A stretch of DNA of 64,000 nucleotides, taken from assembly GCA_015061945.1 (NCBI GenBank), contig SUVP01000002.1, positions 248,001-312,000 of the forward strand, read 5' to 3'. The notes beneath the pieces were generated by a model. The model was not told where the DNA came from, did not search any database, and worked only from the letters and a program-made list of their open reading frames with translations. Within the stretch, counting starts at the first letter, position 1; each line of letters opens with the position of its first letter. The stretch comes from Opitutales bacterium (lineage in GTDB: Bacteria > Verrucomicrobiota > Verrucomicrobiia > Opitutales > Intestinicryptomonadaceae). This document shows positions 1 through 64,000 of this stretch, piece after piece. Position numbers and translations under genes: made by a program.

Positions 1-419
1 CAATTTTTAACATCAAAACTATAATACGATTTACTTTCCTCGAAAAGCATCGACATCATCTTGCGTTGCACCTCTGGCTTACAACGTAAATCGTGATTAC
101 CCAAAACATTTTTTACGGGCACTCCAACAGAAGAAAGTTCGCCCATCATTTTTTGAAGTTGTGCTGGCTCGCCCTCGACAATATCGCCCAAATTCAAGAC
201 ACAATCAAACTTTTCATTTTTAACTTTTGAGATGGCACTTTGAACTTTCGAGAAAGACATTTTATAATCTTTTGCACCGTCATCTGCTCTATCGTCGTCG
301 CAGTGAATATCGGCAAAAGAAAGCATTTTCACAGACTCACTCTTTTTGCACGACACAACAATCGGTGTCAAAATTCCGCCAAAAATTGACGACATAAAAT
401 TTCTTCTACACAACTTCAT
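1..419 (-). CDS. Calcineurin-like metallophosphoesterase, putative Tat lipoprotein (partial, 3' end outside window)
   Basis: The reading frame opens at ATG 419 and runs off the left edge, so only the first 139 residues are visible. They carry the metallophosphoesterase signature in order: FADIHCD near residue 35 (D-x-H), LGDIVEG near residue 79 (GD), and LGNHD near residue 110 (GNHD), which bind the di-metal centre that hydrolyses phosphoesters. The N terminus has a twin arginine (RRNFM), a hydrophobic stretch and a lipobox VVSC at about residue 24, so export by Tat and lipid anchoring are likely. The gene begins 19 bp after the acyltransferase stop codon on the same strand and is probably co-transcribed. 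The substrate cannot be told from the visible part. Confidence 0.85.
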   Translation of the reverse strand, partial: MKLCRRNFMSSIFGGILTPIVVSCKKSESVKMLSFADIHCDDDRADDGAKDYKMSFSKVQSAISKVKNEKFDCVLNLGDIVEGEPAQLQKMMGELSSVGVPVKNVLGNHDLRCKPEVQRKMMSMLFEESKSYYSFDVKN

Positions 420-438
420 ACCCCACCCCACACATATA

Positions 439-2295
439 CTATTGTTCTTCAGAAACTCCGTGATATTTGCGATACTCTATCGTTTGTTTTTCGCCCATAT
501 ACGACTTCAACAACTTTGGATCAGTCTTGAGCAAGTCGACCATAATAAGCCCGTCGATACATGAACCGAACTCATCATCGACATTAAATGCGAGCAATTC
601 ACCATCGAGCTTCAGATAATGTTTGAGCAAAGTCGGTATGCCTTTGTTATCAATTTCAACTTCGGATACGAGAGCCGAAACGTGGTCGATATCGGCGGCA
701 CCCTCCATCAACGCCTTGATATCGACACTTTTCATCGACACTTTTGGTGGATTTTTCGCCTTTACAAACTTTGCTAATTCTTCAGATGTTTTGCGTTCCA
801 TCAAGAATTGCACCATTAAATCTTTCGATATTGAATTGTATTGTGCACTGATACTCACAGGTCCGTAAAGCACACGATACTGCGGGTTGCGATACAAATA
901 TTCGCCGATACCACGCCACAAAATTGCGAGTGTCGAACGTTTCTTTTGGTACTGACTTGCTACAAACGATCTACCCATTTCGAGTGCTGGCGATATGCGG
1001 TCGATTAGCTCTCTTTTGATTTTAAATAATGTCGATGCGTACAAACCTTGTACACCAAGCGAGTTCATAATTTTGTCGGTTCTACCGATTCGATATGCAC
1101 CTGCAATCTTCTTATTTTCGGCATCCCACATAAACATATGCAAGTAGTATTGGTCGAACTCGTCGGTATCAATGCTCTTGCCGGTACCCTCGCCAACCTC
1201 ACGGAAAGTTTCTTCACGCAAGCGTCCAATTTCCAACATCGCCCATGGAATCTGCCATGCTTCAGCACAATAGACTGATATTTTTTCGCCACTTATCATA
1301 CATGCAGATTCAGGAAGTGCCGAAATTTCTTTTTCGATAAGCTGTGGGTCGATAGGCAAAATCAAATCTTGCATTTCCTTGTGCATCATCGGGAAAATTT
1401 TTTCGATACTGCGTTGAATGATTTTCAGCTGTGTTTTATCTTGCTTTTCGCCCTTGTTATTGCGACCTCCCAAGACGTATGAATTTATACGGAGCCACGA
1501 AGTCAATTCTTCGTCATTTTGGAATTCTGAAACTTTGCGTGCCGAGATTACACCACCAACGTGCATTTGTATTTTCTTGCGACGTGCAACATAAAACATT
1601 TCTCGAATGAGCAACAATGTACGCAAGCGTGGATGGATAAGCCCAGCCAAATAGAAAAGCCAAGAATTTCTGCCATCAAAATAAACAGGCAAAATATTTG
1701 CTTTTGTGCGACGTGCAATTTGTGCGATATTTGTGTTCCACTCGGGGTCGCTAATGCAACAATCTTTAACGTGAATGTGCGACACTGTCCCCGACGGGAA
1801 CGTCCCGACACAACCTCCATTTTTGAGAAGTCGGATTGTATCTTTCATCGACGACACGTTTTGGGCTGTCGCACTTTTTCCGCCAAATGGATTTACGCAT
1901 ATTGCGTATTCTTTAATTTCTGGCATATTGGCGAGAAGTCCGTTCAGAATAATTTTTGCGTCTTCGCGAACACTCAAAAGCACTGCTCCCAAAACGATTC
2001 CATCTAATCCACCGAGTGGGTGGTTCGACACAACAACAAGCCCGCCCTCACGTGGAATCTTCTTCAAATCGGTTTCAGAAATTTCGTAATCAACGCCGAT
2101 TGCTTCAACAGCACGTTTAAAAAAATTGCCTGATGTTTTCTTTACCAAACGATCGTAAGTTTCGTTAAGGTCGGTAATACCCAAGAATGCTTCGAGCGGT
2201 CTTTCGATAATCGAATAGAGAAATTTTAAATACTTATTTTTTATCGACGACCTTATATCGACGACCTTATATATTTTTTTATCTTGCGATTCCAT
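439..2295 (-). CDS. Two-domain acyltransferase (PlsC-like plus GNAT-like), OlsF-type
   Basis: This 618-residue protein joins two acyltransferase modules. The N-terminal half resembles PlsC/LPLAT O-acyltransferases: NHPLGGLD at residues 91-98 is the His...Asp catalytic block, here H-x5-D as in the hemolysin-like branch, and FPSGTVSH lies near residue 167. The C-terminal half (about 340-540) resembles the GNAT-fold N-acyltransferases of the OlsB/hemolysin group. Fusions of this kind (OlsF) make ornithine lipids by acylating first the amino group and then the hydroxyl of the linked fatty acid; related pairs make glycine lipids. A membrane aminolipid product is inferred, and the amino-acid head group is unknown. 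It lies 21 bp downstream of cimA. Confidence 0.75.
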   Translation of the reverse strand: MESQDKKIYKVVDIRSSIKNKYLKFLYSIIERPLEAFLGITDLNETYDRLVKKTSGNFFKRAVEAIGVDYEISETDLKKIPREGGLVVVSNHPLGGLDGIVLGAVLLSVREDAKIILNGLLANMPEIKEYAICVNPFGGKSATAQNVSSMKDTIRLLKNGGCVGTFPSGTVSHIHVKDCCISDPEWNTNIAQIARRTKANILPVYFDGRNSWLFYLAGLIHPRLRTLLLIREMFYVARRKKIQMHVGGVISARKVSEFQNDEELTSWLRINSYVLGGRNNKGEKQDKTQLKIIQRSIEKIFPMMHKEMQDLILPIDPQLIEKEISALPESACMISGEKISVYCAEAWQIPWAMLEIGRLREETFREVGEGTGKSIDTDEFDQYYLHMFMWDAENKKIAGAYRIGRTDKIMNSLGVQGLYASTLFKIKRELIDRISPALEMGRSFVASQYQKKRSTLAILWRGIGEYLYRNPQYRVLYGPVSISAQYNSISKDLMVQFLMERKTSEELAKFVKAKNPPKVSMKSVDIKALMEGAADIDHVSALVSEVEIDNKGIPTLLKHYLKLDGELLAFNVDDEFGSCIDGLIMVDLLKTDPKLLKSYMGEKQTIEYRKYHGVSEEQ

Positions 2296-2316
2296 TTGTA
2301 AAGATTTTCTTTGCTA

Positions 2317-3888
2317 TTACTCGTCTTCCGAAAGTTTGTATTCAACTGCGTCTTTCAACGCTTCCCACGATGCCACGATGATATTATCGCTCGCACCAAC
2401 TGTTCCCCAAACCTTGTTGCGATTATCTTTCGATTCAATCTGCACACGAGTTACAGCATTTGCACCTTCTGCACTATCTATGATACGAACTTTAAAGTCG
2501 CTCAAATCTACATCTTTAATTTGTGGATATTTTTTCGACAATGCCTTGCGAAGTGCGAGGTCGAGTGCAGCAACTGGACCATGTGCTTCTGCTACGGTAT
2601 GCTCGATTGTTCCGTCTATTTCGAGTTTAACAGTTGCTTCCGATTTTGTTGTACGACCCATTTCATCACGTTCTACGATAACTCTATAACCACGAACTTT
2701 GAAGTGGTCGCTATGTTTTTTCAAAAACTTTGAAAGCAACAAGCTGAACGACGCATCGGCAGCTTCGTATTCATATCCTCTAAATTCGAGATTTTTAAGC
2801 TCGTCCAAAAATTCGCCAATGAGTGGATCTTTTGAATCGATATCAACGCCCATATCTCGTGCTTTCATCATAACCGACGCTCTGCCCGACATATCGCTAA
2901 CCAACACTCGTGTACGATTTCCAACAAGTGCGGGGTCGATATGTTCATAGCTACGTTTTACTTTATTTGCAGCATCTGCGTGGACACCTCCCTTGTGTGC
3001 AAACGACGACGCTCCAACGTATGGCAAACGTGTGTTGCTTCGCAAATTCGCCATTTCATCAAAGAACAACGACAAGTCGCGAAGTTTTGAAAGTTGACTT
3101 TCGCAATTAAGCTGACGCTTCATCTTCAAGATGAGATTCGGGATTATCGCACAAAGATTTGCATTGCCGTTGCGTTCGCCAATTCCATTGATTGTACCTT
3201 GTACCATAGTTGCACCATTGCGTACACCTTCGAGCGATACTGCGATACCAAGCCCACAATCGTTGTGGCAGTGAACGCCGACAGGAGTATCTCCCATATG
3301 TGCGACAACTTTTGCGACAATTTCGCCGAACTCGTCAGTCATCGTTCCACCATTTGTATCGCACAAGCAAACAAACTCTGCACCGCCACGTTTTGCGGCA
3401 TCGAGAGTTTTCAAAGCGTACTCTGGATTATCTTTGTAGCCGTCAAAAAAGTGTTCAGCGTCGTAAATAACCTTGCGACCATTTGCAACCAAATGTGCAA
3501 CAGTTTCCTCAATCATATTGAGGTTTTCTTCTGCTGTTGTCTTGATGACTTCTTCGACATGCAACAACCATGTCTTGCCAAAGATTGTGATATATGGGGC
3601 TTCAGAAGCCAAAAGCAATGCTACTTGATTATCTTCTTCTACCTTTGTATTTGCTCGGCGAGTCGAACCAAATGCTGTGATTTTTGCATGCTTTAAATTT
3701 AATTGTTTTACCTGTTCAAAGAACGCCATATCGCGTGGGTTTGAACCGGGCCAACCACCTTCGATAAAATCGAAACCGAAGCTATCCATTTTTTCTGCGA
3801 GACGCAATTTTGCTGCAACCGAAAGCGACACACCTTCGCATTGTGTGCCATCTCGCAACGTTGTATCGTATATTAAAACTTTTTTCAT
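2317..3888 (-). CDS. cimA: (R)-citramalate synthase
   Basis: 523 residues with the DRE-TIM metallolyase barrel at the N terminus (YDTTLRDGTQCEG at 8-20, metal and substrate binding; HCHNDCGLG near residue 207) and a LeuA-type allosteric domain at the C terminus. Citramalate synthase condenses pyruvate and acetyl-CoA to (R)-citramalate, a threonine-independent route to 2-oxobutyrate and isoleucine. The length and the EGVSLSV segment after the DRE motif fit CimA better than 2-isopropylmalate synthase or homocitrate synthase. It follows thrC on the same strand, so the cell may hold both the threonine and the citramalate branch to isoleucine. Start ATG 3888; no strong Shine-Dalgarno sequence. Confidence 0.9.
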   Translation of the reverse strand: MKKVLIYDTTLRDGTQCEGVSLSVAAKLRLAEKMDSFGFDFIEGGWPGSNPRDMAFFEQVKQLNLKHAKITAFGSTRRANTKVEEDNQVALLLASEAPYITIFGKTWLLHVEEVIKTTAEENLNMIEETVAHLVANGRKVIYDAEHFFDGYKDNPEYALKTLDAAKRGGAEFVCLCDTNGGTMTDEFGEIVAKVVAHMGDTPVGVHCHNDCGLGIAVSLEGVRNGATMVQGTINGIGERNGNANLCAIIPNLILKMKRQLNCESQLSKLRDLSLFFDEMANLRSNTRLPYVGASSFAHKGGVHADAANKVKRSYEHIDPALVGNRTRVLVSDMSGRASVMMKARDMGVDIDSKDPLIGEFLDELKNLEFRGYEYEAADASFSLLLSKFLKKHSDHFKVRGYRVIVERDEMGRTTKSEATVKLEIDGTIEHTVAEAHGPVAALDLALRKALSKKYPQIKDVDLSDFKVRIIDSAEGANAVTRVQIESKDNRNKVWGTVGASDNIIVASWEALKDAVEYKLSEDE

Positions 3889-3923
3889 AATTCTTTTATT
3901 TTAGCTTTTTGACATTTGTTTTA

Positions 3924-3958
3924 TGCGACTCGTAAAAGTCGCAGTTTTTTTCGTTTTT
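3924..3958 (+). terminator. Hairpin with T-run between cimA and thrC
   Basis: Inverted repeat TGCGACT (3924-3930) and AGTCGCA (3937-3943) is followed on the plus strand by GTTTTTTTCGTTTTT. The flanking genes read on the minus strand, so it may stop antisense transcription or simply structure the thrC-cimA intergenic RNA. A second, bulged GC-rich hairpin lies at about 3966-3991. Confidence 0.35.
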
Positions 3959-3989
3959 GCGAAACGCCCGCCCTCCGTTGTCGGACGGG

Positions 3990-5351
3990 CTACATAATGC
4001 CATTTGCCTCAATAAATGAACGGATTTTCGACGCATCCGCATCTTCAATCGTCTTGACTATTTGTTTATTCAAAAGTTTTTCGAGCGACTCAGATGTCGG
4101 GTGTACAGAAAGTGTTTTTTCGATGAGTTCTGGGAACTTTGCCGAGTGTGCCGTTGATAGCAATACCTTTGTGCAATCTGCTGGCAAGTCTTTGAACGCA
4201 CAAGCTGTATGCGGATCTACAACTACGCCCAACTCTTTATATACCTTTGCGAGTGTTTCAGAAATTTCGCTATCTGACATTCTCGATGCTGAAAATTCTT
4301 CTGTTTTGAAAGAATCAAACACCCATTTTCCTTCACGTTTAAATGCCGACATAATCTCACGAACTTTTGCTGTATCGCCATTCAAGAAGTAATACAAGAA
4401 ACGTTCAAAATTAGATGACACTTGAATATCCATCGATGGTGCATAGCTTGGTTCGACAGTAGATACTTCGTAAACGCCCGAGTTGAAAAGTTTGTAGAGA
4501 ATATCGTTTTGGTTTGTCGCAACTCTAAATTCTTTAACTGGCAAACCAGCCTTGCGAGCGAGCCATCCAGCAAATACATTGCCGAAGTTGCCTGTTGGAA
4601 CAACAAACATCACGTTATTGCGTTCTTGTTTTGGCAAGTTCAACCACGCATAAACATAATATACACACTGTGCCAAAATGCGAGCCAAGTTGATTGAATT
4701 TACAGCCGACAAATTCCATTTCGACTTAAATTCTAAATCGCCAAATAACGATTTCACTATCGCTTGTGCATCGTCAAAAGTTCCATGAATTGCGATTGGA
4801 AAAACGTTATCTGCACTTGTGCATGTCATCTGACGCTCTTGCAATGGCGACACTCTGCCCTCTGGATAGAGAATAAATATATTTACATTTTTCTTTCCCA
4901 AAAGTCCGTTAATTGCCGCACTACCTGTATCGCCACTTGTCGCACCGAGAACATTGATTTTCTTTCCACTCTTTGAAAGCAAATATTCGTACAAGCTCCC
5001 GACAAACTGCAACGCAAAATCTTTAAATGCCAAAGTTGGTCCGTGGAAAAGTTCGAGCAAATACAATCCGTTATCGAGCTTACGCAATGGCGCTATTGCA
5101 GGATCGTCGAAACGTGTGTATGATGAATCTACAATCTTACGCAAATCTGCCTCTGGAATATCATCGGCAAAAAGCTTCAAAAACTCGAAGCAAAGGTCGG
5201 CATAGCCAAGCCCTTCCCATTGTTCTAATTTGCCAGAAATATCGGGTATCGACGCAGGTATGTACAAACCACCGTCTGGTGCAAGACCTTCCGAGACTGC
5301 TTCCGAAAATGTCAAATTCTTACTTTGTCCTCTTGTACTTGTATATTCCAT
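3990..5351 (-). CDS. thrC: Threonine synthase
   Basis: 453 residues; converts O-phosphohomoserine to threonine with PLP. The N terminus (YTSTRGQ) and FKDFALQF near residue 110 (Schiff-base lysine in the FKD motif) are diagnostic, as is the phosphate-binding GATSGDTGSAA near residue 135. The overall length and the inserts fit the longer class of bacterial threonine synthase. It is placed between lysC and cimA on the same strand, with an intrinsic terminator after lysC, so thrC probably also has its own promoter in the 134-bp gap. Confidence 0.93.
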   Translation of the reverse strand: MEYTSTRGQSKNLTFSEAVSEGLAPDGGLYIPASIPDISGKLEQWEGLGYADLCFEFLKLFADDIPEADLRKIVDSSYTRFDDPAIAPLRKLDNGLYLLELFHGPTLAFKDFALQFVGSLYEYLLSKSGKKINVLGATSGDTGSAAINGLLGKKNVNIFILYPEGRVSPLQERQMTCTSADNVFPIAIHGTFDDAQAIVKSLFGDLEFKSKWNLSAVNSINLARILAQCVYYVYAWLNLPKQERNNVMFVVPTGNFGNVFAGWLARKAGLPVKEFRVATNQNDILYKLFNSGVYEVSTVEPSYAPSMDIQVSSNFERFLYYFLNGDTAKVREIMSAFKREGKWVFDSFKTEEFSASRMSDSEISETLAKVYKELGVVVDPHTACAFKDLPADCTKVLLSTAHSAKFPELIEKTLSVHPTSESLEKLLNKQIVKTIEDADASKIRSFIEANGIM

Positions 5352-5432
5352 AATTAATTACATTAGATTATCAAAAATTAACCGACTGCGAGCAAGAAAA
5401 AAAGTCGATTGAATATCGCCATAAAAATACGC

Positions 5433-5463
5433 AAAAAGTCGGACAGCTTTCTTGCCGTCCGAC
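5433..5463 (-). terminator. Intrinsic terminator of lysC
   Basis: On the minus strand, GTCGGAC (5463-5457) pairs with GTCCGAC (5444-5438) and is followed by five T residues. It lies 23 bp after the lysC stop codon. Confidence 0.8.
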
Positions 5464-5485
5464 TCCCAGATAATTGAATTTTTTT

Positions 5486-6700
5486 TTACTTATCCAGAGC
5501 AAAAGCCGAGTGCAAAACGTTTGCGGCAAGATCAGCTTCTTCGAGAGAAATTCCGACAGAAATCTTAATTTCGCTCGTTGTAATAATCTGGACATTGATG
5601 CTGTTTTCGGCAAGTGCCTTGAAGAATTTTGCAGCAACACCGCTGTGCGAACGCATACCTGTGCCAACTACCGATACCTTTGCGATATCGCCAGTCAGCG
5701 ACACTGTCGCACCCTTGATTGCTTCGCAATATGTACGCAAGAGCTTTTCAGCTTTTGCAGCGTCATCTTTCGATACGGTAAAGGTCAAATTAGCCTTACC
5801 GCCACGTCCGACATTCTGAACAATCATATCCACAACAACACCGCCTTCGCCTAATTGACGGAAGATTTCCGCCGCTGTACCTGGCTTGTCAGGGATTTCT
5901 GTTACTGTTACTTTTGTTTGATTTCTATCTATTGCTACGCCACTAATTACGACGTCTTCTAATGATGGTGCTTCCGATTTCACTATTGTTCCGGGTTCGT
6001 TGTTAAAGCTTGATCTTACTTCAAATACTACATTGTGTTTTTGTGCAAACTCAACACTGCGAGCTTGCATAACTTTTGAGCCGAGCGATGCCAACTCCAA
6101 AAGTTCTTCATACGACATTTCTGGAATCTTGCGTGCGTTTTTCACTACTCGTGGATCGGCTGTATAAATTCCGCTAACGTCTGTGTAAATTTGGCAGATG
6201 TCAGCTTTCAGTGCTGCCGCAAGTGCGATTGCAGAAAGGTCGCTACCGCCACGTCCAAGAGTTGATACATTACCACTTCTATCAATACCTTGGAAACCTG
6301 CAACAATCACAACATTGCCTTCGTCGAGACACTGGCGAATATCGCCACCTGTGATTTCAACAATACGAGCTTTTGTGTGTGCATCGTCAGTGATAATACC
6401 TGCCTGTGCACCTGTACGCGACACTGCCTTTACGCCGAGCGAGTGCAAAGCCATTGCAGTAAGTGCAATAGTTTCTTGTTCGCCGACAGCCAAAAGCATA
6501 TCCATTTCGCGTTCATTTGGTTGAGCCGAAAAAGTTTTTGCTCTTGCGATAAGTTCGTTTGTTACGCCACTTCGAGCTGATACGACAACTACAACCTGAT
6601 TGCCACTATCGACAAAGGTTTTTATTCTCTTGGCGACGTTCAAGATTCTGTCAGTATCTCCGACAGATGTTCCGCCATATTTTTGTACAATTAACGCCAT
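5486..6700 (-). CDS. lysC: Aspartate kinase
   Basis: 404 residues; phosphorylates aspartate, the first step towards lysine, threonine, methionine and isoleucine. The N-terminal kinase domain begins with VQKYGGTSVGD (residues 5-15), the ATP/aspartate-binding signature, and contains GRGGSDLSA near residue 150. Two ACT regulatory domains follow (about 265-400). The length is that of a monofunctional, feedback-regulated aspartokinase without a homoserine dehydrogenase fusion. I saw no lysine riboswitch in the ~215 bp upstream. Confidence 0.95.
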   Translation of the reverse strand: MALIVQKYGGTSVGDTDRILNVAKRIKTFVDSGNQVVVVVSARSGVTNELIARAKTFSAQPNEREMDMLLAVGEQETIALTAMALHSLGVKAVSRTGAQAGIITDDAHTKARIVEITGGDIRQCLDEGNVVIVAGFQGIDRSGNVSTLGRGGSDLSAIALAAALKADICQIYTDVSGIYTADPRVVKNARKIPEMSYEELLELASLGSKVMQARSVEFAQKHNVVFEVRSSFNNEPGTIVKSEAPSLEDVVISGVAIDRNQTKVTVTEIPDKPGTAAEIFRQLGEGGVVVDMIVQNVGRGGKANLTFTVSKDDAAKAEKLLRTYCEAIKGATVSLTGDIAKVSVVGTGMRSHSGVAAKFFKALAENSINVQIITTSEIKISVGISLEEADLAANVLHSAFALDK

Positions 6701-6915
6701 ATAAAAAATATTCCGTTCTTGCTATAAGTCATTAAAAAATTAGCTAAAAATGATGACACTCCCGTACGACAAGTCAACGATTTATTTAACATTACTACAA
6801 AATCTTCGGACATTTTTCCTTAAAATAAATATTCAAAAGAAGTTTATTTCAAATATGACTTCAATTTTGAAATCGCATAATATGATCTTATAGAACGCTA
6901 ATATTATAGCGTTTG
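6701..6915. other. Intergenic region between lysC and the ABC-F gene
   Basis: AT-rich, carrying the lysC upstream region. A perfect inverted repeat AACGCTA (6894-6900) and TAGCGTT (6907-6913) lies just after the ABC-F stop codon. It has no convincing T-run, so it is at best a weak terminator. Confidence 0.4.
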
Positions 6916-8805
6916 CTATGCCCTTGCGTCGAGTTCTTCCCAGCGTTGCATAAGGTATTCGTCTTCGGCGTTGAGTTCCTCGAGTCGCTTATTGATTGCT
7001 TCGAGCTTATCGAAGTTGGCAACAACATATTCGCTATCTTCGAGCTTTGCCGAAAGCTCGGCACGTTCAGCTTCTATTTCTTCGATACGACTCGGTATAG
7101 ACTCTAACTCAGCTCGTTCTTTATTTGAAAGCTTCGCACGCTTTTTTTGCTCTTGAGTGGTTTGCTGTTTTACAACTGACACTTCTTTCTTTGCGAGCTG
7201 TTCTGCCTTGCGTTCCTTGTATTTCGCCCATTCATCGTATCCACCCGCAAGCTCCACAATCTCGCCCCCCTCATCAAAACAGAAGACGCAGTTGACAATA
7301 TTATTCAAAAACGAACGGTCGTGCGAGACGAGCAATACAGTGCCATCAAAATTCATAAGTGCGTTTTCGAGAATATCGATTGTCGGCATATCGAGATCGT
7401 TTGTCGGCTCATCGAGAACAAGTACATTTGCAGGCACAGAAAACATTTTTGCGAGCATCAGACGATTTTTTTCTCCACCTGAAAGCGTCCCGATATCGCT
7501 CAAAGCTTGCTCTGGCGAAAACAAAAAGTTTTGCAAATATCCCATCACATTCTGCTTTGCTCCATTGACCGAAACAAAGTCTGCCCCGCCACCGATAAAA
7601 TCGAACAAACGCATATTGTCGTCAAGCTCTTTGCGGAGCTGGTCAAAGTACGAAATTTTCAGCGATGTTCCGCATAGCACTTCTCCGTTATCGGCTTTTA
7701 ACGATCCCAACAAAATATTCAACAATGTCGTTTTGCCGATACCATTGCGTCCGATAATCCCGATTTTATCGCCTTTAAAAATTGTCGTCGAAAAGTCTTT
7801 GATAATAGGAGTTCCGTTGTACGATTTTGAAATATTTTTTACATCCAAAACTTTTTGTCCACCGCCGTTTTGCTCTTGCACACGGATATTCACCTGCCCC
7901 AATTTTTCGCGACGTTCCGCACGGATTTGACGGAGCTTCATAAGCTCGCGAACTCTGCCCTCGTTGCGAGTGCGACGTGCCTTGATTCCTTGGCGGAGCC
8001 ACGCTTCTTCTTGTGCAAGCTTTTTATCAAAGACAGCTTCATTGCGTTCACGAGATGCCAACAATTCATCTCTGCGAGAGATAAATTCATCGAACTTACA
8101 ATCAAAAGCAATGAGTTTCCCTCTATCGACTTCAACGACACGGTTTGCGAGATTGCGAAGAAAATCACGGTCGTGCGAGACAAACACAAGAGTCTTTCCG
8201 CACGATTTCAAAAATTTTTCGAGCCACAAAACTGAATCGATGTCGAGGTGATTTGTTGGTTCGTCGAGCAAAAGAATGTCGGGATCGGAAGCAAGTTCAC
8301 GACCGAGCAAAGCACGACGCTTCAAACCAGCAGATGCCGACGAAACTTCGAGTTCTGCGTCGATTTCCAAACGCTCGATTACCGACATAATCTTTGAATT
8401 TACATCCCACGCCCCCAAATCATTTAGTTTAGCCACGAGCGAGTCGAACTCTGTTTGTTCCTCGGCAGTATGCTCTGTTTCAATACGCATGAGCAACTCT
8501 TTGTAACGGCAGAGTAATTTCCCCATATCGCCAATACCCGACGCCACAACTGAGTACACCGACCCATTTAAATTGGTTGGAACGTCTTGAGGAAGATAAG
8601 CCGACTTCACCGATTTCACACGTTCGACAAGTCCAGAGTCGGCTTGGATTATCCCCGCAATGAGCTTTAGAAGCGAAGTTTTACCAGCCCCATTCCGCCC
8701 AACAAGTGCCATAAAATCGCCCTGCTGAATATTGAGATTCGCAGAATCGAGGAGTGGTTTCACACCATATCGCAAAGAAACATCGCTGAGAGAAATTAAG
8801 CTCAT
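6916..8805 (-). CDS. ABC-F ATPase, Uup-like
   Basis: 629 residues from ATG 8805 (the frame opens at 8838, but MSLISLSDVSLRYG is the usual ABC-F start). Two ATP-binding cassettes lie in tandem: Walker A GRNGAGKTS near residue 36 and GRNGIGKTT near residue 355, each with a LDEPTNHLD or LDEPTNDLD Walker B. The linker between them is charged, and a C-terminal coiled coil (about 540-625) resembles Uup. There are no membrane segments. ABC-F proteins act on the ribosome; Uup-type members also influence DNA stability and translation. The first signature motif is ASAGLKRR rather than LSGG, while the second (LSGGEKNR) is intact. Single gene, next to no obvious partner. Confidence 0.88.
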   Translation of the reverse strand: MSLISLSDVSLRYGVKPLLDSANLNIQQGDFMALVGRNGAGKTSLLKLIAGIIQADSGLVERVKSVKSAYLPQDVPTNLNGSVYSVVASGIGDMGKLLCRYKELLMRIETEHTAEEQTEFDSLVAKLNDLGAWDVNSKIMSVIERLEIDAELEVSSASAGLKRRALLGRELASDPDILLLDEPTNHLDIDSVLWLEKFLKSCGKTLVFVSHDRDFLRNLANRVVEVDRGKLIAFDCKFDEFISRRDELLASRERNEAVFDKKLAQEEAWLRQGIKARRTRNEGRVRELMKLRQIRAERREKLGQVNIRVQEQNGGGQKVLDVKNISKSYNGTPIIKDFSTTIFKGDKIGIIGRNGIGKTTLLNILLGSLKADNGEVLCGTSLKISYFDQLRKELDDNMRLFDFIGGGADFVSVNGAKQNVMGYLQNFLFSPEQALSDIGTLSGGEKNRLMLAKMFSVPANVLVLDEPTNDLDMPTIDILENALMNFDGTVLLVSHDRSFLNNIVNCVFCFDEGGEIVELAGGYDEWAKYKERKAEQLAKKEVSVVKQQTTQEQKKRAKLSNKERAELESIPSRIEEIEAERAELSAKLEDSEYVVANFDKLEAINKRLEELNAEDEYLMQRWEELDARA

Positions 8806-8902
8806 AAGAAAGAGAACTCTACATAACCGCCCCCACAAATCAATTACAAAAACAACGAAAACCGAACAATGCCAATAACCAGAAGAGCTATTTTAACAGG
8901 TC

Positions 8903-8935
8903 AAAAAAAATCGCATCGGGGTAGAGCCGATGCGA
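8903..8935 (-). terminator. Terminator of the putative antisense RNA
   Basis: A perfect 9-bp stem, TCGCATCGG (8911-8919) with CCGATGCGA (8927-8935), is followed on the minus strand by eight T residues (8910-8903). No minus-strand gene ends just upstream of it, so it should end a non-coding RNA started near 8997. Confidence 0.8.
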
Positions 8936-8945
8936 CGACCTCAAC

Positions 8946-8958
8946 GAAAGGAGGTGAT
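8946..8958 (+). promoter_or_regulatory. Extended Shine-Dalgarno of the 38-residue peptide gene
   Basis: GAAAGGAGGTGAT gives 13 consecutive bases complementary to the canonical 16S rRNA 3' tail, ending 4 nt before ATG 8963. Most genes here have no comparable site. CTCAA (8940-8944) and TTGAG (8958-8962) could fold the site into a hairpin loop. Confidence 0.7.
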
Positions 8959-8962
8959 TGAG

Positions 8963-9079
8963 ATGAGATTGGTTGTCCTACTTCTAATCATCATCAAGGC
9001 GATATTAGAGATAATAATCGCTTTCTTGTCAAGATATAAACAAAAAAAAGACCGCGGGGATATTCTCCACCGCGGATGA
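8963..9079 (+). CDS. 38-residue hydrophobic peptide, putative type I toxin
   Basis: The ORF starts at ATG 8963 behind an exceptionally strong Shine-Dalgarno sequence and ends at TGA 9077-9079. The peptide is one hydrophobic helix (residues 1-22, e.g. LVVLLLIII and EIIIAFL) followed by a basic tail (SRYKQKKDRG). This is the usual form of small membrane toxins such as Ldr/Fst or Ibs types, although I see no recognisable sequence family. A promoter inside the ORF on the opposite strand would make an RNA covering its ribosome binding site. The last codons overlap the terminator hairpin of the tRNA-Gly transcript. Toxicity is inferred from layout; a structural overlap with no translated product is the main alternative. 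Confidence 0.5.
   Translation: MRLVVLLLIIIKAILEIIIAFLSRYKQKKDRGDILHRG
9004..9032 (-). promoter_or_regulatory. Sigma70-type promoter inside the small ORF
   Basis: Minus strand TTGACA (9032-9027), 17-bp spacer, TCTAAT (9009-9004): 11 of 12 consensus positions. It points towards the ribosome binding site of the peptide gene. Confidence 0.65.
9042..9075 (-). terminator. Intrinsic terminator after tRNA-Gly
   Basis: CCGCGG (9052-9057) pairs with CCGCGG (9070-9075), extended by GGA/TCC with one bulge, and is followed on the minus strand by a run of eight T residues (9049-9042). Confidence 0.8.
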
Positions 9080-9105
9080 CTTTCAACAGAAAGGAGGTTG
9101 TCAAG
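9042..9105 (-). repeat. Second copy of the anti-SD hairpin plus terminator module
   Basis: This segment repeats the layout at 8903-8962: A8 tract, GC hairpin, GATG..AC, CAAC(A)GAAAGGAGGT, read on the plus strand. On the minus strand it gives CAAC, loop CTCCTTTCT, GTTG and then the terminator, in the 3' trailer of tRNA-Gly. No ATG follows its GAAAGGAGGT on the plus strand, so any second peptide gene is lost. Confidence 0.55.
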
Positions 9106-9123
9106 CCATAAAATTCAAACCAT

Positions 9124-9196
9124 AGCGGGCGACGAGGGTCGAACTCGCAACCTCAAGCTTGGGAAGCTCGCGCTCTGCCAATTGAGCTACACCCGC
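9124..9196 (-). tRNA. tRNA-Gly (anticodon CCC)
   Basis: 73 nt that fold as a standard cloverleaf. The acceptor stem is GCGGGTG/CGCCCGC, the anticodon arm is CGAGC-TTCCCAA-GCTTG with CCC at positions 34-36, and the T arm is GCGAG-TTCGACC-CTCGT. The discriminator is T and CCA is not encoded. It is followed by a terminator at 9075-9042. Confidence 0.93.
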
Positions 9197-9249
9197 ATAA
9201 AATATCTTTTTATAACAAACATTTTTCGCACGTTTGTAAATACATATTT

Positions 9250-11652
9250 TTAATCAACTGCTATTTTATTTTTCCCTTCTGACAATTTTATCGATTTTTT
9301 ATTCCATACAAATTCTCCAGAAAGCCCACTCGGCAAATATATTTCACCTTTTATCGACTTCTCTTTGCGAGATAGTTTCAATTTTATCAAACCTTTTTTA
9401 TGTGCAACTTTTCCTTCGATAAATTTTAATGACGCCATATTTGGCTCGATTCTCACAGTCTTAAATTCTGGCGAACTTGGCATAATTCCACATACGAGCG
9501 ACAACAAATGATAGTTCGGGCTTGAGCTCCACGCATGGCAATCGGAACGGCTATCTGACGGATTTTCCGCAAATGTCGTAAGTCCGTCGGCAACCATTTG
9601 TCGCCATGGTTGTAGTTCGGCAATGTATGTATCGCCCCTGCCGACTTTTCGCATAGCTTCGGTCAAATAGTATCTATAATAGAACGAACATTGTGCAACA
9701 GATTTATCCGACATAATCTTGTCGAACACTTCACGTTGACGTTCTACTGGAATTGCGTCGGTCAAGATTGCCCACAAATTTGCGTGTTGGCTGACCGATT
9801 TTGCCCCGATATAATCCAACAACAAACCACGCTTTTCGTCCCAACATCTTTTGCCGACTTCTTGTGCGATTTTTTTCGATTGCTCCAAAAATTTCTTTGA
9901 GTCATCAGCACGCCCAACATATTTCAAAATATCGGATGCTTGTTTTAATGCCGACGCATACGCCAATGTATGAACTGCCGAACCACACGTTTTTGATATT
10001 GGCGGATTACCCCACCACCAATCGACACGTTCCTTGCCTCGTTTCTTTCCACCACTCCAATCGGCAAAACTCCAATATGGCATATCGGCACGCAACATCC
10101 CCGTATTTTTATCCATTTGACTATTGAAATATTCTAAAATGGAAAGCATTGCTGGTGTCATTTGCGTGAGCAATTCGACATCGCCACGCCACATCATATA
10201 GTCGTGTAGCATACCAATCCAAAAAAGTGAAAAACCTGGTATATACTGTTTTTCCGCCGATGGATAGCGACTTTGCAAAAGCCCTGTGTGATCGCGAGAA
10301 AGTGCAAACATCTTCAACGCTTTTTTCATCAATCGGTCATCGCCCGAGACGCAAAGCGAGACAATCGCCTGAATGCGAGTATCGCCGATATACTGCAACT
10401 GCTCGAAATACGGACAATCCATAAAAGTTTCAAACGCACACAAACGGATTGTTCGCCAACCGACTTCCCAAATTTTATCTATACTCTTATCATCCGAAGA
10501 AAATGCACCTATTTCTTCAAACGGATATGCCGTGAAAACTGCCGAAAAATCGGAGATTATCAAGGGTTCATCAGCTGTTTCAATTTCCATTTGAACATAT
10601 CGGTATGGTCGATAATAAAGCGTTGTGAACTCTCGTTTTTTACCATCGGCAACAAAAATATCTTCAAGCGTATATGCCCCGTAAACGCCTGCTGGAGCAA
10701 AGTCCAAGCCATCAATGTCATTGCGATTATACTTTTTTGCGTCTTTATCTTGCAAGGCTTCAGCATAGCGAAGTTTGATTTTAGAAGACTTGCCTTTGTC
10801 GACAAAAAGCTTTGGATATGCAGTTGTATTCACTGCATTATCGAGAAGAATTTTACATTTTGTCTTCGCTGGAATCGTCAACGGCTCATTACCAAATATA
10901 AAGTTTGGCACGCTTTTGACCCCTGAAAATCTACGGATTGACGCAAAGCGAATTGGTGTTTCTTCCATTTGTGGAATGTCGCGTTTTGTCAGAAGCCAAT
11001 CGATTATTCCGCCGTAGGTACAAATAGGTTTTCCAAAAGATACTGTGGTAGCCGATTTCCATGCGGAGTCATCAAAGTCGATATTTTCCCAACCCCACAA
11101 ATATTTTTCTGCGTCAAAATTTATTCCCGCACCAATCGCCAAACGCTTGGCACGCACTGGCAAATATGCGTTGCTCTTGATTGCTTTCCAGGATTTATTA
11201 GTCGACAAGAACTCGTATTTTTTCTCGACAGAATCTAAAATAAAAGCTGGACGAACGCTTATTTGTGCCGACGGAGAAAAGCCTTTCCCAAAATTCCAAA
11301 CTTTTGCACTGATGATATTTTTTCCTTTTTTCAAATAGGGAGCAATATCAAATACTTCATAATACCAACAAGCAGTATCGCCACTTGACGCCCCATTACC
11401 GACATATTTGCCGTTGACATACAATTTGTAGCGCGCGTCTGCACTCACATTTACTTCGAGTTTTTGCGGGACAACATCAAGTTCAAAAGTTTTTCTGAAG
11501 TGCATCACGTTATAACCGCCAACAACTGCATCTGCTGGTGCAATCCACTTTGCATTCCACCTTTCAGAATAATCATTAAGTGCAGAAAAAGATGTTGAAC
11601 AAGCTACAACACTCGCAAGGAAGAAAAGTAATTGCCGAGAAAAATTTTTCAT
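9250..11652 (-). CDS. Secreted GH78-like alpha-L-rhamnosidase (third of three paralogues)
   Basis: 800 residues with a signal peptide ending near SFSA (residue 24). N-terminal beta-sandwich modules of the Bac_rhamnosid_N type (residues ~30-180; DARYKLYVNGKYVG is their hallmark) precede an (alpha/alpha)6 catalytic domain. Its core reads DCPYFEQLQYIGDTR near residue 415, in place of the DCPQRDERLGWTGD of classical GH78. SDCHAWSSSPNYHLL near residue 700 and a C-terminal beta domain follow. GH78 enzymes release terminal alpha-L-rhamnose from plant and bacterial glycans. It starts 2 bp after the upstream paralogue stops, so it is the last gene of a three-gene operon. The exact substrate of this variant is unknown. 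Confidence 0.8.
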   Translation of the reverse strand: MKNFSRQLLFFLASVVACSTSFSALNDYSERWNAKWIAPADAVVGGYNVMHFRKTFELDVVPQKLEVNVSADARYKLYVNGKYVGNGASSGDTACWYYEVFDIAPYLKKGKNIISAKVWNFGKGFSPSAQISVRPAFILDSVEKKYEFLSTNKSWKAIKSNAYLPVRAKRLAIGAGINFDAEKYLWGWENIDFDDSAWKSATTVSFGKPICTYGGIIDWLLTKRDIPQMEETPIRFASIRRFSGVKSVPNFIFGNEPLTIPAKTKCKILLDNAVNTTAYPKLFVDKGKSSKIKLRYAEALQDKDAKKYNRNDIDGLDFAPAGVYGAYTLEDIFVADGKKREFTTLYYRPYRYVQMEIETADEPLIISDFSAVFTAYPFEEIGAFSSDDKSIDKIWEVGWRTIRLCAFETFMDCPYFEQLQYIGDTRIQAIVSLCVSGDDRLMKKALKMFALSRDHTGLLQSRYPSAEKQYIPGFSLFWIGMLHDYMMWRGDVELLTQMTPAMLSILEYFNSQMDKNTGMLRADMPYWSFADWSGGKKRGKERVDWWWGNPPISKTCGSAVHTLAYASALKQASDILKYVGRADDSKKFLEQSKKIAQEVGKRCWDEKRGLLLDYIGAKSVSQHANLWAILTDAIPVERQREVFDKIMSDKSVAQCSFYYRYYLTEAMRKVGRGDTYIAELQPWRQMVADGLTTFAENPSDSRSDCHAWSSSPNYHLLSLVCGIMPSSPEFKTVRIEPNMASLKFIEGKVAHKKGLIKLKLSRKEKSIKGEIYLPSGLSGEFVWNKKSIKLSEGKNKIAVD

Positions 11653-11654
11653 AT

Positions 11655-14036
11655 TTATTTTGCGTCTATTATATTTTTACCCGATGACAATTTTTGTGTT
11701 TTACCACGATATTCAAATTCCCCCTCAAGCCCATTTGGCAAAGTAATTTCTCCGACAAGCCCATTGTCGACTTGTTTAAAATTCACTTCGATAAAACCTT
11801 TTTGATGTGGCATTTTACCTTTCACCCATTCCAAGCCACAAAGGTTTGGCGAGATTTTCACTTTCTTAAATCCGTAATCAGACGGCATTATTCCGCAGAC
11901 GAGCGACAACAAGTGATAGTTTGGGCTTGAGCTCCACGCATGACAATCGGAACGTGCATTGCCGACTTTTTCAGCGAAAGTTGTCAATCCATCGGCGACC
12001 ATTTCATGCCATGGATAAAGTTCGGATATATATTTTTCGCCAGCGTTTACTTTACGCAATGCTTCAGCCAAATAATATCTGTAATAGAGTGAACATTGTG
12101 CCAAAGAATCGTCTTTCATTATGCGTTGCATAACGTCGGCTTGTTTCGATTTATCTATAGCATCGCTCAAAATGCCCCAAATATTGACGTGTTGGCTCGA
12201 TGTTGTCGCACCTTGATAATCCATAATCAAACCACGTTTTTCGTCCCAACATTTTTCCATAACATTTTTTGTCAATTTTTCGGAAAGTTCATCATAGTGT
12301 TTTGCGATATACCCCTCGCCTGTACGCTTGAGAATTTTTGAAGCATCTTTGAGAGCACTCGCAAAGTGGAGCGTATGAATTGCCGAACCTTTTGAATTTA
12401 CCTTGTCGACTGGAGCAGAACCGAAATCCCAAATTCCCCAAAGTTCTTTTTTTGAATTTTTCGACATCGCCCAATCGCAGAAATTCCAATAAGGCATATC
12501 TGCACTCAACATTCCTGTATTTGAATCGATTTGACGTTCAAACCATTCCATAACAGTTTTCACGCAAGGTGTCATTTCTTTGATAAACGCTTGGTCGTCG
12601 CAGTGCATCGCATAATCGTGGAGCATTTGAACCCAATAAAGCGAGAATGGCGGAATTACCTGTGGAAGTTTAGACGGATAGCGAGACATCGTCAGTCCCT
12701 CTGAATTTCTCGATGATGCAAAGAGTTTGATGGCTTTACGCATCAACCGAGCATCGCCTGAAACGTACAATGATACTAACGCTTGTATTCGAGTATCGCC
12801 CACATATTGCAACTGCTCGTAGTATGGACAATCCATATAAGTCTCATTTGCACAAAGCAAAATTGTACGCCATGCAATATCCCAAACTTTTGATAAGCGG
12901 GAATCTGGCGATGAGAATTTTGCTTTTTCCTCAAATGGATATGATGTAAAGTTGTACGAGAAATCGGAGATAACAAGCGGTTGGTCTTTTGTCTCGATTA
13001 TAAGGCTAACATATCTGAACGGACGGTACCAAAGTGGAATGAACTCGCACGTTTTTCCGTCAGGTTTAAAGATGTCTAAGTATGATTTTTTGCCATGCGA
13101 TTTCCCGTCAATTTCGTTGCGATTACCTTTCAAGGAATCTTTATCCCACAAGGATTCATCGTATTTAATTGTTATTTTTGCCCCTGCTCCATTATCGGTG
13201 AGCAGACGTGGGAATGCCGTTGTGAGAACTCCGTTGTCCAATAAAATTTCGCACTTTGTATTTGCTGGAATCGTCAACGGAGCGTTGCCCGATATGAAGT
13301 TTGGCACGTTCTCGACACCCGAAAATCTGCGGATAGATTTAAAACGTTGCGGAATATCGAACTGTGTGGGAATATCACGTTTTGTCAAAAGCCAGCGATA
13401 CGCTCCTGTCTTTGATGATACCATTGAGCCACGTTCGATATCACGAGGACGCCACCATTTTTTGTCGTTGTATTCAGGGAGAGTCCAAGACCAATCATAT
13501 TTTGATGCGTCAAAATTTTCAAACGTACCGAGATTTGTTTTTTGGGTCGCTGTGAAAGCTGATGATGTTTTAACTTTCCAACGCGATGATGTCGACTGCA
13601 ATTTTAATTTAGAGTCTTCTGTATCGAAGAAAAATGCCGGACACAAAGAAATCTGCGAGGCGTGTGAGCCATACAATCCACCATTCCAAACAAGTGCAGA
13701 AATAACATTTTTTCCTTTTTTCAAATACGGAGCAATATCGACAGTGTCATAATACCAATTTTCCAAGTCGCCTCGTGCTGGTCCATAAGCGACTTGCTTG
13801 CCATTGACAAACAGCTTGTATCGGTTGTCGGCAGATACGTATGCGTCGAGTTTTTGCGGAACTTTATCGAGCTCAAATGTACGTCTAAATTTCATCACGA
13901 CAAAATTTCCACCGTATGCTTTTTCAGATGCTTCGCTAATCCAGAATCCTTCAAAAGTTTTTCCGTCCTCGCGAATCGCCGAAAATACCGACGATACAGA
14001 CGCACACACCAACAAAAAAGTAATCAATTTCTTCAT
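11655..14036 (-). CDS. Secreted GH78-like alpha-L-rhamnosidase (second of three paralogues)
   Basis: 793 residues, signal peptide MKKLITFLLVCASVSSVFSA. Domain order matches its neighbours: N-terminal sugar-binding beta-sandwiches (DNRYKLFVNGKQVAYG near residue 70), the (alpha/alpha)6 catalytic domain with DCPYYEQLQYVGDTR near residue 405, SDCHAWSSSPNYHLL near residue 695, and a C-terminal beta domain. It is clearly homologous to the genes on both sides over its full length, yet diverged, so the triplet is an old tandem duplication with possible specialisation for different rhamnosides. It lies 3 bp behind the first paralogue. Confidence 0.8.
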   Translation of the reverse strand: MKKLITFLLVCASVSSVFSAIREDGKTFEGFWISEASEKAYGGNFVVMKFRRTFELDKVPQKLDAYVSADNRYKLFVNGKQVAYGPARGDLENWYYDTVDIAPYLKKGKNVISALVWNGGLYGSHASQISLCPAFFFDTEDSKLKLQSTSSRWKVKTSSAFTATQKTNLGTFENFDASKYDWSWTLPEYNDKKWWRPRDIERGSMVSSKTGAYRWLLTKRDIPTQFDIPQRFKSIRRFSGVENVPNFISGNAPLTIPANTKCEILLDNGVLTTAFPRLLTDNGAGAKITIKYDESLWDKDSLKGNRNEIDGKSHGKKSYLDIFKPDGKTCEFIPLWYRPFRYVSLIIETKDQPLVISDFSYNFTSYPFEEKAKFSSPDSRLSKVWDIAWRTILLCANETYMDCPYYEQLQYVGDTRIQALVSLYVSGDARLMRKAIKLFASSRNSEGLTMSRYPSKLPQVIPPFSLYWVQMLHDYAMHCDDQAFIKEMTPCVKTVMEWFERQIDSNTGMLSADMPYWNFCDWAMSKNSKKELWGIWDFGSAPVDKVNSKGSAIHTLHFASALKDASKILKRTGEGYIAKHYDELSEKLTKNVMEKCWDEKRGLIMDYQGATTSSQHVNIWGILSDAIDKSKQADVMQRIMKDDSLAQCSLYYRYYLAEALRKVNAGEKYISELYPWHEMVADGLTTFAEKVGNARSDCHAWSSSPNYHLLSLVCGIMPSDYGFKKVKISPNLCGLEWVKGKMPHQKGFIEVNFKQVDNGLVGEITLPNGLEGEFEYRGKTQKLSSGKNIIDAK

Positions 14037-14039
14037 AAA

Positions 14040-16466
14040 CTATTTTCTGAGCGAGATATTATTTTTGCCTGATTTTAATTTTATTTCTTGTCCCTTGAAA
14101 ACAAATACACCATCAATTCCATTCGGAAGTGTAATGTTTGCGTCGAGCTTGCCATACTCATTTTTTCTTATCGCAACTTCGATATTCCCTGCAGGATGTG
14201 GCACTTTGCCAATCGCTTCTTTCAACCTTCCCAAATTTGGCTCAATCCTAATTTTCTTGAATCCATAATCAGCAGGTGTGATACCGCATACGAGCGACAA
14301 CAAGTGATAGTTCGGGCTTGAGCTCCACGCATGGCAATCGGAACGTGTCGGCTCCGGATTCTCTGCAAATGTCGTCAAACCGATATTTATCATATCATAC
14401 CATGGCTTGAGATTGTCGATGTACAAATTACCCAAACCACATTTACGCATAGCTTCGGTCAAATAGAATCTGTAATAGAATGTGCATTGCGTAAGCGATT
14501 TGTCTTCGATGATTTTTTTCATCAACGAAGGTTGCTTGTCTGCTTCGATAGCATCAGCGAGAATAGCCATAATGTTGACATGTTGGCTCGAAGATATAGC
14601 ACCTTCAAAATCCATAAAGAGTTGTCGCTTTTCATTCCAGCAACGCTCTTTCACTGCCTTGACAATTTTTGCGTGCATATCGGCATATTTTTTCGACAAA
14701 TACTCATCGCCCATTTGACGCATAAGTTTCGACGCCTCTTTGAATGTTAGAGCCAAGTGCAATGTTGTGATTGCCGAGCCAGCATTTTCGCCTTCTGGAG
14801 CAACACCTCTAAACCAACCTGTCGAATTCTCGCCTTTTGTTTTTGGATCTGACGCACTCCAATCGACAAAATTCCAATATGGCATTCTCGGCTTCAAAAT
14901 ATTTTTTTGCTCATCGAGTTGATTTGTGAACCAATCGAGAATTGTATAAACACCCTGCAGATTTTCTCTAATGTACGCAGGGTCGTTGCGGTGCATAGCG
15001 TAATCGTTAAGCATAAGAATCCAGTAAAGCGAGAAAGGCGGAATATGCTGTTCGAGTCTCGACGGATAGCGAGCTTTTGTTATCCCGACATACGAACGCG
15101 ACGCATTGAATGCCGATATTGCTTGACGCATCAATCTATCATCGCCCGAAACATAAAGAGAAATTAGTGCTTGGATTCTCGTATCGCCAACATACTGCAA
15201 CTGCTCATAATACGGACAATCGAAGTAAGTTTCGTTTGCACACAAGCGAGCTGTACGCCAACCGACTTCCCAAATTTTCGCAATAGATTTTTGGTCGGAA
15301 TCAAAAGTCGCATTTTCTACAAATGGGTAAGCGGTGAAATTGCCGTAAAAATCTTTGATTGTGAGCGGTTGATTTTTTGTCTGAATATCTAAACCGACGT
15401 ATCTGTACGTTCTAAACCAAAGCGTGCTGTACTCACGATTTGCTCCACCGTCAGAAATAAAAGTATCCATTTGCAAACGTCTATATTCAAAGTCGCGATT
15501 TTCAACTTCGTTGCGATTTGCTTTTCGATTCTTCTTATCAAAAAGTGCTTCGCCAAATTTAATGTCGATAACACTATCCTTCCCTCCGTCGATTTTTAAA
15601 ATCGGGTACGCAGTTGTGAGGAATCCGTTATCTATAAAAATTCTGCACTTCGTATTCGCCGGAATTGTGAACGGCTCTTTGCCCGATATAAAATTCGGTA
15701 CATTTTCTATACCTTCAACTTTACAGATTTTTTGCAGACGCATTTGCGTTTCTTCCATTTGTGGAATCTTGCGTGGCGTCAACATATAAGTAATTTCGCC
15801 ATACGGAGTATCTACCGGATGTGCTGGTTCATATCCACTTGCAACTTTCCACTTGGAATCGTCAAAATCTATTGATGTCCAACCCCAATCATACTTCGAA
15901 CCATCAATAATATCGCTCGGACCTGTGAATAAACTACGAATCACACGTGGAGAATATGCTTCCGACTCTTTCACTTTCCAATTTTTTGGCGTTGCTACAA
16001 AATCTTCTGCCTTTGTCGCACCGTCGAGAATAAACGCTGTCTTGCGTGTAAATTGTGCGAACGGAGCATAATGCCCAGCGTGCCATACGAGCGATGCGAT
16101 AACGTTTTTGCCCTGCTTCAAATAAGGTGCAATATCAAAAGTATCGTAATACCAGTTGAACATATCGCCTCTTGCCGGACCTCTACCAACGAGCTTGCCA
16201 TTCACATAAAGTGCAAATCGATTATCCGCCGAGACGTTAATTTTAAACGACTCTGCGACTTTTTCCATATCGAAAGTTCGTCGGAAATGCACAACGCGAT
16301 AATCGTTTTTATGATAGTTTTCACTACCCGACCATTTCGCATTCCAAACTTTTGTATATACTTTTGGTGTGTACTCGTTAATCGACGCATTCGCTACAAA
16401 CGCAAAAAGTAAAACTCCCGCCAAGGCTTTAACCACAAAACCGATAAAATTATAATGATGTTTCAT
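14040..16466 (-). CDS. Secreted GH78-like alpha-L-rhamnosidase (first of three paralogues)
   Basis: 808 residues and first gene of the operon. The signal peptide ends near FAFVANA (about residue 27). DNRFALYVNGKLVGRG near residue 90 marks the N-terminal carbohydrate-binding module, DCPYYEQLQYVGDTR near residue 420 the catalytic core, and SDCHAWSSSPNYHLL near residue 710 the end of the barrel. Like its paralogues it should act outside the cytoplasm on rhamnose-containing glycans. The 120-bp region upstream (16467-16589) should hold the operon promoter; I see no clear operator. Confidence 0.8.
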   Translation of the reverse strand: MKHHYNFIGFVVKALAGVLLFAFVANASINEYTPKVYTKVWNAKWSGSENYHKNDYRVVHFRRTFDMEKVAESFKINVSADNRFALYVNGKLVGRGPARGDMFNWYYDTFDIAPYLKQGKNVIASLVWHAGHYAPFAQFTRKTAFILDGATKAEDFVATPKNWKVKESEAYSPRVIRSLFTGPSDIIDGSKYDWGWTSIDFDDSKWKVASGYEPAHPVDTPYGEITYMLTPRKIPQMEETQMRLQKICKVEGIENVPNFISGKEPFTIPANTKCRIFIDNGFLTTAYPILKIDGGKDSVIDIKFGEALFDKKNRKANRNEVENRDFEYRRLQMDTFISDGGANREYSTLWFRTYRYVGLDIQTKNQPLTIKDFYGNFTAYPFVENATFDSDQKSIAKIWEVGWRTARLCANETYFDCPYYEQLQYVGDTRIQALISLYVSGDDRLMRQAISAFNASRSYVGITKARYPSRLEQHIPPFSLYWILMLNDYAMHRNDPAYIRENLQGVYTILDWFTNQLDEQKNILKPRMPYWNFVDWSASDPKTKGENSTGWFRGVAPEGENAGSAITTLHLALTFKEASKLMRQMGDEYLSKKYADMHAKIVKAVKERCWNEKRQLFMDFEGAISSSQHVNIMAILADAIEADKQPSLMKKIIEDKSLTQCTFYYRFYLTEAMRKCGLGNLYIDNLKPWYDMINIGLTTFAENPEPTRSDCHAWSSSPNYHLLSLVCGITPADYGFKKIRIEPNLGRLKEAIGKVPHPAGNIEVAIRKNEYGKLDANITLPNGIDGVFVFKGQEIKLKSGKNNISLRK

Positions 16467-16589
16467 AACAAAACATTTTCAAAAAAAGTCAAAAAACGTC
16501 AACATTTAAAATAAATAGACACGTCCACAGACACGCCTATTTTGTATTTTCTTTTGCTGTTAGAGTTAAAATTTTAAAATGACAATTTT

Positions 16590-17168
16590 TTAAGAGTTGC
16601 TTGATTTGCGTTTTATTTTTAGTCCGTCTTTAAAGGCATTGCCGACTTTTTCGCCTAAAACTCGATAGACTTTTGCAGAACTATCATACGCAATCGGACG
16701 CAATTTGCCTAAATCGACATTTCCATTTTCGTCTAAAATGGAGTCTTCAGCAATCGCATTGACGATTTTCCCAACAACACGGAAATCGCCGTCGACCTCC
16801 TGCATTTCCACAAGCTCGCATTCAAGAGTGAACGGATAAGCTTCAATCACAGGTGCGTTGACAAAATCAGCCTTGCGAACACTCACGCCAGCATGCTTAA
16901 TTTTGTCGATTTTCCTGCCCGACTCAATGCCGAAGTAGTCCGAAATATCGACCGTTTCAGGAGTCGCATACGACAACGTGAAAGCCTTTGTTTTCTTCAA
17001 ATTGTCAGTAGTTTTGTGCTCGCCTAAGAGGATAAAAACTTTGTCATAGTCGCATTGAGTTCCCCAAGCGGCATTCATAGCATTAGGAACGCCCGATTCA
17101 TCATAAGTACCGATAATAAAGACAGGCAAAGGTGCGATTAAAGTTTTAGCTCCGAGATTTTTTTTCAT
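16590..17168 (-). CDS. Flavin reductase-like / FMN-binding split-barrel protein
   Basis: 192 residues from ATG 17168, preceded by AAAGGA at a good distance; the longer frame to 17216 adds a segment without a ribosome binding site. IAPLPVFIIGTYDESGVPNAMNAAWG near residues 10-35 is the usual start of the flavin reductase-like domain, which binds FMN. The rest (TLSYATPETVDISDYFG; KHAGVSVRKADFVNAPVIEAYP) follows the small cytoplasmic flavoproteins of this family found in anaerobes. Its electron partner is unknown. It lies next to, but apart from, the rhamnosidase operon. Confidence 0.8.
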   Translation of the reverse strand: MKKNLGAKTLIAPLPVFIIGTYDESGVPNAMNAAWGTQCDYDKVFILLGEHKTTDNLKKTKAFTLSYATPETVDISDYFGIESGRKIDKIKHAGVSVRKADFVNAPVIEAYPFTLECELVEMQEVDGDFRVVGKIVNAIAEDSILDENGNVDLGKLRPIAYDSSAKVYRVLGEKVGNAFKDGLKIKRKSSNS

Positions 17169-17376
17169 AATAAAATTCCTTTCATAAGTTTCAGAAAACT
17201 TTTTATAAATCGGCAAAATTTACAATAATATTTTAAGTTTTCTGAACACTTTGAAAGGAAATTTAAAAATCTTTCGAAAAACCAATTTAATAAACAAGAT
17301 TTCATCGCCTCAAGACCGAAAAGCCTATTAGATAATCCTTGCTAATCGAAAGCAAATATATATAACGAAAAATAGA

Positions 17377-17643
17377 ATGATAAAAAAGGGTGATATTTTA
17401 GTTTACGCAGAATGTCTTGAAGAAGGCGATGAAAATTGCTTGATGATTTCACTTGAAGACGAATCTACCCTTGCAGACGTCCCAATGGTAAAGGTTAAAG
17501 AACTCAATACCGATTTAAAATATCCACCAGTAAACTTCTTCGAAGCATCTAATTATAAAGTCGTCGGACATGTAGAAGAATCTGATACTACTGAAGAACT
17601 GGTAAAACGCTTTATATCTAAAAAAAAGTGGAATATTTCTTAA
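17377..17643 (+). CDS. Small protein of unknown function upstream of the GGCC methyltransferase
   Basis: 88 residues, soluble, acidic in the middle (ECLEEGDEN, EESDTTEE) and basic at the end (FISKKKW). I do not recognise a family. It has no helix-turn-helix, so it does not look like a typical C protein controlling a restriction system. It is on the plus strand 32 bp before the methyltransferase and shares the AT-rich composition of the island, so it probably travels with the restriction-modification genes. A role in control or immunity is possible but unsupported by sequence. Confidence 0.6.
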   Translation: MIKKGDILVYAECLEEGDENCLMISLEDESTLADVPMVKVKELNTDLKYPPVNFFEASNYKVVGHVEESDTTEELVKRFISKKKWNIS

Positions 17644-17675
17644 TATAATTCTAATAATATTTTTAAAAGATGCAT

Positions 17676-18689
17676 ATGAATTTATTAAGTCTTTTTAGTG
17701 GATGTGGAGGTCTAGATTTGGGCTTTGAAAAAGCAGGCTTTTCAATACCACTTGCAAATGAGTTTGATTCTACTATTTGGAAAACCTTTGAGCAAAATCA
17801 TAAAAGAACAAAGTTATTGCGAGAAGATATCAGAAAATTAAAAGAAACTGATATCCCAGGTGAAATTGACGGCATTATAGGAGGTCCACCATGTCAATCT
17901 TGGTCTGAAGCAGGCGGTTTAAAAGGTATAGACGATGCGAGAGGTCAACTTTTTTACGATTATATTAGAATTTTACGTTGGAAAAAACCTAAATTTTTTC
18001 TTGCCGAAAATGTTAGTGGAATGCTGGCGAATAGGCATTCTAATGCAGTTAAGAATATTTTAGAACTATTTACTGAAAGTGGCTACGATGTTTCTCTTAC
18101 ACTAGTAAATGCTAAAGATTATGGTGTTGCCCAAGAACGTAAACGCGTTTTTTACATTGGTTTTAGAAATGATTTAAAAATAGATTTTAAATTTCCAGAG
18201 GGTTCTACGAAGGATGATTCAAAAAAAATAACTCTTAAAGATGTTATTTGGGATTTAAAAGATACTGCGATCCCTGCAGCACCCTTAAACCACAAAAATC
18301 CAAATGCAATAAACAATAATGAATATTTTACTGGAGCATATTCTCCAATATTCATGAGTAGAAACAGAGTTAAGTCTTGGGACGAGCAAGCCTTTACAGT
18401 TCAAGCATCAGGAAGACAATGTCAACTTCATCCTCAAGCTCCTAAAATGCAAAAAGTTGAAAAGAACAAACAAGAGTTTGTAAAAGGGCAAGAACATCTT
18501 TACAGGCGAATGACAATTAGAGAAGTTGCAAGAATACAAGGATTTCCAGATAGTTTTAAATTTTTTTATAATTACGTTAATGACGGATATAAAATGATAG
18601 GGAATGCAGTACCAGTCAACCTAGCGTATGAAATTGCATGCTCTATAAAACAAGCATTAGAAGGAAGAAATCGTGAGCAATCAAAGTAA
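17676..18689 (+). CDS. DNA (cytosine-5) methyltransferase, M.HaeIII-like, predicted target GGCC
   Basis: 337 residues. All C5-methyltransferase motifs are present in order: [14 protein letters not shown] (AdoMet), [13 protein letters not shown] (catalytic PCQ), LAENVSG (ENV), [12 protein letters not shown] (QxRxR), and [11 protein letters not shown] at the end. The target-recognition part ([35 protein letters not shown]) is very close to what I remember of M.HaeIII, which methylates the inner cytosine of GGCC. I chose ATG 17676 (MNLLSLFSG) as in M.HaeIII; ATG 17670 two codons upstream is possible. It overlaps the endonuclease start by 17 bp. Confidence 0.92.
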
Positions 18690-19635
18690 TGCAATTGGTA
18701 GAGCATACGAATATGCTTGTATAACATCTTTATACAATGCGATAAAGCATATAAGGGACGTTGAAATAGTAGAAGATAGTGCATTTCAACATACTAAAAT
18801 GGAGTGGGATAATATGAATACCTCCATGCAAGCAAAACTTCGTTATGGAGCCGATGCAATTATACAAACTCTATTTGAATTAGAACCCATGATAATAGAG
18901 GAAGCAAATGACACACTTTCTCTTCAAATTCAGCAGGATGGCATGGGAGAAGAAGGTGATGTTCGTGATTTGTTGATAGTAAGAAGTTCTCAGAATTGGG
19001 AAATTGGATTAAGTTTAAAACATAATCATTTTGCAGTAAAACATAGTCGATTATCTGCAAATATTGATTTTGGAGAGAAGTGGTACGGAAACAAATGTTC
19101 CCAGGAATATTGGAATAAGATTAAGCCAATATTTGATAAATTAAGAAAAGATAAGGATGAAGGACGAAAATGGAATGAAATGCCGGATAAATCTAAATCA
19201 GTCTATATTCCTTTATTGAAGGCTTTTAAAGAAGAAGTATTAAAAGCAAGCACTTCTCCAAATGTCCCACAAAAATTAGTAGAATATCTACTTGGAAAGT
19301 TTGATTTTTATAAAGCAGTTTCCATTGATAAAGATGAATCAACTCTCTTATATTCTTACAATTTACATGGGACATTAAACAAACCCTCAAAAACAGAAAA
19401 ATCTAAAATCTCACTTCCTATTGTTTTATTGCCAACTAGAATCGTTTCCTTAGAAATGAAACCTAATAGCGATAATACTCTTGAAATGTATATGGATAAT
19501 GGCTGGCAATTTTCCTTTAGAATACATAACGCTTCAACCAAAGTTGAGCCAAGTTTGAAATTCGATATTCAGATAGTTGGAATACCTACAACTATTACTT
19601 TATTTTCGTGCAAGTGGATTTTATCCAAAAAATAA
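18673..19635 (+). CDS. HaeIII-family type II restriction endonuclease, predicted to cut GGCC
   Basis: 320 residues starting at GTG 18673 behind [23 protein letters not shown] near the N terminus, [19 protein letters not shown] (about residues 96-115) and [16 protein letters not shown] resemble the HaeIII endonuclease family; the D...E-x-S-x-K arrangement in this segment is the likely metal-binding core. Paired with the M.HaeIII-like methyltransferase by a 17-bp overlap, it should cleave unmethylated GGCC in incoming DNA. The frame is full length and uninterrupted, so the system is probably active. The gene is AT-rich compared with the flanking core genes, suggesting transfer. Confidence 0.88.
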
Positions 19636-19726
19636 TGTAATTTATGAAAGAAGCTCTCTTTGGTATTTTACCATTCCTTTTGAGAACGAAGTTGACTTTT
19701 TCTAATATTTCATCTGCTCCATCTAA

Positions 19727-20302
19727 AAAAAATTTCGCTCGTTCAAAGGATATAGGAGTATAGTAAGAAGATGTTTTCCTAAAGCCAAGATAGTAGCGGA
19801 TAGGTTTCATGTGATAAGATTGATAGGATATCATTTTATGGAATTTTGCAAGCAAGCCCAAGAAGAAGTAAAGTGGAATCGGAAACTAACGTATCCGTTA
19901 AGGAAGCGTTCTGATAGGTTAAAAGCTGAAGAGCGAGAGAGATTGAAAGGGTTTTTTGAGGAAAATCCAGCGATAAAGTTAGCATACGAGTTTAAAGATA
20001 AACTGTGTAAGCTATTAAATAAGAAACATCAGACAGTAAGGCAATGTAAGGAAAATATAAAGGAACTAAAAAGAATGATAAAAACGATGAAATACGATAC
20101 TCCTGTGGAGTTTGAGCATTTAGCAAAAACAATAAGCGAATGGTTTAGTCCGATAATCAGGATGTGGCGATTTACTAAAAACAACTCGATAACCGAAGGT
20201 TTCCATAGAAAAATGAAACTAATACAACGAATAGCTTATGGTTATAAAAACTTCCAAAATTATAGATTAAGGGTATTAGGCCTATGCGGTATATTTCATT
20301 AA
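19727..20302 (+). pseudogene. 5'-truncated ISL3-family transposase
   Basis: The open frame begins after TAA 19724-19726 without a proper start codon. It encodes FRSFKGYRSIVRRCFPKAK and IVADRFHVIRLIGYHF, then the C-terminal part of an ISL3 DDE transposase up to residue ~190 (WRFTKNNSITEGFHRKMK with the final acidic residue). The N-terminal zinc finger, helix-turn-helix and first catalytic Asp are missing, so the element cannot move on its own. The GTG at 19811 is an internal codon, not a start. I did not find matching terminal inverted repeats. It lies directly behind the restriction endonuclease and supports acquisition of that island. Confidence 0.8.
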
Positions 20303-20343
20303 AATCCACTCTCTTTGGAGTTGCCCCGAATAGTGATTATAAA

Positions 20344-20381
20344 ACAAAAAAAATCTAACACGGTTCGTGTTAGATTTTTTT
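20344..20381. terminator. Bidirectional terminator after tRNA-Leu
   Basis: A perfect 10-bp stem AATCTAACAC (20352-20361) with GTGTTAGATT (20367-20376), loop GGTTC, flanked by an A-run on the left and a T-run on the right, so it can work on both strands. It ends tRNA-Leu transcription (minus). Confidence 0.85.
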
Positions 20382-20383
20382 GG

Positions 20384-20467
20384 TACCTGGAGAGGGGGTC
20401 GAACCCTCACGATCGTGAAATCGGCGGATTTTGAGTCCGCTGCGTCTGCCAATTCCGCCATCCAGGC
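20384..20467 (-). tRNA. tRNA-Leu (anticodon CAA)
   Basis: 84 nt with a long variable arm (CGATTTCACGATCG), as expected for class II tRNAs. The anticodon arm is GCGGA-CTCAAAA-TCCGC with CAA at positions 34-36. The acceptor stem is GCCTGGA/TCCAGGT with discriminator A; CCA is not encoded. Confidence 0.95.
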
Positions 20468-20536
20468 ATTTCAAATTGTGAAGTTTTAAGAAAGCCTTTT
20501 TTTTCGACTCTTGTCAACACCTTTTTGCAATTTTTT

Positions 20537-22192
20537 TTAATCTTTTAGCAATGCACTCAAATATGGTATCAGTTGCTTCTTGCGACTCACTATCTTCGGA
20601 AGTTCGAAAACCTCACGTTCAGAGTCTTTTGCATAATTTATACGCGACGCAAATTCATCGGCTCCGCAAAGCATCAACAATGAGTCTTGCGTCGAAACAT
20701 TTGTGATAAACAAAGCAGAAAAATACAAATTATGTGCCTTTCGATATCTCTCAAGTGCCGTCCGCAACTCTTCCAATTTTGAGTTGAAGTGTGAAAAATC
20801 CAATTCTTCGATTTGCGAAACCGAGAATTCAACGTCGCCTTCGCTATATATTTTGCAGTCGGCAAGCACGACATCATCGGCTGTATTCGAGAGAATCACA
20901 CTGTCGCCACTGAAAACATAGTCTGCAAGTTGAGCTCCACTTATGCCGATTATTTTTGAAAGTGCCTCGATTTCTTCGGCATCTTCCGATGTCGCTGTCG
21001 GACTTTTCAAATTCAAAGTATCGCAAACTATCCCGCTACAAAGCAATCCCGCCGTACGTTTATCGATTTTCAATCCGCTTCTACGGAACATCGAGCTGAT
21101 TATTGTGCAGGTTGAGCCAACTGGTTTATTCAAGAATAAAATCGGCGATTGTGTCGATGCCGAGCCGAGCCTGTGGTGGTCGATTATCTCGATAATATCA
21201 GCCTCCTCTGCCCCTCTGACTGCTTGCGAAAGTTCGTTATGGTCGACAAGCACGAGCTTTTGTTTTGGCAAATTGATAAGGTCGGTATTCGAGAACAAGC
21301 CTTGTAATTTTTTGTTTTCGTCGCAAACGTATATTGTTCTGCCGAAGTACGCTTTTGCTTTTGAAGAAACTTTTGAAAGTGGATAATCGCTTCGGAGAAT
21401 TGTGAGATCTTTACGCATCAACGGCAACGCACGAGTCGCCATTCTGACGAGCAATGCGGTTGTCGCACTATCGTACGGGCAAGAAAGAACGCTGACTTTT
21501 TTAGCACGAGCCATCTCCAAAACTGCGTCGTCGATATCATAACCGCCAGTGATTATTATCGCACGCACGCCCATTTGCACCGCCTTAATTTGAATATCAA
21601 ATCTGTCGCCGACAACAATCAAATTCTGCTCCGGACGCAACTGTTCCTTATGGATAAACGATCCAAAAGTTGACACTTCCATTGCACCAATTCGCACATA
21701 CATATCTTCGGGCTTTTCGGCTTCAAAAATGCAATGTGTTGTTGCGTTGAGAGTCTTGACGATGTCGTTAAGAGTTGCTGTTACCCGACGCACTTCTTTT
21801 GCAGATTTCGGGTGTGGAATAAAAAATTCGCCGAGGTCGAATACTGACACTTCGCCAAGAAGCTTGTTATTTTCGTCGATTAGCGGAATTGAACGAAGGT
21901 CGTGCTTATCGATTGCACCCATAACTGAAAAGCACGATGCGTCGGCATTCATTTTGATGATGTCGGTTTTCATAACATCGCCAGTGCGAAGTCTGACATC
22001 GCCAACGAACTTTGGCAGATGTGCATTAAACTTTTCAAGAACTCTATCTATACGCGTATTCGAGTTCCCGCAACGTGCCGCACAAAAGCCCTTCTCGCCG
22101 ATAAGCTCTTTATATTTCTCGTATGCGAGTGCCGAGCAAATTGAATCAACATCGGGATTTTTGTGTCCAATAATGTAAGTAATTTCCTGCAT
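20537..22192 (-). CDS. ppaC: CBS-domain family II inorganic pyrophosphatase (Mn/Co-dependent)
   Basis: 551 residues. The DHH domain starts with IIGHKNPDVDSICSALAY (residues 7-24) and continues after an insert with VLVDHNE and IIDHHRLG; the DHHA2 domain forms the C terminus. The insert (about 70-300) carries two CBS half-domains and a DRTGG domain, which in this family bind adenine nucleotides and diadenosine polyphosphates to control activity. The enzyme hydrolyses pyrophosphate to phosphate in the cytoplasm. The standard form is about 310 residues, so the extra length is the regulatory insert. Single gene, 70 bp from tRNA-Leu. Confidence 0.93.
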   Translation of the reverse strand: MQEITYIIGHKNPDVDSICSALAYEKYKELIGEKGFCAARCGNSNTRIDRVLEKFNAHLPKFVGDVRLRTGDVMKTDIIKMNADASCFSVMGAIDKHDLRSIPLIDENNKLLGEVSVFDLGEFFIPHPKSAKEVRRVTATLNDIVKTLNATTHCIFEAEKPEDMYVRIGAMEVSTFGSFIHKEQLRPEQNLIVVGDRFDIQIKAVQMGVRAIIITGGYDIDDAVLEMARAKKVSVLSCPYDSATTALLVRMATRALPLMRKDLTILRSDYPLSKVSSKAKAYFGRTIYVCDENKKLQGLFSNTDLINLPKQKLVLVDHNELSQAVRGAEEADIIEIIDHHRLGSASTQSPILFLNKPVGSTCTIISSMFRRSGLKIDKRTAGLLCSGIVCDTLNLKSPTATSEDAEEIEALSKIIGISGAQLADYVFSGDSVILSNTADDVVLADCKIYSEGDVEFSVSQIEELDFSHFNSKLEELRTALERYRKAHNLYFSALFITNVSTQDSLLMLCGADEFASRINYAKDSEREVFELPKIVSRKKQLIPYLSALLKD

Positions 22193-22211
22193 ATTTTTAG
22201 ATAAGCGAGTT

Positions 22212-25200
22212 TTAATTATTTTTTATCGGAAGAATATCGCAAGGTTTTATTTGAACTTTGCCGACTATGCCCGACTTAAAAAGTTTGTCGGTTTTTCGCC
22301 AAGCAGTAGTCCAATCTGACGATGTAAATCTTTTAGATTCCGATTTTGTTTCGCCTTGCACAACCCAATTTTGCAAGGATTCTTGAGGATAATGAGCATC
22401 GCCAATAAGCCTATTTACCCACAAGTTTGCTACTTTTATCTTTATGATATTTTTACCTTCTTTCAGATATTTTGTAATATCGCATCTGTATGGATATTTC
22501 CAAAGAGTCTGAACAAATTTGCCGTTAATTTCTACTTCTGCTATATTATAAATTTCGTCAAATTTCAAAATCAACTTACGATTTTCTTTGATATAATTCG
22601 ACGGAATTTCTATTTCTTTCTCGTATTGCATCGTACCAGAAAAATATTTTACGCCATCAATTTTAGACTCTGAAAGCGACTGAGTTTTTGTAAGTTTTAT
22701 TGAATCGGGAGCACCTCGATTTTTTTGGAAACGAACAATCCAATCATTAGAAATATCTAACGGTTCGGGCAAATTTTCTACCTTAAGCGAAAACTTTGTT
22801 TTGTCTTGGCATTCGCCTTTTGCTGTTCCATTTTCTTCAAAGCACACAGCAAGCTTATCGCCCTCTACCCCTGTATAAATCAGCTTTTCGGGGACATTAT
22901 CGACAAGCCTTAACAAAGTATTTTCGGCAAGCACTACATTTTTTTCTTTGCCGTTCACACTATATTTCAGATACAATTTCTTCACATTAAAAGGCGACGG
23001 ATCGCAACCAAACGTTTTGTTTGCAACCCATATTTCGCTTGCGATATTTTTCTTCAGCAAACCTGCTACATCAACAAATTGATTCTTCGCTTTATTGCCG
23101 TATTTAGCTTCGATAATTTCTATTTTTGCCTCTGTTTGTTTTTGCGAAGTTTCAAAATCTACAACACCCTGTTCTTGTCCGTTTACAAACACGATGAATT
23201 TCGATTCGTTCGCTCTAAAATAGAGTGGTACTTCAACACCTGACGCAATTTTTTTATACTCTGCGATATTTTCAATCTTCCCTGTGTCAGCGTCCCAAAG
23301 TTGCGGTATTTTCCCGTTTGCGACATTAAAAAAGATTTTTTTATTAAATGAATTTTTCGACGGATTTGAAATGTAGAAGATATCGTGCGTACCATTTGTC
23401 CGACAAACCGTAAGCATATTTTTTGCTATACATCTGGGCGAAACCTTTAATTTAATCAAGGTACCAAGCACAGAACCTTTTGTAAAAAGTTTACCTTTGC
23501 CAATACTTTTAACCGATTCGCCACCGTCCCAAATGCGTGCTACGATGGCGTCGAACTCTGTTTTATCATCGGCAAGCGACGGCGAGTCAACTGGGCGTTC
23601 AGCCAAAATATTTGCACCATCTGCGACGAGTTTTTCAATCGCCTTAATTTTTTCAATCGTATTCAAACGATTTTTTTCAACGACGAGCAATTCATACGAC
23701 GCACCATTTTTTGAAGCTTTTATTTTTCCATTCTCGACAAAGAGAACATCGCCTAAATCTTCAACCGAACAAATATCGTAATCAAAACCTGCACTAATTA
23801 TTGACGTATTCACTGGTGCGTCCCACTTTGAATTTGGCGATGATGTCGGTGGAACAATCAAAACTTGTTTCAACGCTCGCCCTGTTTGCAACAACGTTTG
23901 CGACCTATTTACATACGACACCCATGCCTTACCCATTTGCCACCATGTGTTGAGTCGGTGTAAATCGGAACCGTGTTTGCCGAGCGTAAAACCAGGTCCT
24001 GCGTTGAATGGTTGATGAACGTATGTGTGCATAATAAACGAGTTCACGCCCATTGCCCATGCATTATCGCCGTAAATTTTCAGCTCTGCAGGGTCGATAC
24101 TCCAGCGTCCGTTTTGATATGTTGATGTGAACGATTCCGTTCCGCAACGTTTCTTTCCGTAGAGGCTTGCGATGCTCGACACCGATTTTGACGGCGGTTT
24201 TTGACGTACCCAAAATTCAGATACAGGAAAGTCAAAATATCTCGATGCTCGGAAATTATCGAAAGGTCCGCCGTATGATTCGACGATAGAGACCAATCCA
24301 TTTTTTTTGCAAAGTGCGTGGAAGTAATCGAAGTAATTTTCGCAAAAGAGTTCCGATACTGTCTTTTGCAAATCGTACAAAAATTTTTCGCTCTGCTTTT
24401 CGTCGCCGACGATATATCCGAACACGCAAGGCAGATATTTTATAATGTCGTACCCACGACGTTTTTTAAATTCGGCATCAAAGCCTTCTGTCCAATTTTG
24501 TCCGCCAACTTCATAGCTATCGATTGTCGCATAACGCAAACTTCCGCCTAACCATTTTTGCATTTTGCCCATATAGTGCTCCCAATGGGCGTCGAGTCCA
24601 CGTTTGGATAGTTTATCGCACTCTAATCCAGTAAGCGAACTTGGAGCATTTTTTGCACCAGTAGTTGTATAACCGATTCGCAAAATTCGCCAATTTCCTG
24701 CTGGTAAATCGGCAACAAGCGTACCGTCGGGATTCATTTTTTCGGCCAAATTTACAATGTTATTTAACGCAACGCCTTTGGCAATTTTTCCTTTCGGCTC
24801 CGAGTATCCATAACTGCTGGTGATTGATATTTTCTTATCGACATCGCGTATCATCGCATCTTGAAGAAGATTTATTGAACGCAAAGAGATGTCGTATCGT
24901 TTATTGAAAAATTCGGGGAATTCGCGTGGAGTAAAATCAAATTTATAAAATTTTGCCGATACATTTTTTCCAAAAGATAAAAATTTTGGAGTACCTTTAT
25001 CTTTGAATGATGCGATAGATGTTTTTGCGATTTCTTTGAATTGTTTGCCGTCGTCAGAAACGGAAATAGCTATGTTTATGTAAACATGCACTGGGTTAAA
25101 TTCAAACTTTGCAAACTCTGCCGAGTATGGCTTTTCAAATTCAAACACGACACTTCCGCCTTTATTTGTAGCAGTCGGGATTGTCAGCGATTTTGTCGCA

Positions 25201-25766
25201 AAGATATTTTCGGCACCAGCAAGTGTTGAAGTAATTTTGGGCAACGGCATTTTCTCTTTTGCTGGAAGTGCGAGAACTGCAACATCTCCATAAAAATTCA
25301 GCAAGCTATGCGGTTTTGGAAGCACGATATTAACGCTACCGCCCTCGACAATCACTTCTGAAGCAGTCAATTTTTTCATCGAGTCTTCGACCTTAATCCA
25401 AGGTCCGCCAGAGCTTGACCAACCTGTGCAGTTGTGCATACCAAGTTTTATTCCGCAACGTTTTGCTTCGTGTCCCAAATGTTTCATCATTTCTTCCCAT
25501 TCGGGAGACATCAGTTTTACGGGATTCTTAAATTGTTTTGGAGCCCCTCCTCCTATCGCAAAAATGTGTGCCGATTCATAACCGATATCACGCATTGCCT
25601 CCATATCTGCTGTTATGCCCTCTTTTGTTATCATCGCACTGGTAAAGTGATACCATGTTCCAGCTCGTGCTAAATCTTTTGGATTTTCAAAATCCTTTTG
25701 CAGATTGTTCGCAAAAACGTTTAAAACAAAAGTCAATAGCAATAAAATTAAAGAAAAATTCTTCAT
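22212..25766 (-). CDS. Secreted GH106-like alpha-L-rhamnosidase
   Basis: 1184 residues from ATG 25766 (MKNFSLILLLLTFVLNVFA is a clear signal peptide; the frame opens 15 codons earlier). The start of the mature protein (WYHFTSAMITKEGITADMEA, then IFAIGGG and MHNCTGWSSSGGPWI) matches the N-terminal barrel of GH106, as do the long central part and the C-terminal galactose-binding-like sandwich (EIPSNYIKENRKLILKFDEIY). GH106 enzymes remove alpha-L-rhamnose, including from complex pectins. The gene is separated from the upstream transporter by a terminator, so it has its own promoter within about 80 bp. Together with the three GH78-like genes it makes four rhamnosidase-type enzymes in 17 kb. Confidence 0.8.
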   Translation of the reverse strand: MKNFSLILLLLTFVLNVFANNLQKDFENPKDLARAGTWYHFTSAMITKEGITADMEAMRDIGYESAHIFAIGGGAPKQFKNPVKLMSPEWEEMMKHLGHEAKRCGIKLGMHNCTGWSSSGGPWIKVEDSMKKLTASEVIVEGGSVNIVLPKPHSLLNFYGDVAVLALPAKEKMPLPKITSTLAGAENIFATKSLTIPTATNKGGSVVFEFEKPYSAEFAKFEFNPVHVYINIAISVSDDGKQFKEIAKTSIASFKDKGTPKFLSFGKNVSAKFYKFDFTPREFPEFFNKRYDISLRSINLLQDAMIRDVDKKISITSSYGYSEPKGKIAKGVALNNIVNLAEKMNPDGTLVADLPAGNWRILRIGYTTTGAKNAPSSLTGLECDKLSKRGLDAHWEHYMGKMQKWLGGSLRYATIDSYEVGGQNWTEGFDAEFKKRRGYDIIKYLPCVFGYIVGDEKQSEKFLYDLQKTVSELFCENYFDYFHALCKKNGLVSIVESYGGPFDNFRASRYFDFPVSEFWVRQKPPSKSVSSIASLYGKKRCGTESFTSTYQNGRWSIDPAELKIYGDNAWAMGVNSFIMHTYVHQPFNAGPGFTLGKHGSDLHRLNTWWQMGKAWVSYVNRSQTLLQTGRALKQVLIVPPTSSPNSKWDAPVNTSIISAGFDYDICSVEDLGDVLFVENGKIKASKNGASYELLVVEKNRLNTIEKIKAIEKLVADGANILAERPVDSPSLADDKTEFDAIVARIWDGGESVKSIGKGKLFTKGSVLGTLIKLKVSPRCIAKNMLTVCRTNGTHDIFYISNPSKNSFNKKIFFNVANGKIPQLWDADTGKIENIAEYKKIASGVEVPLYFRANESKFIVFVNGQEQGVVDFETSQKQTEAKIEIIEAKYGNKAKNQFVDVAGLLKKNIASEIWVANKTFGCDPSPFNVKKLYLKYSVNGKEKNVVLAENTLLRLVDNVPEKLIYTGVEGDKLAVCFEENGTAKGECQDKTKFSLKVENLPEPLDISNDWIVRFQKNRGAPDSIKLTKTQSLSESKIDGVKYFSGTMQYEKEIEIPSNYIKENRKLILKFDEIYNIAEVEINGKFVQTLWKYPYRCDITKYLKEGKNIIKIKVANLWVNRLIGDAHYPQESLQNWVVQGETKSESKRFTSSDWTTAWRKTDKLFKSGIVGKVQIKPCDILPIKNN

Positions 25767-25847
25767 AAAAAAGTTAAGCTTAAAAGTAAAAATTAAAAGT
25801 AAAAATGCCATTTTGGAATTTTTCCGTTTTAGTGGTATTTTGTCAAA

Positions 25848-25877
25848 TTAAAAAAGGACACCCTTGCGAGTGTCCTT
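25848..25877 (-). terminator. Terminator of the galM-GRE-transporter operon
   Basis: AAGGACAC (25854-25861) pairs with GTGTCCTT (25870-25877); on the minus strand it is followed by T residues. It lies 19 bp after the transporter stop codon. Confidence 0.8.
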
Positions 25878-25895
25878 CTTAAAAATTTGCTTATA

Positions 25896-27254
25896 TTAAG
25901 CCGTTAATTCTTTCTGAATTTGTTCCAGTGATTTGTCTTTTGTTTCGGGAATTTTCAGAGCGAAGAAGAATGTCAAGATTGACATCAGACCGAAGAATCC
26001 GAATAACAAACCTGAGTAATTTTCGGCAAAGATTGGGAAAATCCAAGTAATACCTGCACACCAGAACCAGTGTGTCATACTGCCCAAAACTTGACCTTTT
26101 GCACGAACGCTTGTCGGGAATACTTCCGATATAAGCACCCAAATTGTCGCTCCAAGCGACATCGCAAACGATGCCAAAAAGCCCATCAAACAAATCATCA
26201 TATAGAGTCCGCCGAACATCTCTCCAAGCTGATATTTAGCTCCCCACAACGTTGGCAGACTCGGATACTCAAAGCCAAGTGCAACAGCGAACAAGAAGAA
26301 TGTCATAGACACTGAACCAGCGAAGAGCAAGACACGTCTGCCGAGCTTGTCGATAAGCACCATACCGAGCATCGTAAAGATGAGGTTTGTTATACCCAAC
26401 GGAATTGATTGCAACATCGCCGATTCTTGAAGTACGCCCGACGACGCAATAATACGTGGTGCATAATAATTGATAGCGTTGATACCCGACAACTGATTGA
26501 GCGTTGCAACCAAAAACGCAATCGCAATCGGCTTCCAATATTTAAATTGGAAAAGACGTTCGCCCATTTGCGTATTTGCAAGCGACAATTTGATGTCGTC
26601 AAGTTCAACCGAAACGTCTTCGCCACCGATTGATTCCAACACGCTCTTGGCTTTTTCTTCACGATTTTTCATCACAAGCCAACGTGGAGATTCTGGAATT
26701 GTAAAAAGCAATACCGCAAACAAGAGTGCCGGAATGCCTTCTACACCGAGCATCCAAAGCCAATCGTTTGGAATACCGAACAAGAAATAATTTGAAATGT
26801 ACGCACTGACCAAACCTAACACGATATTGAATTGGAAGAACGCAACAAATCTCCCACGCCATTTTGCTGGCGATATTTCTGCGATATACATAGGTCCGAC
26901 AACCGACGACGCACCAACTGCCAACCCACCAAGGAATCGGAAGAATACAAACGAGTACCAGTTGACAATTAACGCACAGCCCATCGCTGAAATGAAGTAG
27001 AAATATGCAATCCACTTCAAGCTTTCAAGACGACCAAATCTTTCGGCTGGCTTACCGCAAAACAACGCACCAATCAGCGTACCGATAATTGCCGATGCCA
27101 TTGTGAAGCCGTGCATAAAGCCACTTAAGCCATACACTTCTTTTATATTTTTTTCTGCTCCTGAAATCACGACTGTATCGAAGCCAAAGAGAAAACCTCC
27201 AAGCGACGCAACAAACGCAACCCAGAACATAAACTTTTTTATGTCAGTATTCAT
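25896..27254 (-). CDS. MFS sugar porter (XylE-like)
   Basis: 452 residues, about 12 membrane helices. Sugar-porter signatures are present: GFLFGFDTVVISGA in helix 1, the RFGRLESLKW loop between helices 2 and 3, PESPRWL after helix 6, QLSGINAINYYAP in helix 7 and PETKDKSLE at the C terminus. QLSGINAI is the sugar-contact motif of the GLUT/XylE group. Members are proton symporters or facilitators for monosaccharides. It is 18 bp downstream of the glycyl-radical enzyme gene, so it likely imports the substrate, or the sugar precursor, used by that operon. Confidence 0.88.
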   Translation of the reverse strand: MNTDIKKFMFWVAFVASLGGFLFGFDTVVISGAEKNIKEVYGLSGFMHGFTMASAIIGTLIGALFCGKPAERFGRLESLKWIAYFYFISAMGCALIVNWYSFVFFRFLGGLAVGASSVVGPMYIAEISPAKWRGRFVAFFQFNIVLGLVSAYISNYFLFGIPNDWLWMLGVEGIPALLFAVLLFTIPESPRWLVMKNREEKAKSVLESIGGEDVSVELDDIKLSLANTQMGERLFQFKYWKPIAIAFLVATLNQLSGINAINYYAPRIIASSGVLQESAMLQSIPLGITNLIFTMLGMVLIDKLGRRVLLFAGSVSMTFFLFAVALGFEYPSLPTLWGAKYQLGEMFGGLYMMICLMGFLASFAMSLGATIWVLISEVFPTSVRAKGQVLGSMTHWFWCAGITWIFPIFAENYSGLLFGFFGLMSILTFFFALKIPETKDKSLEQIQKELTA

Positions 27255-27272
27255 ATAGGTATTTTTTTTGAT

Positions 27273-29339
27273 TTATAATATAAAGTCTGTTCGAGCAATA
27301 ACGTGGTCTTGGTAGCACTCGTCGAGCTCGACAAAATATCCGCTCCAACCCCAAACGCGAACAATCAAACTGCGATAGTTTTCAGGATTCGCTTTCGCAT
27401 CCAAAAGTTTTGCTCGGTTAACTGTATTCAGCTGAAGTTGATGTCCTCCCAAAACGATAAATGTACGAACAAGCATTGCAAGCTTGCGTACCGATTCTTC
27501 ATTGCGGAAAACAGAGCTATCAAATTCGAGCGTCAAAGGTCCACCATTTGCCACGTTTTTCAAGTTCGGCTTTGCAAACGATTTCACTACTGCCATCGGC
27601 CCTTTATTTTCAAGGAACAAACTTGGTGAATAATTTGCTGGAATTACCTCGTCTTTATTGCGTCCGTCTGGCGTTGCCGGATACCCTTTGCCGTGGAAAA
27701 CGTAATACATTGCCGTGCCTGTTCCTGCACGATAACATCCGCCACGTTCATTCTTAAAATCTTTGAACGCATTGCCGAAAGAATCGAGCAAACGTGTCGC
27801 CAAAGAATCGGCGTAATCGTCGTCTGTACCCATTTTTGGAGCTTGCGTACGCAACATTTTTTGGAGGTTTTCATAACCTTCAAAATTTGCTTCAACAGCG
27901 TTTACCATTTCTTGAGTCGAGACAATTTTTTCATCGAAACAATATTTCTTGATTGCCGAAAGCGAGTCTGTCGCAGTTGCGACACCTGTGCCGTGAATGC
28001 CGTAGTTGTTATACTTCATTCCATACGATATATCACGTTTGCGTTCGACTGCACAGTCACTCATTAACGACATCAATGGTGCTGGCTTTATATAAATATT
28101 CTTGTGGCGTTCAAGCATTGCATTTGCACGCATCTGAATTTCTTTTTCAACAAGTGCGTAATAATCTTCAAAAGTTGCACACGTTGGCAAGTCGGGCAAA
28201 GTTGCAGTTATGCAGTCAGAAAGCGAGAGAGCGTCGATATTCGGGATATCGAGAGCATATTTGGGAATGATAAATTCCCAACATGCTGCGACAACATATT
28301 CGTGTGCATCCTCAGGTGCGTACCCCTTTTCAATTAGGCTCGGAATAACAATATCATCGTTGCTGTATTGCGGAAAGCCCAAACCGATTTTTGTGAGTTC
28401 AGAACCTTTTTCAAAAATCTCAAGCGGAGTTTTTGAATCGACTCTGATGTTGATTTTAGGGTCAATCAATGCGAGTTCATAACTGGCTTGCAATGCCATT
28501 TCAGAAATCTCATTGAACATATATTCGCCAGAAAGCGAGCGACCGCCAAGCACCACGCTCTGCCCGTTATCGCCTTGTTGCATACCGATGTACAAATCGC
28601 TATCCTTGTTGCAGGCAAGGAAAAATTCTTCGAGCAAATCGAACGCTTCTTCTTTCGAGATTTTCCCATTGTCTATATCTGCACTATAGAATGGATAAAG
28701 ATATTGGTCGAGCCTACCAAGAGTGTTGTGGTAATTGCCTGCAATCCAAATAGAGAAATGCATTATGCGTAAGAGTTGCAAGGCTTCTCTAAACGATGTC
28801 GCCTTGCCTCCACGTATTGCACGCAAAACTTGTGCGATGTCCTGTTCGCCCAATTTTTCGGCTTCTAGTGCGTACCTATCAATTAAATCTTGCAGTGCTT
28901 CAACTGATACAATCACCGAGTTTAAGAAGATTTTTTCTTCGTCAGTTGCACCATCTAATAGTTTTGTAGCAGTCGCCTTGCGAGCGTCGAGACCTTCATT
29001 TAAGATACGTTCGTAATCGGCTGAAAGGTTGAAAACTTCCCCCTTTTCGCAAATAAAATGATTCGCTTTAATTTCGTCCCACTCTGCTTGAGTGAAATAT
29101 TCTGGAATATCTTTTAATGTGCGAGTGAAAACTATTTTTTCGTTTGGCAAAATGACTGGTATTTCTGCATTCAATGTTGCGACAATCGTTTTACCCGCAC
29201 GCTCCTGTGCCGACATTCCCGCCGAACGAAAATCCTCTGCGAGTTCGTTCAACCCCAATGATGCCCCACTGCGACGCAACGCATGGTGGCGTTTTTCCAC
29301 CACAATATATTGTTTTAGGTTTTGTATTCTCTCGTTCAT
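27273..29339 (-). CDS. Glycyl-radical enzyme, eliminase/dehydratase-type, substrate unknown
   Basis: 688 residues. The active-site loop is EDAHEYVVAACWEF with Cys353 and Glu355, the Cys-x-Glu pair of dehydratases and C-N/C-O lyases rather than the Cys-Cys of pyruvate formate-lyase. GRLDQYLYPFY lies near residue 208. The glycyl-radical loop is RVWGWSGYFVEL with Gly664 as the radical site; the usual sequence is RVAGYS, so Trp flanks the glycine on both sides here. It is about 100 residues shorter than diol dehydratases or choline lyase. The activase gene overlaps its start by 4 bp. With a mutarotase and a sugar porter in the operon, a sugar-derived polyol or sugar is the likely substrate (inference). 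Confidence 0.85.
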   Translation of the reverse strand: MNERIQNLKQYIVVEKRHHALRRSGASLGLNELAEDFRSAGMSAQERAGKTIVATLNAEIPVILPNEKIVFTRTLKDIPEYFTQAEWDEIKANHFICEKGEVFNLSADYERILNEGLDARKATATKLLDGATDEEKIFLNSVIVSVEALQDLIDRYALEAEKLGEQDIAQVLRAIRGGKATSFREALQLLRIMHFSIWIAGNYHNTLGRLDQYLYPFYSADIDNGKISKEEAFDLLEEFFLACNKDSDLYIGMQQGDNGQSVVLGGRSLSGEYMFNEISEMALQASYELALIDPKINIRVDSKTPLEIFEKGSELTKIGLGFPQYSNDDIVIPSLIEKGYAPEDAHEYVVAACWEFIIPKYALDIPNIDALSLSDCITATLPDLPTCATFEDYYALVEKEIQMRANAMLERHKNIYIKPAPLMSLMSDCAVERKRDISYGMKYNNYGIHGTGVATATDSLSAIKKYCFDEKIVSTQEMVNAVEANFEGYENLQKMLRTQAPKMGTDDDYADSLATRLLDSFGNAFKDFKNERGGCYRAGTGTAMYYVFHGKGYPATPDGRNKDEVIPANYSPSLFLENKGPMAVVKSFAKPNLKNVANGGPLTLEFDSSVFRNEESVRKLAMLVRTFIVLGGHQLQLNTVNRAKLLDAKANPENYRSLIVRVWGWSGYFVELDECYQDHVIARTDFIL

Positions 29340-30091
29340 AATATGATATGTTTTATTTTATTTTTTGTAAATGTATCAAAAGTTTTCGGAGCTAAACTTG
29401 TGTCGAAATCGGGCTTATATTCTTTGCCGAGCATATAATATTTTGCACCTGCTGTTTTGTGATATCGCAAAAGTTCCACTCTTATCAAATTCTTTGCATC
29501 TTTTAAAATATCGGAAAGTTTTTCGAGATTTTCGAGAGAATCGTTCACTGTTGGAATCAGTGGAACACGCACTATAAATGGCGTATTTGCATTGCACAAC
29601 CATTGCAGATTTTCCAAAATCTGCGTATTATCTACGCCAGTATATTTTTTGTGAATTTGTGCGTCGGTCGATTTATTATCAATCAAAACTAAATCGACAT
29701 TCTCGACAACTTTTCTAAATATTGTAGATGTTGCAAATCCGCTTGTTTCCACTGCTGTGTGGATTCGCGGTCGAATCTTTGAAAGAACATCGAGAAGAAA
29801 GTCTGCCTGCGACAACGGCTCTCCTCCCGTAAAGGTAACGCCACCCTCGTTTAGCTGAAAAATTTTCTCATCACGTAAAAGTTTTTCAGCGAGTTCGTCA
29901 GATGTTATTGTTTTTCCGCAAACAGATTCTTCGCCATTTTTTTTGATAAGAATCTGTGGTTTAAATGAAATCCCCTCTGGATTATGGCACCACTGGCAAC
30001 ATAGCGGACAACCTTTCAAGAACACCGTCGTTCTTATTCCAGGTCCGTCGTTGACGGCAAAGTCCTCTATGCTGAAAATTGTGCCTTGCAT
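29336..30091 (-). CDS. Glycyl-radical enzyme activase (radical SAM)
   Basis: 251 residues. The radical-SAM cluster motif is C28-PLC-C32-QW-C35 (CX3CX2C), followed by TFTGGEPL (AdoMet-binding GGE) near residue 87. The N terminus FSIEDFAVNDGPGIRTTVFLKG is the standard activase start. The additional ferredoxin-like domain with eight cysteines found in many dehydratase activases is absent, giving the short pyruvate formate-lyase-activase form. It abstracts a hydrogen from the glycine of its partner, encoded next with a 4-bp overlap, and works only without oxygen. Confidence 0.93.
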   Translation of the reverse strand: MQGTIFSIEDFAVNDGPGIRTTVFLKGCPLCCQWCHNPEGISFKPQILIKKNGEESVCGKTITSDELAEKLLRDEKIFQLNEGGVTFTGGEPLSQADFLLDVLSKIRPRIHTAVETSGFATSTIFRKVVENVDLVLIDNKSTDAQIHKKYTGVDNTQILENLQWLCNANTPFIVRVPLIPTVNDSLENLEKLSDILKDAKNLIRVELLRYHKTAGAKYYMLGKEYKPDFDTSLAPKTFDTFTKNKIKHIIL

Positions 30092-30094
30092 TTA

Positions 30095-31144
30095 TTATCT
30101 TGTTGAGAAAACGTATTTGCAAATGTGCTTATACTTTTCGTTCGGCTTCAAAACAGTCGATGGGAAATTCGGCTGATTCGGGCTATCGGGGAAATGTTGA
30201 GTTTCTAATGCGAGCGAACCTCTATATACATACGGCTTGCCACTTTTGCCGATTCTACCAGCAAAGAAGTTTCCGCCATAGAATTGCATACCTGGTTCGG
30301 TTGTGAAAACTGAAAGTACTCTGCCAGATGTTTGCTCGTAAACTTCGCACGCAAAGTCGAGTGCACCTTCTGACGATTTATTGAGTACCCAGTTATGATC
30401 ATAACCTTTTGCACGTTTGAGTTGCTCGTGTTCATCGTTCACACGAAGACCTATTTGTGTCGGCTTGCGGAAGTCGAACGGAGTACCTTCGACAGATGCG
30501 ATTTCACCTGTTGGGATAAGAGTTTCGTCGACAGGCACAAATGCGTCGGCGTCGATAGTCATAATATGGTCGTTAATATCGCCCTCACCTTCTCCGTGTA
30601 AATTGAAGAACGAGTGGTGGGTAAGGTTTACGATTGTATCGGCGTCGGTTTCGGCTTCGTGAGTGATTTCAAATTCGTTATCGTCGGTCAAACGATAGGT
30701 CATTTTAACTTTGAGATTACCTGGGAAACCTTCTTCGCCATCGGGAGATTCGAGAGCCATAACAAGCTCTTGTTCGGTTGCCGACAGCACGTCCCACACT
30801 TTCATATCAAAACCTTTTACACCGCCGTGCAATGAGTTCTGACCATTATTTTGTGCAAGAGTATATTCTTTGCCATTGAGCGTAAATTTGCCTTTTGCGA
30901 TTCTATTTCCGAAGCGACCAATCGTTGCACCAAGGAATCTTTCAGCAGTATAATTTACATATTTATCGAGCGTGTTATGCCCCAGTGCGATGTCTGCAAA
31001 AACGCCGTTTCTGTCGGGCGTAAAAATTTCGATTACCCGCCCGCCGAAGTTTGAAACCGATATTTCAACACCATTTTTATTTTTCAAAATATACAACGAT
31101 ACTTTCTTGGAATCGACAATTCCTTCAAAGTCCTGCTTATTCAT
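30095..31144 (-). CDS. galM: Aldose 1-epimerase (mutarotase)
   Basis: 349 residues from ATG 31144 (MNKQDFEGIVDSKKVSLY), which gives the usual length of about 350; ATG 31165 is an alternative. The frame extends to 31228, but that stretch overlaps the terminator of the helicase gene and is unlikely to be coding. Family signatures: NRIAKGKFTLNGKEY and NNGQNSLHGG near residues 80-105, NLTHHSFFNL near residue 175 (catalytic His), and a late Glu in TEPGMQFYGGN. It interconverts alpha and beta anomers of free hexoses. First gene of the operon with the activase (3 bp gap), glycyl-radical enzyme and porter. Confidence 0.9.
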   Translation of the reverse strand: MNKQDFEGIVDSKKVSLYILKNKNGVEISVSNFGGRVIEIFTPDRNGVFADIALGHNTLDKYVNYTAERFLGATIGRFGNRIAKGKFTLNGKEYTLAQNNGQNSLHGGVKGFDMKVWDVLSATEQELVMALESPDGEEGFPGNLKVKMTYRLTDDNEFEITHEAETDADTIVNLTHHSFFNLHGEGEGDINDHIMTIDADAFVPVDETLIPTGEIASVEGTPFDFRKPTQIGLRVNDEHEQLKRAKGYDHNWVLNKSSEGALDFACEVYEQTSGRVLSVFTTEPGMQFYGGNFFAGRIGKSGKPYVYRGSLALETQHFPDSPNQPNFPSTVLKPNEKYKHICKYVFSTR

Positions 31145-31216
31145 TTTTGAGTAATACGTCTTCATATAACTCAAAATTACAACAAAAATTAGCAAGTAAG
31201 TCAAATCTATATACAA

Positions 31217-31237
31217 CAAAACCCGCAAATATGCGGG
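31217..31237 (-). terminator. Terminator of the DEAD-box helicase gene
   Basis: CCCGCA (31222-31227) pairs with TGCGGG (31232-31237), followed by TTTTG on the minus strand, 8 bp after the helicase stop codon. Confidence 0.7.
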
Positions 31238-31245
31238 CTTAAAAA

Positions 31246-32727
31246 TTATCTATTTCGTTTGCGTGGCTTTTTGATTTCCTCGCTCAAAACTGGCTCATTG
31301 CGGTATTCAAATCCGTCGAGTTTGCGACGTTCGATTTTCGCATTGATGAAATCTTCAATTCGCTTGAGTGCGATAGTTTCGTCAGATGAAAACAAAGTTA
31401 ATGCTATGCCGTCTTTGTTTGCTCTACCTGTACGACCAATTCTATGAACGTAATCTTCGCAATGTTCGGGAACATTGTAGTTTATCACATACTGAACATC
31501 GTTAATATCGAGTCCACGAGATGCGATGTCGGTTGCAACCAAAATATTTGTCTTGCGATTTTTGAAGTCGGCAAGAGCTTTGTCACGTTCACGTTGCGAG
31601 CGATCTGAATGGAGGATAGATACCTTATAATTGTGAGCTACAAGCCACTCGCCAACTCTATCTGAATCAATACGTGTACGTGTAAATACGATAAGACTAT
31701 CAAACTTAATAGACCTCAAAAACTCGATAAGTAAATCGTACTTTTGAATTGCGTCAACTGGATATATATAGTGTTCGATTGTATCGGCTGGACTGTGGAC
31801 AATTCCAGTATCGAGGCGTTCTGGATTATTCAACGCCCATTTTGAAAGTCGCATAACTTCGTCTGGCATTGTAGCCGAGAAAAAGAGTGTTTGGCGGTTT
31901 TTGGGACAACGTTTTATTATAGTTGAAACGTCTTCAATAAAGCCCATATCAAACATTCTATCGACTTCGTCGAGGACAAGGTACTGTATATTTTTAAGCG
32001 AGATTGCTCGATTGCGAATCAAGTCGAGCAATCGACCAGGAGTTGCCACTACGACATCAACGCCACCTTCAAGAGCATCTATTTGGCGTTCCATCGACAC
32101 TCCACCTTGAATCAGCAAAGTTTCAATCGGACTATATTTTGAGAAGTTTTTGAAAGCATCGGTTGTTTGCGATGCAAGCTCACGTGTAGGACTCAACACA
32201 AGAACACGTGGAGTTTGTTGTGAATCGATAAGCATATTTACAATCGGCAACGAGAACGCCGCCGTTTTACCTGTCCCCGTCTGTGCTGTTCCGATGACAT
32301 CTACGCCTGTCAAAATTGCGGGAATCGTTTTCGACTGAATCGGCGTCGGCGAGACATATCCCATATCTTTTACTGCTGAACAGACCGCTGGGTTAAGCCC
32401 GAGTCGTGAAAATTCGGCAACCGATTCAAGTTCTTCAGACGAGAGAATTGTAGGCAAAAAAGTTTTTCTTAAAATGTGTTGATTCCTTGTCCTTTTTGCG
32501 TCCGTCTCATGAAGATTTGGAACTTTTGCTCGGCTCACCTTGTCCTTTTTAGAAGGTGAATTCTTTTGAGTTTTGAGATGCGATACGTTCTTTGAAAATT
32601 TTGCAGACTTTTTCTTGTCGGAAAAATTCTTTTTCTTCGACTTCTTTTTATTAGACTGCTTTACGTCGCCTTTCGACGCTGAAAAGATACTTTTGCCTAT
32701 CGATAATATTTTCTTAAATAAATCCAT
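31246..32727 (-). CDS. DEAD-box RNA helicase, RhlE-like
   Basis: 493 residues from ATG 32727 (MDLFKKILSIG). A Lys-rich N-terminal arm of about 90 residues (KKSKKKNFSDKKK) precedes the helicase core. The core has the Q motif (YVSPTPIQSKTIPAIL), AQTGTGKTA (motif I), PTRELA, TPGR, DEVDRMFDMGF (motif II, DEVD instead of DEAD), SAT, and HRIGRTGR (motif VI). It unwinds RNA duplexes in ribosome assembly or RNA decay. In RhlE-type proteins the basic tail is usually at the C terminus; here it is at the N terminus and the C-terminal tail is short. Single-gene unit with its own terminator. Confidence 0.92.
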   Translation of the reverse strand: MDLFKKILSIGKSIFSASKGDVKQSNKKKSKKKNFSDKKKSAKFSKNVSHLKTQKNSPSKKDKVSRAKVPNLHETDAKRTRNQHILRKTFLPTILSSEELESVAEFSRLGLNPAVCSAVKDMGYVSPTPIQSKTIPAILTGVDVIGTAQTGTGKTAAFSLPIVNMLIDSQQTPRVLVLSPTRELASQTTDAFKNFSKYSPIETLLIQGGVSMERQIDALEGGVDVVVATPGRLLDLIRNRAISLKNIQYLVLDEVDRMFDMGFIEDVSTIIKRCPKNRQTLFFSATMPDEVMRLSKWALNNPERLDTGIVHSPADTIEHYIYPVDAIQKYDLLIEFLRSIKFDSLIVFTRTRIDSDRVGEWLVAHNYKVSILHSDRSQRERDKALADFKNRKTNILVATDIASRGLDINDVQYVINYNVPEHCEDYVHRIGRTGRANKDGIALTLFSSDETIALKRIEDFINAKIERRKLDGFEYRNEPVLSEEIKKPRKRNR

Positions 32728-32855
32728 AAAAACCCAAGATACAAACAAACATACGACACTTCTTCAAGCTATTTCTTCTCGACTAACTATTTTGCAAATT
32801 AATATTATAAAGGTTGACATAAATAAATAAATCCATAACTTTTTCTAAATTTTCT

Positions 32856-34490
32856 ATGAAAACATTTATCGCTACAATTTCTATGACGGCATTTGCGTTC
32901 CTCACTGGGTTCGCACAGGAAATGCCTGCAGACTTAAAAGCTAAGCTCGATGCAAAAGCATTAGAAGTTAGCCAAAATAACGAGTCCAAAGCAAAAGCGT
33001 GGGTCTCTCAACAGAAAACTGCATGGGAAGCTATCCAATGTATGACATTTTCAGTAAGTGAAGATGATGTCAAATTGATTAAATCTATTGCCGACCAAAA
33101 ACACCCACTCGACTACGTTTCACAAGAAGCATTCATTACAGAACAAGCTGGCTTGGCATCGGCATTGCCTGAATATAAGGCTCAACTCGGTGCATCGACA
33201 TATAATGCTATCCGCAAAAGCTTTGAAGCTACAAAGCCAACAAATATCGGAGTGCTTGTAGAAATGATGCAAAAAGCAACTACCGCAAAAATGGAAATTG
33301 ATTCTATCACTTCCGACAAATTGCGTCCAAGAACTCTTGCTATCATTAAAAAAGTTGTCGCAGAAGAATACCCTGGCAACTTCGCTGAACAATTAAAAAC
33401 TATCAAAGAAATCTTGGAAGGTAAATCTGCAGAAGCAACTGCCGATGCAAGTGCTAATCAGCCAGAAAAACGCATTACAAACCGTGAGCTTGAAAAAATG
33501 ACTCGCGAAATGTTCGCAAACCAAACTTACCTTACAGATGGCGAAAAACGTGCAGTTGCTATCTTGACTGAAATCCAAGGCAAGAAAGTTATGCTTATCC
33601 CTGCATCTGCGTATGTACCTGGAACAACACTTTCGAACGTTCGTGGTGAACAATTAGAATTTAATGAAAACGAAGTGTACGCATCAAAGGAATTTCCTTT
33701 CGTTATCGTGTTCCCCAAAAGTGTTCCTGAAAACTATTTCCCTGCAAAGTTCATATCAAATAAACAATATAAAGAACTCCCGGGGCAAACTAAGTTTATA
33801 ATTGGGTACATCAAACAAAATGTGATGGCTTACCCTGTTAGAATTAACTCTGTGACATCAACGCAAGTCGTGTTGTCGACTTTCCTCCCACCAAATATGG
33901 TAGAAGGTTCGATGATTGTTGACCCTCAAACAAAAGAAACATTGTCGCTTGTTATCGCAAAACCTGTAAAATTGCGTAAGATTAACTGGATGGATAGAAA
34001 CCAAGTTAACCGACTCATTCGTTATGTCGAAGCTGAAACTGGCAAACTCTGTGCTATCAGAATCGATGAATTTTCCAAGTGGGAAAAATTCACAGATGAC
34101 AAATATTACGAACAAAAAGTTGTACTCGAACGCCTCAAGACTGTTACAAACGAACTCTTAAAATTGTTCACAGCATCGCAACTTTTAGACTCGGAACGCT
34201 CGCAAATTGTAGGTCAAATCGTAAAGAAACACTACACTGGCTTTAAATCAAAAATGGAAAGATCATCTTTTGAAAGAAAGTACAAGGCGTTTATCGTCGA
34301 TATCTGCAACTTGATTAAGGCAGAACAACGCAAAGTAAGCGATGTTGATTTCTACGCAATATTTAAAGAAGACGTAAGAATCAATATGGAAATCCTTAAT
34401 CAAATGCTCAATACTTACGAAAGAGCTACAAAGACTCAAGCATTCTTGAATATGCTACAAGACGACTTGAAGAGACTTCAAGATATATAA
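32856..34490 (+). CDS. Secreted protein of unknown function, 544 residues
   Basis: A signal peptide (MKTFIATISMTAFAFLTGFA) with a likely cut before QEMPADL is clear; the rest is soluble. The first part (25-260) is helical and charged, with much Lys/Glu/Ala. The middle (about 260-370) contains SAYVPGTTLSNVRGEQLEF and looks more beta-rich, and the last 170 residues are helical again. I recognise no family and no catalytic motif. It is the only plus-strand gene among minus-strand neighbours. Its last 13 bp overlap the end of thiL, which converges on it. Codon use matches the core genes, so it looks native. Confidence 0.75.
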   Translation: MKTFIATISMTAFAFLTGFAQEMPADLKAKLDAKALEVSQNNESKAKAWVSQQKTAWEAIQCMTFSVSEDDVKLIKSIADQKHPLDYVSQEAFITEQAGLASALPEYKAQLGASTYNAIRKSFEATKPTNIGVLVEMMQKATTAKMEIDSITSDKLRPRTLAIIKKVVAEEYPGNFAEQLKTIKEILEGKSAEATADASANQPEKRITNRELEKMTREMFANQTYLTDGEKRAVAILTEIQGKKVMLIPASAYVPGTTLSNVRGEQLEFNENEVYASKEFPFVIVFPKSVPENYFPAKFISNKQYKELPGQTKFIIGYIKQNVMAYPVRINSVTSTQVVLSTFLPPNMVEGSMIVDPQTKETLSLVIAKPVKLRKINWMDRNQVNRLIRYVEAETGKLCAIRIDEFSKWEKFTDDKYYEQKVVLERLKTVTNELLKLFTASQLLDSERSQIVGQIVKKHYTGFKSKMERSSFERKYKAFIVDICNLIKAEQRKVSDVDFYAIFKEDVRINMEILNQMLNTYERATKTQAFLNMLQDDLKRLQDI

Positions 34491-35449
34491 TGGTCGAAAC
34501 CAACAAAATCTATTTTTTGACGTTTAGAATTTGATATCAAAATAAGGGCGTTTTCTTCCTCCGAAGATTTCGCCTTTTTTATTTCTCCAATTCTGAAAAT
34601 CGGCTCGCCAAATTTTGCGAAATATTCTTTTGCAAATTTATCAAAGTTTGATTTCGACGAAAATGTAAATAATAACTCGTAATCTTCGCCATCGCAAAAT
34701 GCTCCTCTAATCGACGCTTTTTTGCCGTCGAACTCACGCAAAGGTATGTCGGCTTCTAATAATTCAGCACACATACCGTCGGGCAAAAGATTGCGTAAAT
34801 CAGCACCTAAACCATCGCTTAAATCAATACACGAAGTTATCAAACCACTCTCTGCAAAAAAAACGCCCTGCTCTAATCGCGGTTGAAAAGTTAAATGATG
34901 CCCACTTTCAAACGACGCCCCCAATACGCCTGTCGTGCAAATTATATCGCCTTCTTTTGCTCCTGTACGCAAAAGTGGAGAAAGAGTTGTTTGCCCTAAC
35001 AATGTCAAATGTGTCGAAAAAAAGTCGTCTTTCACCGACGCAAAATCTCCGCCAATAATCTTGATTGCATAACGCTCACACGCACTTCCCATTCCCTCAG
35101 AAAATGCGTCGAGCCAATCGAGAGAAATGTTTGGCGAACATATCGAACTTGCCAACGCCGAAAATGGTCGAGCCCCCATCGATGCAATATCGCTAACATT
35201 GCGTTTTATGAGCTTTTCGCCAGCCAAAAATGGAGAATCTGTCTCTGCAAAATGTCTGCCCAAGATTACTGCATCGCTTGTCGCACACACGTTATCTTGA
35301 AGTGATTTTGCCTTTATCAACGCACAATCGTCGCCAGCACCATAAGGCGAAGGCAAGCTTGCCGATGCTCCAAACTTTGAGCAAACCCGAGCTATCAGTT
35401 TTTTTTCTGATAGCGTTGCTACGTTGTTATTTGTTGAAAAGGGATTCAT
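34478..35449 (-). CDS. thiL: Thiamine-monophosphate kinase
   Basis: 323 residues. GAGDDCALI near residue 41, DAVILGRHF (where other ThiL proteins have DxxVEGVHF) near residue 60, KRNVSDIASMGARP near residue 84 and GGDFAS near residue 135 are the ATP/thiamine phosphate-binding signatures of the ThiL/PurM fold. ThiL makes thiamine diphosphate from thiamine monophosphate. The start overlaps the end of the CPBP gene by 23 bp, making it the last gene of the pyrB-pyrC operon. No other thiamine gene is in the window. Confidence 0.9.
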   Translation of the reverse strand: MNPFSTNNNVATLSEKKLIARVCSKFGASASLPSPYGAGDDCALIKAKSLQDNVCATSDAVILGRHFAETDSPFLAGEKLIKRNVSDIASMGARPFSALASSICSPNISLDWLDAFSEGMGSACERYAIKIIGGDFASVKDDFFSTHLTLLGQTTLSPLLRTGAKEGDIICTTGVLGASFESGHHLTFQPRLEQGVFFAESGLITSCIDLSDGLGADLRNLLPDGMCAELLEADIPLREFDGKKASIRGAFCDGEDYELLFTFSSKSNFDKFAKEYFAKFGEPIFRIGEIKKAKSSEEENALILISNSKRQKIDFVGFDHYIS

Positions 35450-36266
35450 TTTGCGAAAAAACTATAATTAAAACATTCGCCAAATTAAAAAGCATATGTG
35501 TGGTTATCGGGGCAATAATCGAACCTGTTTTTTCGTACGCACAGACAAGAATTATCCCGATTATAAAAATCGGCAAGAATGCAAAAATGCTCGAGTGAAT
35601 CATCGAAAACAAGATTGAAACAATCACAGCCGATACCGCTACCGAAACTTTATTTTTAAATATATTTATATTATTCATCTCACTCGAAACCCCGAAATAT
35701 TGGGAGACCCAACCTTTCACACATGGGTAAAGCAGACCTCTAAAAAACAGTTCTTCGGCTATCGGAGCAAGTACGATTATCGAAAAGCCCGCAAAAATTT
35801 TCAGCCACAAAATGTCGATATCCATAAACAACGCAACCGCCTGTTGCTTTTCGATATCCTCACCTGTAATCAGTTTGTATAGAATCGAAATACACCCTCC
35901 GCACATCATAGCCGATATAGCCGAGACAAAATATAACACGCCACTTTTTAGCGACTCACCGACATTTCCTATTGATATTTTTACAGCCAATTTCCGAGCC
36001 AACAGCAACACTGCGACCGAAAAACCAACCTGCAAAAATACTGTCGAAATATAGATATTCGATTCCCCTAAATCTAATTTCGCAACGAACTTTGCAATCG
36101 AAAGTCCGACAAACAAGAGCATTGTACACACGAAGAAAAAAAGTGTGCTTTGGTATGCGTTTAGATTGGCTGACGGCACGCCAAGTGCTGATTTTTTCGT
36201 CAAAAAAATTACCGCAGTAATTATCACGAGCGAAAGCAAACCGAGAATTATTGCGGTAATTAACAT
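35427..36266 (-). CDS. CPBP-family intramembrane glutamic endopeptidase
   Basis: 279 residues with about eight membrane helices. The conserved motifs of the Rce1/CPBP (formerly Abi) family are present: EELFFRG near residue 168 (the EExxxR catalytic glutamates), the MIHSSIFAF His near residue 223, and ITTHMLFNL near the C terminus. Such proteases cleave within the membrane; bacterial members act in peptide maturation or self-immunity, but no bacteriocin gene is visible nearby. Its start is 3 bp after pyrC and its end overlaps thiL, so it is embedded in a housekeeping operon. Confidence 0.85.
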   Translation of the reverse strand: MLITAIILGLLSLVIITAVIFLTKKSALGVPSANLNAYQSTLFFFVCTMLLFVGLSIAKFVAKLDLGESNIYISTVFLQVGFSVAVLLLARKLAVKISIGNVGESLKSGVLYFVSAISAMMCGGCISILYKLITGEDIEKQQAVALFMDIDILWLKIFAGFSIIVLAPIAEELFFRGLLYPCVKGWVSQYFGVSSEMNNINIFKNKVSVAVSAVIVSILFSMIHSSIFAFLPIFIIGIILVCAYEKTGSIIAPITTHMLFNLANVLIIVFSQNESLFNK

Positions 36267-36269
36267 TTT

Positions 36270-37526
36270 TTAGAAAACTTTTTTGCCTGCAAAATATGTA
36301 GCTACGACCTTTCCACGCAAGGTTTTGTTGAACCATGGCGAGTTTGTCGAACGCGACAATGTTTTGTCGTAAACATATTCAGCATTTTCATCGATTAGAA
36401 CAAAGTCGGCACTTGTACCTACCTTGAGTGTACCGACGTCGATTCCCAAAAGTTGTGCTGGGCGAGTCGACATCAATTCGATTAGTTTTGAAAGCTTGAT
36501 TTTCTTGCTTCTGACAAGTACTTCGTGGCAGACGCTAAACGCTGTCTCAAAACCAGTGATTCCAAACGGAGCCAAATCGAACTCTTTGTCTTTTTCGGTT
36601 TCAGTGTGTGGAGCGTGGTCTGTTGCGATAACTTCGATTGTGCCATCGACAACACCTGCGATGAGTGCGTCAACATCCGATTTTGCACGGATTGGCGGAC
36701 ACATTTTATAATTTGTGTCATAATCTTTCAGACACTCATCTGTCAGCGACAAGTGGTGTGGTGTTGCTTCTGCAGAAATACTTGTTCCACGTTTTTTAGC
36801 GTTGCGGATTATATCAACCGAGAGTGCACTCGAGATATGTTGCAAGTGGATATGCGATTTTGTGTAGTGTGCCAAAATTGCATCGCGAGCAACAATAATA
36901 TCTTCGCCAGCCGATGGCCAACCACCGATACCCAAACGCACCGACCACTCACCTTCGTGCATATGACCAGTTTTTGTCAACGTGTTTTCTTGGCAATGAT
37001 CCATCACGAGCAAGCCGAACATTTTTGCGTATTCCATTGCGTTACGCATAAGCTCTGCACTTTGTACACACGAGCCATCGTCGGTAATTGCTATAACACC
37101 AAGATTTTTAAGAGTTCCGTATGGTGCAAGTTTTTCGCCTTTTCGACCTTCTGTAATGCACGCACTTTGGATAACTCTAATCTTTGCGGTTTCTTCGATA
37201 ATATCATTTATCAAGCGAATCGATGCCGCACAATCTGCTGGTGGAACTGTATTTGGCATTGCGACAATCGTCGTAAAACCGCCAGTGGCAGCAGCGGCTG
37301 TACCAGTGGCAACCGACTCTTTCGATGTCTGCCCCGGCTCACGCAAATGTGCGTGCATATCCACAAAGCCAGGTGCGAGAACAAGTCCTTTTGCATCGAT
37401 AACTTTTGCTTTGCTTGAAACTTTCTTAACAAAAACTCCATTTGCCACGCATACATCACAAACTTTATCGAGCTTTTGCGATGGGTCGACTACTCTTGCA
37501 TTTTTAATTAAAAATTCTTTTTTCAT
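36270..37526 (-). CDS. pyrC: Dihydroorotase
   Basis: 418 residues, class I dihydroorotase. VDMHAHLREPGQTSKE near residue 55 carries the HxH zinc ligands and the substrate Arg. MDHCQ near residue 175, IHLQHIS near residue 225 and ATDHAPHT near residue 300 give the remaining metal ligands and the catalytic Asp. The enzyme cyclises carbamoyl aspartate to dihydroorotate in pyrimidine synthesis. It follows pyrB by 6 bp, the common pairing of class I PyrC with the ATCase catalytic subunit. Confidence 0.95.
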   Translation of the reverse strand: MKKEFLIKNARVVDPSQKLDKVCDVCVANGVFVKKVSSKAKVIDAKGLVLAPGFVDMHAHLREPGQTSKESVATGTAAAATGGFTTIVAMPNTVPPADCAASIRLINDIIEETAKIRVIQSACITEGRKGEKLAPYGTLKNLGVIAITDDGSCVQSAELMRNAMEYAKMFGLLVMDHCQENTLTKTGHMHEGEWSVRLGIGGWPSAGEDIIVARDAILAHYTKSHIHLQHISSALSVDIIRNAKKRGTSISAEATPHHLSLTDECLKDYDTNYKMCPPIRAKSDVDALIAGVVDGTIEVIATDHAPHTETEKDKEFDLAPFGITGFETAFSVCHEVLVRSKKIKLSKLIELMSTRPAQLLGIDVGTLKVGTSADFVLIDENAEYVYDKTLSRSTNSPWFNKTLRGKVVATYFAGKKVF

Positions 37527-37532
37527 AGCGTA

Positions 37533-38486
37533 TTATTTTGTTGCGTGCATACAAAGATTCATCACTGCCATTCTGACAGCAACGCCGTTTGTCACTTGAT
37601 TTAAAATTACTGAACGCCCTGAATCAGCCAATGGCGAATCGAGCTCTACACCTCTGTTGATTGGACCAGGGTGCATAATAAACGCATCTTTTTTCAAGAG
37701 ATTTTCACGACGCAAATTTAATCCGAAAACATTTGCGTATTCAGAAATCGACGGGAAATGCGTTGCACTTTGGCGTTCGTGTTGGATTCGCAAAAGCATA
37801 ACAACATCGGCATCTGCGACTGCTTCAGCCAAGTTATAGCTTACTTTAACGCCCATTTTTTCAAACTCCATTGGCACAAGAGTCGAAGGTCCAGCCAAAG
37901 TTACTTTTGCACCGAGCTTATTCAAAAGATAAATATTTGAGCGAGCCACACGACTAAAAAGAATATCGCCCAAGATTGTAATTTTTTTACCTTTGAAATC
38001 TCCGTTGAATTTTTCACGCATTGTGAATGCGTCGAGAAGTGCTTGCGTCGGGTGAGCGTGAGCACCGTCTCCTGCGTTGATAACCGGCACTTTCACTCTA
38101 TCTGCCAAATATTTTGCCGCTCCCGACGAGCTATGGCGAACGATAATCATATCAGCCATCAACGCTTCGATATTGCGTGCAGTGTCTTTCAGCGACTCAC
38201 CTTTTACCGACGACGATACGTTTGTCGCAATGCTTATAACATCAGCTCCAAGCTTATGTGCTGCCATTTCAAACGCTGTACGAGTGCGGGTACTTGGCTC
38301 AAAAAACAAGTTTACAACAACCTTACCATTTAAGTATGGAAGCTTTGCCTTATCTGTTTTTAAGGAAGCTTTGAAAACGTCCGCCATTGAAAAAATCTGA
38401 TTGATTTCGGCGAGCGTCAAATTTTCGGTCGAAATTAAGTCTTTACGGCTCCACTTGAGCCCGTTCATAAAATCTTTGGTTATCAT
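37533..38486 (-). CDS. pyrB: Aspartate carbamoyltransferase catalytic subunit
   Basis: 317 residues. FFEPSTRTRTAFEMAA near residue 60 is the carbamoyl-phosphate-binding signature, and HPGPINRGVELDS near residue 275 lies in the aspartate domain. It makes N-carbamoyl-aspartate, the first committed step of pyrimidine synthesis. No pyrI-type regulatory subunit is adjacent. It is the first gene of a pyrB-pyrC-CPBP-thiL operon whose promoter must lie in the AT-rich region after 38486. Confidence 0.95.
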   Translation of the reverse strand: MITKDFMNGLKWSRKDLISTENLTLAEINQIFSMADVFKASLKTDKAKLPYLNGKVVVNLFFEPSTRTRTAFEMAAHKLGADVISIATNVSSSVKGESLKDTARNIEALMADMIIVRHSSSGAAKYLADRVKVPVINAGDGAHAHPTQALLDAFTMREKFNGDFKGKKITILGDILFSRVARSNIYLLNKLGAKVTLAGPSTLVPMEFEKMGVKVSYNLAEAVADADVVMLLRIQHERQSATHFPSISEYANVFGLNLRRENLLKKDAFIMHPGPINRGVELDSPLADSGRSVILNQVTNGVAVRMAVMNLCMHATK

Positions 38487-38671
38487 ACAAAATTTTTTTG
38501 ATAATCTATTTTATAGAGAAATCTTGTCAAATATATAATCAAAATCCCTTAAAAAAAAACATCAAAAACCCCACTCAGAGCGTTTAGAACTAAATTTATA
38601 TCTATATTCAGAAAAACAACATTTTTTTGCAAATTGTAGAGATTACCACAAAACCTGTTAGCTTGATTTTT

Positions 38672-38697
38672 TATACATTACTATAAAGTAATGTATA
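38672..38697. promoter_or_regulatory. Perfect 10-bp inverted repeat, candidate operator
   Basis: TATACATTAC (38672-38681), spacer TATAAA, GTAATGTATA (38688-38697). A further ATGTATA half-site lies about ten bases downstream. It sits between the pyrB and tandem-AAA promoters and has no T-run typical of a terminator. Confidence 0.45.
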
Positions 38698-38788
38698 CTG
38701 CAAAAATGTATAATGTTTAAATCAATTTTTGTGATATAATTTAGCACAATACAAATTTAAATTTTTACACAAAACAAAAAAAATGAAT

Positions 38789-38807
38789 GACGACATATTT
38801 TGTCGCT
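38789..38807 (+). promoter_or_regulatory. Shared palindrome site 1 (tandem-AAA gene)
   Basis: GACGACA-TATTT-TGTCGCT, a variant of TGCGACA-TATTT-TGTCGCA, lies 47 bp before ATG 38854 and about 50 bp after the extended -10 element. Confidence 0.65.
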
Positions 38808-38853
38808 ACCGCATGATATACTTTTCAGAAATTCAGAACAAGATTTAACGACT

Positions 38854-41007
38854 ATGAGTAGATATATTAGTATGAGAAAAATTGAATTATCGATAAAAGG
38901 AATTATAAAATCGGCATTGGTTAATTTATCAAAAGAATATGCCGAAAACATCAACTATGCAAGTGCCCTCTTTGAAATATTAGATTACTATTTAGTCAAA
39001 GACATTGCACTTGAAGAATCTGCTAAAATTCAATCGAATGAAAAAGAAAAACTCATCGAAGCAATCAAAGATTCCGACGACACCGATGATATTGTCCACG
39101 CTATTCGTAGGACAATTGAAAAGAAAGAAGCCAAAAAATTATTTCAAATAATTTCAAAAGAAATAATATCTAAAATTGACCACAATGATTTGCTTTTTCA
39201 AAAAAGAACATCCACTGTTGAAGTCGAAAACATTGGAGATTTCTTCGATCTTAATGACGCTGAAAAACGTTTGATTTTATTTTTTTATGCGTGGAATAAA
39301 ACTAATGAATTTGAGAATTTTTGCCAAGTTGAATGCCATAATTTAGCACAAAGCAAAATGTATTCTTTTATTGCAACGGCTATTGGGTGCAAAGAGAAAG
39401 AAATAGCATTAGCTATAAAAAATCTTCGAGAAAAAAATATTATCGAAAATGTAAGATTCGTTCTTCCCGTTTTGACTGAAGAAATTAGAAATTATATTCT
39501 TGAATTTGACGGCTCGAGCATCGCGGAAAAATTCAGCAAAAAGATGAAAATCGACAAAACTTTTAAGCTCTCAAGTTTCCCAATCGAAAGAGACGATATT
39601 GAAATTATCAAGAAGATGTTGAAGTCGACAAAACCTCGCCATATTTTGCTTTACGGTGAACCAGGGGCTGGAAAAAGTGAGTTTGTAAAAGCATTAGCAA
39701 AAAATTTGCACAAAGATATCTATATTCCAAATCGAGAAAGCAAGAATGGAGAGCTTACACATACAAAGATAAACGCTACTATTTTTGCTTCGTCGAGAAG
39801 TAAATCAATTGCACTTATAGATGAGGCTGATGAATTTCTCGAAACCTCGTTTGACGGCTTTTTTGCGGGATTAGCAGGCAAAGGCAACAACGAACGCAAA
39901 GGTGCTGTCAACTTACTTATGGATGACGCAAAAGCATCTATTATTTGGATAACAAATAGTATCGAAGGCATCGACAAATCTACCCGACGTCGCTTTGCAT
40001 ATTCGTTGCGTTTTGACGGAATTTCTGATTCTCAAAAAGAAATTATAATAAAAAATAGCGTAGCAAAAAATAAGATTAGCAAACAATTTATCCCTCAAAT
40101 GAAAACGCTTTCAAAACGCTATGGACTCTCTACTGCAGGGATTGGTCTTGTCTTGGACAAGGCGACGAGCATTTCTGATAACAATTCGGAATTGGCTTAC
40201 AACATCGATAAAATCGCAAAAGCTCACTACGAGTTAATTTCAAACAAGAAGTCTATCAGCGAAGAAATAACGGTTGATGAACGTTTCGACCCCTCGATTT
40301 TAAATATCGATTTCCCGATTGACGCTATCTCGCAAACGCTTTCAAACTATAAAATAGCGACTGAAAATGGGGTAAAAGCCCCAATGAGCTTTTTGTTATC
40401 GGGCGTTGCTGGCACTGGGAAAACTCAGCTTGGCAGATTTATCGCTAACCAACTTGGCAAAGAATTAATCTTAAAAAGAATGAGTGAAATCTCAAATTGT
40501 TATATCGGCGAAACCGAAAAAAACATTCGTAAAATGTTCCTCGAAGCAACACGCAATAACGCTGTACTTATGATTGACGAAGCTGACTCGCTTTTCTACG
40601 ACCGACGCAACGCACGTCAAAGTTGGGAAATATCGCAAACAAACGAAATTCTTGCACAAATGGAAATCTTCAATGGCGTATTTATTTGTACGACAAATCT
40701 CGCTGAAAATATGGATCCTGCTTCGATGCGTCGCTTTAATTGGAAAGTGAAATTTTCGGCTCCCACGCACGAGGGAAGAATCAAATTGTATTCAAGATAT
40801 TTTTTGGAAAATAAAAAGCCCAGTTGTGATGTTGAGAAATCTTTGTATTCTATGGACGGACTCTGCCCTGGCGATTTCAAGGCAGTTTGGCAAAAGACAC
40901 GTTTTCTCACAGACAAGCCCGACTCTTTACTTCTCGATGCACTTAAAACAGAATTAAGCTACAAAAAATATCTCGCAACAACATCAATCAAACTCGGATT
41001 TTGTTAA
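38854..41007 (+). CDS. Tandem AAA+ ATPase of unknown role
   Basis: 717 residues from ATG 38854. An N-terminal region of about 230 residues without recognised domain (mostly helical, possibly substrate- or DNA-binding) precedes two AAA modules. Module 1 has Walker A GEPGAGKSE near residue 268 and Walker B LIDEADEF near 321; module 2 has Walker A GVAGTGKTQ near 517, Walker B LMIDEADSL near 572, sensor CTTN and an RRF arginine finger. Both are intact, so both may hydrolyse ATP. The general form is that of classical AAA unfoldases or remodelers; there is no protease domain. It shares an upstream palindrome with the UDG-like and MoxR genes of the cluster and probably works with them. Confidence 0.8.
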   Translation: MSRYISMRKIELSIKGIIKSALVNLSKEYAENINYASALFEILDYYLVKDIALEESAKIQSNEKEKLIEAIKDSDDTDDIVHAIRRTIEKKEAKKLFQIISKEIISKIDHNDLLFQKRTSTVEVENIGDFFDLNDAEKRLILFFYAWNKTNEFENFCQVECHNLAQSKMYSFIATAIGCKEKEIALAIKNLREKNIIENVRFVLPVLTEEIRNYILEFDGSSIAEKFSKKMKIDKTFKLSSFPIERDDIEIIKKMLKSTKPRHILLYGEPGAGKSEFVKALAKNLHKDIYIPNRESKNGELTHTKINATIFASSRSKSIALIDEADEFLETSFDGFFAGLAGKGNNERKGAVNLLMDDAKASIIWITNSIEGIDKSTRRRFAYSLRFDGISDSQKEIIIKNSVAKNKISKQFIPQMKTLSKRYGLSTAGIGLVLDKATSISDNNSELAYNIDKIAKAHYELISNKKSISEEITVDERFDPSILNIDFPIDAISQTLSNYKIATENGVKAPMSFLLSGVAGTGKTQLGRFIANQLGKELILKRMSEISNCYIGETEKNIRKMFLEATRNNAVLMIDEADSLFYDRRNARQSWEISQTNEILAQMEIFNGVFICTTNLAENMDPASMRRFNWKVKFSAPTHEGRIKLYSRYFLENKKPSCDVEKSLYSMDGLCPGDFKAVWQKTRFLTDKPDSLLLDALKTELSYKKYLATTSIKLGFC

Positions 41008-41095
41008 GCAATGAGAATCTCTTGACGACTAACTTTTTTCTTGCCCAAGTAAAAACATAGGCGCGCTTGTGATGGAGCTCGCCTATTTCTTTTAT

Positions 41096-41557
41096 TTAAT
41101 AGCCATCAAAATCAGGTGGTCCTTTTTCGCTGCAATTAGTTGAGCCAGCCGCCCAAGCTAACAGTACCCATGGAGAAATTATTACAACAAACATTATAAT
41201 TCCCGTAATAGCCCCATCTCCAAAAATAAAAAATGCGATATTTTCAACGATAATTCCAACGATAAACCATCCACACACAAGCATAAACATCCAGTTCATA
41301 GCCAGAGCCATCAAAAAGAACAATAACAACAAGGGATATATAATACCAATCAGAAAATATTTATCCGCTAATTCTCCCATTATTTCAAATGGTTTACATA
41401 ACCAATTCGGAAATAGTTTACATAACCAATTCGGCTCAGCTTCTTTGATGAGAAGAGGATAAGACAACGTGAAAACAAAAATTGATGCCCCAAACAAAGC
41501 AAGCAATTTAAGAAAACCTATAAATTCAAAAGGAGGAAAAAACGTATTATGTTCCAT
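41096..41557 (-). CDS. Small membrane protein with an octapeptide repeat
   Basis: 153 residues with about four membrane helices (FLKLLALFGASIFVF; YFLIGIIYPLLLLFFL; WMFMLVCGWFIVGIIV; GIIMFVVIISPWVLLA). The loop after helix 1 contains two near-identical octapeptides, PNWLCKLF and PNWLCKPF, encoded by a 24-bp tandem repeat (about 41392-41436). The C terminus is short and polar with a Cys. No family recognised. It sits between the AAA gene and the UDG-like gene, 33 bp after the latter on the same strand, so it may belong to that transcript. Confidence 0.65.
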   Translation of the reverse strand: MEHNTFFPPFEFIGFLKLLALFGASIFVFTLSYPLLIKEAEPNWLCKLFPNWLCKPFEIMGELADKYFLIGIIYPLLLLFFLMALAMNWMFMLVCGWFIVGIIVENIAFFIFGDGAITGIIMFVVIISPWVLLAWAAGSTNCSEKGPPDFDGY

Positions 41558-41590
41558 AAATATCTTTTTGGTTAAATTAAATTCTAATGG

Positions 41591-42322
41591 CTACCTTGCC
41601 TTTTTATCCGCATTGAAGTATTTTAAGAATTTGCACGACGAAATACGTCGCAACAGTTTTGAGAAGATTTGTTGGAGTGGAGCGAGCTTTGAATAGACGA
41701 TTGCTTGAGAGATATCGTTTAAAAACTCTTGGCGTTGGGTCGCATCGGCATAGTGCGTTAAGAATGACGTATGATAAGTTGTTATCATATCTCTATTGCA
41801 AAATTTGAAAATTTTTCCACGCAACGATTTTATTGGTGATGTCGAGTTATCGCCAATCAATCCGCTATAAGTCCTCGCACCAAGTGCAATGATAATCTTT
41901 GGATTCACGATTTCAATTTGACGTTTTAAAATCGGCAAGCATTCTGCCATTTCGTCGATTGTGGGTTCACGGGGTGTAGAACCACTTTTGACTCGGTATT
42001 TCATTATTGGTGCAACGTATACGTCTTTGCGAGAGATTCCAATTTCATCCAAGAGGGAGAAGAAAAAATCGCCCATCTGCCCTGACATCGCAATGCGTGT
42101 GCGTTCATCATCTTCGCTCGGAGTTTCGTAAACAAAAAAGACATCTGCCTTATAATTACCATTGCCGAACACGAGATTTTCTATCCCTGCTCTGTCGCGT
42201 AATCTTGAATTACAAAGCATATCTTCGTGCGATTCCGCAAGAAAATCTGCTTTCGATTTTTCGTATTTAGAAGCCAAAAAACTTAAGTCAATAATCTGTG
42301 GTGTATAATTTGTAGTATTCAT
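41591..42322 (-). CDS. Uracil-DNA glycosylase-fold protein with incomplete iron-sulfur site
   Basis: 243 residues from ATG 42322 (the frame opens at 42370 inside the operator). It aligns with type 4 uracil-DNA glycosylases along the core: VFFVYETPSEDDE (motif 1, normally GEGPGEEED) at residues 61-73, SGQMG for FVGRAG, KQ/RQIEIVNPKIIIALG near 133-147, and TYHTSFL for the HPSYL motif. Of the four iron-sulfur cysteines, only Cys37 and Cys128 align; the first is absent and the KC motif is KY (108-109). A basic C-terminal extension of about 35 residues follows. It may bind or excise a different base, or serve as a DNA or nucleotide sensor. Confidence 0.75.
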   Translation of the reverse strand: MNTTNYTPQIIDLSFLASKYEKSKADFLAESHEDMLCNSRLRDRAGIENLVFGNGNYKADVFFVYETPSEDDERTRIAMSGQMGDFFFSLLDEIGISRKDVYVAPIMKYRVKSGSTPREPTIDEMAECLPILKRQIEIVNPKIIIALGARTYSGLIGDNSTSPIKSLRGKIFKFCNRDMITTYHTSFLTHYADATQRQEFLNDISQAIVYSKLAPLQQIFSKLLRRISSCKFLKYFNADKKAR

Positions 42323-42346
42323 AATGCTACCACTATACAAAACAGA

Positions 42347-42365
42347 TGCGACAAAATATGTCGCA
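42347..42365 (-). promoter_or_regulatory. Shared palindrome site 2 (UDG-like gene)
   Basis: TGCGACATATTTTGTCGCA on the minus strand, a perfect 7-bp inverted repeat with spacer TATTT. It lies 24 bp before ATG 42322 and just upstream of a TATAGT -10 element (42338-42333). Confidence 0.75.
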
Positions 42366-42418
42366 CGCAAAAAGCTACTAAATTAAAGAGACCTTTACCC
42401 ATTTTTTTCACATTTGGG

Positions 42419-42437
42419 TGCGACAGAATATTTCGCA
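42419..42437 (-). promoter_or_regulatory. Shared palindrome site 3 (weaker, between divergent genes)
   Basis: On the minus strand TGCGAAA-TATTC-TGTCGCA: one arm is perfect and the other has one mismatch. It lies midway between sites 2 and 4 in the divergent promoter region. Confidence 0.55.
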
Positions 42438-42460
42438 AAAAAACAAATATAAAAAATAAG

Positions 42461-42479
42461 TGCGACGTATTTTGTCGCA
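42461..42479 (+). promoter_or_regulatory. Shared palindrome site 4 (MoxR-like gene)
   Basis: TGCGACGTATTTTGTCGCA; one mismatch in the inner base of the left arm, extended by a further G/C pair outside. It lies just downstream of TATAAA (42448-42453), where transcription of the MoxR-like gene should start. Confidence 0.7.
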
Positions 42480-42534
42480 CTGGTTTGCTAAATTATTTTC
42501 CGTAAAAATTTTTAACACAAACGAAAGATTGAAT

Positions 42535-43728
42535 ATGAGAAATATTAAAATTGGAGAGTTAAAAAAACACATTATATTATTCGACAAAGCACATGTTCCG
42601 CTTATGATTTACGGAACTTTTGGCATCGGCAAGTCGGACATCGTCAGAAGTTCGGCAAAGGACAAAGCTAAAAAATTTTCAGATAGAAAATTTATCGATT
42701 GGATGTCGGCTGACGACTCAACAAAACTCGACGCACTGAAAAATCCGTCAAAATATTTTGCGTTAATTGATATTCGTTTATCGCAACTTGAACCGAGCGA
42801 TATTCGTGGTATACCAAATATCTTTAACACGCAAGATGTCCCCTGCTTGCAGACAATCCCATGGTCATGGGTGATGTATATCACACGCCCTAACGCCTGT
42901 GGTACGCTTTTCTTGGACGAAATAAATTTGGCTCCGCCACAGATTGCGGCGTCGGCATATCAGGTTATCAACGACCGTGTAATTTCAGACAGACACATTT
43001 CTGACGGCATAAATATTGTCGCTGCCGGCAACACTGCACTCGACACAGACATTGTCTACGATATGCCAAATCCGCTCAAGGACAGGTTTGCAGAAATTCA
43101 AGTGACATTCGATGCGGAATCGTGGTTAAACGATTGGGCAGTCATACATTGCCACCCGATGATAGTTTCGTTCTGTTCATTCAAACAGTCGTGGATACAT
43201 CACACGTTCAGCGATAGTGCCGACAAAAATGTTACGCCTCGTGGAATCGAGCGTGCGTCAAAAATCTTGAATATGTTTGTTGGCGACAAAGCTGGCGATA
43301 TAACAATTTCTCCGTTTATGTTCGACGCTATCGCTGGATGTTTAGGCAACGGCTGGACCGTTCAATTTAAAGCATATTTGAGCGTTTATAGAAATCTTGA
43401 TTTTGAAAAAATCTTGAAAAACCCTGAGATAATTACAAACGCAGAAGAATACAATATAGAGCGTCGGTATGCTATTATTGGCGGTTGCACAGAACGCATT
43501 TTATCAATTTCGGATGATAAAAAAATAAGCACAGAAACAAAGTATAAGAGAATTGCAGACCTTATGAAAGTATTGTGCTATCTGCCTTCAAACCTTTTCG
43601 TGTTGGCGTGGAAACAACTTCATGCACAAGGTAAATCGAAGATAATTCTCTCGGTAATCGCCAAAAATTTGGAATGCTACGAGCTATTGCAGGCACGCCA
43701 CTCTGAAGTTTTAAATAAGATTGTTTAA
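42535..43728 (+). CDS. MoxR-type AAA+ ATPase
   Basis: 397 residues from ATG 42535; the frame opens at 42460 inside the operator, so the first 25 codons are untranslated. Walker A GTFGIGKSD near residue 27, Walker B GTLFLDEINLAP near 123, and the sensor segment IVAAGNT near 167 mark a MoxR/CbbQ-type AAA domain. The C-terminal 150 residues are helical. MoxR proteins act as chaperones together with vWA-domain partners; the next gene encodes such a partner and starts one base after this stop codon. Confidence 0.88.
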   Translation: MRNIKIGELKKHIILFDKAHVPLMIYGTFGIGKSDIVRSSAKDKAKKFSDRKFIDWMSADDSTKLDALKNPSKYFALIDIRLSQLEPSDIRGIPNIFNTQDVPCLQTIPWSWVMYITRPNACGTLFLDEINLAPPQIAASAYQVINDRVISDRHISDGINIVAAGNTALDTDIVYDMPNPLKDRFAEIQVTFDAESWLNDWAVIHCHPMIVSFCSFKQSWIHHTFSDSADKNVTPRGIERASKILNMFVGDKAGDITISPFMFDAIAGCLGNGWTVQFKAYLSVYRNLDFEKILKNPEIITNAEEYNIERRYAIIGGCTERILSISDDKKISTETKYKRIADLMKVLCYLPSNLFVLAWKQLHAQGKSKIILSVIAKNLECYELLQARHSEVLNKIV

Positions 43729-43729
43729 T

Positions 43730-45058
43730 ATGAAAAACCAAGAACTCAGATTAGAAATAGCAAAGACGATGCTACTTATGCGTTTCCCATTTTTTGGGTA
43801 CATAGTGTCGCGTTTGAATATTTCTAAAAACGATAAAATTGACACGTTTGCAATCAATGAGAGATGCGACGTCTTTTACAGTCCTAAATTTCTCGATAAA
43901 CTATCGGATAGCAATCTGCTGACAGTCCTCGCACACGAGGCACTGCACGCCGTATTTATGCACTTCACGCACTTTTCTAAAACGATAGATCTCGATATTA
44001 TGAACTTGGCTTGCGATATCGAAATAAACGATATTCTTGTCAATATCGAGAATATGAATATGCCGATGGCTTCCGTTTTGGATATCGACGGGAGTGGCGG
44101 AAAAATCCCAAATGAAAATCAAGCCGATGACGAGATTTGCGGATTTGCACCAAACAAAGAGGGCAACTTTGTAATTATTTACAAGCAGAAAAATTACATC
44201 ATAAAATGTCGGGATAAATCGAGTATAGAGATTTATGACGAGCTTTACGACATCTTGCAAAAGATAAAAAAAGAACACGCTTATCAACTATCATTTTCGG
44301 GCAATATGAAAGGCGGTCCGAGAGGTTTTGATGAACATCAAATAGGCGAACTTTCAAAATCGGAACAAGCAGAAGAAGAAAATCGATGGGGCGAAGTGTT
44401 AATCGGTGCAGACGTTTATCAAGATAGCGTGAACCCCAAGAAAACTCGAAGCCCAAACGGATGTTGGTACAAACGCTATATCGACAAAATTCTCAAGCCA
44501 CAAGTCGATTGGCGAGCTGTTCTGCGTAAATATCTAATCGAGTTGATTCCGTTCAACTATTCTTACAATGTGCCAGCAAGAAAATCGTACGCAATAAATA
44601 TTTACGAGCCTAAAATTTTGCGTAAGCCCTTGGGGATAACTGTATGTATCGACGTTTCGGGAAGTATTGGCACAAAAGAATTGCAAGAATTTTTAAGCGA
44701 AGTCGTGGGAATTGCAAAAACTTCAAACGAAATATCAATCCGACGCTTGTATTGGTCAACAGTGGTTGATGATAAAAATGACGAAGTTTTTACACGCAAA
44801 AATCTCCGTCAACTTTTTACACCATCAAAAAATATTCATACAACAGGCGGTACGACAATTTCGTGCGTAAAAGAATATCTCGACAGACATCGCGATAGAA
44901 AAAACGAAAATTTGGTAATCTACTTAACCGATGGTTATGTTGAAAACAAACCACAGATGCATAAAAAAAGCCTTGTGATAATTTCACCAAATGGCTCGGA
45001 TGAAATTTTCAAAAAAACAAAAATCCCATTTGTGAAAATGAAAAAACGTCGCGATTAA
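43730..45058 (+). CDS. Metallopeptidase-like plus vWA-domain protein (MoxR partner)
   Basis: 442 residues from ATG 43730. The N-terminal domain carries HEALH at residues 69-73 (HExxH zinc motif) followed by NLACDIEIND (92-101), as in the putative metallopeptidase domain of the DUF2201 family. The C-terminal domain is a vWA-like fold with the metal-binding DVSGS at 308-312 and a conserved Thr in HTTGGTTIS near 370. Between them is a long charged linker. In this family the vWA part docks with the MoxR ATPase. Its translation is coupled to the MoxR gene (TAAT-ATG). A role as ATP-controlled protease or chaperone is inferred. Confidence 0.85.
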   Translation: MKNQELRLEIAKTMLLMRFPFFGYIVSRLNISKNDKIDTFAINERCDVFYSPKFLDKLSDSNLLTVLAHEALHAVFMHFTHFSKTIDLDIMNLACDIEINDILVNIENMNMPMASVLDIDGSGGKIPNENQADDEICGFAPNKEGNFVIIYKQKNYIIKCRDKSSIEIYDELYDILQKIKKEHAYQLSFSGNMKGGPRGFDEHQIGELSKSEQAEEENRWGEVLIGADVYQDSVNPKKTRSPNGCWYKRYIDKILKPQVDWRAVLRKYLIELIPFNYSYNVPARKSYAINIYEPKILRKPLGITVCIDVSGSIGTKELQEFLSEVVGIAKTSNEISIRRLYWSTVVDDKNDEVFTRKNLRQLFTPSKNIHTTGGTTISCVKEYLDRHRDRKNENLVIYLTDGYVENKPQMHKKSLVIISPNGSDEIFKKTKIPFVKMKKRRD

Positions 45059-45194
45059 ATGATAAGTTGAAATATTTTGTCTAAAAATTTGTATTATTTT
45101 GACTAAACAATAGATAAAAATTAATAACTTCCAAAAAATACTTGACCATTATAAGCATCAAACATATTTTCACTTTATAAAATCAAATTTATTT

Positions 45195-46595
45195 ATGAAA
45201 AAAGCCCTATTATTAACCTCATGTTTAGCTGTTTCTTCGCTCTTTGCGGACAACATCGCTATTTCATCATCCGATCAATATACCATTGAAACCGATGGTT
45301 TAATTACTAATATTTACGCTACCGCAGGCGTTAGCGACGTAAACGTTAATGTTACTGCAAATAATCTGTACTACTTATACGCAGGTCATGCTGACTCGGA
45401 CGCAGGTCATGCTGACTCGGTAGATTCAAAACAACTCGACGCAAAATATACTGTTACAGGTGGTGCAACAGTTGCACGCTCTGGTAGTGGTGGTGTTTTC
45501 GGTATTCGTTCAAGTGCAGGTTCATCGACTACTTTTACAGTTAAAGATGGTACATACAACATTGGCTCAAAAGATGGCTTGTTTAAAGATATTGTCATTG
45601 AAGCGTCATCATCTTCTACAACAGGTAATAGCCAAAAGTTAATATTCGATAGCACATCAACAACAAATGTATTCACATCACAATTAGTGATGAAGGCTAA
45701 TCTTGGTACAACTATTGAAGTAAATGGTAAATTTAATGTTTACAATGTTGCATTACCATCGTTGACAAAAAATGTGGTAGTTCCAGCAGATGCTCCATAT
45801 AGCAAAATCAATTTACAACAAAGTGGTTCATTTACTCTTGGTTCGACTGGCACTATCAACACAGATACGATGACAATCACAAATACAAAAACTACTTTTA
45901 ACGGCACATTGAACCTTAAAACAACATCAGAAACAAATGCTTTGGCATTAGCCGGAAATACAACTGCTACATTTAACAATGGCTCGAAATTATATCTTGA
46001 ATCAGGGAAGAGAATATTGCTCAGAGATAATGCTACCCTGACTATCAATCAAGGTGCAATGATAGAAGCTGATTTTGTCAGATTTGGTGATGACAAAGGT
46101 GGTAAAGGTGCAAAACTCATACTCAATGGCAAAGATGTCCTTAAAAATCCAGCAGGCACAGGTGATTCTAATTTGTTGATTGTTTCAGGATACAAAGCTG
46201 ACATCAAAGTATCGCAAACAAATAGCTTTGGGCAAACTTCTGTAAATACACAGTCAGAAATCTTCCTTGAATTAGCTTTCACAGATGCAGAAAGTTACAT
46301 CAACTTTGGTAAAATCCGTGGAGCAGGTGTAACAGACGCAATCTTCAAAGTTAAGAATTTTGAAAACAACCGTATCAAAGGTTATTTGGGCGAACAAATT
46401 ACTGGAACACAACTTTGGCTCTACGATGAAAAGTTGGAAGATTATGTACAACTTAATGCCGACAAATTTGGCTGGGTTGACGCTGGCAATGGCTATTTCT
46501 GGTTGAATATGACAGCAGTTCCAGAACCAGCAGAATGGGCAATGATTTTCGGTGCGTTGGCACTTGCACTCGCAATCTATCGCAGAAGAAAATAG
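45195..46595 (+). CDS. PEP-CTERM secreted protein 1
   Basis: 466 residues: signal peptide MKKALLLTSCLAVSSLFA, a long Thr/Ser/Asn/Gly-rich repetitive beta region (many TFNGTLNLKT-like turns, suggesting a beta-helix or autotransporter-like passenger), and a C-terminal sorting signal VPEPAEWAMIFG...YRRRK. The PEP motif, hydrophobic helix and basic tail are recognised by exosortase, which cleaves and attaches such proteins during export of surface polysaccharide. A 21-bp perfect tandem repeat (45379-45420) duplicates AGHADSD. It is paralogous to the two following genes but similar mainly in signal, low-complexity style and C terminus. Confidence 0.88.
   Translation: MKKALLLTSCLAVSSLFADNIAISSSDQYTIETDGLITNIYATAGVSDVNVNVTANNLYYLYAGHADSDAGHADSVDSKQLDAKYTVTGGATVARSGSGGVFGIRSSAGSSTTFTVKDGTYNIGSKDGLFKDIVIEASSSSTTGNSQKLIFDSTSTTNVFTSQLVMKANLGTTIEVNGKFNVYNVALPSLTKNVVVPADAPYSKINLQQSGSFTLGSTGTINTDTMTITNTKTTFNGTLNLKTTSETNALALAGNTTATFNNGSKLYLESGKRILLRDNATLTINQGAMIEADFVRFGDDKGGKGAKLILNGKDVLKNPAGTGDSNLLIVSGYKADIKVSQTNSFGQTSVNTQSEIFLELAFTDAESYINFGKIRGAGVTDAIFKVKNFENNRIKGYLGEQITGTQLWLYDEKLEDYVQLNADKFGWVDAGNGYFWLNMTAVPEPAEWAMIFGALALALAIYRRRK
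45379..45420 (+). repeat. 21-bp perfect tandem repeat inside PEP-CTERM gene 1
   Basis: Two identical copies (45379-45399, 45400-45420) beginning ACGCAGGTCATG. They add seven residues in frame (AGHADSD) and could expand or contract by slippage. Confidence 0.9.
46515..46595 (+). repeat. PEP-CTERM sorting cassette, copy 1
   Basis: About 80 bp from GCAGTTCCAGAACC to the stop codon, identical at the nucleotide level to copies at 48715 and 50337 apart from one base in copy 2 (TTCGGT/TTCGGA). The coding sequence before it is unrelated at the nucleotide level. Confidence 0.9.
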
Positions 46596-46812
46596 CAGAC
46601 GCAGTCTGCACTTCGGACCAGACGGAGTCTGGACTTCGGAGCTTCGCTCCTCTCGACGTAGAACGCCACGACTATAATCGTGGCTTTTTTGTTATCACAC
46701 CGCATTGCTTCGCAGCAGACGCAGTCTGCACTTCGGAGCTTCGCTCCTCTCGACCTTGTACGCCACGACTATAATCGTGGCTTATTTGTTATCACACCGC
46801 ATTGCTTCGCAA
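46594..46812. repeat. Mosaic small-hairpin repeats, array 1a
   Basis: Two units of short inverted repeats follow the stop codon: GCAGACGCAGTCTGC, CCAGACGGAGTCTGG, GGAGCTTCGCTCC, GCCACGACTATAATCGTGGC, and GCATTGCTTCGCA. The order is shared by both units. Orientation is opposite to that of the arrays at 46888 and 50500. Confidence 0.85.
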
Positions 46813-47058
46813 TAGCTTGCTCTTTTATTCTACAAAAATCAATATGTCTTTTTTTTAAATGAAAACTCTCGCACATCCGCCAACAAGCGATTGCGAAGCA
46901 ATGCGATAAGAAAACAGGATAAGCCACGATTATAGTCGTGGCGTACAAGGTCGAGAGGAACGAAGTTCCGAAGTCCAGACTTGTCTGGTCAAAATAATAC
47001 AAAAGAAAAAAAATTATTAAACTTGACATAGTTCAACAACTTATATTTTTTGAAATAT
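46813..47058. repeat. Spacer plus mosaic hairpin repeat, array 1b
   Basis: After an AT-rich spacer, one unit at about 46888-46992 repeats the modules in reverse order and orientation: GCGATTGCGAAGCAATGCG, GCCACGATTATAGTCGTGGC, GGAACGAAGTTCC, CCAGACTTGTCTGG. Arrays 1a and 1b thus form a large imperfect inverted repeat. The last ~65 bp before ATG 47059 should contain the promoter of PEP-CTERM gene 2 (TTGACA at 47023-47028). Confidence 0.75.
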
Positions 47059-48795
47059 ATGAAAATGAAATCTGTTTTATTCTTATCAACATTATCCTTA
47101 TTTGCCTCGGCAACTTTGGCAACTGTAGTTGACCCAAAAACTACAGCTGGAACAGGCAAACTACAAGGTACAGATGCAAACGATATTCTCTATTTGAATA
47201 CCCCAACAGCGTCAACACCACAATTGCCCTATGTTAATAGATTTGAAGGGATTAACGCAACTGTAAAAGCTATCAAGGCAAATGAAGGTCAAGACCAAGG
47301 AATCTTGTTTGTTTTAAGCCCAGGAGCTGGCACAACAATAGATATCAACACAGCGTCAGACACTGCTGTTGATGTTGATGCATTGATTCTCGCAAATAAT
47401 CAGTTGCAAATTTCATATACAGACCTCAATTTTAAAAACTCTGCAACTGGCTCAAACGCATGGGGCGTTGTAAATGTCCGATTAATCAATTTGGCGACAG
47501 GTGCAGTAGGCGATGTAGTTCAAAAACAGCTGATGAATTTTGAAAAAGGGAACTTCAAAGTTAGCGCGATAGACACTTATCTCGGATCTTCTTATACGAG
47601 CAGTGTTAACGTTGCGAGTTTTTCAACATACAACATTTCAAAAGATGCGAATGTAGTACACAGTGGTAATATCCATGTACAAAAAGCTGGTATTTTGAAT
47701 ATTGATGGTCAATTCAAAACAATAAAACCAACTGAAGAAACAACAAACATCATATTTAACAATCAGTCAGAAGCATCGGTAGTTGGTACAACAGGTAAAT
47801 TTACATTAGGTGCAAGCACAACATTTACAATCAACGACAAAGCTACCCTCACAAATAAGGGTGAAATGATTGTTGAATCGGAATCGAAAGCAATCTACAA
47901 CTCAGGGTCGACATATAACGTTGAAGGAACAACAACATATAACCTTGGTTCATTGGTTTACCATAAGAGCGGTAGCACCACAAACATCACAGGTACTCTG
48001 AATAGTTATGTTTTGAACTCTACAAGCGATGGTTTCTTGGCAGGAGCTACAATCAATATTGGAACTGAAAAGAACAAAGTTGGTGAATTGAATTTTGCTC
48101 AAACATCTGGGACAGCAAAAAGAATTACAGTAGCAAGCAATATCAATAACTACGGCAGTATTGTTATGAGTAATGACGACGCTATCCAATTCACAGGTAA
48201 TGTTGTTAACCACGGCACAATGAATCTCAAAGGTGGCGTATATGTCAAAAATGGTCATTTGACACTTAGTGAAGACGCTACAACAATTTTCACTTCATAC
48301 CAAAATCTGCAAACAAGACTTGTGTTGGTGGATAACAATGCAACAATAACACTCAAAAGTGGAATTGTAGACGATAAGGGTCGTGAAGCAAACATTGCAA
48401 CAGTTGGCACAGCAAATGCAAACCTCTACATGAACATTTATGCCGATGTAAAGTTTGGTTTCTTAAATCAAGGCACAAACGATGCTGTATTAAATATCAA
48501 CCTCTATGAAAATGGTATTTTGAGATTCATGGATGGCGACGCATTGAGAAGTATCCACGCAGACATCAATATTTTCAACTTTGATGAAAATAGAATTTAT
48601 GTGGGCGATTCTTCAACTGCAGAAGAATTGCAATTCATAAAATTATATGCTGGCGAAGACAAAAATACATTCCTCGGTACAGCAATGGTCAATAACGGAT
48701 GGTTGACATTAGCTGCAGTTCCAGAACCAGCAGAATGGGCAATGATTTTCGGAGCGTTGGCACTTGCACTCGCAATCTATCGCAGAAGAAAATAA
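47059..48795 (+). CDS. PEP-CTERM secreted protein 2
   Basis: 578 residues from ATG 47059 (MKMKSVLFLSTLSLFASATLA is the signal peptide; the frame also contains an upstream TTG that lacks support). The body is rich in Thr, Asn, Ser and Gly with turn repeats such as TIGTEKNKVGELNF and YNSGSTYNVEGTTTYNLGS, typical of extended beta-helical surface proteins. It ends with the same VPEPAEWAMIFG...YRRRK sorting signal as its neighbours. No catalytic motif is visible. The protein is probably anchored or released at the outer surface by exosortase processing; no exosortase gene is in the window. Confidence 0.88.
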   Translation: MKMKSVLFLSTLSLFASATLATVVDPKTTAGTGKLQGTDANDILYLNTPTASTPQLPYVNRFEGINATVKAIKANEGQDQGILFVLSPGAGTTIDINTASDTAVDVDALILANNQLQISYTDLNFKNSATGSNAWGVVNVRLINLATGAVGDVVQKQLMNFEKGNFKVSAIDTYLGSSYTSSVNVASFSTYNISKDANVVHSGNIHVQKAGILNIDGQFKTIKPTEETTNIIFNNQSEASVVGTTGKFTLGASTTFTINDKATLTNKGEMIVESESKAIYNSGSTYNVEGTTTYNLGSLVYHKSGSTTNITGTLNSYVLNSTSDGFLAGATINIGTEKNKVGELNFAQTSGTAKRITVASNINNYGSIVMSNDDAIQFTGNVVNHGTMNLKGGVYVKNGHLTLSEDATTIFTSYQNLQTRLVLVDNNATITLKSGIVDDKGREANIATVGTANANLYMNIYADVKFGFLNQGTNDAVLNINLYENGILRFMDGDALRSIHADINIFNFDENRIYVGDSSTAEELQFIKLYAGEDKNTFLGTAMVNNGWLTLAAVPEPAEWAMIFGALALALAIYRRRK

Positions 48796-48851
48796 GCAGG
48801 CTTTTCATACGATACAAAAAATGCGTTCCAATTCGGAACGCATTTTTTTTG
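48715..48851 (+). repeat. PEP-CTERM sorting cassette with terminator, copy 2
   Basis: The ~80-bp 3' coding cassette continues past the stop codon into GCTTTTCATACGATACAAAAA and a terminator hairpin; the same layout is found at 50337-50473. The duplicated unit therefore includes sorting signal, stop and terminator. Confidence 0.85.
48816..48851 (+). terminator. Terminator of PEP-CTERM gene 2
   Basis: ATGCGTTCC (48821-48829) pairs with GGAACGCAT (48835-48843), preceded by an A-run and followed by a T-run. Confidence 0.85.
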
Positions 48852-49022
48852 CGTAAATAGAAAATAACCTTGCATCTATAAGTTTTACAATTTGAACTAT
48901 ATTTGCAAAAAATATAACTATTTTGACTTTTTCCAAAAATCCCAAAATAAACGCAAAAAAACACTTGAAATATCCCCATACTTTCTTATTTCTATATGTC
49001 ATTAATTAGAATACGTATCGAA

Positions 49023-50417
49023 ATGAAAACAAAAACAATATCAACACTGATATCTGCACTTGTAGCATCGTCTGCATTTGCTGTAACTTACGACCCTGCA
49101 AACAGCCCTACTCCATTGGGTAAAGATGGCACTTATGTCCAGTTATCTGCTCCAGAAGGAACAACTGAAGCTATCTTTGATGGACAAGGTCAAAGCGATC
49201 TTTACTATGTTATTCTCAGCGCCTCAAACCCGGAACAAGACGCTAATTTTACAATAATTAACGGCTTCTCGGCGAAAAGAACTGCTACTGGCGAAATTTT
49301 GACATTTAAGCAACAATCAGCTTCAAAAGGTATAGATGCTACATTAACACTTAAAGATGGAACATATAATTTTGCAACATCTGATGCATCGGAGCTTATC
49401 ATTACATCAGCAGGTTTTGCAGACGGAGTTAATAGTAGCAGAGCCATTGTGTTCGATTCAAGCACAACAACAAACCTTTTCACATCATCGGCAAAGTTTC
49501 AAGGTGTTAAAAGTGCTAAAGTAGTATCAAAAGGTACAATTAACGTTTACAATACCACTTACACAACATCTGTACCAAGTGATGTTGCATATGGACAACT
49601 CCATACATACGGCACATTCGTACAAGAAAGTGGAACAATAAATGCCAACGATATGCTTGTAAAATCAGTAAATTGCAATATCAATGGCACATTAAACCTC
49701 AAGCAAAAGTCGGGAACAAAACACTACCCAGTTGTAATAAGCAACCAAAGAGGTTTAACATTTGGTAAAGATGCTAAACTCACAACAACAGCAAACAGCA
49801 GAATCCAATTAAACAAAGATAGCACTTTGACAATCCAATCTGGCGAAAAGTCAATTGCTGTAGATTTGATTATGTTCAATGGCGACAATGGAACTTTAAA
49901 CCTTTCAGGAAAAAATTCTGTTGTTCACACAAACGGAAAGTTTGACACAGTTTTGCTGACATACGCTGGTAAAAACGTTGCAAAAATCAATGTTGACGAC
50001 ACTAATACATTTGGCAAAACATTTGTAGCGGTCTCGCCAACATTCGCAACAGATAACACATCTATCAGAATTGAAATTGATTTCAACTTCACATCAGATG
50101 ACCAATATTTGAACTTGGGCGAGATTTATACAGGCGATAACACACCTGGTGTTGACCCAGTTTTCTATGTAAAGGACTTCAAAAACGGATATTTGAGAGC
50201 AAGCTCTATCAGAACATCTGGCACAGGTTATGTTGGCGATACAAAGCTCTACATCTTCAACGAAGCAAGCCAACAATATGAATTTACAGAATCTCAATGG
50301 ATTGGCAATGCAACAGACGGATTTATCCTCACAGTTGCAGTTCCAGAACCAGCAGAATGGGCAATGATTTTCGGTGCGTTGGCACTTGCACTCGCAATCT
50401 ATCGCAGAAGAAAATAA
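49023..50417 (+). CDS. PEP-CTERM secreted protein 3
   Basis: 464 residues from ATG 49023 (MKTKTISTLISALVASSAFA is a signal peptide with an AFA cut site; the nine codons upstream are not needed). The repetitive, Thr/Ser/Asn-rich body resembles protein 1 most: both contain FDS(S/T)(T)TTNLFTS-like and NGTLNLK segments at matching places, so proteins 1 and 3 are closer relatives. The C terminus is the shared PEP-CTERM signal with hydrophobic helix and RRRK tail. It should be exported by Sec and processed by an exosortase encoded elsewhere. Confidence 0.88.
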   Translation: MKTKTISTLISALVASSAFAVTYDPANSPTPLGKDGTYVQLSAPEGTTEAIFDGQGQSDLYYVILSASNPEQDANFTIINGFSAKRTATGEILTFKQQSASKGIDATLTLKDGTYNFATSDASELIITSAGFADGVNSSRAIVFDSSTTTNLFTSSAKFQGVKSAKVVSKGTINVYNTTYTTSVPSDVAYGQLHTYGTFVQESGTINANDMLVKSVNCNINGTLNLKQKSGTKHYPVVISNQRGLTFGKDAKLTTTANSRIQLNKDSTLTIQSGEKSIAVDLIMFNGDNGTLNLSGKNSVVHTNGKFDTVLLTYAGKNVAKINVDDTNTFGKTFVAVSPTFATDNTSIRIEIDFNFTSDDQYLNLGEIYTGDNTPGVDPVFYVKDFKNGYLRASSIRTSGTGYVGDTKLYIFNEASQQYEFTESQWIGNATDGFILTVAVPEPAEWAMIFGALALALAIYRRRK

Positions 50418-50473
50418 CCAAGCTTTTCATACGATACAAAAAAAGACGTTCCATTTCGGAACGTCTTTTTTTT
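50337..50473 (+). repeat. PEP-CTERM sorting cassette with terminator, copy 3
   Basis: Nucleotide-identical to copy 1 over the ~80 bp of coding cassette, and similar to copy 2 through the downstream GCTTTTCATACGATACAAAAA and the hairpin. Confidence 0.88.
50437..50473 (+). terminator. Terminator of PEP-CTERM gene 3
   Basis: AAAAGACGTTCC (50441-50452) pairs with GGAACGTCTTTT (50458-50469), followed by more T residues. Confidence 0.9.
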
Positions 50474-50499
50474 GTGTAAATATATCTCTTATCACATCC

Positions 50500-51312
50500 A
50501 CAAACACCAAGCCATTGCAAAGCAATGCGATAAGAAAACAGGTTATGGAAAAACCAAGCGACTGCGAAGCAGTGCGATAAGATAACAGAATAAGCCACGA
50601 TTATAGTCGTGGCGTTCTACGTCGAGAGGAACGGAGTTCCGAAGTCCAGACTACGTCTGGTAGTCGTGGCGAACAAGGAAAGGAGGAACGAAGTTCCGAA
50701 GTATAAAATTTACCCCTTACGGAAACCACCAAAGAGAATACACCTATCTCCAGCGGGTATGAAAAAACCAAGCCATTGCGAAGCAATGCGATAAGAAAAC
50801 AGAAAAAGCCACGATTATAGTCGTGGCGCTCAACGTAAAGAGGAACGAAGTTCCGAAGTCCAGACCCCGTCTGGTCCGAAGTCCAGACTACGTCTGGTCG
50901 AAGTGCAGACTCCGTCTGCCCCTTACGGAAACCACCAAAGAGAATACACCTATCCCCAGCGGTTATGGAAAAACCAAGCCATTGCGAAGCAATGCGACAA
51001 GAAAACAGGATAAGCCACGATTATAGTCGTGGCGTTCTACGTCGAGAGGAACGAAGTTCCGAAGTCCAGACTGCGTCTGGTCCGAAGTGCAGACCTCGTC
51101 TTCCCCTTACAAGAGAATATACCTATCCCCATCGGTTATGGTAAAACCAAGCCATTGCGAAGCAATGCGATAAAATAACAGGATAAGCCACGATTATAGT
51201 CGTGGCGAACAAGGTAAGGAGGAACGAAGTTCCGAAGTCCAGACTACGTCTGGTAGTCGTGGCGTACTACGTCGAGAGGAACGAAGTTGCGAAGTCCAGA
51301 CTACGTCTGGTG
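50500..51312. repeat. Tandem array of mosaic small-hairpin repeats, array 2
   Basis: About four units of 170-210 bp, starting near 50506, 50763, 50967 and 51139. Each contains CCATTGCGAAGCAATGCGA, GCCACGATTATAGTCGTGGC, GGAACGAAGTTCCGAAG, one to three CCAGACTACGTCTGG or GCAGACTCCGTCTGC hairpins, then CCCCTTACGGAAACCACC and ACACCTATCCCCAGCGG. The last hairpin ends directly at the DeoR stop codon. No plausible gene is present; open frames through the array have repeat-derived sequence. Confidence 0.9.
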
Positions 51313-51313
51313 G

Positions 51314-52066
51314 TTATTCGACGGGGACGCCTGAAGATTTTAGTTTAGCGATAAAGTTTTCGTCAGCGGAGGAGTCTGTAATGACGCGGTCGATCATATC
51401 GAAGTCGGCGAAGAATCGGGATGAGCGGACGCCGAGTTTGGAAGCGTCGCACATAAGGATTTTTTCATTACAATATTGGAGTGCATTTTCTTTAAATTCT
51501 GCGTGGATTTCGGCGACTTCGCTTGCACCTCTATCGATATCGACGCCATTGCATGAGAAGAATGCTTTATCGACAGAAATTTTGCGTACGGTAGCCCAGG
51601 CGGTAGCACCGCCATAACTGAGGCTCACTCTATCGAGTTTTCCGCCTGTTACGATAACGTTGATTTTATTTTTTCCCATTAAGGGAACAACGGTATCGTG
51701 TGCATTTGTTACGACTGTAATATCCATATCGGGCAAAATTTCTGCCAAAGCGAGAACAGTTGAGCTTGCGTCGAGGAGGATAGTGTCGCCTTCTTTTATG
51801 TATTTGAGAGCTTTTTTAGCAATCTCTTGTTTTGCGGAGCGATGTTCTTTTAATCGTTTTTGGAGAGGGAGGTCCACTGCTCTTTTTTCGATACGAAGAG
51901 CACCGCCATGGGTACGGATAAGTTTATTTTCCGAATCCAAAAATTCTAAGTCGCGTCTGATAGTTTCGTCAGTAACGTCGAACTGTTTTGCGAGCTCGAT
52001 AGTGCGGAGGCTCGGTTGCGTTTCGAGCATTGAAAGTATAACTCTTTGTCGTTGTCTTGCTAACAT
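51314..52066 (-). CDS. DeoR-family transcriptional regulator
   Basis: 250 residues from ATG 52066 (MLARQRQRVILSMLE); the frame extends 20 codons further upstream without a ribosome site. The N-terminal helix-turn-helix (TIELAKQFDVTDETIRRDL at 20-38, with KLIRTHGGA just after) is the DeoR type, and the C-terminal DeoRC sensor domain binds a sugar phosphate (DASSTVLALAEIL; VVTNAHDTV; VSLSYGGATAW). Such repressors control sugar catabolism genes. It is divergent from gdhA with a 300-bp gap, and its target is unclear because no sugar operon is adjacent. Confidence 0.9.
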   Translation of the reverse strand: MLARQRQRVILSMLETQPSLRTIELAKQFDVTDETIRRDLEFLDSENKLIRTHGGALRIEKRAVDLPLQKRLKEHRSAKQEIAKKALKYIKEGDTILLDASSTVLALAEILPDMDITVVTNAHDTVVPLMGKNKINVIVTGGKLDRVSLSYGGATAWATVRKISVDKAFFSCNGVDIDRGASEVAEIHAEFKENALQYCNEKILMCDASKLGVRSSRFFADFDMIDRVITDSSADENFIAKLKSSGVPVE

Positions 52067-52297
52067 AGGTGAAGAAGTTAAACCCTTGAATAGAGTCGTC
52101 AAGCAGATTTTTTTAAATACTAACAAAAAATAAATTAAAGTGTTCCCAAAACGGTAATTCCCAAAAATTAGCTAAAATAACCAACCATATTTTGCACATT
52201 TTTGTAGTTTTTCTTGGCATGAAAAAGTCGAGCAACAAAACCTTTAAAATATGTACAATTTTGTAGGAAACACTCTTTTGATAATATTATTACTTGA

Positions 52298-53707
<1,410 letters not shown>

Positions 53708-53734
53708 TTAAAAAATCCGATAAAATTCAAAAGG

Positions 53735-53760
53735 ACGCACTCGAATGGGTGCGTTTTTTT
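53735..53760 (+). terminator. gdhA terminator 1
   Basis: ACGCACTC (53735-53742) pairs with GGGTGCGT (53747-53754), followed by seven T residues. Confidence 0.85.
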
Positions 53761-53800
53761 GTCTTCGCAGTTGAGTATATAACGTAATAAATCCCAAAAG

Positions 53801-53827
53801 ATGCACTCGCAAGGTGCGTTTTTTTTG
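53801..53827 (+). terminator. gdhA terminator 2
   Basis: ATGCAC (53801-53806) pairs with GTGCGT (53814-53819), followed by a long T-run. The flanks (CCCAAAAG, GCACTCG) resemble terminator 1, so the two look like a tandem duplication about 66 bp apart. Confidence 0.7.
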
Positions 53828-53886
53828 TAGTATTATTGGGACTATTTTGTTGATTTAATCACCTACTGGTTTAATCTATCAACCAC

Positions 53887-54651
53887 ATGAAAAGAAAATT
53901 TTTACTTTTAATTTTAGCAACGTTTACTTTGTTTTCGGCAGTATCATTTGCGAGCCAAAAAATCGTTTGCACTGGGAAATATAAAAATCATTTGCAAGGT
54001 ATAACGATGCTTGACGGAAAAATCTATTGGTCGTACACGACAAAAATTATTTGTACCGATATGCAAGGGAAAATCGTCAATCTTGTCGATGCACCAAACC
54101 ATCAAGGCGACCTATGCGTTGCAGACGGAAAAATCTATGTGGCAACAAACCACAAAAAATTTAACAAGTTAAATCAAGCTGAAAATTTCGTATATGTTTA
54201 CGATTCCAATTTGAATTTTATCGAAAAAATTAAAATAGATGAAATGCTTTGTGGACTCGGTGGTATGGAATATTACAACGGAAGTTTTTATCTTGTCGGC
54301 GGTGGCGACCCGACGGAACCGACTTTCCGAATCGGCAAATATTCAAAGGATTTTAAGCTCGAAAAAATGTATTACATTCCCAACGGAAATTCCAAATTAG
54401 GCGTTCAGACAATCTGCTTTGGATATGGAAAATTTTGGCTTGGGCTTTATCTTCAACCAAACTGCAAAGACGGACTTTGGGAAATGGATACCAACTTTAA
54501 TGTCGTTAAAAAACATCACATAAACGCAAGTGTTGGAATAGTTCCCACAAATAATAACGACAGAGAATTTATCATCGCTCGAAGCTACACTGAAGAAAAC
54601 AAATATGCTAAACACACTGCCAGTGCAAAAATTGTGAAAGTTCAAAAATGA
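53887..54651 (+). CDS. Secreted protein of unknown function (paralogue 1)
   Basis: 254 residues with signal peptide MKRKFLLLILATFTLFSAVSF and likely cut at FAS. The body has repeated short beta segments (GKIYWSYTTKIICTD; GKIYVATN; YVYDSNLNFI; GKFWLGLYL), suggesting a small beta-propeller. It is full-length homologous to the next gene (same order of HLQG, YWSY, KFN, GGM/GI and GVQT/GIQT segments). The start of the next gene overlaps its stop (ATGA), so both come from a tandem duplication and are made together. No catalytic motif found. Confidence 0.8.
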   Translation: MKRKFLLLILATFTLFSAVSFASQKIVCTGKYKNHLQGITMLDGKIYWSYTTKIICTDMQGKIVNLVDAPNHQGDLCVADGKIYVATNHKKFNKLNQAENFVYVYDSNLNFIEKIKIDEMLCGLGGMEYYNGSFYLVGGGDPTEPTFRIGKYSKDFKLEKMYYIPNGNSKLGVQTICFGYGKFWLGLYLQPNCKDGLWEMDTNFNVVKKHHINASVGIVPTNNNDREFIIARSYTEENKYAKHTASAKIVKVQK

Positions 54652-55415
54652 AAATTTTTAAATTTATATATTTATTTTTCTGTGTAATTTGTCTGTCGAG
54701 TTGTACATCAAGCTTCCCAACAAAAATAGTTTGCCCTGGTACACATCGCCACCATTTACAAGATTTCGCGTTGCACAATGGAAAATTTTATTGGTCGTAC
54801 GCTAATAAAATTATTATTACAGATGCCAATGGCACGCTCGAAAATATGGTGGATACGCCATATCATATCGGTGGAATGTGTATTGCAAATGATTATATTT
54901 ATGTTGGACTAAACCTTGCAAAATTTAATGTTCCCAACGAATCTGATGACTACATTTATCAATACGATCTAAATTTGAATCTCGTAAAAATATATAAGAT
55001 AAATGACCTTAACTGTGGAGTTGGTGGTATTGCTTATAATGATAATAAGTTTTACGTTTTTGGTGGAGCAAATAAAAAAACAAAACAACTACCAATCGCC
55101 CAATATTCCGAGGATTTTAAGTTAGAAAAAATCATTGAACTACCATTTGAAGAATCGCCAGACGGAATCCAAACAATGAAATTTGCTTATGGGAAAATCT
55201 GGCTTACAACGTATCCGATATTGACTGCTACACACTCAACTCTCGTACTTGACAACAACTTTAAAATTGTCGAAAAATACAATGCAAGATTTCCTTATGG
55301 GATGATCCCTACAAACCGTAAATATGGCGAATTTATCGTAACCCACAGCAAAAAAGATCCGAACACATTCGCACGATTCACTGCTTGGGCAACAATCGAA
55401 AACCTTACAAAATAA
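54648..55415 (+). CDS. Lipoprotein of unknown function (paralogue 2)
   Basis: 255 residues. The signal peptide ends in a lipobox LSSC at about residue 20, so this copy is lipid-anchored while its paralogue is not. The remaining sequence follows paralogue 1 segment by segment (HRHHLQDFALHNGKFYWSY; ITDANGTLENMVDTPYH; IYVGLNLAKFNVPN; GIQTMKFAYGKIWL), consistent with a small beta-propeller facing the periplasm or cell surface. It ends at a bidirectional terminator shared with recJ. Confidence 0.8.
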   Translation: MKIFKFIYLFFCVICLSSCTSSFPTKIVCPGTHRHHLQDFALHNGKFYWSYANKIIITDANGTLENMVDTPYHIGGMCIANDYIYVGLNLAKFNVPNESDDYIYQYDLNLNLVKIYKINDLNCGVGGIAYNDNKFYVFGGANKKTKQLPIAQYSEDFKLEKIIELPFEESPDGIQTMKFAYGKIWLTTYPILTATHSTLVLDNNFKIVEKYNARFPYGMIPTNRKYGEFIVTHSKKDPNTFARFTAWATIENLTK

Positions 55416-55419
55416 ACAA

Positions 55420-55448
55420 AAAATCGTCCGATATTTCGGACGATTTTT
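55420..55448. terminator. Bidirectional terminator between paralogue 2 and recJ
   Basis: AAATCGTCCGA (55421-55431) pairs with TCGGACGATTT (55436-55446), loop TATT, with A-run left and T-run right. Confidence 0.9.
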
Positions 55449-55449
55449 T

Positions 55450-57177
55450 TTACACTTGCGACTCACGCCAATCGATAAGCGTTGCTTGTGGAGTTTTACG
55501 CTTATTCCAGCGATTCCAACCAAGCTTGACAGCTAAATCTATCGGCTTATTTACAGGCGGGAGCCTATCGCCACCTTTCCACGCAACTGCACTAATCCAA
55601 CCTGAATCGCCCAGCGGAATTTGGAATCTATAATTCTGTGCTGCCCCAAAAACTTCAACAGGCTTGTTCAAAACTATATTTTTTAACGCAAAAATCGGCT
55701 CACGATTCCCTTCGCCATACGGGTGCATAAGCTCAAGTTCGTCGAGCAATTCAAGGCACACGTCCGACGCATCGAGCGTAAGATTTATAGAAATACTCGG
55801 GGTAAAGTCTATATCAGTTCCGTATTTTGCGTGGATTGTATCGTTTATACGTTTTCTAAATTCTGGAATAAAGCCGTCTTTAACCGACACGCCGACTGCC
55901 ATTGGATGCCCTCCCCAACTGCCGAGAATTTCACCACAATTACCCAAACACTCAACAAGGTCTATTCCCTGCACACTTCTGCCCGAACCTTTTGTGTAGC
56001 CTTCGTCAACTTCGCCAAAGACAATCACAGGCTTGTGGTATTCACGGCTGAGCTTACCGGCGATAATCCCAACTACCCCTGGGTGCCACGAAGAATCGTA
56101 AACAACAATGCACGGATAATCGTCGAGATGTTCTGCCTCTACTTGTTTTATAGCGTCTTCGAGAACACCACGTTCTATTTCTTGGCGTTCTTTGTTGATA
56201 TCGTTAAGCTCGCAAGCGGCACGATAGCACGTTGTGAAATCATCGCCCAAAAGCATATCCAGTGGGAGCGATGCGTCGGCAAGGCGACCGCTTGCATTGA
56301 TTCTCGGACCGAGTTTGAATGAAATATCAATTGGTGTAATATCTTCGCCCAACGCAATCCCGCTGGCTTGAATCAGGGCTTGAATCCCTGTGCGACGCGT
56401 AGATTTCAGACGCTTAATTCCGTATCTTGCCATAATACGATTTTCGTCGACAAGCGGAACGAGGTCGGCAACGGTACCGAGCGACACAAGGTCGAGATAA
56501 TCTTTAAGATTTATATCCCACGAGCGTGGGTCGTTGCGAAGACGCATCTCTTTTATCAAACCGTGTGCGAGCTTAAAAACTAATCCGACAGTACAAAGTT
56601 GTCTCCACGGAGTCGCACTAATATTATGCACATGAGGATTTATCAAAATGTGGTCGTCGACAAAAACATCTTTTGCTTGGTGGTGGTCGACAACAATCAA
56701 ATCTATACCACGCTCACGGATATATTTGACAGCTTCAACGGCATTCGTACCGCAGTCGAGTGCTATCATCAAATTAGGTTTGCCGTTTGACAACGCACGC
56801 TCGAGTGCTGCCTCTGAAAGCCCGTACCCCTCCTCCATTCGACGTGGAACAAAATACGACGGCGATATACCAAAATGACGCAATATACAAACCAAGAGAG
56901 TTGTACTTGTAATTCCGTCGACATCATAGTCGCCAAAGACCAAAATGTTTTCGTTTTTTTCTATCGCTTCTATGATTCGCAAAACTGCTGTGCGAAGATT
57001 TTTAACTCTGAAAGGATCGTCCAAATCGGCAAGTTTGGGACGCATATACATTTTTGCTCGGAGCAAATCGCTATAGCCACGTTGAAGAATGAGTGCACCC
57101 AAGATTGGACTTACGCCCAAATATGCACCCAAGTCTTCGGCTAATTTTTTATCGAACTCTACTTCGCTCCACTTCAT
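55450..57177 (-). CDS. recJ: Single-stranded-DNA-specific exonuclease RecJ
   Basis: 575 residues. The DHH catalytic domain has FGDYDVDGITSTTLL near residue 80, LDCGTNA near 140 and VDHHQAK near 162 (metal-binding Asp/His). The DHHA1 domain follows, with GRLADASLPLDMLL near 295 and the GSGRSVQGIDLVECL segment near 400, and then a C-terminal OB-fold. RecJ degrades single-stranded DNA 5' to 3' in recombination and mismatch or base-excision repair. Its length is close to that of E. coli RecJ (577). Confidence 0.95.
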   Translation of the reverse strand: MKWSEVEFDKKLAEDLGAYLGVSPILGALILQRGYSDLLRAKMYMRPKLADLDDPFRVKNLRTAVLRIIEAIEKNENILVFGDYDVDGITSTTLLVCILRHFGISPSYFVPRRMEEGYGLSEAALERALSNGKPNLMIALDCGTNAVEAVKYIRERGIDLIVVDHHQAKDVFVDDHILINPHVHNISATPWRQLCTVGLVFKLAHGLIKEMRLRNDPRSWDINLKDYLDLVSLGTVADLVPLVDENRIMARYGIKRLKSTRRTGIQALIQASGIALGEDITPIDISFKLGPRINASGRLADASLPLDMLLGDDFTTCYRAACELNDINKERQEIERGVLEDAIKQVEAEHLDDYPCIVVYDSSWHPGVVGIIAGKLSREYHKPVIVFGEVDEGYTKGSGRSVQGIDLVECLGNCGEILGSWGGHPMAVGVSVKDGFIPEFRKRINDTIHAKYGTDIDFTPSISINLTLDASDVCLELLDELELMHPYGEGNREPIFALKNIVLNKPVEVFGAAQNYRFQIPLGDSGWISAVAWKGGDRLPPVNKPIDLAVKLGWNRWNKRKTPQATLIDWRESQV

Positions 57178-57275
57178 TATGTTTTAAGATAAAACCTATT
57201 CCCCAAAATTGTCAAGGCTGATGCTTCGGCTAATTTCTGATAATTGATTTTTTAAAGCGTCCGCAAAGAATACAC

Positions 57276-57304
57276 AAAAACGGATTTCCCAAAAGAGAAA
57301 TCCG
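57276..57304 (-). terminator. Terminator of the Gfo/Idh/MocA gene
   Basis: On the minus strand CGGATTTC (57304-57297) pairs with GAAATCCG (57288-57281), followed by five T residues. Confidence 0.85.
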
Positions 57305-57328
57305 CCTTGTGTTCATTGACTTTGTTGA

Positions 57329-58654
57329 CTAAATTAGTTCGTATGTTGCCGGACTTGGTGTTGGCATCTTTGGCAAGACCATATCCAACGTGAGATTTTT
57401 CGGCATATATTCGCGTTGCGAACGCTCCAGCACCCACGCACACTTCATACGTTTGCCAGTGTATGCCGACTCACGTCCAGCTATTGCAACATAGCAAGAA
57501 TCAGCACACTCCTTAAGCTTATTAAACTTTTTACCATTGCGAATTGCATCGTAGAAAACTTCGTGTTCGCAAAGCGTAGCTGCCCTGCGTGGAGCACCAA
57601 TCGACCATGGCTTTTCGCCTGTTATGCGTTGACCTTGGAAACTCATTTCCAAAATACCTTTTGTACCGATTACCTTAAATGGTGAATAACGGCTTGTATT
57701 AGCTTCTTGCGAGCAACCTGCCGAAAGTGTTATTCCACTCTTAAATTCAAAGTTAGCAAACGTGTGCGAGCAATTATTACCGACGTTTGCGTATGTTGGC
57801 ATTTGTCCGCTAAAGCCGACAACTTCATACGGAAGTTCTCCGCCGATTGCCCACATCGCCAAGTCGAGATTATGCACAAACTGTTCTACAAACTGGTCGC
57901 CCGATGTCCAGTAGCGACAGAGCCAATTCATCAACTGATATTCCGCTACATCGGGCGACATTTTCGCCATACGTTGCAATGCCCATGCCTCGTTTGTATA
58001 GCTTGATGAATTTGTCAAATATCTGCCGATATTACGCATAAATAAGCACGATACGACATCCCCGATTTGCCCGTCGCGAAGACGATTTATCGCTTCTTGA
58101 ATTGAAGTTTGGTAGCGTTTTTGCGTTCCACACAAAACCTTTAATTGTTTTGAATCTGCAAGCGGGATGAGTTCTTTATAAATTTTACGCAAGCCGACAG
58201 CGTCGATTGCAATCGGTTTTTCAGCAAAGACGTGTTTACCTGCTTTCAAGCACTTTTCAATATGATATGGACGGAACACTGGCACTGTCATCAATGCGAC
58301 GATATCAGCGTCGGTCTGTACGATTTTATCGATTGCTTCAAGCCCTGTAAATCTTCTGTCGCCAACTTTCCAAAGTTTATCAAAAAATCCACTCTCAATT
58401 TTATCTGCTTCTTGCTTGATTGCATTTTCAAAGCGAGTAAGGTTTTCTTCAAAAAGGTCTGCGACTGCAATAATCTCGATATTTTTATCAGCCTTAATCA
58501 TCATCGTGGTATCAAAAATACCACGAGAGCCACATCCGACTATCGCGATTTTCAGCTTATCACTACCCTTTACTTGAGCAAATGAAAATTTTGGGAGTAC
58601 TGCTGTTGCCGTACCCAATAATGTTGTATTTTTTACAAATGTTTTTCTGTCCAT
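57329..58654 (-). CDS. Gfo/Idh/MocA-family oxidoreductase, exported
   Basis: 441 residues. A Tat-like signal (DRKTFVKN followed by a hydrophobic stretch, cut near FSFAQ) precedes the Rossmann NAD(P)-binding domain (LKIAIVGCGSRGIF near residue 34; AEKPIAID near 152, the EKP motif). The C-terminal alpha/beta domain with the substrate pocket follows. Twin residues are RK rather than RR. Exported members of this family, common in Planctomycetota, Verrucomicrobiota and Bacteroidota, oxidise or epimerise sugars or act as glycosidases using bound NAD. Substrate unknown. Single gene with terminator. Confidence 0.88.
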   Translation of the reverse strand: MDRKTFVKNTTLLGTATAVLPKFSFAQVKGSDKLKIAIVGCGSRGIFDTTMMIKADKNIEIIAVADLFEENLTRFENAIKQEADKIESGFFDKLWKVGDRRFTGLEAIDKIVQTDADIVALMTVPVFRPYHIEKCLKAGKHVFAEKPIAIDAVGLRKIYKELIPLADSKQLKVLCGTQKRYQTSIQEAINRLRDGQIGDVVSCLFMRNIGRYLTNSSSYTNEAWALQRMAKMSPDVAEYQLMNWLCRYWTSGDQFVEQFVHNLDLAMWAIGGELPYEVVGFSGQMPTYANVGNNCSHTFANFEFKSGITLSAGCSQEANTSRYSPFKVIGTKGILEMSFQGQRITGEKPWSIGAPRRAATLCEHEVFYDAIRNGKKFNKLKECADSCYVAIAGRESAYTGKRMKCAWVLERSQREYMPKNLTLDMVLPKMPTPSPATYELI

Positions 58655-58787
58655 ATATTACCTTTTACTAAAATTCACTTTAATTATTTTTTTTCTAAAT
58701 TCAACAGTCTTTTCTGAAAATATCTCAAAAAGTCAAAATTTTTCAAAAATTGGGAAATATAGGAAAATAATCCGATGTTTTAACTAC

Positions 58788-58813
58788 AAAAAAAGCGGGT
58801 CGATTGACCCGCT
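58788..58813 (-). terminator. Terminator of the yajC-secDF operon
   Basis: AGCGGGTC (58794-58801) pairs with GACCCGCT (58806-58813), followed on the minus strand by a run of T residues. Confidence 0.9.
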
Positions 58814-58831
58814 CTAAAATCATAAATTAAA

Positions 58832-61435
58832 TTACATTTCCCAATCTTTTGGTTTTGCCGCGTTCGCTTCTTGTTCTTTTTCAACACGAGCACGGTTTCC
58901 TTTATTCCACCAGAAGAATACTGGGCTTGCAATAAAGATTGATGAGAATGTACCTGTGAGAATACCAAGCAAGAATACGAGCGAGAAGTCAACTACAATG
59001 CCTGTACCAAAAATGAACAATGCGAGTGTCGCAAATATTGTCGACATACTTGTGAGCAATGTTCTTGTGAGTGTACGGTTGATTGACAAGTTGATTACAT
59101 CACGCAACGACATTGTTGGCTTCATAACAAGCTCTTCTCTGATACGGTCGAACACAACGATTTTATCGTTAATTGAATAACCCATTACCATCAAGATTGC
59201 AGCAACCATCGGAGCCGAGAATTGACCTGAACCGATACCGAGCAATCCGAAGATAACATACAAACCGATTGTCAAGAGAACGTCGTGCGTTGTTGCAACG
59301 ATGGCACCGATACCATAGCTGAATTCAAATCTCAATGCGATATACATCAAAATCGCCAAGAGTGAAAGTGCTACTGCGATTGCCGCGTCGCGTGTGATTT
59401 CGCCACTGACTGACGCACCTACGCTTTGTTGCGAAAGAAGTTTAAGCTGTGCTTGTGGGAACTTCTTTGAGAGCATCTCAAATACACGTTCACCCTTTTC
59501 GCTTTCAACTTGCAACACAAGTGTTTCAGATTTTGAAGCAAGGTCTGTTTGGTATGATGCTTGGATTTCACCAATACCTGTGTCTGATGTCGATTCACTC
59601 AATGCTGTAATTTCGCCAATCGGGATTTTCTTATCGGCATTGAACGACATTGTGATAACATCACCACCTGTAAAGTCGATACTCAATGTCTTATCTCCAC
59701 GATATACGATTGCAACAATACCCATAATCACAATCACCCAAGAAACGATAAACGATTTCTTTGCATAATTGAGGAATTTGATATTTGTATCATTCGAGAT
59801 GAATGTACGGGTAAGTGCCTTGCGAATGACATTGTACTTAACTGCCAATTCGAGCATTGCTCGGCTGAGAACCAATGCACAGAAGAGTGTCGTGAAAATA
59901 CCAACTGCCAATGTAATACCGAAGCCCTTAACTGGACCTGTACCAAATTTCCAAAGAATCAATGCAGAAATGAGTGTTGTAATGTTAGCGTCGACAATTG
60001 TCGAGAATGCTTTTTCATAACCCATTTGCAATGATGTCCACAAGCTTTTGCCTGCCAAAGTTTCTTCACGCATACGTTCGAACACAAGGATGTTCGAGTC
60101 AACCGCCATACCGATTGTAAGCACGAGAGCTGCGATACCAGGGAGTGTCATTGTAGCACCAAAGCTTGCCAATACACCAACGAGAATTAAAATGTTTACA
60201 AATACTGAAATGAGTGCGATAAAGCCCATACCAAAGTATACTGCAACCATAAATGCGATAACTGCGAGCGTACCAATACCTGCTGCCATAAGCGAGCTGT
60301 CGCGCGCTTCAGATGCGAGCGATGGACCAACCTCGTTCAACGATGTACGCTTCAAACCAACTGCGAGTGGGTTATTCAATGCGTTTGCCAATTCGATTGC
60401 TTCGCGACGTGTGAAATTACCTGTGATTGATCCACGTTCCTTAATTACGCTTTGGATGTGTGGTGCACTCATCAAACGTCCGTCGAGAACGATTGCAAGC
60501 GATTGTTTTGTGCCTGTGCGACGGTCGCCATCAAGAATTTCGCTTGTGATTTTTTCAAATATTTTACCACCTTCAGATGTAAATTCCATGCTGACGCTGA
60601 AACGGTTTGCGTCTTCCATTGCTGGATATGCTTTTGCGATGATATCGCCCTTCGCTTCTGCACGACGTTTTACGAACATAGGTTCTTCGATAACTCTGCC
60701 GTTGCGTTCTGTTTCCATCATTAACACTTCATAGCCAGCTGGAATTTCTGATGGCAATGGCTTTGCTGATGTTGGACGTTGGTCACGGTGTACAAGGCGG
60801 AATTCGAGCTTTGCCGGACGCGAAAGTTCTTCGATAGCTTCAGGGTTATCTTTGAGCGATACACCAGGCATTTGAACTTCGATAGCATTGCCACCAACGA
60901 TTCTGATTGTCGGTTCTGTAACACCAAGACCATTGATACGGTTGTTCATCACTGTGAGAACGTCGTCAAGCTGTCCTTGGCGTGTGAGTTCGTCAGCATT
61001 CAAGTTAGTATCGTCAACTTGCAATGTGAACGACACACCGCCCTGAATATCGAGACCCTTTTTCAAAGCACCTTTACTTTGACGATAGAGTTCTTTCAAG
61101 AGAATATCATTTTTCTTCTTGAGAATTTTGATATCTGAAACGTTGATGTCTTTAAAATATTTCGACAAGTCAATTTCCTTTGCATTTGCAAGGTCACGAA
61201 GTGCGATATAGAGCGTTGGAGACTTTGTCTTGTCGCTTCTATAATTGACTGGATCAACGCGTGCTTGAGCGTCTTTAAGTACTTGGACAAATTCTTGCTG
61301 ATTTGCCGTCGCACGAGTTTTGATATAATCTTCAAACGGAGTATCACCAAATGGTACCATTGAACCGATAGCCCATGCTACCACCAATGCCGTTATGATG
61401 AATTTTCCGAATATTGACGAGTTAGTTCCCGACAT
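58832..61435 (-). CDS. secDF: Protein translocase subunit SecDF (fusion)
   Basis: 867 residues joining SecD and SecF in one chain with about 12 membrane helices. The SecD half has the periplasmic segment beginning GLDIQGGVSFTLQV near residue 125 and NRINGLGVTEPTIRIVG near 192. The SecF half has LSIDFTGGDVITMSF near 580 and the two conserved transmembrane blocks with GYSINDKIVVFDRIRE near 760. SecDF uses the proton gradient to pull exported proteins through SecYEG. It lies 73 bp downstream of yajC, the usual partner. Confidence 0.95.
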   Translation of the reverse strand: MSGTNSSIFGKFIITALVVAWAIGSMVPFGDTPFEDYIKTRATANQQEFVQVLKDAQARVDPVNYRSDKTKSPTLYIALRDLANAKEIDLSKYFKDINVSDIKILKKKNDILLKELYRQSKGALKKGLDIQGGVSFTLQVDDTNLNADELTRQGQLDDVLTVMNNRINGLGVTEPTIRIVGGNAIEVQMPGVSLKDNPEAIEELSRPAKLEFRLVHRDQRPTSAKPLPSEIPAGYEVLMMETERNGRVIEEPMFVKRRAEAKGDIIAKAYPAMEDANRFSVSMEFTSEGGKIFEKITSEILDGDRRTGTKQSLAIVLDGRLMSAPHIQSVIKERGSITGNFTRREAIELANALNNPLAVGLKRTSLNEVGPSLASEARDSSLMAAGIGTLAVIAFMVAVYFGMGFIALISVFVNILILVGVLASFGATMTLPGIAALVLTIGMAVDSNILVFERMREETLAGKSLWTSLQMGYEKAFSTIVDANITTLISALILWKFGTGPVKGFGITLAVGIFTTLFCALVLSRAMLELAVKYNVIRKALTRTFISNDTNIKFLNYAKKSFIVSWVIVIMGIVAIVYRGDKTLSIDFTGGDVITMSFNADKKIPIGEITALSESTSDTGIGEIQASYQTDLASKSETLVLQVESEKGERVFEMLSKKFPQAQLKLLSQQSVGASVSGEITRDAAIAVALSLLAILMYIALRFEFSYGIGAIVATTHDVLLTIGLYVIFGLLGIGSGQFSAPMVAAILMVMGYSINDKIVVFDRIREELVMKPTMSLRDVINLSINRTLTRTLLTSMSTIFATLALFIFGTGIVVDFSLVFLLGILTGTFSSIFIASPVFFWWNKGNRARVEKEQEANAAKPKDWEM

Positions 61436-61508
61436 AGTTCTTCTTTCTTGTTGTGTTTATTTTATAAAGCTAACACTCACCGACTATGCGATGAGTGTAT
61501 ATAAAAAA

Positions 61509-61850
61509 TTACTTTTGTTCTGCTGGAATTTCATCAACAATCTTATCTTGGATTGCCGATTTGATGAATTCAACTTTGTTATTGTCGCCAAGCTTTACGA
61601 TAAAAGTCTTTTCTTTTACGTTTGAAATTGTGCCAATCATACCGCCGATTGTCAAAACCTTGTCGCCTGTCTTAAGCTCTGACAACATCTTTTGATGTTG
61701 TTTTTGGCGTTTGCGTTGCGGTGCAATCATCAAGAAATACATTGCCGCAAACATAAGTACGACGAATAAGAGCATCGACGAACCACCACCTTGAGGTGCC
61801 GTTTCTGCAGGTGCTGTTGCTTGTGATAATACTGTTATTAAATTATACAT
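61509..61850 (-). CDS. yajC: Preprotein translocase accessory subunit YajC
   Basis: 113 residues: one N-terminal membrane helix (MLLFVVLMFAAMYFLMI), then the typical APQRKRQKQHQKMLSELKTG and GDKVLTIGGMIGTISNVKE segments. YajC associates with SecDF in the inner membrane. It precedes secDF on the same strand. Confidence 0.95.
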   Translation of the reverse strand: MYNLITVLSQATAPAETAPQGGGSSMLLFVVLMFAAMYFLMIAPQRKRQKQHQKMLSELKTGDKVLTIGGMIGTISNVKEKTFIVKLGDNNKVEFIKSAIQDKIVDEIPAEQK

Positions 61851-61954
61851 ATCTTTAGAACCTATTGATGTGAAAAATTAAACTTCTAAATAAATCCTTT
61901 ATCTTAACCCCTTGCAAGAAAAAAACGTGATTTTTTCAGAATAAAAACACTAAC

Positions 61955-61988
61955 AAAAAAAAGCCGACGGAATAAAAATTCCGTCGGC
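61955..61988 (-). terminator. Terminator of the ribbon-helix-helix gene
   Basis: GCCGACGGAAT (61963-61973) pairs with ATTCCGTCGGC (61978-61988); eight T residues follow on the minus strand. Confidence 0.9.
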
Positions 61989-62003
61989 AACTCAAAAGAA
62001 AAC

Positions 62004-62201
62004 TTACTTTATCTTCTTTTTAGCTTCTGCAACACTCAAATACTCCTTTGCGAGATTTTGAAGAGTGTTTGCAATGAAGTTTGAGCGATTGCGATTGTCC
62101 ATACGAGCCAATTCGTCAATCTGCTGTACAAGTGCTTCTGGGAGACTGATTGAAATTTGTGTCATTCCAACAGTTTTACCTGAACCTTTTTTTCTTGCCA
62201 T
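62004..62201 (-). CDS. Ribbon-helix-helix DNA-binding protein
   Basis: 65 residues behind AAGGA at a good distance from ATG 62201. A basic arm (MARKKGSGK) is followed by TQISISLPEALVQQIDELA (ribbon plus helix 1) and NRSNFIANTLQNLAKEYL (helix 2), the CopG/Arc-type fold that binds DNA as a dimer. Such proteins are small repressors, often antitoxins, but no toxin gene is adjacent: the gene stands alone with its own terminator. It probably regulates itself through the upstream AT-rich region. Confidence 0.85.
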   Translation of the reverse strand: MARKKGSGKTVGMTQISISLPEALVQQIDELARMDNRNRSNFIANTLQNLAKEYLSVAEAKKKIK

Positions 62202-62502
62202 GATATTTCCTTATTTTGTTTTTTTATTTTTTGAGAATAATTTTACATTTACTTTATCGGATATTTTTCACTTCAGTAAAAAATATATTATCCAATAATA
62301 AAGCAGAGATAAATATACATCTCATTAGAATAATAATTATGCATTTTATATTTTTGTCAAATTTTTTTATAAAAAAACAAAAAAAACAATCATTTATTAA
62401 TAAATTTTTCAATTATGATATTTTATTTAAATAAAGAGAGACGGCCTCGCAACACTTGCTACGAGACCGTCATCATTAGGGGGTAGGAAATTGAAATATA
62501 AA
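62202..62502. other. AT-rich intergenic region before the ribbon-helix-helix gene
   Basis: 300 bp, strongly AT-rich. It holds the promoter of the ribbon-helix-helix gene (not resolved) and, at its right end, the terminator of the Lys/Ala-rich gene. No other gene is visible. Confidence 0.5.
62430..62471 (-). terminator. Terminator of the Lys/Ala-rich secreted protein gene
   Basis: On the minus strand GACGGTCTCG (62471-62462) pairs with CGAGGCCGTC (62449-62440) with small mismatches, followed by TCTCTTT. It contains one of the few GGCC sites of the window. Confidence 0.75.
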
Positions 62503-63336
62503 TTATCTTGGTTTAAGATAACGGAAAAATATTTTGCAATATGTATCTTTGCCTGCAGTTGCAAAGACCACATCGTATGGGATAAAACCCATTTCGCTCG
62601 AATCTTTAACTGTGCTGTTTGAACTGTTCCAACCAGCTGATGAACGAATCGATTTTACACGCGAACGTGCTTTTGATACTGCGTTAGAAAACGCACGCAT
62701 TTTATTCTTACCAAAACCTGCGACCATTTCAGTTTCCAAATACCATGTTTCTGGAATTTGGTCTGAATAATTGAATCGCATAAGGCAATAGAATTTGCCA
62801 CCGTCGGCAGTAATCACGCAATCTTTAACTTGAAAATCACCTTTTCTGCCAACAAATTTTCTGACCGCAGCATCAGCCGACGTTTCCGCATCTTCAGCTG
62901 AAGAACCCCACATGCAAACTTTGCCGTCGATAACTTGCTTACGCATTTTAACGACCTTCTTTTTGGCTGGTTTTTTATCCTTTTTCTTGAGCTGTGGTGC
63001 AAATTTTTCTACTACCGATTCTTTTTTTACAACTTTTGCAACTGCTTTTACAGGTGCTTTTGCCGGAGTTTTCGCAGGAGCTTTTGCGACAACTTTTTTT
63101 GCAGTAGCTGTTGCCTTTGCAACTGGCTTTGCTGTTGTTTGAGCCTTTGCAACTGGTGTTGCAACCTTCTTTATAACTGCAGGCTTTGCCCCAACTGCCC
63201 CAGCTGGAGCCAACTTTGAAGCGACAGTATTTGTTGATACCTTTGACGGAGCACCATACAACTGCACATTAAAAAATGCTATCAGTATTAAACAGATACT
63301 CCCTACACTAATAAGCTTTTGGTTAAAATTAAACAT
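62503..63336 (-). CDS. Secreted protein with Lys/Ala/Pro-rich linker, unknown function
   Basis: 277 residues from ATG 63336, 6 bp behind AGGAGGAGG, the strongest Shine-Dalgarno of any larger gene here. A signal peptide (KLISVGSICLILIAFFNVQLYG) is followed by about 100 residues of histone-H1-like low-complexity sequence (AKAPAKTPAKAPVKAVAKV) with high positive charge. A folded C-terminal domain of about 150 residues (KVCMWGSSAEDAETSADAA; YCLMRFNYSDQIPETWYLET; KIFFRYLKPR) has no family I recognise. The basic linker may bind envelope polymers such as lipopolysaccharide or peptidoglycan. Single gene. Confidence 0.8.
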   Translation of the reverse strand: MFNFNQKLISVGSICLILIAFFNVQLYGAPSKVSTNTVASKLAPAGAVGAKPAVIKKVATPVAKAQTTAKPVAKATATAKKVVAKAPAKTPAKAPVKAVAKVVKKESVVEKFAPQLKKKDKKPAKKKVVKMRKQVIDGKVCMWGSSAEDAETSADAAVRKFVGRKGDFQVKDCVITADGGKFYCLMRFNYSDQIPETWYLETEMVAGFGKNKMRAFSNAVSKARSRVKSIRSSAGWNSSNSTVKDSSEMGFIPYDVVFATAGKDTYCKIFFRYLKPR

Positions 63337-63490
63337 TATTCCTCCTCCTATACTCACCTTTTTAATAGTAATATAAATAACGTGTCAACATAAAATTTAA
63401 AATTTTTTTTAAGATTAAAAGGTTTGATGTATTACCTTGACGCAATGAAAAAAATCGTAAAAATGGTGGGATTATTTAGATTCAAAGTTT

Positions 63491-64000
63491 ATGGCTACAC
63501 AGAATACAGATTACGATTTTACAAATATCGAAAAATTTTGGCAAAACAAGTGGGATGCCGATAACACATTCCACGCAGAAACGTCAACAGACGCTCCCAA
63601 GTATTATATACTTGATATGTTCCCCTACCCATCAGGTGCGGGCTTACATATCGGACACCCGGAAGGCTACACTGCTTCGGATATTATTTCCAGATACAAA
63701 TGGGCAAATGGCTTCAACGTGTTGCACCCTATGGGATGGGACGCATTCGGTCTGCCAGCAGAACAATACGCTGTAAAAACAGGCACACATCCAGCAATCA
63801 CCACAACCACAAATATCGACAATTTCCGCAAGCAAATTAAGTCGATTGGCTTTGCTATCGATTGGCAAAGAGAAATCAATACGACTGACCCTAATTATTT
63901 TAAGTGGACTCAATGGATTTTCCTCAAGCTATTCAAAATGGGCTTGGCGTATGTCGACGAAAAGCCTGTTTGGTGGTGTCCACAGTTAGGTACGGTTTTG
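63491..64000 (+). CDS. leuS: Leucyl-tRNA synthetase (partial, 3' end outside window)
   Basis: ATG 63491 opens a frame running off the right edge (170 codons). [34 protein letters not shown] (with the class I HIGH motif near residue 53), [19 protein letters not shown] and [16 protein letters not shown] are the standard N-terminal signatures of LeuRS, which charges tRNA-Leu. A tRNA-Leu(CAA) gene is also in the window but 43 kb away. No strong ribosome binding site is visible. Confidence 0.96.

Follow-up and report, generated by a model that had tools for sequence, protein, structure and literature searches.

In a window of 64,000 nucleotides from an Opitutales bacterium (the whole stretch of DNA that was analysed), we found a locus with the layout of a type I toxin-antitoxin module. 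We slightly favour the reading that it is a lineage-specific locus of this kind, with a working similar to that of dinQ/agrAB. The peptide ORF, its Shine-Dalgarno (SD) sequence, a minus-strand promoter, terminators and complementarity between the strands can all be read in the sequence. In such a module, the plus strand would encode a 38-aa membrane peptide with a single helix behind an extended SD, and a near-consensus promoter within the ORF would drive a minus-strand RNA (unit B) that stops at an intrinsic terminator. As its complementarity to the mRNA is perfect over the 5' region, SD and AUG, this RNA would block initiation, and the trailer of a neighboring tRNA-Gly (unit A) could form imperfect pairs with the same SD region, in the way that agrA stands next to agrB. 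We infer the membrane toxicity of the peptide, its translation and repression, the transcription of both strands and the role of unit A. A type I layout had been claimed in an earlier note on this DNA; its anatomy is real and well beyond chance, but the peptide has no homologue in the genomes searched and neither a promoter nor a terminator is evident on the plus strand. Judging from the letters, a type I module has the best support as an account of how the locus would work; the locus is a candidate member of that class.

The candidate membrane peptide and its Shine-Dalgarno sequence

The ORF occupies positions 8963..9079 of the plus strand, with the ATG at 8963, the stop codon at 9077-9079 and 38 codons by direct reading, and encodes MRLVVLLLIIIKAILEIIIAFLSRYKQKKDRGDILHRG, a candidate toxin-like membrane peptide. 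Its KD19 (the 19-residue Kyte-Doolittle maximum) of 3.05 is the highest in the window, where 638 mechanical ORFs of 25-70 aa were compared. From this single sequence, the only one from which the peptide is known, AlphaFold2 predicted one helix spanning residues 2-37 with a mean pLDDT of 89.8, and K12 and E16 fall within it. The hydrophobic helix with a basic tail described in the earlier note is confirmed by these data. According to the model, the product would be a small hydrophobic peptide with one transmembrane helix, as expected for type I toxins.

Such an ORF is rarely produced by chance. When the DNA 3' of the SD was shuffled with dinucleotides kept and the SD fixed (n=20,000), an ORF of at least 25 aa at a proper SD distance appeared in 1,419 shuffles, a transmembrane-like one (KD of at least 1.6) in 7, and a KD of 3.05 was reached in none. 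Within the first 22 codons, which form the helix, T occupies codon position 2 in 17, against 4 for position 1 and 3 for position 3. Such a hydropathy and position-2 bias are typical of a sequence that codes for a hydrophobic helix, and a minus-strand RNA alone does not account for them.

The extended SD, GAAAGGAGGTGAT, lies at 8946..8958 (the plus strand reads GAAAGGAGGTGATTGAG-ATG from 8946, followed by the 38 codons). It forms a 13-nt complement to the 16S tail GGATCACCTCCTTTCT, as the earlier note had stated; this tail was read in four congeneric genomes, the assembly of the window itself being without a 16S gene. The pairing of -22.1 kcal/mol is the best among 8,943 ATGs in 300 kb of the same genome (the window together with 236 kb sampled elsewhere in it), where gene starts have a median of -1.8 kcal/mol. 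Only 4 of 207 genes pair below -13 kcal/mol, and a mobile element carries two of these. Of the 40 genes in the window, 21 are devoid of a 4-nt SD core and 2 have at least 6 nt, and the genome contains 39 copies of AAAGGAGG against 38 of the reversed control. The host is therefore SD-scarce, as described for Akkermansia and another member of Verrucomicrobiota, both with a conserved CCUCC (PMC10783764). The sequence had been taken for a usual ribosome binding site (RBS): the extended SD is indeed present, but as an outlier in an SD-scarce host it does not fit an ordinary RBS and points to a different control of translation. In the folded mRNA, its GAGGU is paired with an upstream ACCUC (ACCTC in the DNA), leaving the SD partly and the AUG fully paired.

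Signals for plus-strand transcription are less clear. No promoter matching more than 8 of 12 positions was found in the 160 bp upstream of the ORF, an absence that says little, since each strand has about 2.8 matches of 9/12 per kb. At the end of the ORF, the hairpin on the plus strand lacks a T-run, and a plus transcript would therefore continue into the tRNA-Gly in antisense.

The predicted minus-strand RNAs

The promoter of unit B (9004..9032, minus strand) is placed inside the peptide ORF, with TTGACA at 9032-9027, a spacer of 17 nt and TCTAAT at 9009-9004. In a scan with the pattern TTGACA-16..18-TATAAT it is the sole 11/12 sigma70 match in the 64 kb, both strands considered; a simpler scanner missed it because it demands an A at the second -10 position. 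It is followed on the minus strand by ATCACCTCCTTTCGTTGA, a hairpin and a T8 reaching 8903, and then by the ABC-F gene. The hairpin is the intrinsic terminator B (8903..8936), GTCGCATCGG-7-CCGATGCGAT, with a perfect 9-bp stem, a 7-nt loop and the T8 ending at 8903. From the promoter, terminator and fold, we predict an RNA of about 95 nt (8903..8997, minus) that is the complement of the peptide mRNA from its 5' region through the SD and AUG into the first codons. All these elements had been proposed in the earlier note, including the coverage of RBS and start codon, and they are borne out by the sequence. The locus would thus possess a complementary RNA antitoxin with its own promoter and terminator, as type I modules do.

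Terminator B (at 8910) and that of unit A (at 9049) rank among the three strongest on the minus strand of the window. Both are one-sided; bidirectional intrinsic terminators (A-run, perfect hairpin, T-run) are present in the window at 50444-50466 and 20353-20375.

The unit B RNA also contains a 17-codon uORF, MMIRSRTTNLISITSFR, which starts near the predicted 5' end and stops just before the terminator stem. The RNA could be the terminated leader of the ABC-F gene, an attenuator with this uORF that is read through on demand, given that the uORF ends at the terminator and that about 100 nt separate terminator B from the downstream ABC-F start, which is on the same strand (conserved start at 8805, minus). 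However, among 10 congeneric genomes none has such a leader ahead of its ABC-F orthologue, and we consider this explanation extremely unlikely.

Unit A, which was absent from the earlier note, is headed by a tRNA-Gly(CCC) at 9124..9196 on the minus strand. This tRNA gene is without an encoded CCA here, while CCA follows most of the congeneric copies read. Its trailer (9042..9123, minus) contains ACCTCCTTTCTGTTGA, a stem-loop and a T8 terminator, and is a possible partial second antisense RNA. Within it, ACCTCCTTTC-GTTGA-hairpin-T8 is found at 9112-9042, and both units share ACCTCCTTTC.GTTGA followed by a hairpin and then T8. The terminator stems of the two units are offset and the two sequences align badly. 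By itself, the shared 10-mer is weak evidence, as a 10-nt direct repeat appeared in 188 of 2,000 shuffles. Unit A pairs with the initiation region of the peptide at -34.2 kcal/mol, a value equalled or surpassed in 12 of 5,000 shuffles and, with the shared 10-mer held fixed, in 153 of 3,000.

The features shared by the two units also fit a reading in which only the minus strand matters. Here, two tandem small RNAs presenting CCUCCUUUC, similar to the 16S tail, in a loop before the terminator would silence SD-bearing mRNAs in trans, and the ORF would only be a side effect of the complementary sequence. The minus strand holds the best promoter as well as the local terminators, and the stems that present the loop use G-U pairs, which are possible on that strand only. 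A precedent is offered by the alpha-r14/cuckoo RNAs (CcsR, NfeR1), with identical anti-SD motifs in or before stem-loops whose stems differ between copies (PMC10746234). However, units A and B carry CCUCCUUUC and not the conserved CCUCCUCCC of those RNAs, they are only two, and a plausible plus-strand gene is present, so that the motif is explained at once as antisense to the SD of the ORF. The loop exposes the motif in unit A, but in unit B the exposing fold only ties with one that hides it. This reading also leaves the extreme hydropathy, the codon-position-2 T bias and the correctly spaced ATG unexplained, and SD targets are few in this host. A specific action of unit B on rpsU was rejected: its pairing of -23.6 kcal/mol was equalled by 1,328 of 3,000 flank shuffles keeping the anti-SD, being no better than that of other sequences with this motif. 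Finally, no such RNA was found in the genomes of the family or order. We regard trans-acting RNAs without a coding plus strand as unlikely.

Relatives and known systems

The peptide is without known relatives, the locus is lineage-specific and its host context is unusual. A search for relatives of the peptide covered 273 genomes of the order, where no homologue was recovered (best non-self E of 0.2), and phages and plasmids, with the same outcome. The earlier note did not recognise the peptide family, and we likewise obtained no significant match in Pfam, NCBIfam, PHROGs, PADLOC or Rfam. A BsrG match in Rfam was taken as noise (12.5 bits against a gathering threshold of 55, E of 1.3). Synteny within the genus was found neither at the ABC-F gene nor at the tRNA-Gly. 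We discarded an origin from a phage, plasmid or other mobile element, as peptide and DNA matches did not go beyond short chance pieces. The same applies to a widespread family of anti-SD small RNAs, since among 19 genomes of the family and 273 of the order the motif-plus-terminator pattern is present in the own genome only; GTDB-wide and viral scans for this pattern returned matches that look like chance.

The lack of conservation, in an orphan region flanked by non-syntenic genes, could be the result of a chance or decayed arrangement, functionless on both strands beyond the termination of tRNA-Gly, and the frequency of 10-nt direct repeats in shuffled sequences agrees with this. On the other hand, it would require the joint occurrence of a unique promoter, the strongest SD and the most hydrophobic small ORF, and we find it very unlikely. 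For a type I assignment, homology to a described family is supportive but not strictly required, because the class comprises many unrelated toxin families.

With the Fst/Ldr/Ibs and BsrG/TxpA types, the locus has in common a hydrophobic peptide with a charged tail, a strong SD and an antisense RNA, but it has no Pfam or Rfam match at threshold. The antitoxins of the BsrG and TxpA types overlap the 3' end of the toxin mRNA, while the present antisense covers the 5' end.

The closest layout is that of dinQ/agrAB of Escherichia coli, in which a toxic single-TM peptide is accompanied by two tandem small RNAs with terminators on the opposite strand, one nearly fully and the other partly complementary to the dinQ mRNA, agrA being read as a partly degenerate duplicate (PMC3567139). 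The likeness, a small single-TM peptide and two opposite-strand RNAs ending in terminators, is one of layout only. Differently from dinQ/agrAB, the full antisense of the present locus covers both SD and AUG in cis, a tRNA trailer takes the place of the second RNA, and no LexA-type plus promoter was seen.

Ribosome composition and the extended Shine-Dalgarno sequence

In the same genome, rpsU (encoding bS21) has an extended SD, AAGGAGGTGA, which pairs with the 16S tail at -18.5 kcal/mol (G000:C10:17990-18139, minus), and where the rpsU start was read in congeneric genomes, its extended SD gives -17 to -22 kcal/mol. A similar situation is known from Flavobacterium johnsoniae, an SD-scarce host with an exceptional extended SD before one small gene, rpsU; in Flavobacterium, the anti-SD is hidden by bS21, bS18 and bS6, and the extended SD of rpsU is translated by ribosomes lacking bS21, a regulon that in Flavobacteriales usually consists of rpsU alone (PMC9976891). 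The present gene differs in its product, which is a membrane peptide and unrelated, and in its antisense RNA. This bS21 autoregulation, known from Bacteroidota, could extend to the lineage of the host. As the host is SD-scarce and its rpsU has the same kind of SD, translation of the peptide may additionally need bS21-lacking ribosomes, and by analogy with rpsU in Flavobacterium the ORF may be translated mainly by them.

The same parts would be expected of a non-toxic small membrane protein, regulatory or housekeeping, that is preferred by bS21-lacking ribosomes and tuned by its cis-antisense, and by sequence it is indistinguishable from a toxin. The extended SD that rpsU keeps in the genus genomes read although the host is SD-scarce, the SD of the peptide being at least as strong, and the reading of extended SDs by bS21-free ribosomes in Flavobacterium are consistent with such a protein. 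However, the perfect overlap of an RBS by an antisense RNA is more typical of type I modules. The usual restriction of the Flavobacteriales regulon to rpsU also argues against it, and we believe that this possibility is rather unlikely.

Within the type I reading that we prefer, it is doubtful that the module is gated by ribosome composition, with the extended SD read only by bS21-deficient ribosomes and the antisense, mimicking the 16S tail, acting as a second lock. The peptide of such a module would be a sensor of defective 30S assembly. In the literature searched, no description of a type I toxin-antitoxin module in Verrucomicrobiota was found, and we know of no type I module that uses an extended SD in an SD-scarce host. 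If real, the locus ties the antisense control of a membrane peptide to a use of SDs that depends on bS21, as known from Bacteroidota, and points to a route for silencing small SD-bearing genes where ribosomes normally ignore SDs. It is also a concrete and cheap object for testing.

Strong SDs (-17 to -19 kcal/mol), unlike those of the host genes, were also found in genes of a mobile element, including a serine recombinase (G000:C4, ~299-304 kb).

Follow-up and report, generated by a model that had tools for sequence, protein, structure and literature searches.

The palindromic box that recurs at the promoters of a cluster of repair and defence-like genes in this Opitutales bacterium is probably the operator of a WYL-WCX factor whose gene lies elsewhere in the genome, on contig 7, and this factor is best read as a DriD-like, ssDNA-triggered activator of a dispersed repair/defence regulon. 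The box keeps a constant spacing to the -10 element and covers a poor -35 element, is found at the promoter of the regulator's own gene, co-occurs with that gene in related genomes, and recurs with relatives of the regulator on plasmids.

The box sites and the gene cluster

The sites were read straight from the letters of the window, that is, the whole analysed stretch of 64,000 nucleotides, and share the core CGAC-N7-GTCG (Table 1). The four sites listed in an earlier sequence-only reading, starting at 38789, 42347, 42419 and 42461, are present, as is its fifth match within the UDG coding region, whose core is intact. For the tandem-AAA, UDG and MoxR genes, it was also confirmed that the spacer points the way in which the gene is transcribed. 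Ten matches with at most 3 mismatches to the 19-mer were found in the window, compared with a mean of 3.56 (largest 7) in 100 dinucleotide shuffles. In 200 simulations, 0.51 occurrences of CGAC-N7-GTCG (largest 5) and 0.045 of GCGAC-N7-GTCGC (largest 1) were expected, and four and two, respectively, are seen.

Table 1. Box sites, -10 hexamers and genes of the cluster (window positions).
Feature	Position	Strand	Remarks
Operator box, tandem-AAA gene (proposed)	38789..38807	+	GACGACATATTTTGTCGCT; 3 mismatches to 19-mer, core 38791-38805 intact
-10 hexamer TATACT, tandem-AAA gene	38817..38822	+	10 nt after GTCGC
Tandem AAA ATPase	38854..41007	+	C-terminal AAA domain most like IetA
Small predicted membrane protein	41096..41557	-	
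Family-4-like uracil-DNA glycosylase (UDG)	41591..42322	-	ATG at 42322
Fifth box	41634..41652	-	TGCGACGTATTTCGTCGTG; intact core CGAC-N7-GTCG; inside 3' end of UDG reading frame
-10 hexamer TATAGT, UDG gene	42332..42337	-	10 nt after GTCGC
Operator box, UDG gene (proposed)	42347..42365	-	TGCGACATATTTTGTCGCA; exact match
Middle box	42419..42437	-	TGCGAAATATTCTGTCGCA; one mismatch; auxiliary or inactive
Operator box, MoxR-VWA operon (proposed)	42461..42479	+	TGCGACGTATTTTGTCGCA; one mismatch
-10 hexamer TAAATT, MoxR operon	42489..42494	+	
MoxR-like AAA ATPase	42535..43728	+	weak AAA_5 match only
DUF2201 metallopeptidase-VWA protein, MoxR partner	43730..45058	+	frame open from TTG 43721

The reading frame of the tandem AAA gene is open from 38800, and ATG 38854 is its likely start because TTG 38800 falls within the box. 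The UDG of the cluster is an extra copy, beside another UDG that is present family-wide. The fifth box lies 76 bp upstream of the minus-strand membrane-protein gene, whose product found no match in a Pfam search; it points toward this gene and has a -10-like TAAAAT at 9 nt, not 10. This box may not be accidental and may serve the membrane-protein gene. A weak match at 34616-34634 was rejected as a box site, as it lies within a reading frame and its core is not intact.

Promoter register and genome-wide scan

A TAnnnT sequence is located 10 nt after GTCGC at 8/10 core sites of the source genome alone. With the relatives included, 16 of the 20 core sites have it at this distance on one side or both (next best offset, 4), a count that leaves out L096, a locus fetched solely by a pattern already containing the -10 element. 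When sites were oriented by the spacer only, 14/19 had TAnnnT at 10 nt, the background being 0.025 per offset. The MoxR box has TATATT at 10 nt on its minus-strand side too. Neither side of the middle box shows TAnnnT at that distance, and the box at C2:6890 is also without it. At a spacing of 17 nt from the -10 element, the upstream hexamer agrees with TTGACA in 1-2 of its 6 bases, and the box overlaps this non-consensus -35, an arrangement with a constant -10 distance as in DriD-type activators. TGTCGC itself was rejected as a sigma-factor -35 element because it lies only 10 nt from the -10 element, which is too short a distance between the two elements of one promoter.

In the genome-wide scan the bare palindrome was frequent (174 places with up to 2 mismatches, versus 34 for the reversed pattern). 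At the same threshold, the pattern with the T-rich spacer, TGCGAMRTATTYTGTCGCA, was found in 7 places, and GCGACNTANTTTGTCGC-N10-TANNNT in 10, of which three belong to this cluster, four to contig 7 and three to the start of contig 2; with up to 3 mismatches, the latter pattern gave 22 matches versus 1 control match. The sequence-only reading had named random occurrence throughout the genome as an argument against its motif: the bare palindrome is indeed not rare, and the features that discriminate are the T-rich spacer and the -10 register.

A candidate WYL regulator whose own promoter carries the box

The sequence-only reading had proposed a regulator encoded outside the window and a search for one whose own promoter bears the site; such a gene lies on the minus strand of contig 7 (L042:3162-4160). 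Its product contains WYL (PF13280) and WCX (PF25583) domains according to Pfam, and no NCBIfam family was assigned to it. A structure model built from 25 sequences (pLDDT 76.7) shows an N-terminal winged helix; an earlier model from 5 sequences (pLDDT 63.1) was poor and was set aside. Taken together, Pfam, the model and Foldseek place wHTH, WYL and WCX in one chain, as in DriD, with the wHTH taken from the model. DriD was the best PDB match by profile (1.4e-8), followed by PafB (4.3e-7), with BrxR much weaker (0.0056), and DriD chains head the Foldseek list for the model (5.9e-15, identity about 18%). The WYL search of G000 gave a single match, and an exonuclease gene adjoins the WYL gene. By family search, the latter encodes the sole regulator-type product among the box-bearing genes examined.

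Co-occurrence in the family and on plasmids and phages

The box lies directly upstream of the WYL gene in all four family genomes that hold the gene; in G005 the hexamer there is AAAATT. Among the 19 family genomes, the box together with the -10 element was found in 4/4 genomes with the WYL protein versus 1/15 without it (Fisher p = 0.0013, kinship ignored). G003, which is 83% complete, has boxes, and the WYL gene was not found in it. In G037, of the same order, whose WYL protein is 42% identical, TGCGACATGAAATGACGCA is located 28 bp upstream of the WYL gene, the only place in that genome where the pattern occurs with 0 mismatches. The scan of genome_contigs gave three named relatives and no others, and these are identical to the family genomes G007, G001 and G005. 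The expected presence of the box at orthologous clusters held for 4/4 close AAA orthologues and 3/3 close UDG copies and failed at one of the two MoxR orthologues; in G007, the nearest genome, the MoxR orthologue lacks the box. The proposal of a common regulon for the cluster, possibly responding to damage or phage, is supported by the box tracking the WYL protein across the family and by members that are repair and defence-like genes.

The analysis was extended to WYL relatives (23-39% identical) in 18 non-redundant plasmid or phage loci, 10 of which contain a total of 14 boxes. In the controls, the 89 alternative arrangements of the arm letters gave a mean of 0.71 loci and at most 4, and other spacings at most 2. 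TAnnnT is found at 10 nt at 6/14 of these boxes (next best offset, 2). In the other 8 loci, no box appears even when 1 mismatch is allowed, and the loci of other WYL proteins have a box in 0/25 cases. One phage record carries a WYL relative (38.6%), and the IMG/VR viral_contigs gave 0 exact box matches and no WYL relative. The box and the WYL clade occur together from Verrucomicrobiota to Pseudomonadota plasmids.

Comparison with known WYL activators

DriD of Caulobacter crescentus is described as an ssDNA-activated WYL activator with the consensus ATACGAC(X)7GTCGTAT (probe ATACGACAGTAACTGTCGTAT), whose sites overlap a -35 element matching at 1-2 of 6 positions, at a constant -10 distance (PMC12340889). 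The operator core CGAC-N7-GTCG is found in both, and the published site shares ten core bases and the spacing with the box, CGACA-N5-TGTCG. The likeness extends to the wHTH-WYL-WCX fold, to a box over a poor -35 element at a constant -10 distance, and to a regulon with repair genes and a nuclease (PMC12340889, PMC4211646). The two differ in the outer bases, TGCG...CGCA here and ATACG...CGTAT in DriD, and in that the box and the -10 element here face the regulator's own gene, whereas DriD is not self-activating (PMC12340889, PMC4211646); moreover, the regulon here consists of patchily distributed, defence-like genes. In the WYL tree, DriD falls outside the well supported clade of the regulator, a placement that is unsure, on a long branch (2.86) from a partial DriD sequence; the shared operator may therefore be convergent.

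SiwR of Mycobacterium smegmatis is likewise described as a homodimeric WYL activator, binding a 19-bp imperfect palindrome between the -35 and -10 elements and requiring the -26 region; it differs in acting on adjacent DinB-like genes and in a conserved GGA at -26 (PMC10693628). The register of the box equals that of the mycobacterial P1 (RecA-independent) promoter consensus, given as tTGTCRgtg - 8 nt - TannnT (PMC5656591). PafBC shares with the present system TTGTC followed by TAnnnT 17 nt from the TTGTC start, and a WYL activator that binds ssDNA, but it is a heterodimer with an asymmetric motif (PMC5656591, PMC11804915); here there is a single WYL gene, not two WYL proteins in one operon, and the motif is a palindrome.

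Activation, repression and other readings

In the proposed mechanism, each wHTH of the probably homodimeric factor would read one CGAC/GTCG half-site. The half-sites would flank the non-consensus -35 element, the downstream one lying near -26 and leaving 10 nt to the -10 element. Damage or phage replication would yield ssDNA, whose binding to the WYL domains may release the DNA-binding domains, and the dimer would then anchor sigma-70 RNA polymerase at weak promoters, as an activator like DriD, SiwR and PafBC. The sequence-only reading had assumed a repressor, and against this stands the position of the box upstream of the -10 element, on a poor -35 and at a constant -10 distance, as with those three activators.

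The same WYL protein and box could nevertheless form a repressor like CapW or BrxR, the unliganded dimer covering the promoter and the ligand freeing it. We consider this rather unlikely, even though the regulator's own promoter carries the box, which is usual for repressors, and some of the plasmid and phage WYL relatives adjoin BREX or Zorya-like genes. CapW and BrxR are WYL dimers described as repressors at palindromes in defence islands; the site of CapW overlaps the -10 element, that of E. fergusonii BrxR lies downstream of it, and that of Acinetobacter BrxR overlaps a predicted -35 element (PMC9122588, PMC9122601, PMC9122589). The last case favours repression here as well, but the box stops 10 nt short of the -10 element, unlike the sites of CapW and E. 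fergusonii BrxR, a pattern from which Acinetobacter BrxR deviates too. Furthermore, a blocking protein needs neither a constant -10 distance nor a non-consensus sequence in place of the -35 element, and the sequence and fold matches of the regulator to CapW and BrxR are weaker, the BrxR profile match being far behind those of DriD and PafB. According to its title, PDB entry 9c5g is a CapW structure with ssDNA, and therefore an ssDNA ligand alone does not imply activation.

That another regulator owns the box, the WYL gene being merely one regulon member, seems improbable. The WYL promoter would carry a box in that case too, and the boxes of the incomplete G003 genome agree with it; however, no other regulator-type product was recognised among the box-bearing genes examined, the box and the WYL clade stay paired between phyla, and the published binding site of DriD, itself of the WYL type, has this core. 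As to a LexA SOS regulon, TIGR00498 was above its cut-off in 0/19 family genomes (in the control, it matched in 9/14 known genomes, above the cut-off in 6), and the sub-threshold matches in G000 and G007 are UmuD-like proteins adjoining UmuC. The genome may hold a non-canonical LexA. A box was looked for at the umuDC promoter and none was found, which speaks against the proposed WYL regulon. Finally, the frequency of the bare palindrome would be in keeping with mere chance, with a family of repeats or with a terminator-like hairpin, but the fixed -10 register, the retention of the box at orthologous promoters and the recurrence on plasmids and phages over the permutation control refute this reading in the main, and we regard it as very improbable.

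The regulon and its significance

As an activator, the WYL factor would switch on together the extra UDG, the tandem AAA ATPase, the MoxR-VWA pair, a DnaB-like ATPase and an exonuclease, and further members would be a PD-(D/E)XK nuclease, two DUF262 (GmrSD-type) proteins, a superinfection-immunity protein and others. In the freely accessible literature searched, no earlier account was found that links the box to any WYL regulator but DriD.

We tentatively suggest, as a possibility we do not favour strongly, that CGACA-N5-TGTCG, 10 nt and TAnnnT form a general WYL-activator switch shared by separate WYL lineages, namely DriD, this clade and, in half-site form, mycobacterial PafBC. By way of plasmids and defence islands, the clade might carry this code from phylum to phylum, and ssDNA would then turn on together scattered repair and anti-phage genes also without a canonical LexA, as a horizontally spread second damage-and-infection regulon.

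The analysis puts forward a candidate for the regulator of a dispersed set of defence-like genes and gives the exact operator and the promoter register, so that a promoter scan could assign unknown genes to the phage or damage response. If ssDNA activation holds true, it would explain the silence and joint switching of separate defence and repair genes in bacteria for which the search gave no canonical LexA. The DriD mode would then apply, beyond one Caulobacter pathway, to a mobile clade present in two or more phyla.

The -10 register of the palindromic box

The sequence-only reading had described four palindromic sites at the promoters of the tandem-AAA, UDG-like and MoxR genes, and a fifth, weaker match. 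Direct reading of the window located the four sites at 38789, 42347, 42419 and 42461, and the core of the fifth (41634-41652) is intact. The core CGAC-N7-GTCG was observed four times in the window versus 0.51 expected (200 simulations, largest count 5), and GCGAC-N7-GTCGC twice versus 0.045 expected by simulation. In the 2.52-Mb genome the bare palindrome is common (174 matches at 2 mismatches versus 34 for the reversed pattern). The motif with the T-rich spacer, TGCGAMRTATTYTGTCGCA, is found within 2 mismatches at seven places: four exact, of which three lie in the window cluster and one on contig 7, and three with 2 mismatches (window 34616, C2:6890 and C7:4206).

The strongest discriminator of the box is a -10 hexamer, TAnnnT, at a constant distance of 10 nt from its GTCGC. 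The pattern TTGTCGC-N10-TANNNT has 25 genome matches, including the tandem-AAA, UDG and MoxR promoters, versus 2 for the reversed control. Within 2 mismatches, GCGACNTANTTTGTCGC-N10-TANNNT occurs at ten places, all within three spots of the genome: three lie in the window cluster, four on contig 7 and three in the first 7 kb of contig 2. Within 3 mismatches there are 22 matches versus 1 in the control, and the extra places on contigs 2 (172 kb), 3, 4 and 14 may be due to chance. Among 20 core sites from the window and the fetched loci L042, L044, L134-L136, L097, L100 and L105, 16 have TAnnnT 10 nt away on one side or both (next best offset, 4); in the genome of the window alone this holds for 8 of 10, two of the ten being close duplicates of a single module. 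The loci L097, L100 and L105 had been fetched by a -10-bearing pattern and were reached via the AAA protein as well, whereas L096, fetched likewise and not reached via that protein, was dropped from this count. With orientation taken from the spacer only and L096 included, 14 of 19 sites have the -10 at 10 nt. Compared with TTGACA, the hexamer located 17 nt before the -10 agrees at 1-2 of 6 positions.

A WYL regulator with the box at its own promoter

The probable regulator, which the same reading had placed outside the window, was found on contig 7 as a WYL-WCX protein whose gene carries the same site at its own promoter. Two GmrSD_N (DUF262) genes stand behind boxes at the start of contig 2. 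The phosphatase-like and superinfection-immunity pair is present twice, each copy with boxes and the phosphatases 97% identical; it is a duplicated or mobile module. The FtsK/EssC-like domain is kept near the WYL-exonuclease pair and seemingly lacks a Walker A motif. In the genome of the window and in G007, of the same family, its gene has its own box upstream, and the distance between -10 and ATG is so short that the transcript may lack a leader.

Features associated with the box and the regulator
Feature	Location	Remarks
Middle box	window 42419-42437	between the two divergent promoters; no -10 at usual register; may be an auxiliary site
WYL-WCX regulator	L042:3162-4160, minus	332 aa; box AGCGACGTATTTTGTCGCT, TAAAGT at 10 nt; box end 45 bp upstream of start codon
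DnaQ-like exonuclease	near WYL gene, contig 7	
Degenerate FtsK-like gene	near WYL gene, contig 7	own box
KaiC/RecA-like ATPase	near WYL gene, contig 7	
YgjP metallopeptidase	near WYL gene, contig 7	
Dual-specificity-phosphatase-like gene	near WYL gene, contig 7	
PF14373 superinfection-immunity gene	near WYL gene, contig 7	21 bp after a box
UDG paralogue	near WYL gene, contig 7	exact box; 72% identical to the window's UDG
PD-(D/E)XK nuclease	near WYL gene, contig 7	PADLOC PDC-S26, 2.5e-64
DnaB-like ATPase	near WYL gene, contig 7	
Phosphatase-like/superinfection-immunity module	L042:7477-8235; L044:178-918 (start of contig 2)	
FtsK/EssC-like domain	L042:1839-2606 (minus); L134:9555-10316; L136:2002-2838	
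QPQFADKC-repeat proteins or relatives	L042:11623-12901; L044:5198-6897; L134:790-1365 and 4071-5216	several adjoin boxes; no Pfam match in those scanned (L042:12044-12901, L044:5198-6058 and 6109-6897)
Variant palindrome TGCGTCATATTCTGACGCA, G037	L177:9495-9511	TATTC spacer; 3.2 kb downstream of WYL gene end
Three consecutive genes	window 45195-46595, 47050-48795, 48996-50417	products all end in segment VPEPAEWAMIFGALALALAIYRRRK; PEP-CTERM-like sorting signals

Co-occurrence in the family and order

The WYL protein is encoded in 4 of 19 family genomes (identity 100, 95, 70 and 59%), and all four of its genes have a box just upstream. Box plus -10 (within 2 mismatches) was detected in these four genomes and in G003 (83% complete), and in none of the other 14 (Fisher p = 0.0013, uncorrected for kinship). 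The operator proposed for the cluster recurs upstream of orthologues at the tandem AAA genes (4 of 4; close orthologues, 57-66%, in G007, G005 and G003) and at the close UDG copies (3 of 3; two in the genome of the window, one in G007). It is absent from the MoxR gene of G007, the only other family genome with a close orthologue, and MoxR-VWA may therefore be a recent recruit. UDG matches of 36-41% in most family genomes, these two included, represent a separate paralogue.

G037 belongs to a different family of the same order, and its WYL protein is 42% identical. The WYL start there is preceded, 28 bp away, by the box TGCGACATGAAATGACGCA. This box, which has TACCAT at 9 nt, is the sole exact place of the pattern in that genome; within 1 mismatch the pattern is hardly above control (6 and 8 matches versus 6 and 5). 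A GmrSD gene follows at this locus. The variant palindrome of G037 perhaps reflects a shifted operator specificity.

Plasmid and phage relatives

The window's genome has, as its named relatives, metagenome bins assigned to Opitutales and Verrucomicrobiaceae. A tblastn search with the WYL protein gave matches in 23 plasmid records, at 23-33% identity, and in 3 phage records, at 31-39%; 21 and 1 of these, respectively, were examined, and dropping 4 near-duplicates of the 22 left 18 loci (180 kb). Within 1 mismatch, GCGACA-N5-TGTCGC occurs as 14 boxes in 10 of the 18 loci, versus a mean of 0.71 loci (largest 4) for the 89 alternative permutations of the arm letters and at most 2 loci for other spacings from 0 to 11. 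TAnnnT stands at 10 nt in 6 of the 14 (next best offset, 2), from Vibrio (1), Marinobacter (2), Pseudomonas aeruginosa (1), Aeromonas (1) and Pseudomonas luteola (1); the Raoultella box has CATACT there. When regions of equal size are compared, a box is present in 8 of 18 loci of regulator relatives and in none of 25 loci that carry other WYL proteins of the order. In Sphaerotilus, the neighbours of the relative include BREX pglZ and brxD, Sir2 and a dual-specificity phosphatase. The Methylomonas locus, which has no box, contains umuD, a Y-family polymerase and a PD-(D/E)XK nuclease, and the P. aeruginosa plasmid has dynamins and a Zorya-like pair of DEAD/DEAH helicase and EH-signature protein.

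Comparison with known WYL regulators

Among solved relatives, the regulator's profile search ranked DriD (1.4e-8) and PafB (4.3e-7), then BrxR (0.0056) and PafC (0.063), with unrelated arginine repressors in between; fold matches were DriD 5.9e-15, PafBC 8.7e-13, BrxR 1.7e-8 and CapW 1.1e-7. Full-chain superpositions were poor (rmsd >12 for full-length DriD), and the C-terminal part superposes with Z 15.4 and 3.7 A over 196 residues. According to PMC12340889, DriD has the consensus ATACGAC(X)7GTCGTAT (probe ATACGACAGTAACTGTCGTAT), is activated by ssDNA, and has sites on the -35 with a uniform spacing to the -10, the -35 matching 1-2 of 6 positions. The ten core bases of that site, CGACA-N5-TGTCG, are identical to those of our box. 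The mycobacterial P1 consensus, given in PMC5656591 as tTGTCRgtg - 8 nt - TannnT, and the pattern TTGTCGCnn - 8 nt - TAnnnT seen here share one register. SiwR (PMC10693628) is a homodimeric WYL activator whose 19-bp site, an imperfect palindrome, lies between -35 and -10.

That the regulator works like DriD is well supported. The claim is limited to DriD-like working, not identity, because in a tree of 44 rows, which omitted five rows with at least 420 aa (two from the regulator's group), 20 of the 21 rows of that group form one branch (support 100/99), with DriD, entered as a partial sequence, and a Streptomyces row outside it, both long-branched. The Acinetobacter BrxR site overlaps a predicted -35, and box position alone is therefore no proof of activation; the constant register together with the lost -35 is a stronger argument.

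Proposed mechanism and role of the regulon

Beyond the observed box, its register, its presence at the regulator's own promoter, its co-occurrence with the regulator and its recurrence, the named families suggest that a regulator dimer would bind the half-sites and anchor sigma-70 polymerase on weak promoters, with ssDNA as the putative signal. No canonical LexA was found in the 19 family genomes, G000 (the genome of the window) and G007 included; a umuDC pair is present in G007 (L149). The umuDC of G000 (L150, contig 2, about 115.6 kb) lacks a box, so that the box regulon is no simple replacement of SOS. The putative regulon comprises an extra UDG, nucleases, DnaB-like and AAA ATPases, superinfection-immunity and GmrSD-type proteins, and therefore points to a role in the response to damage or phage.
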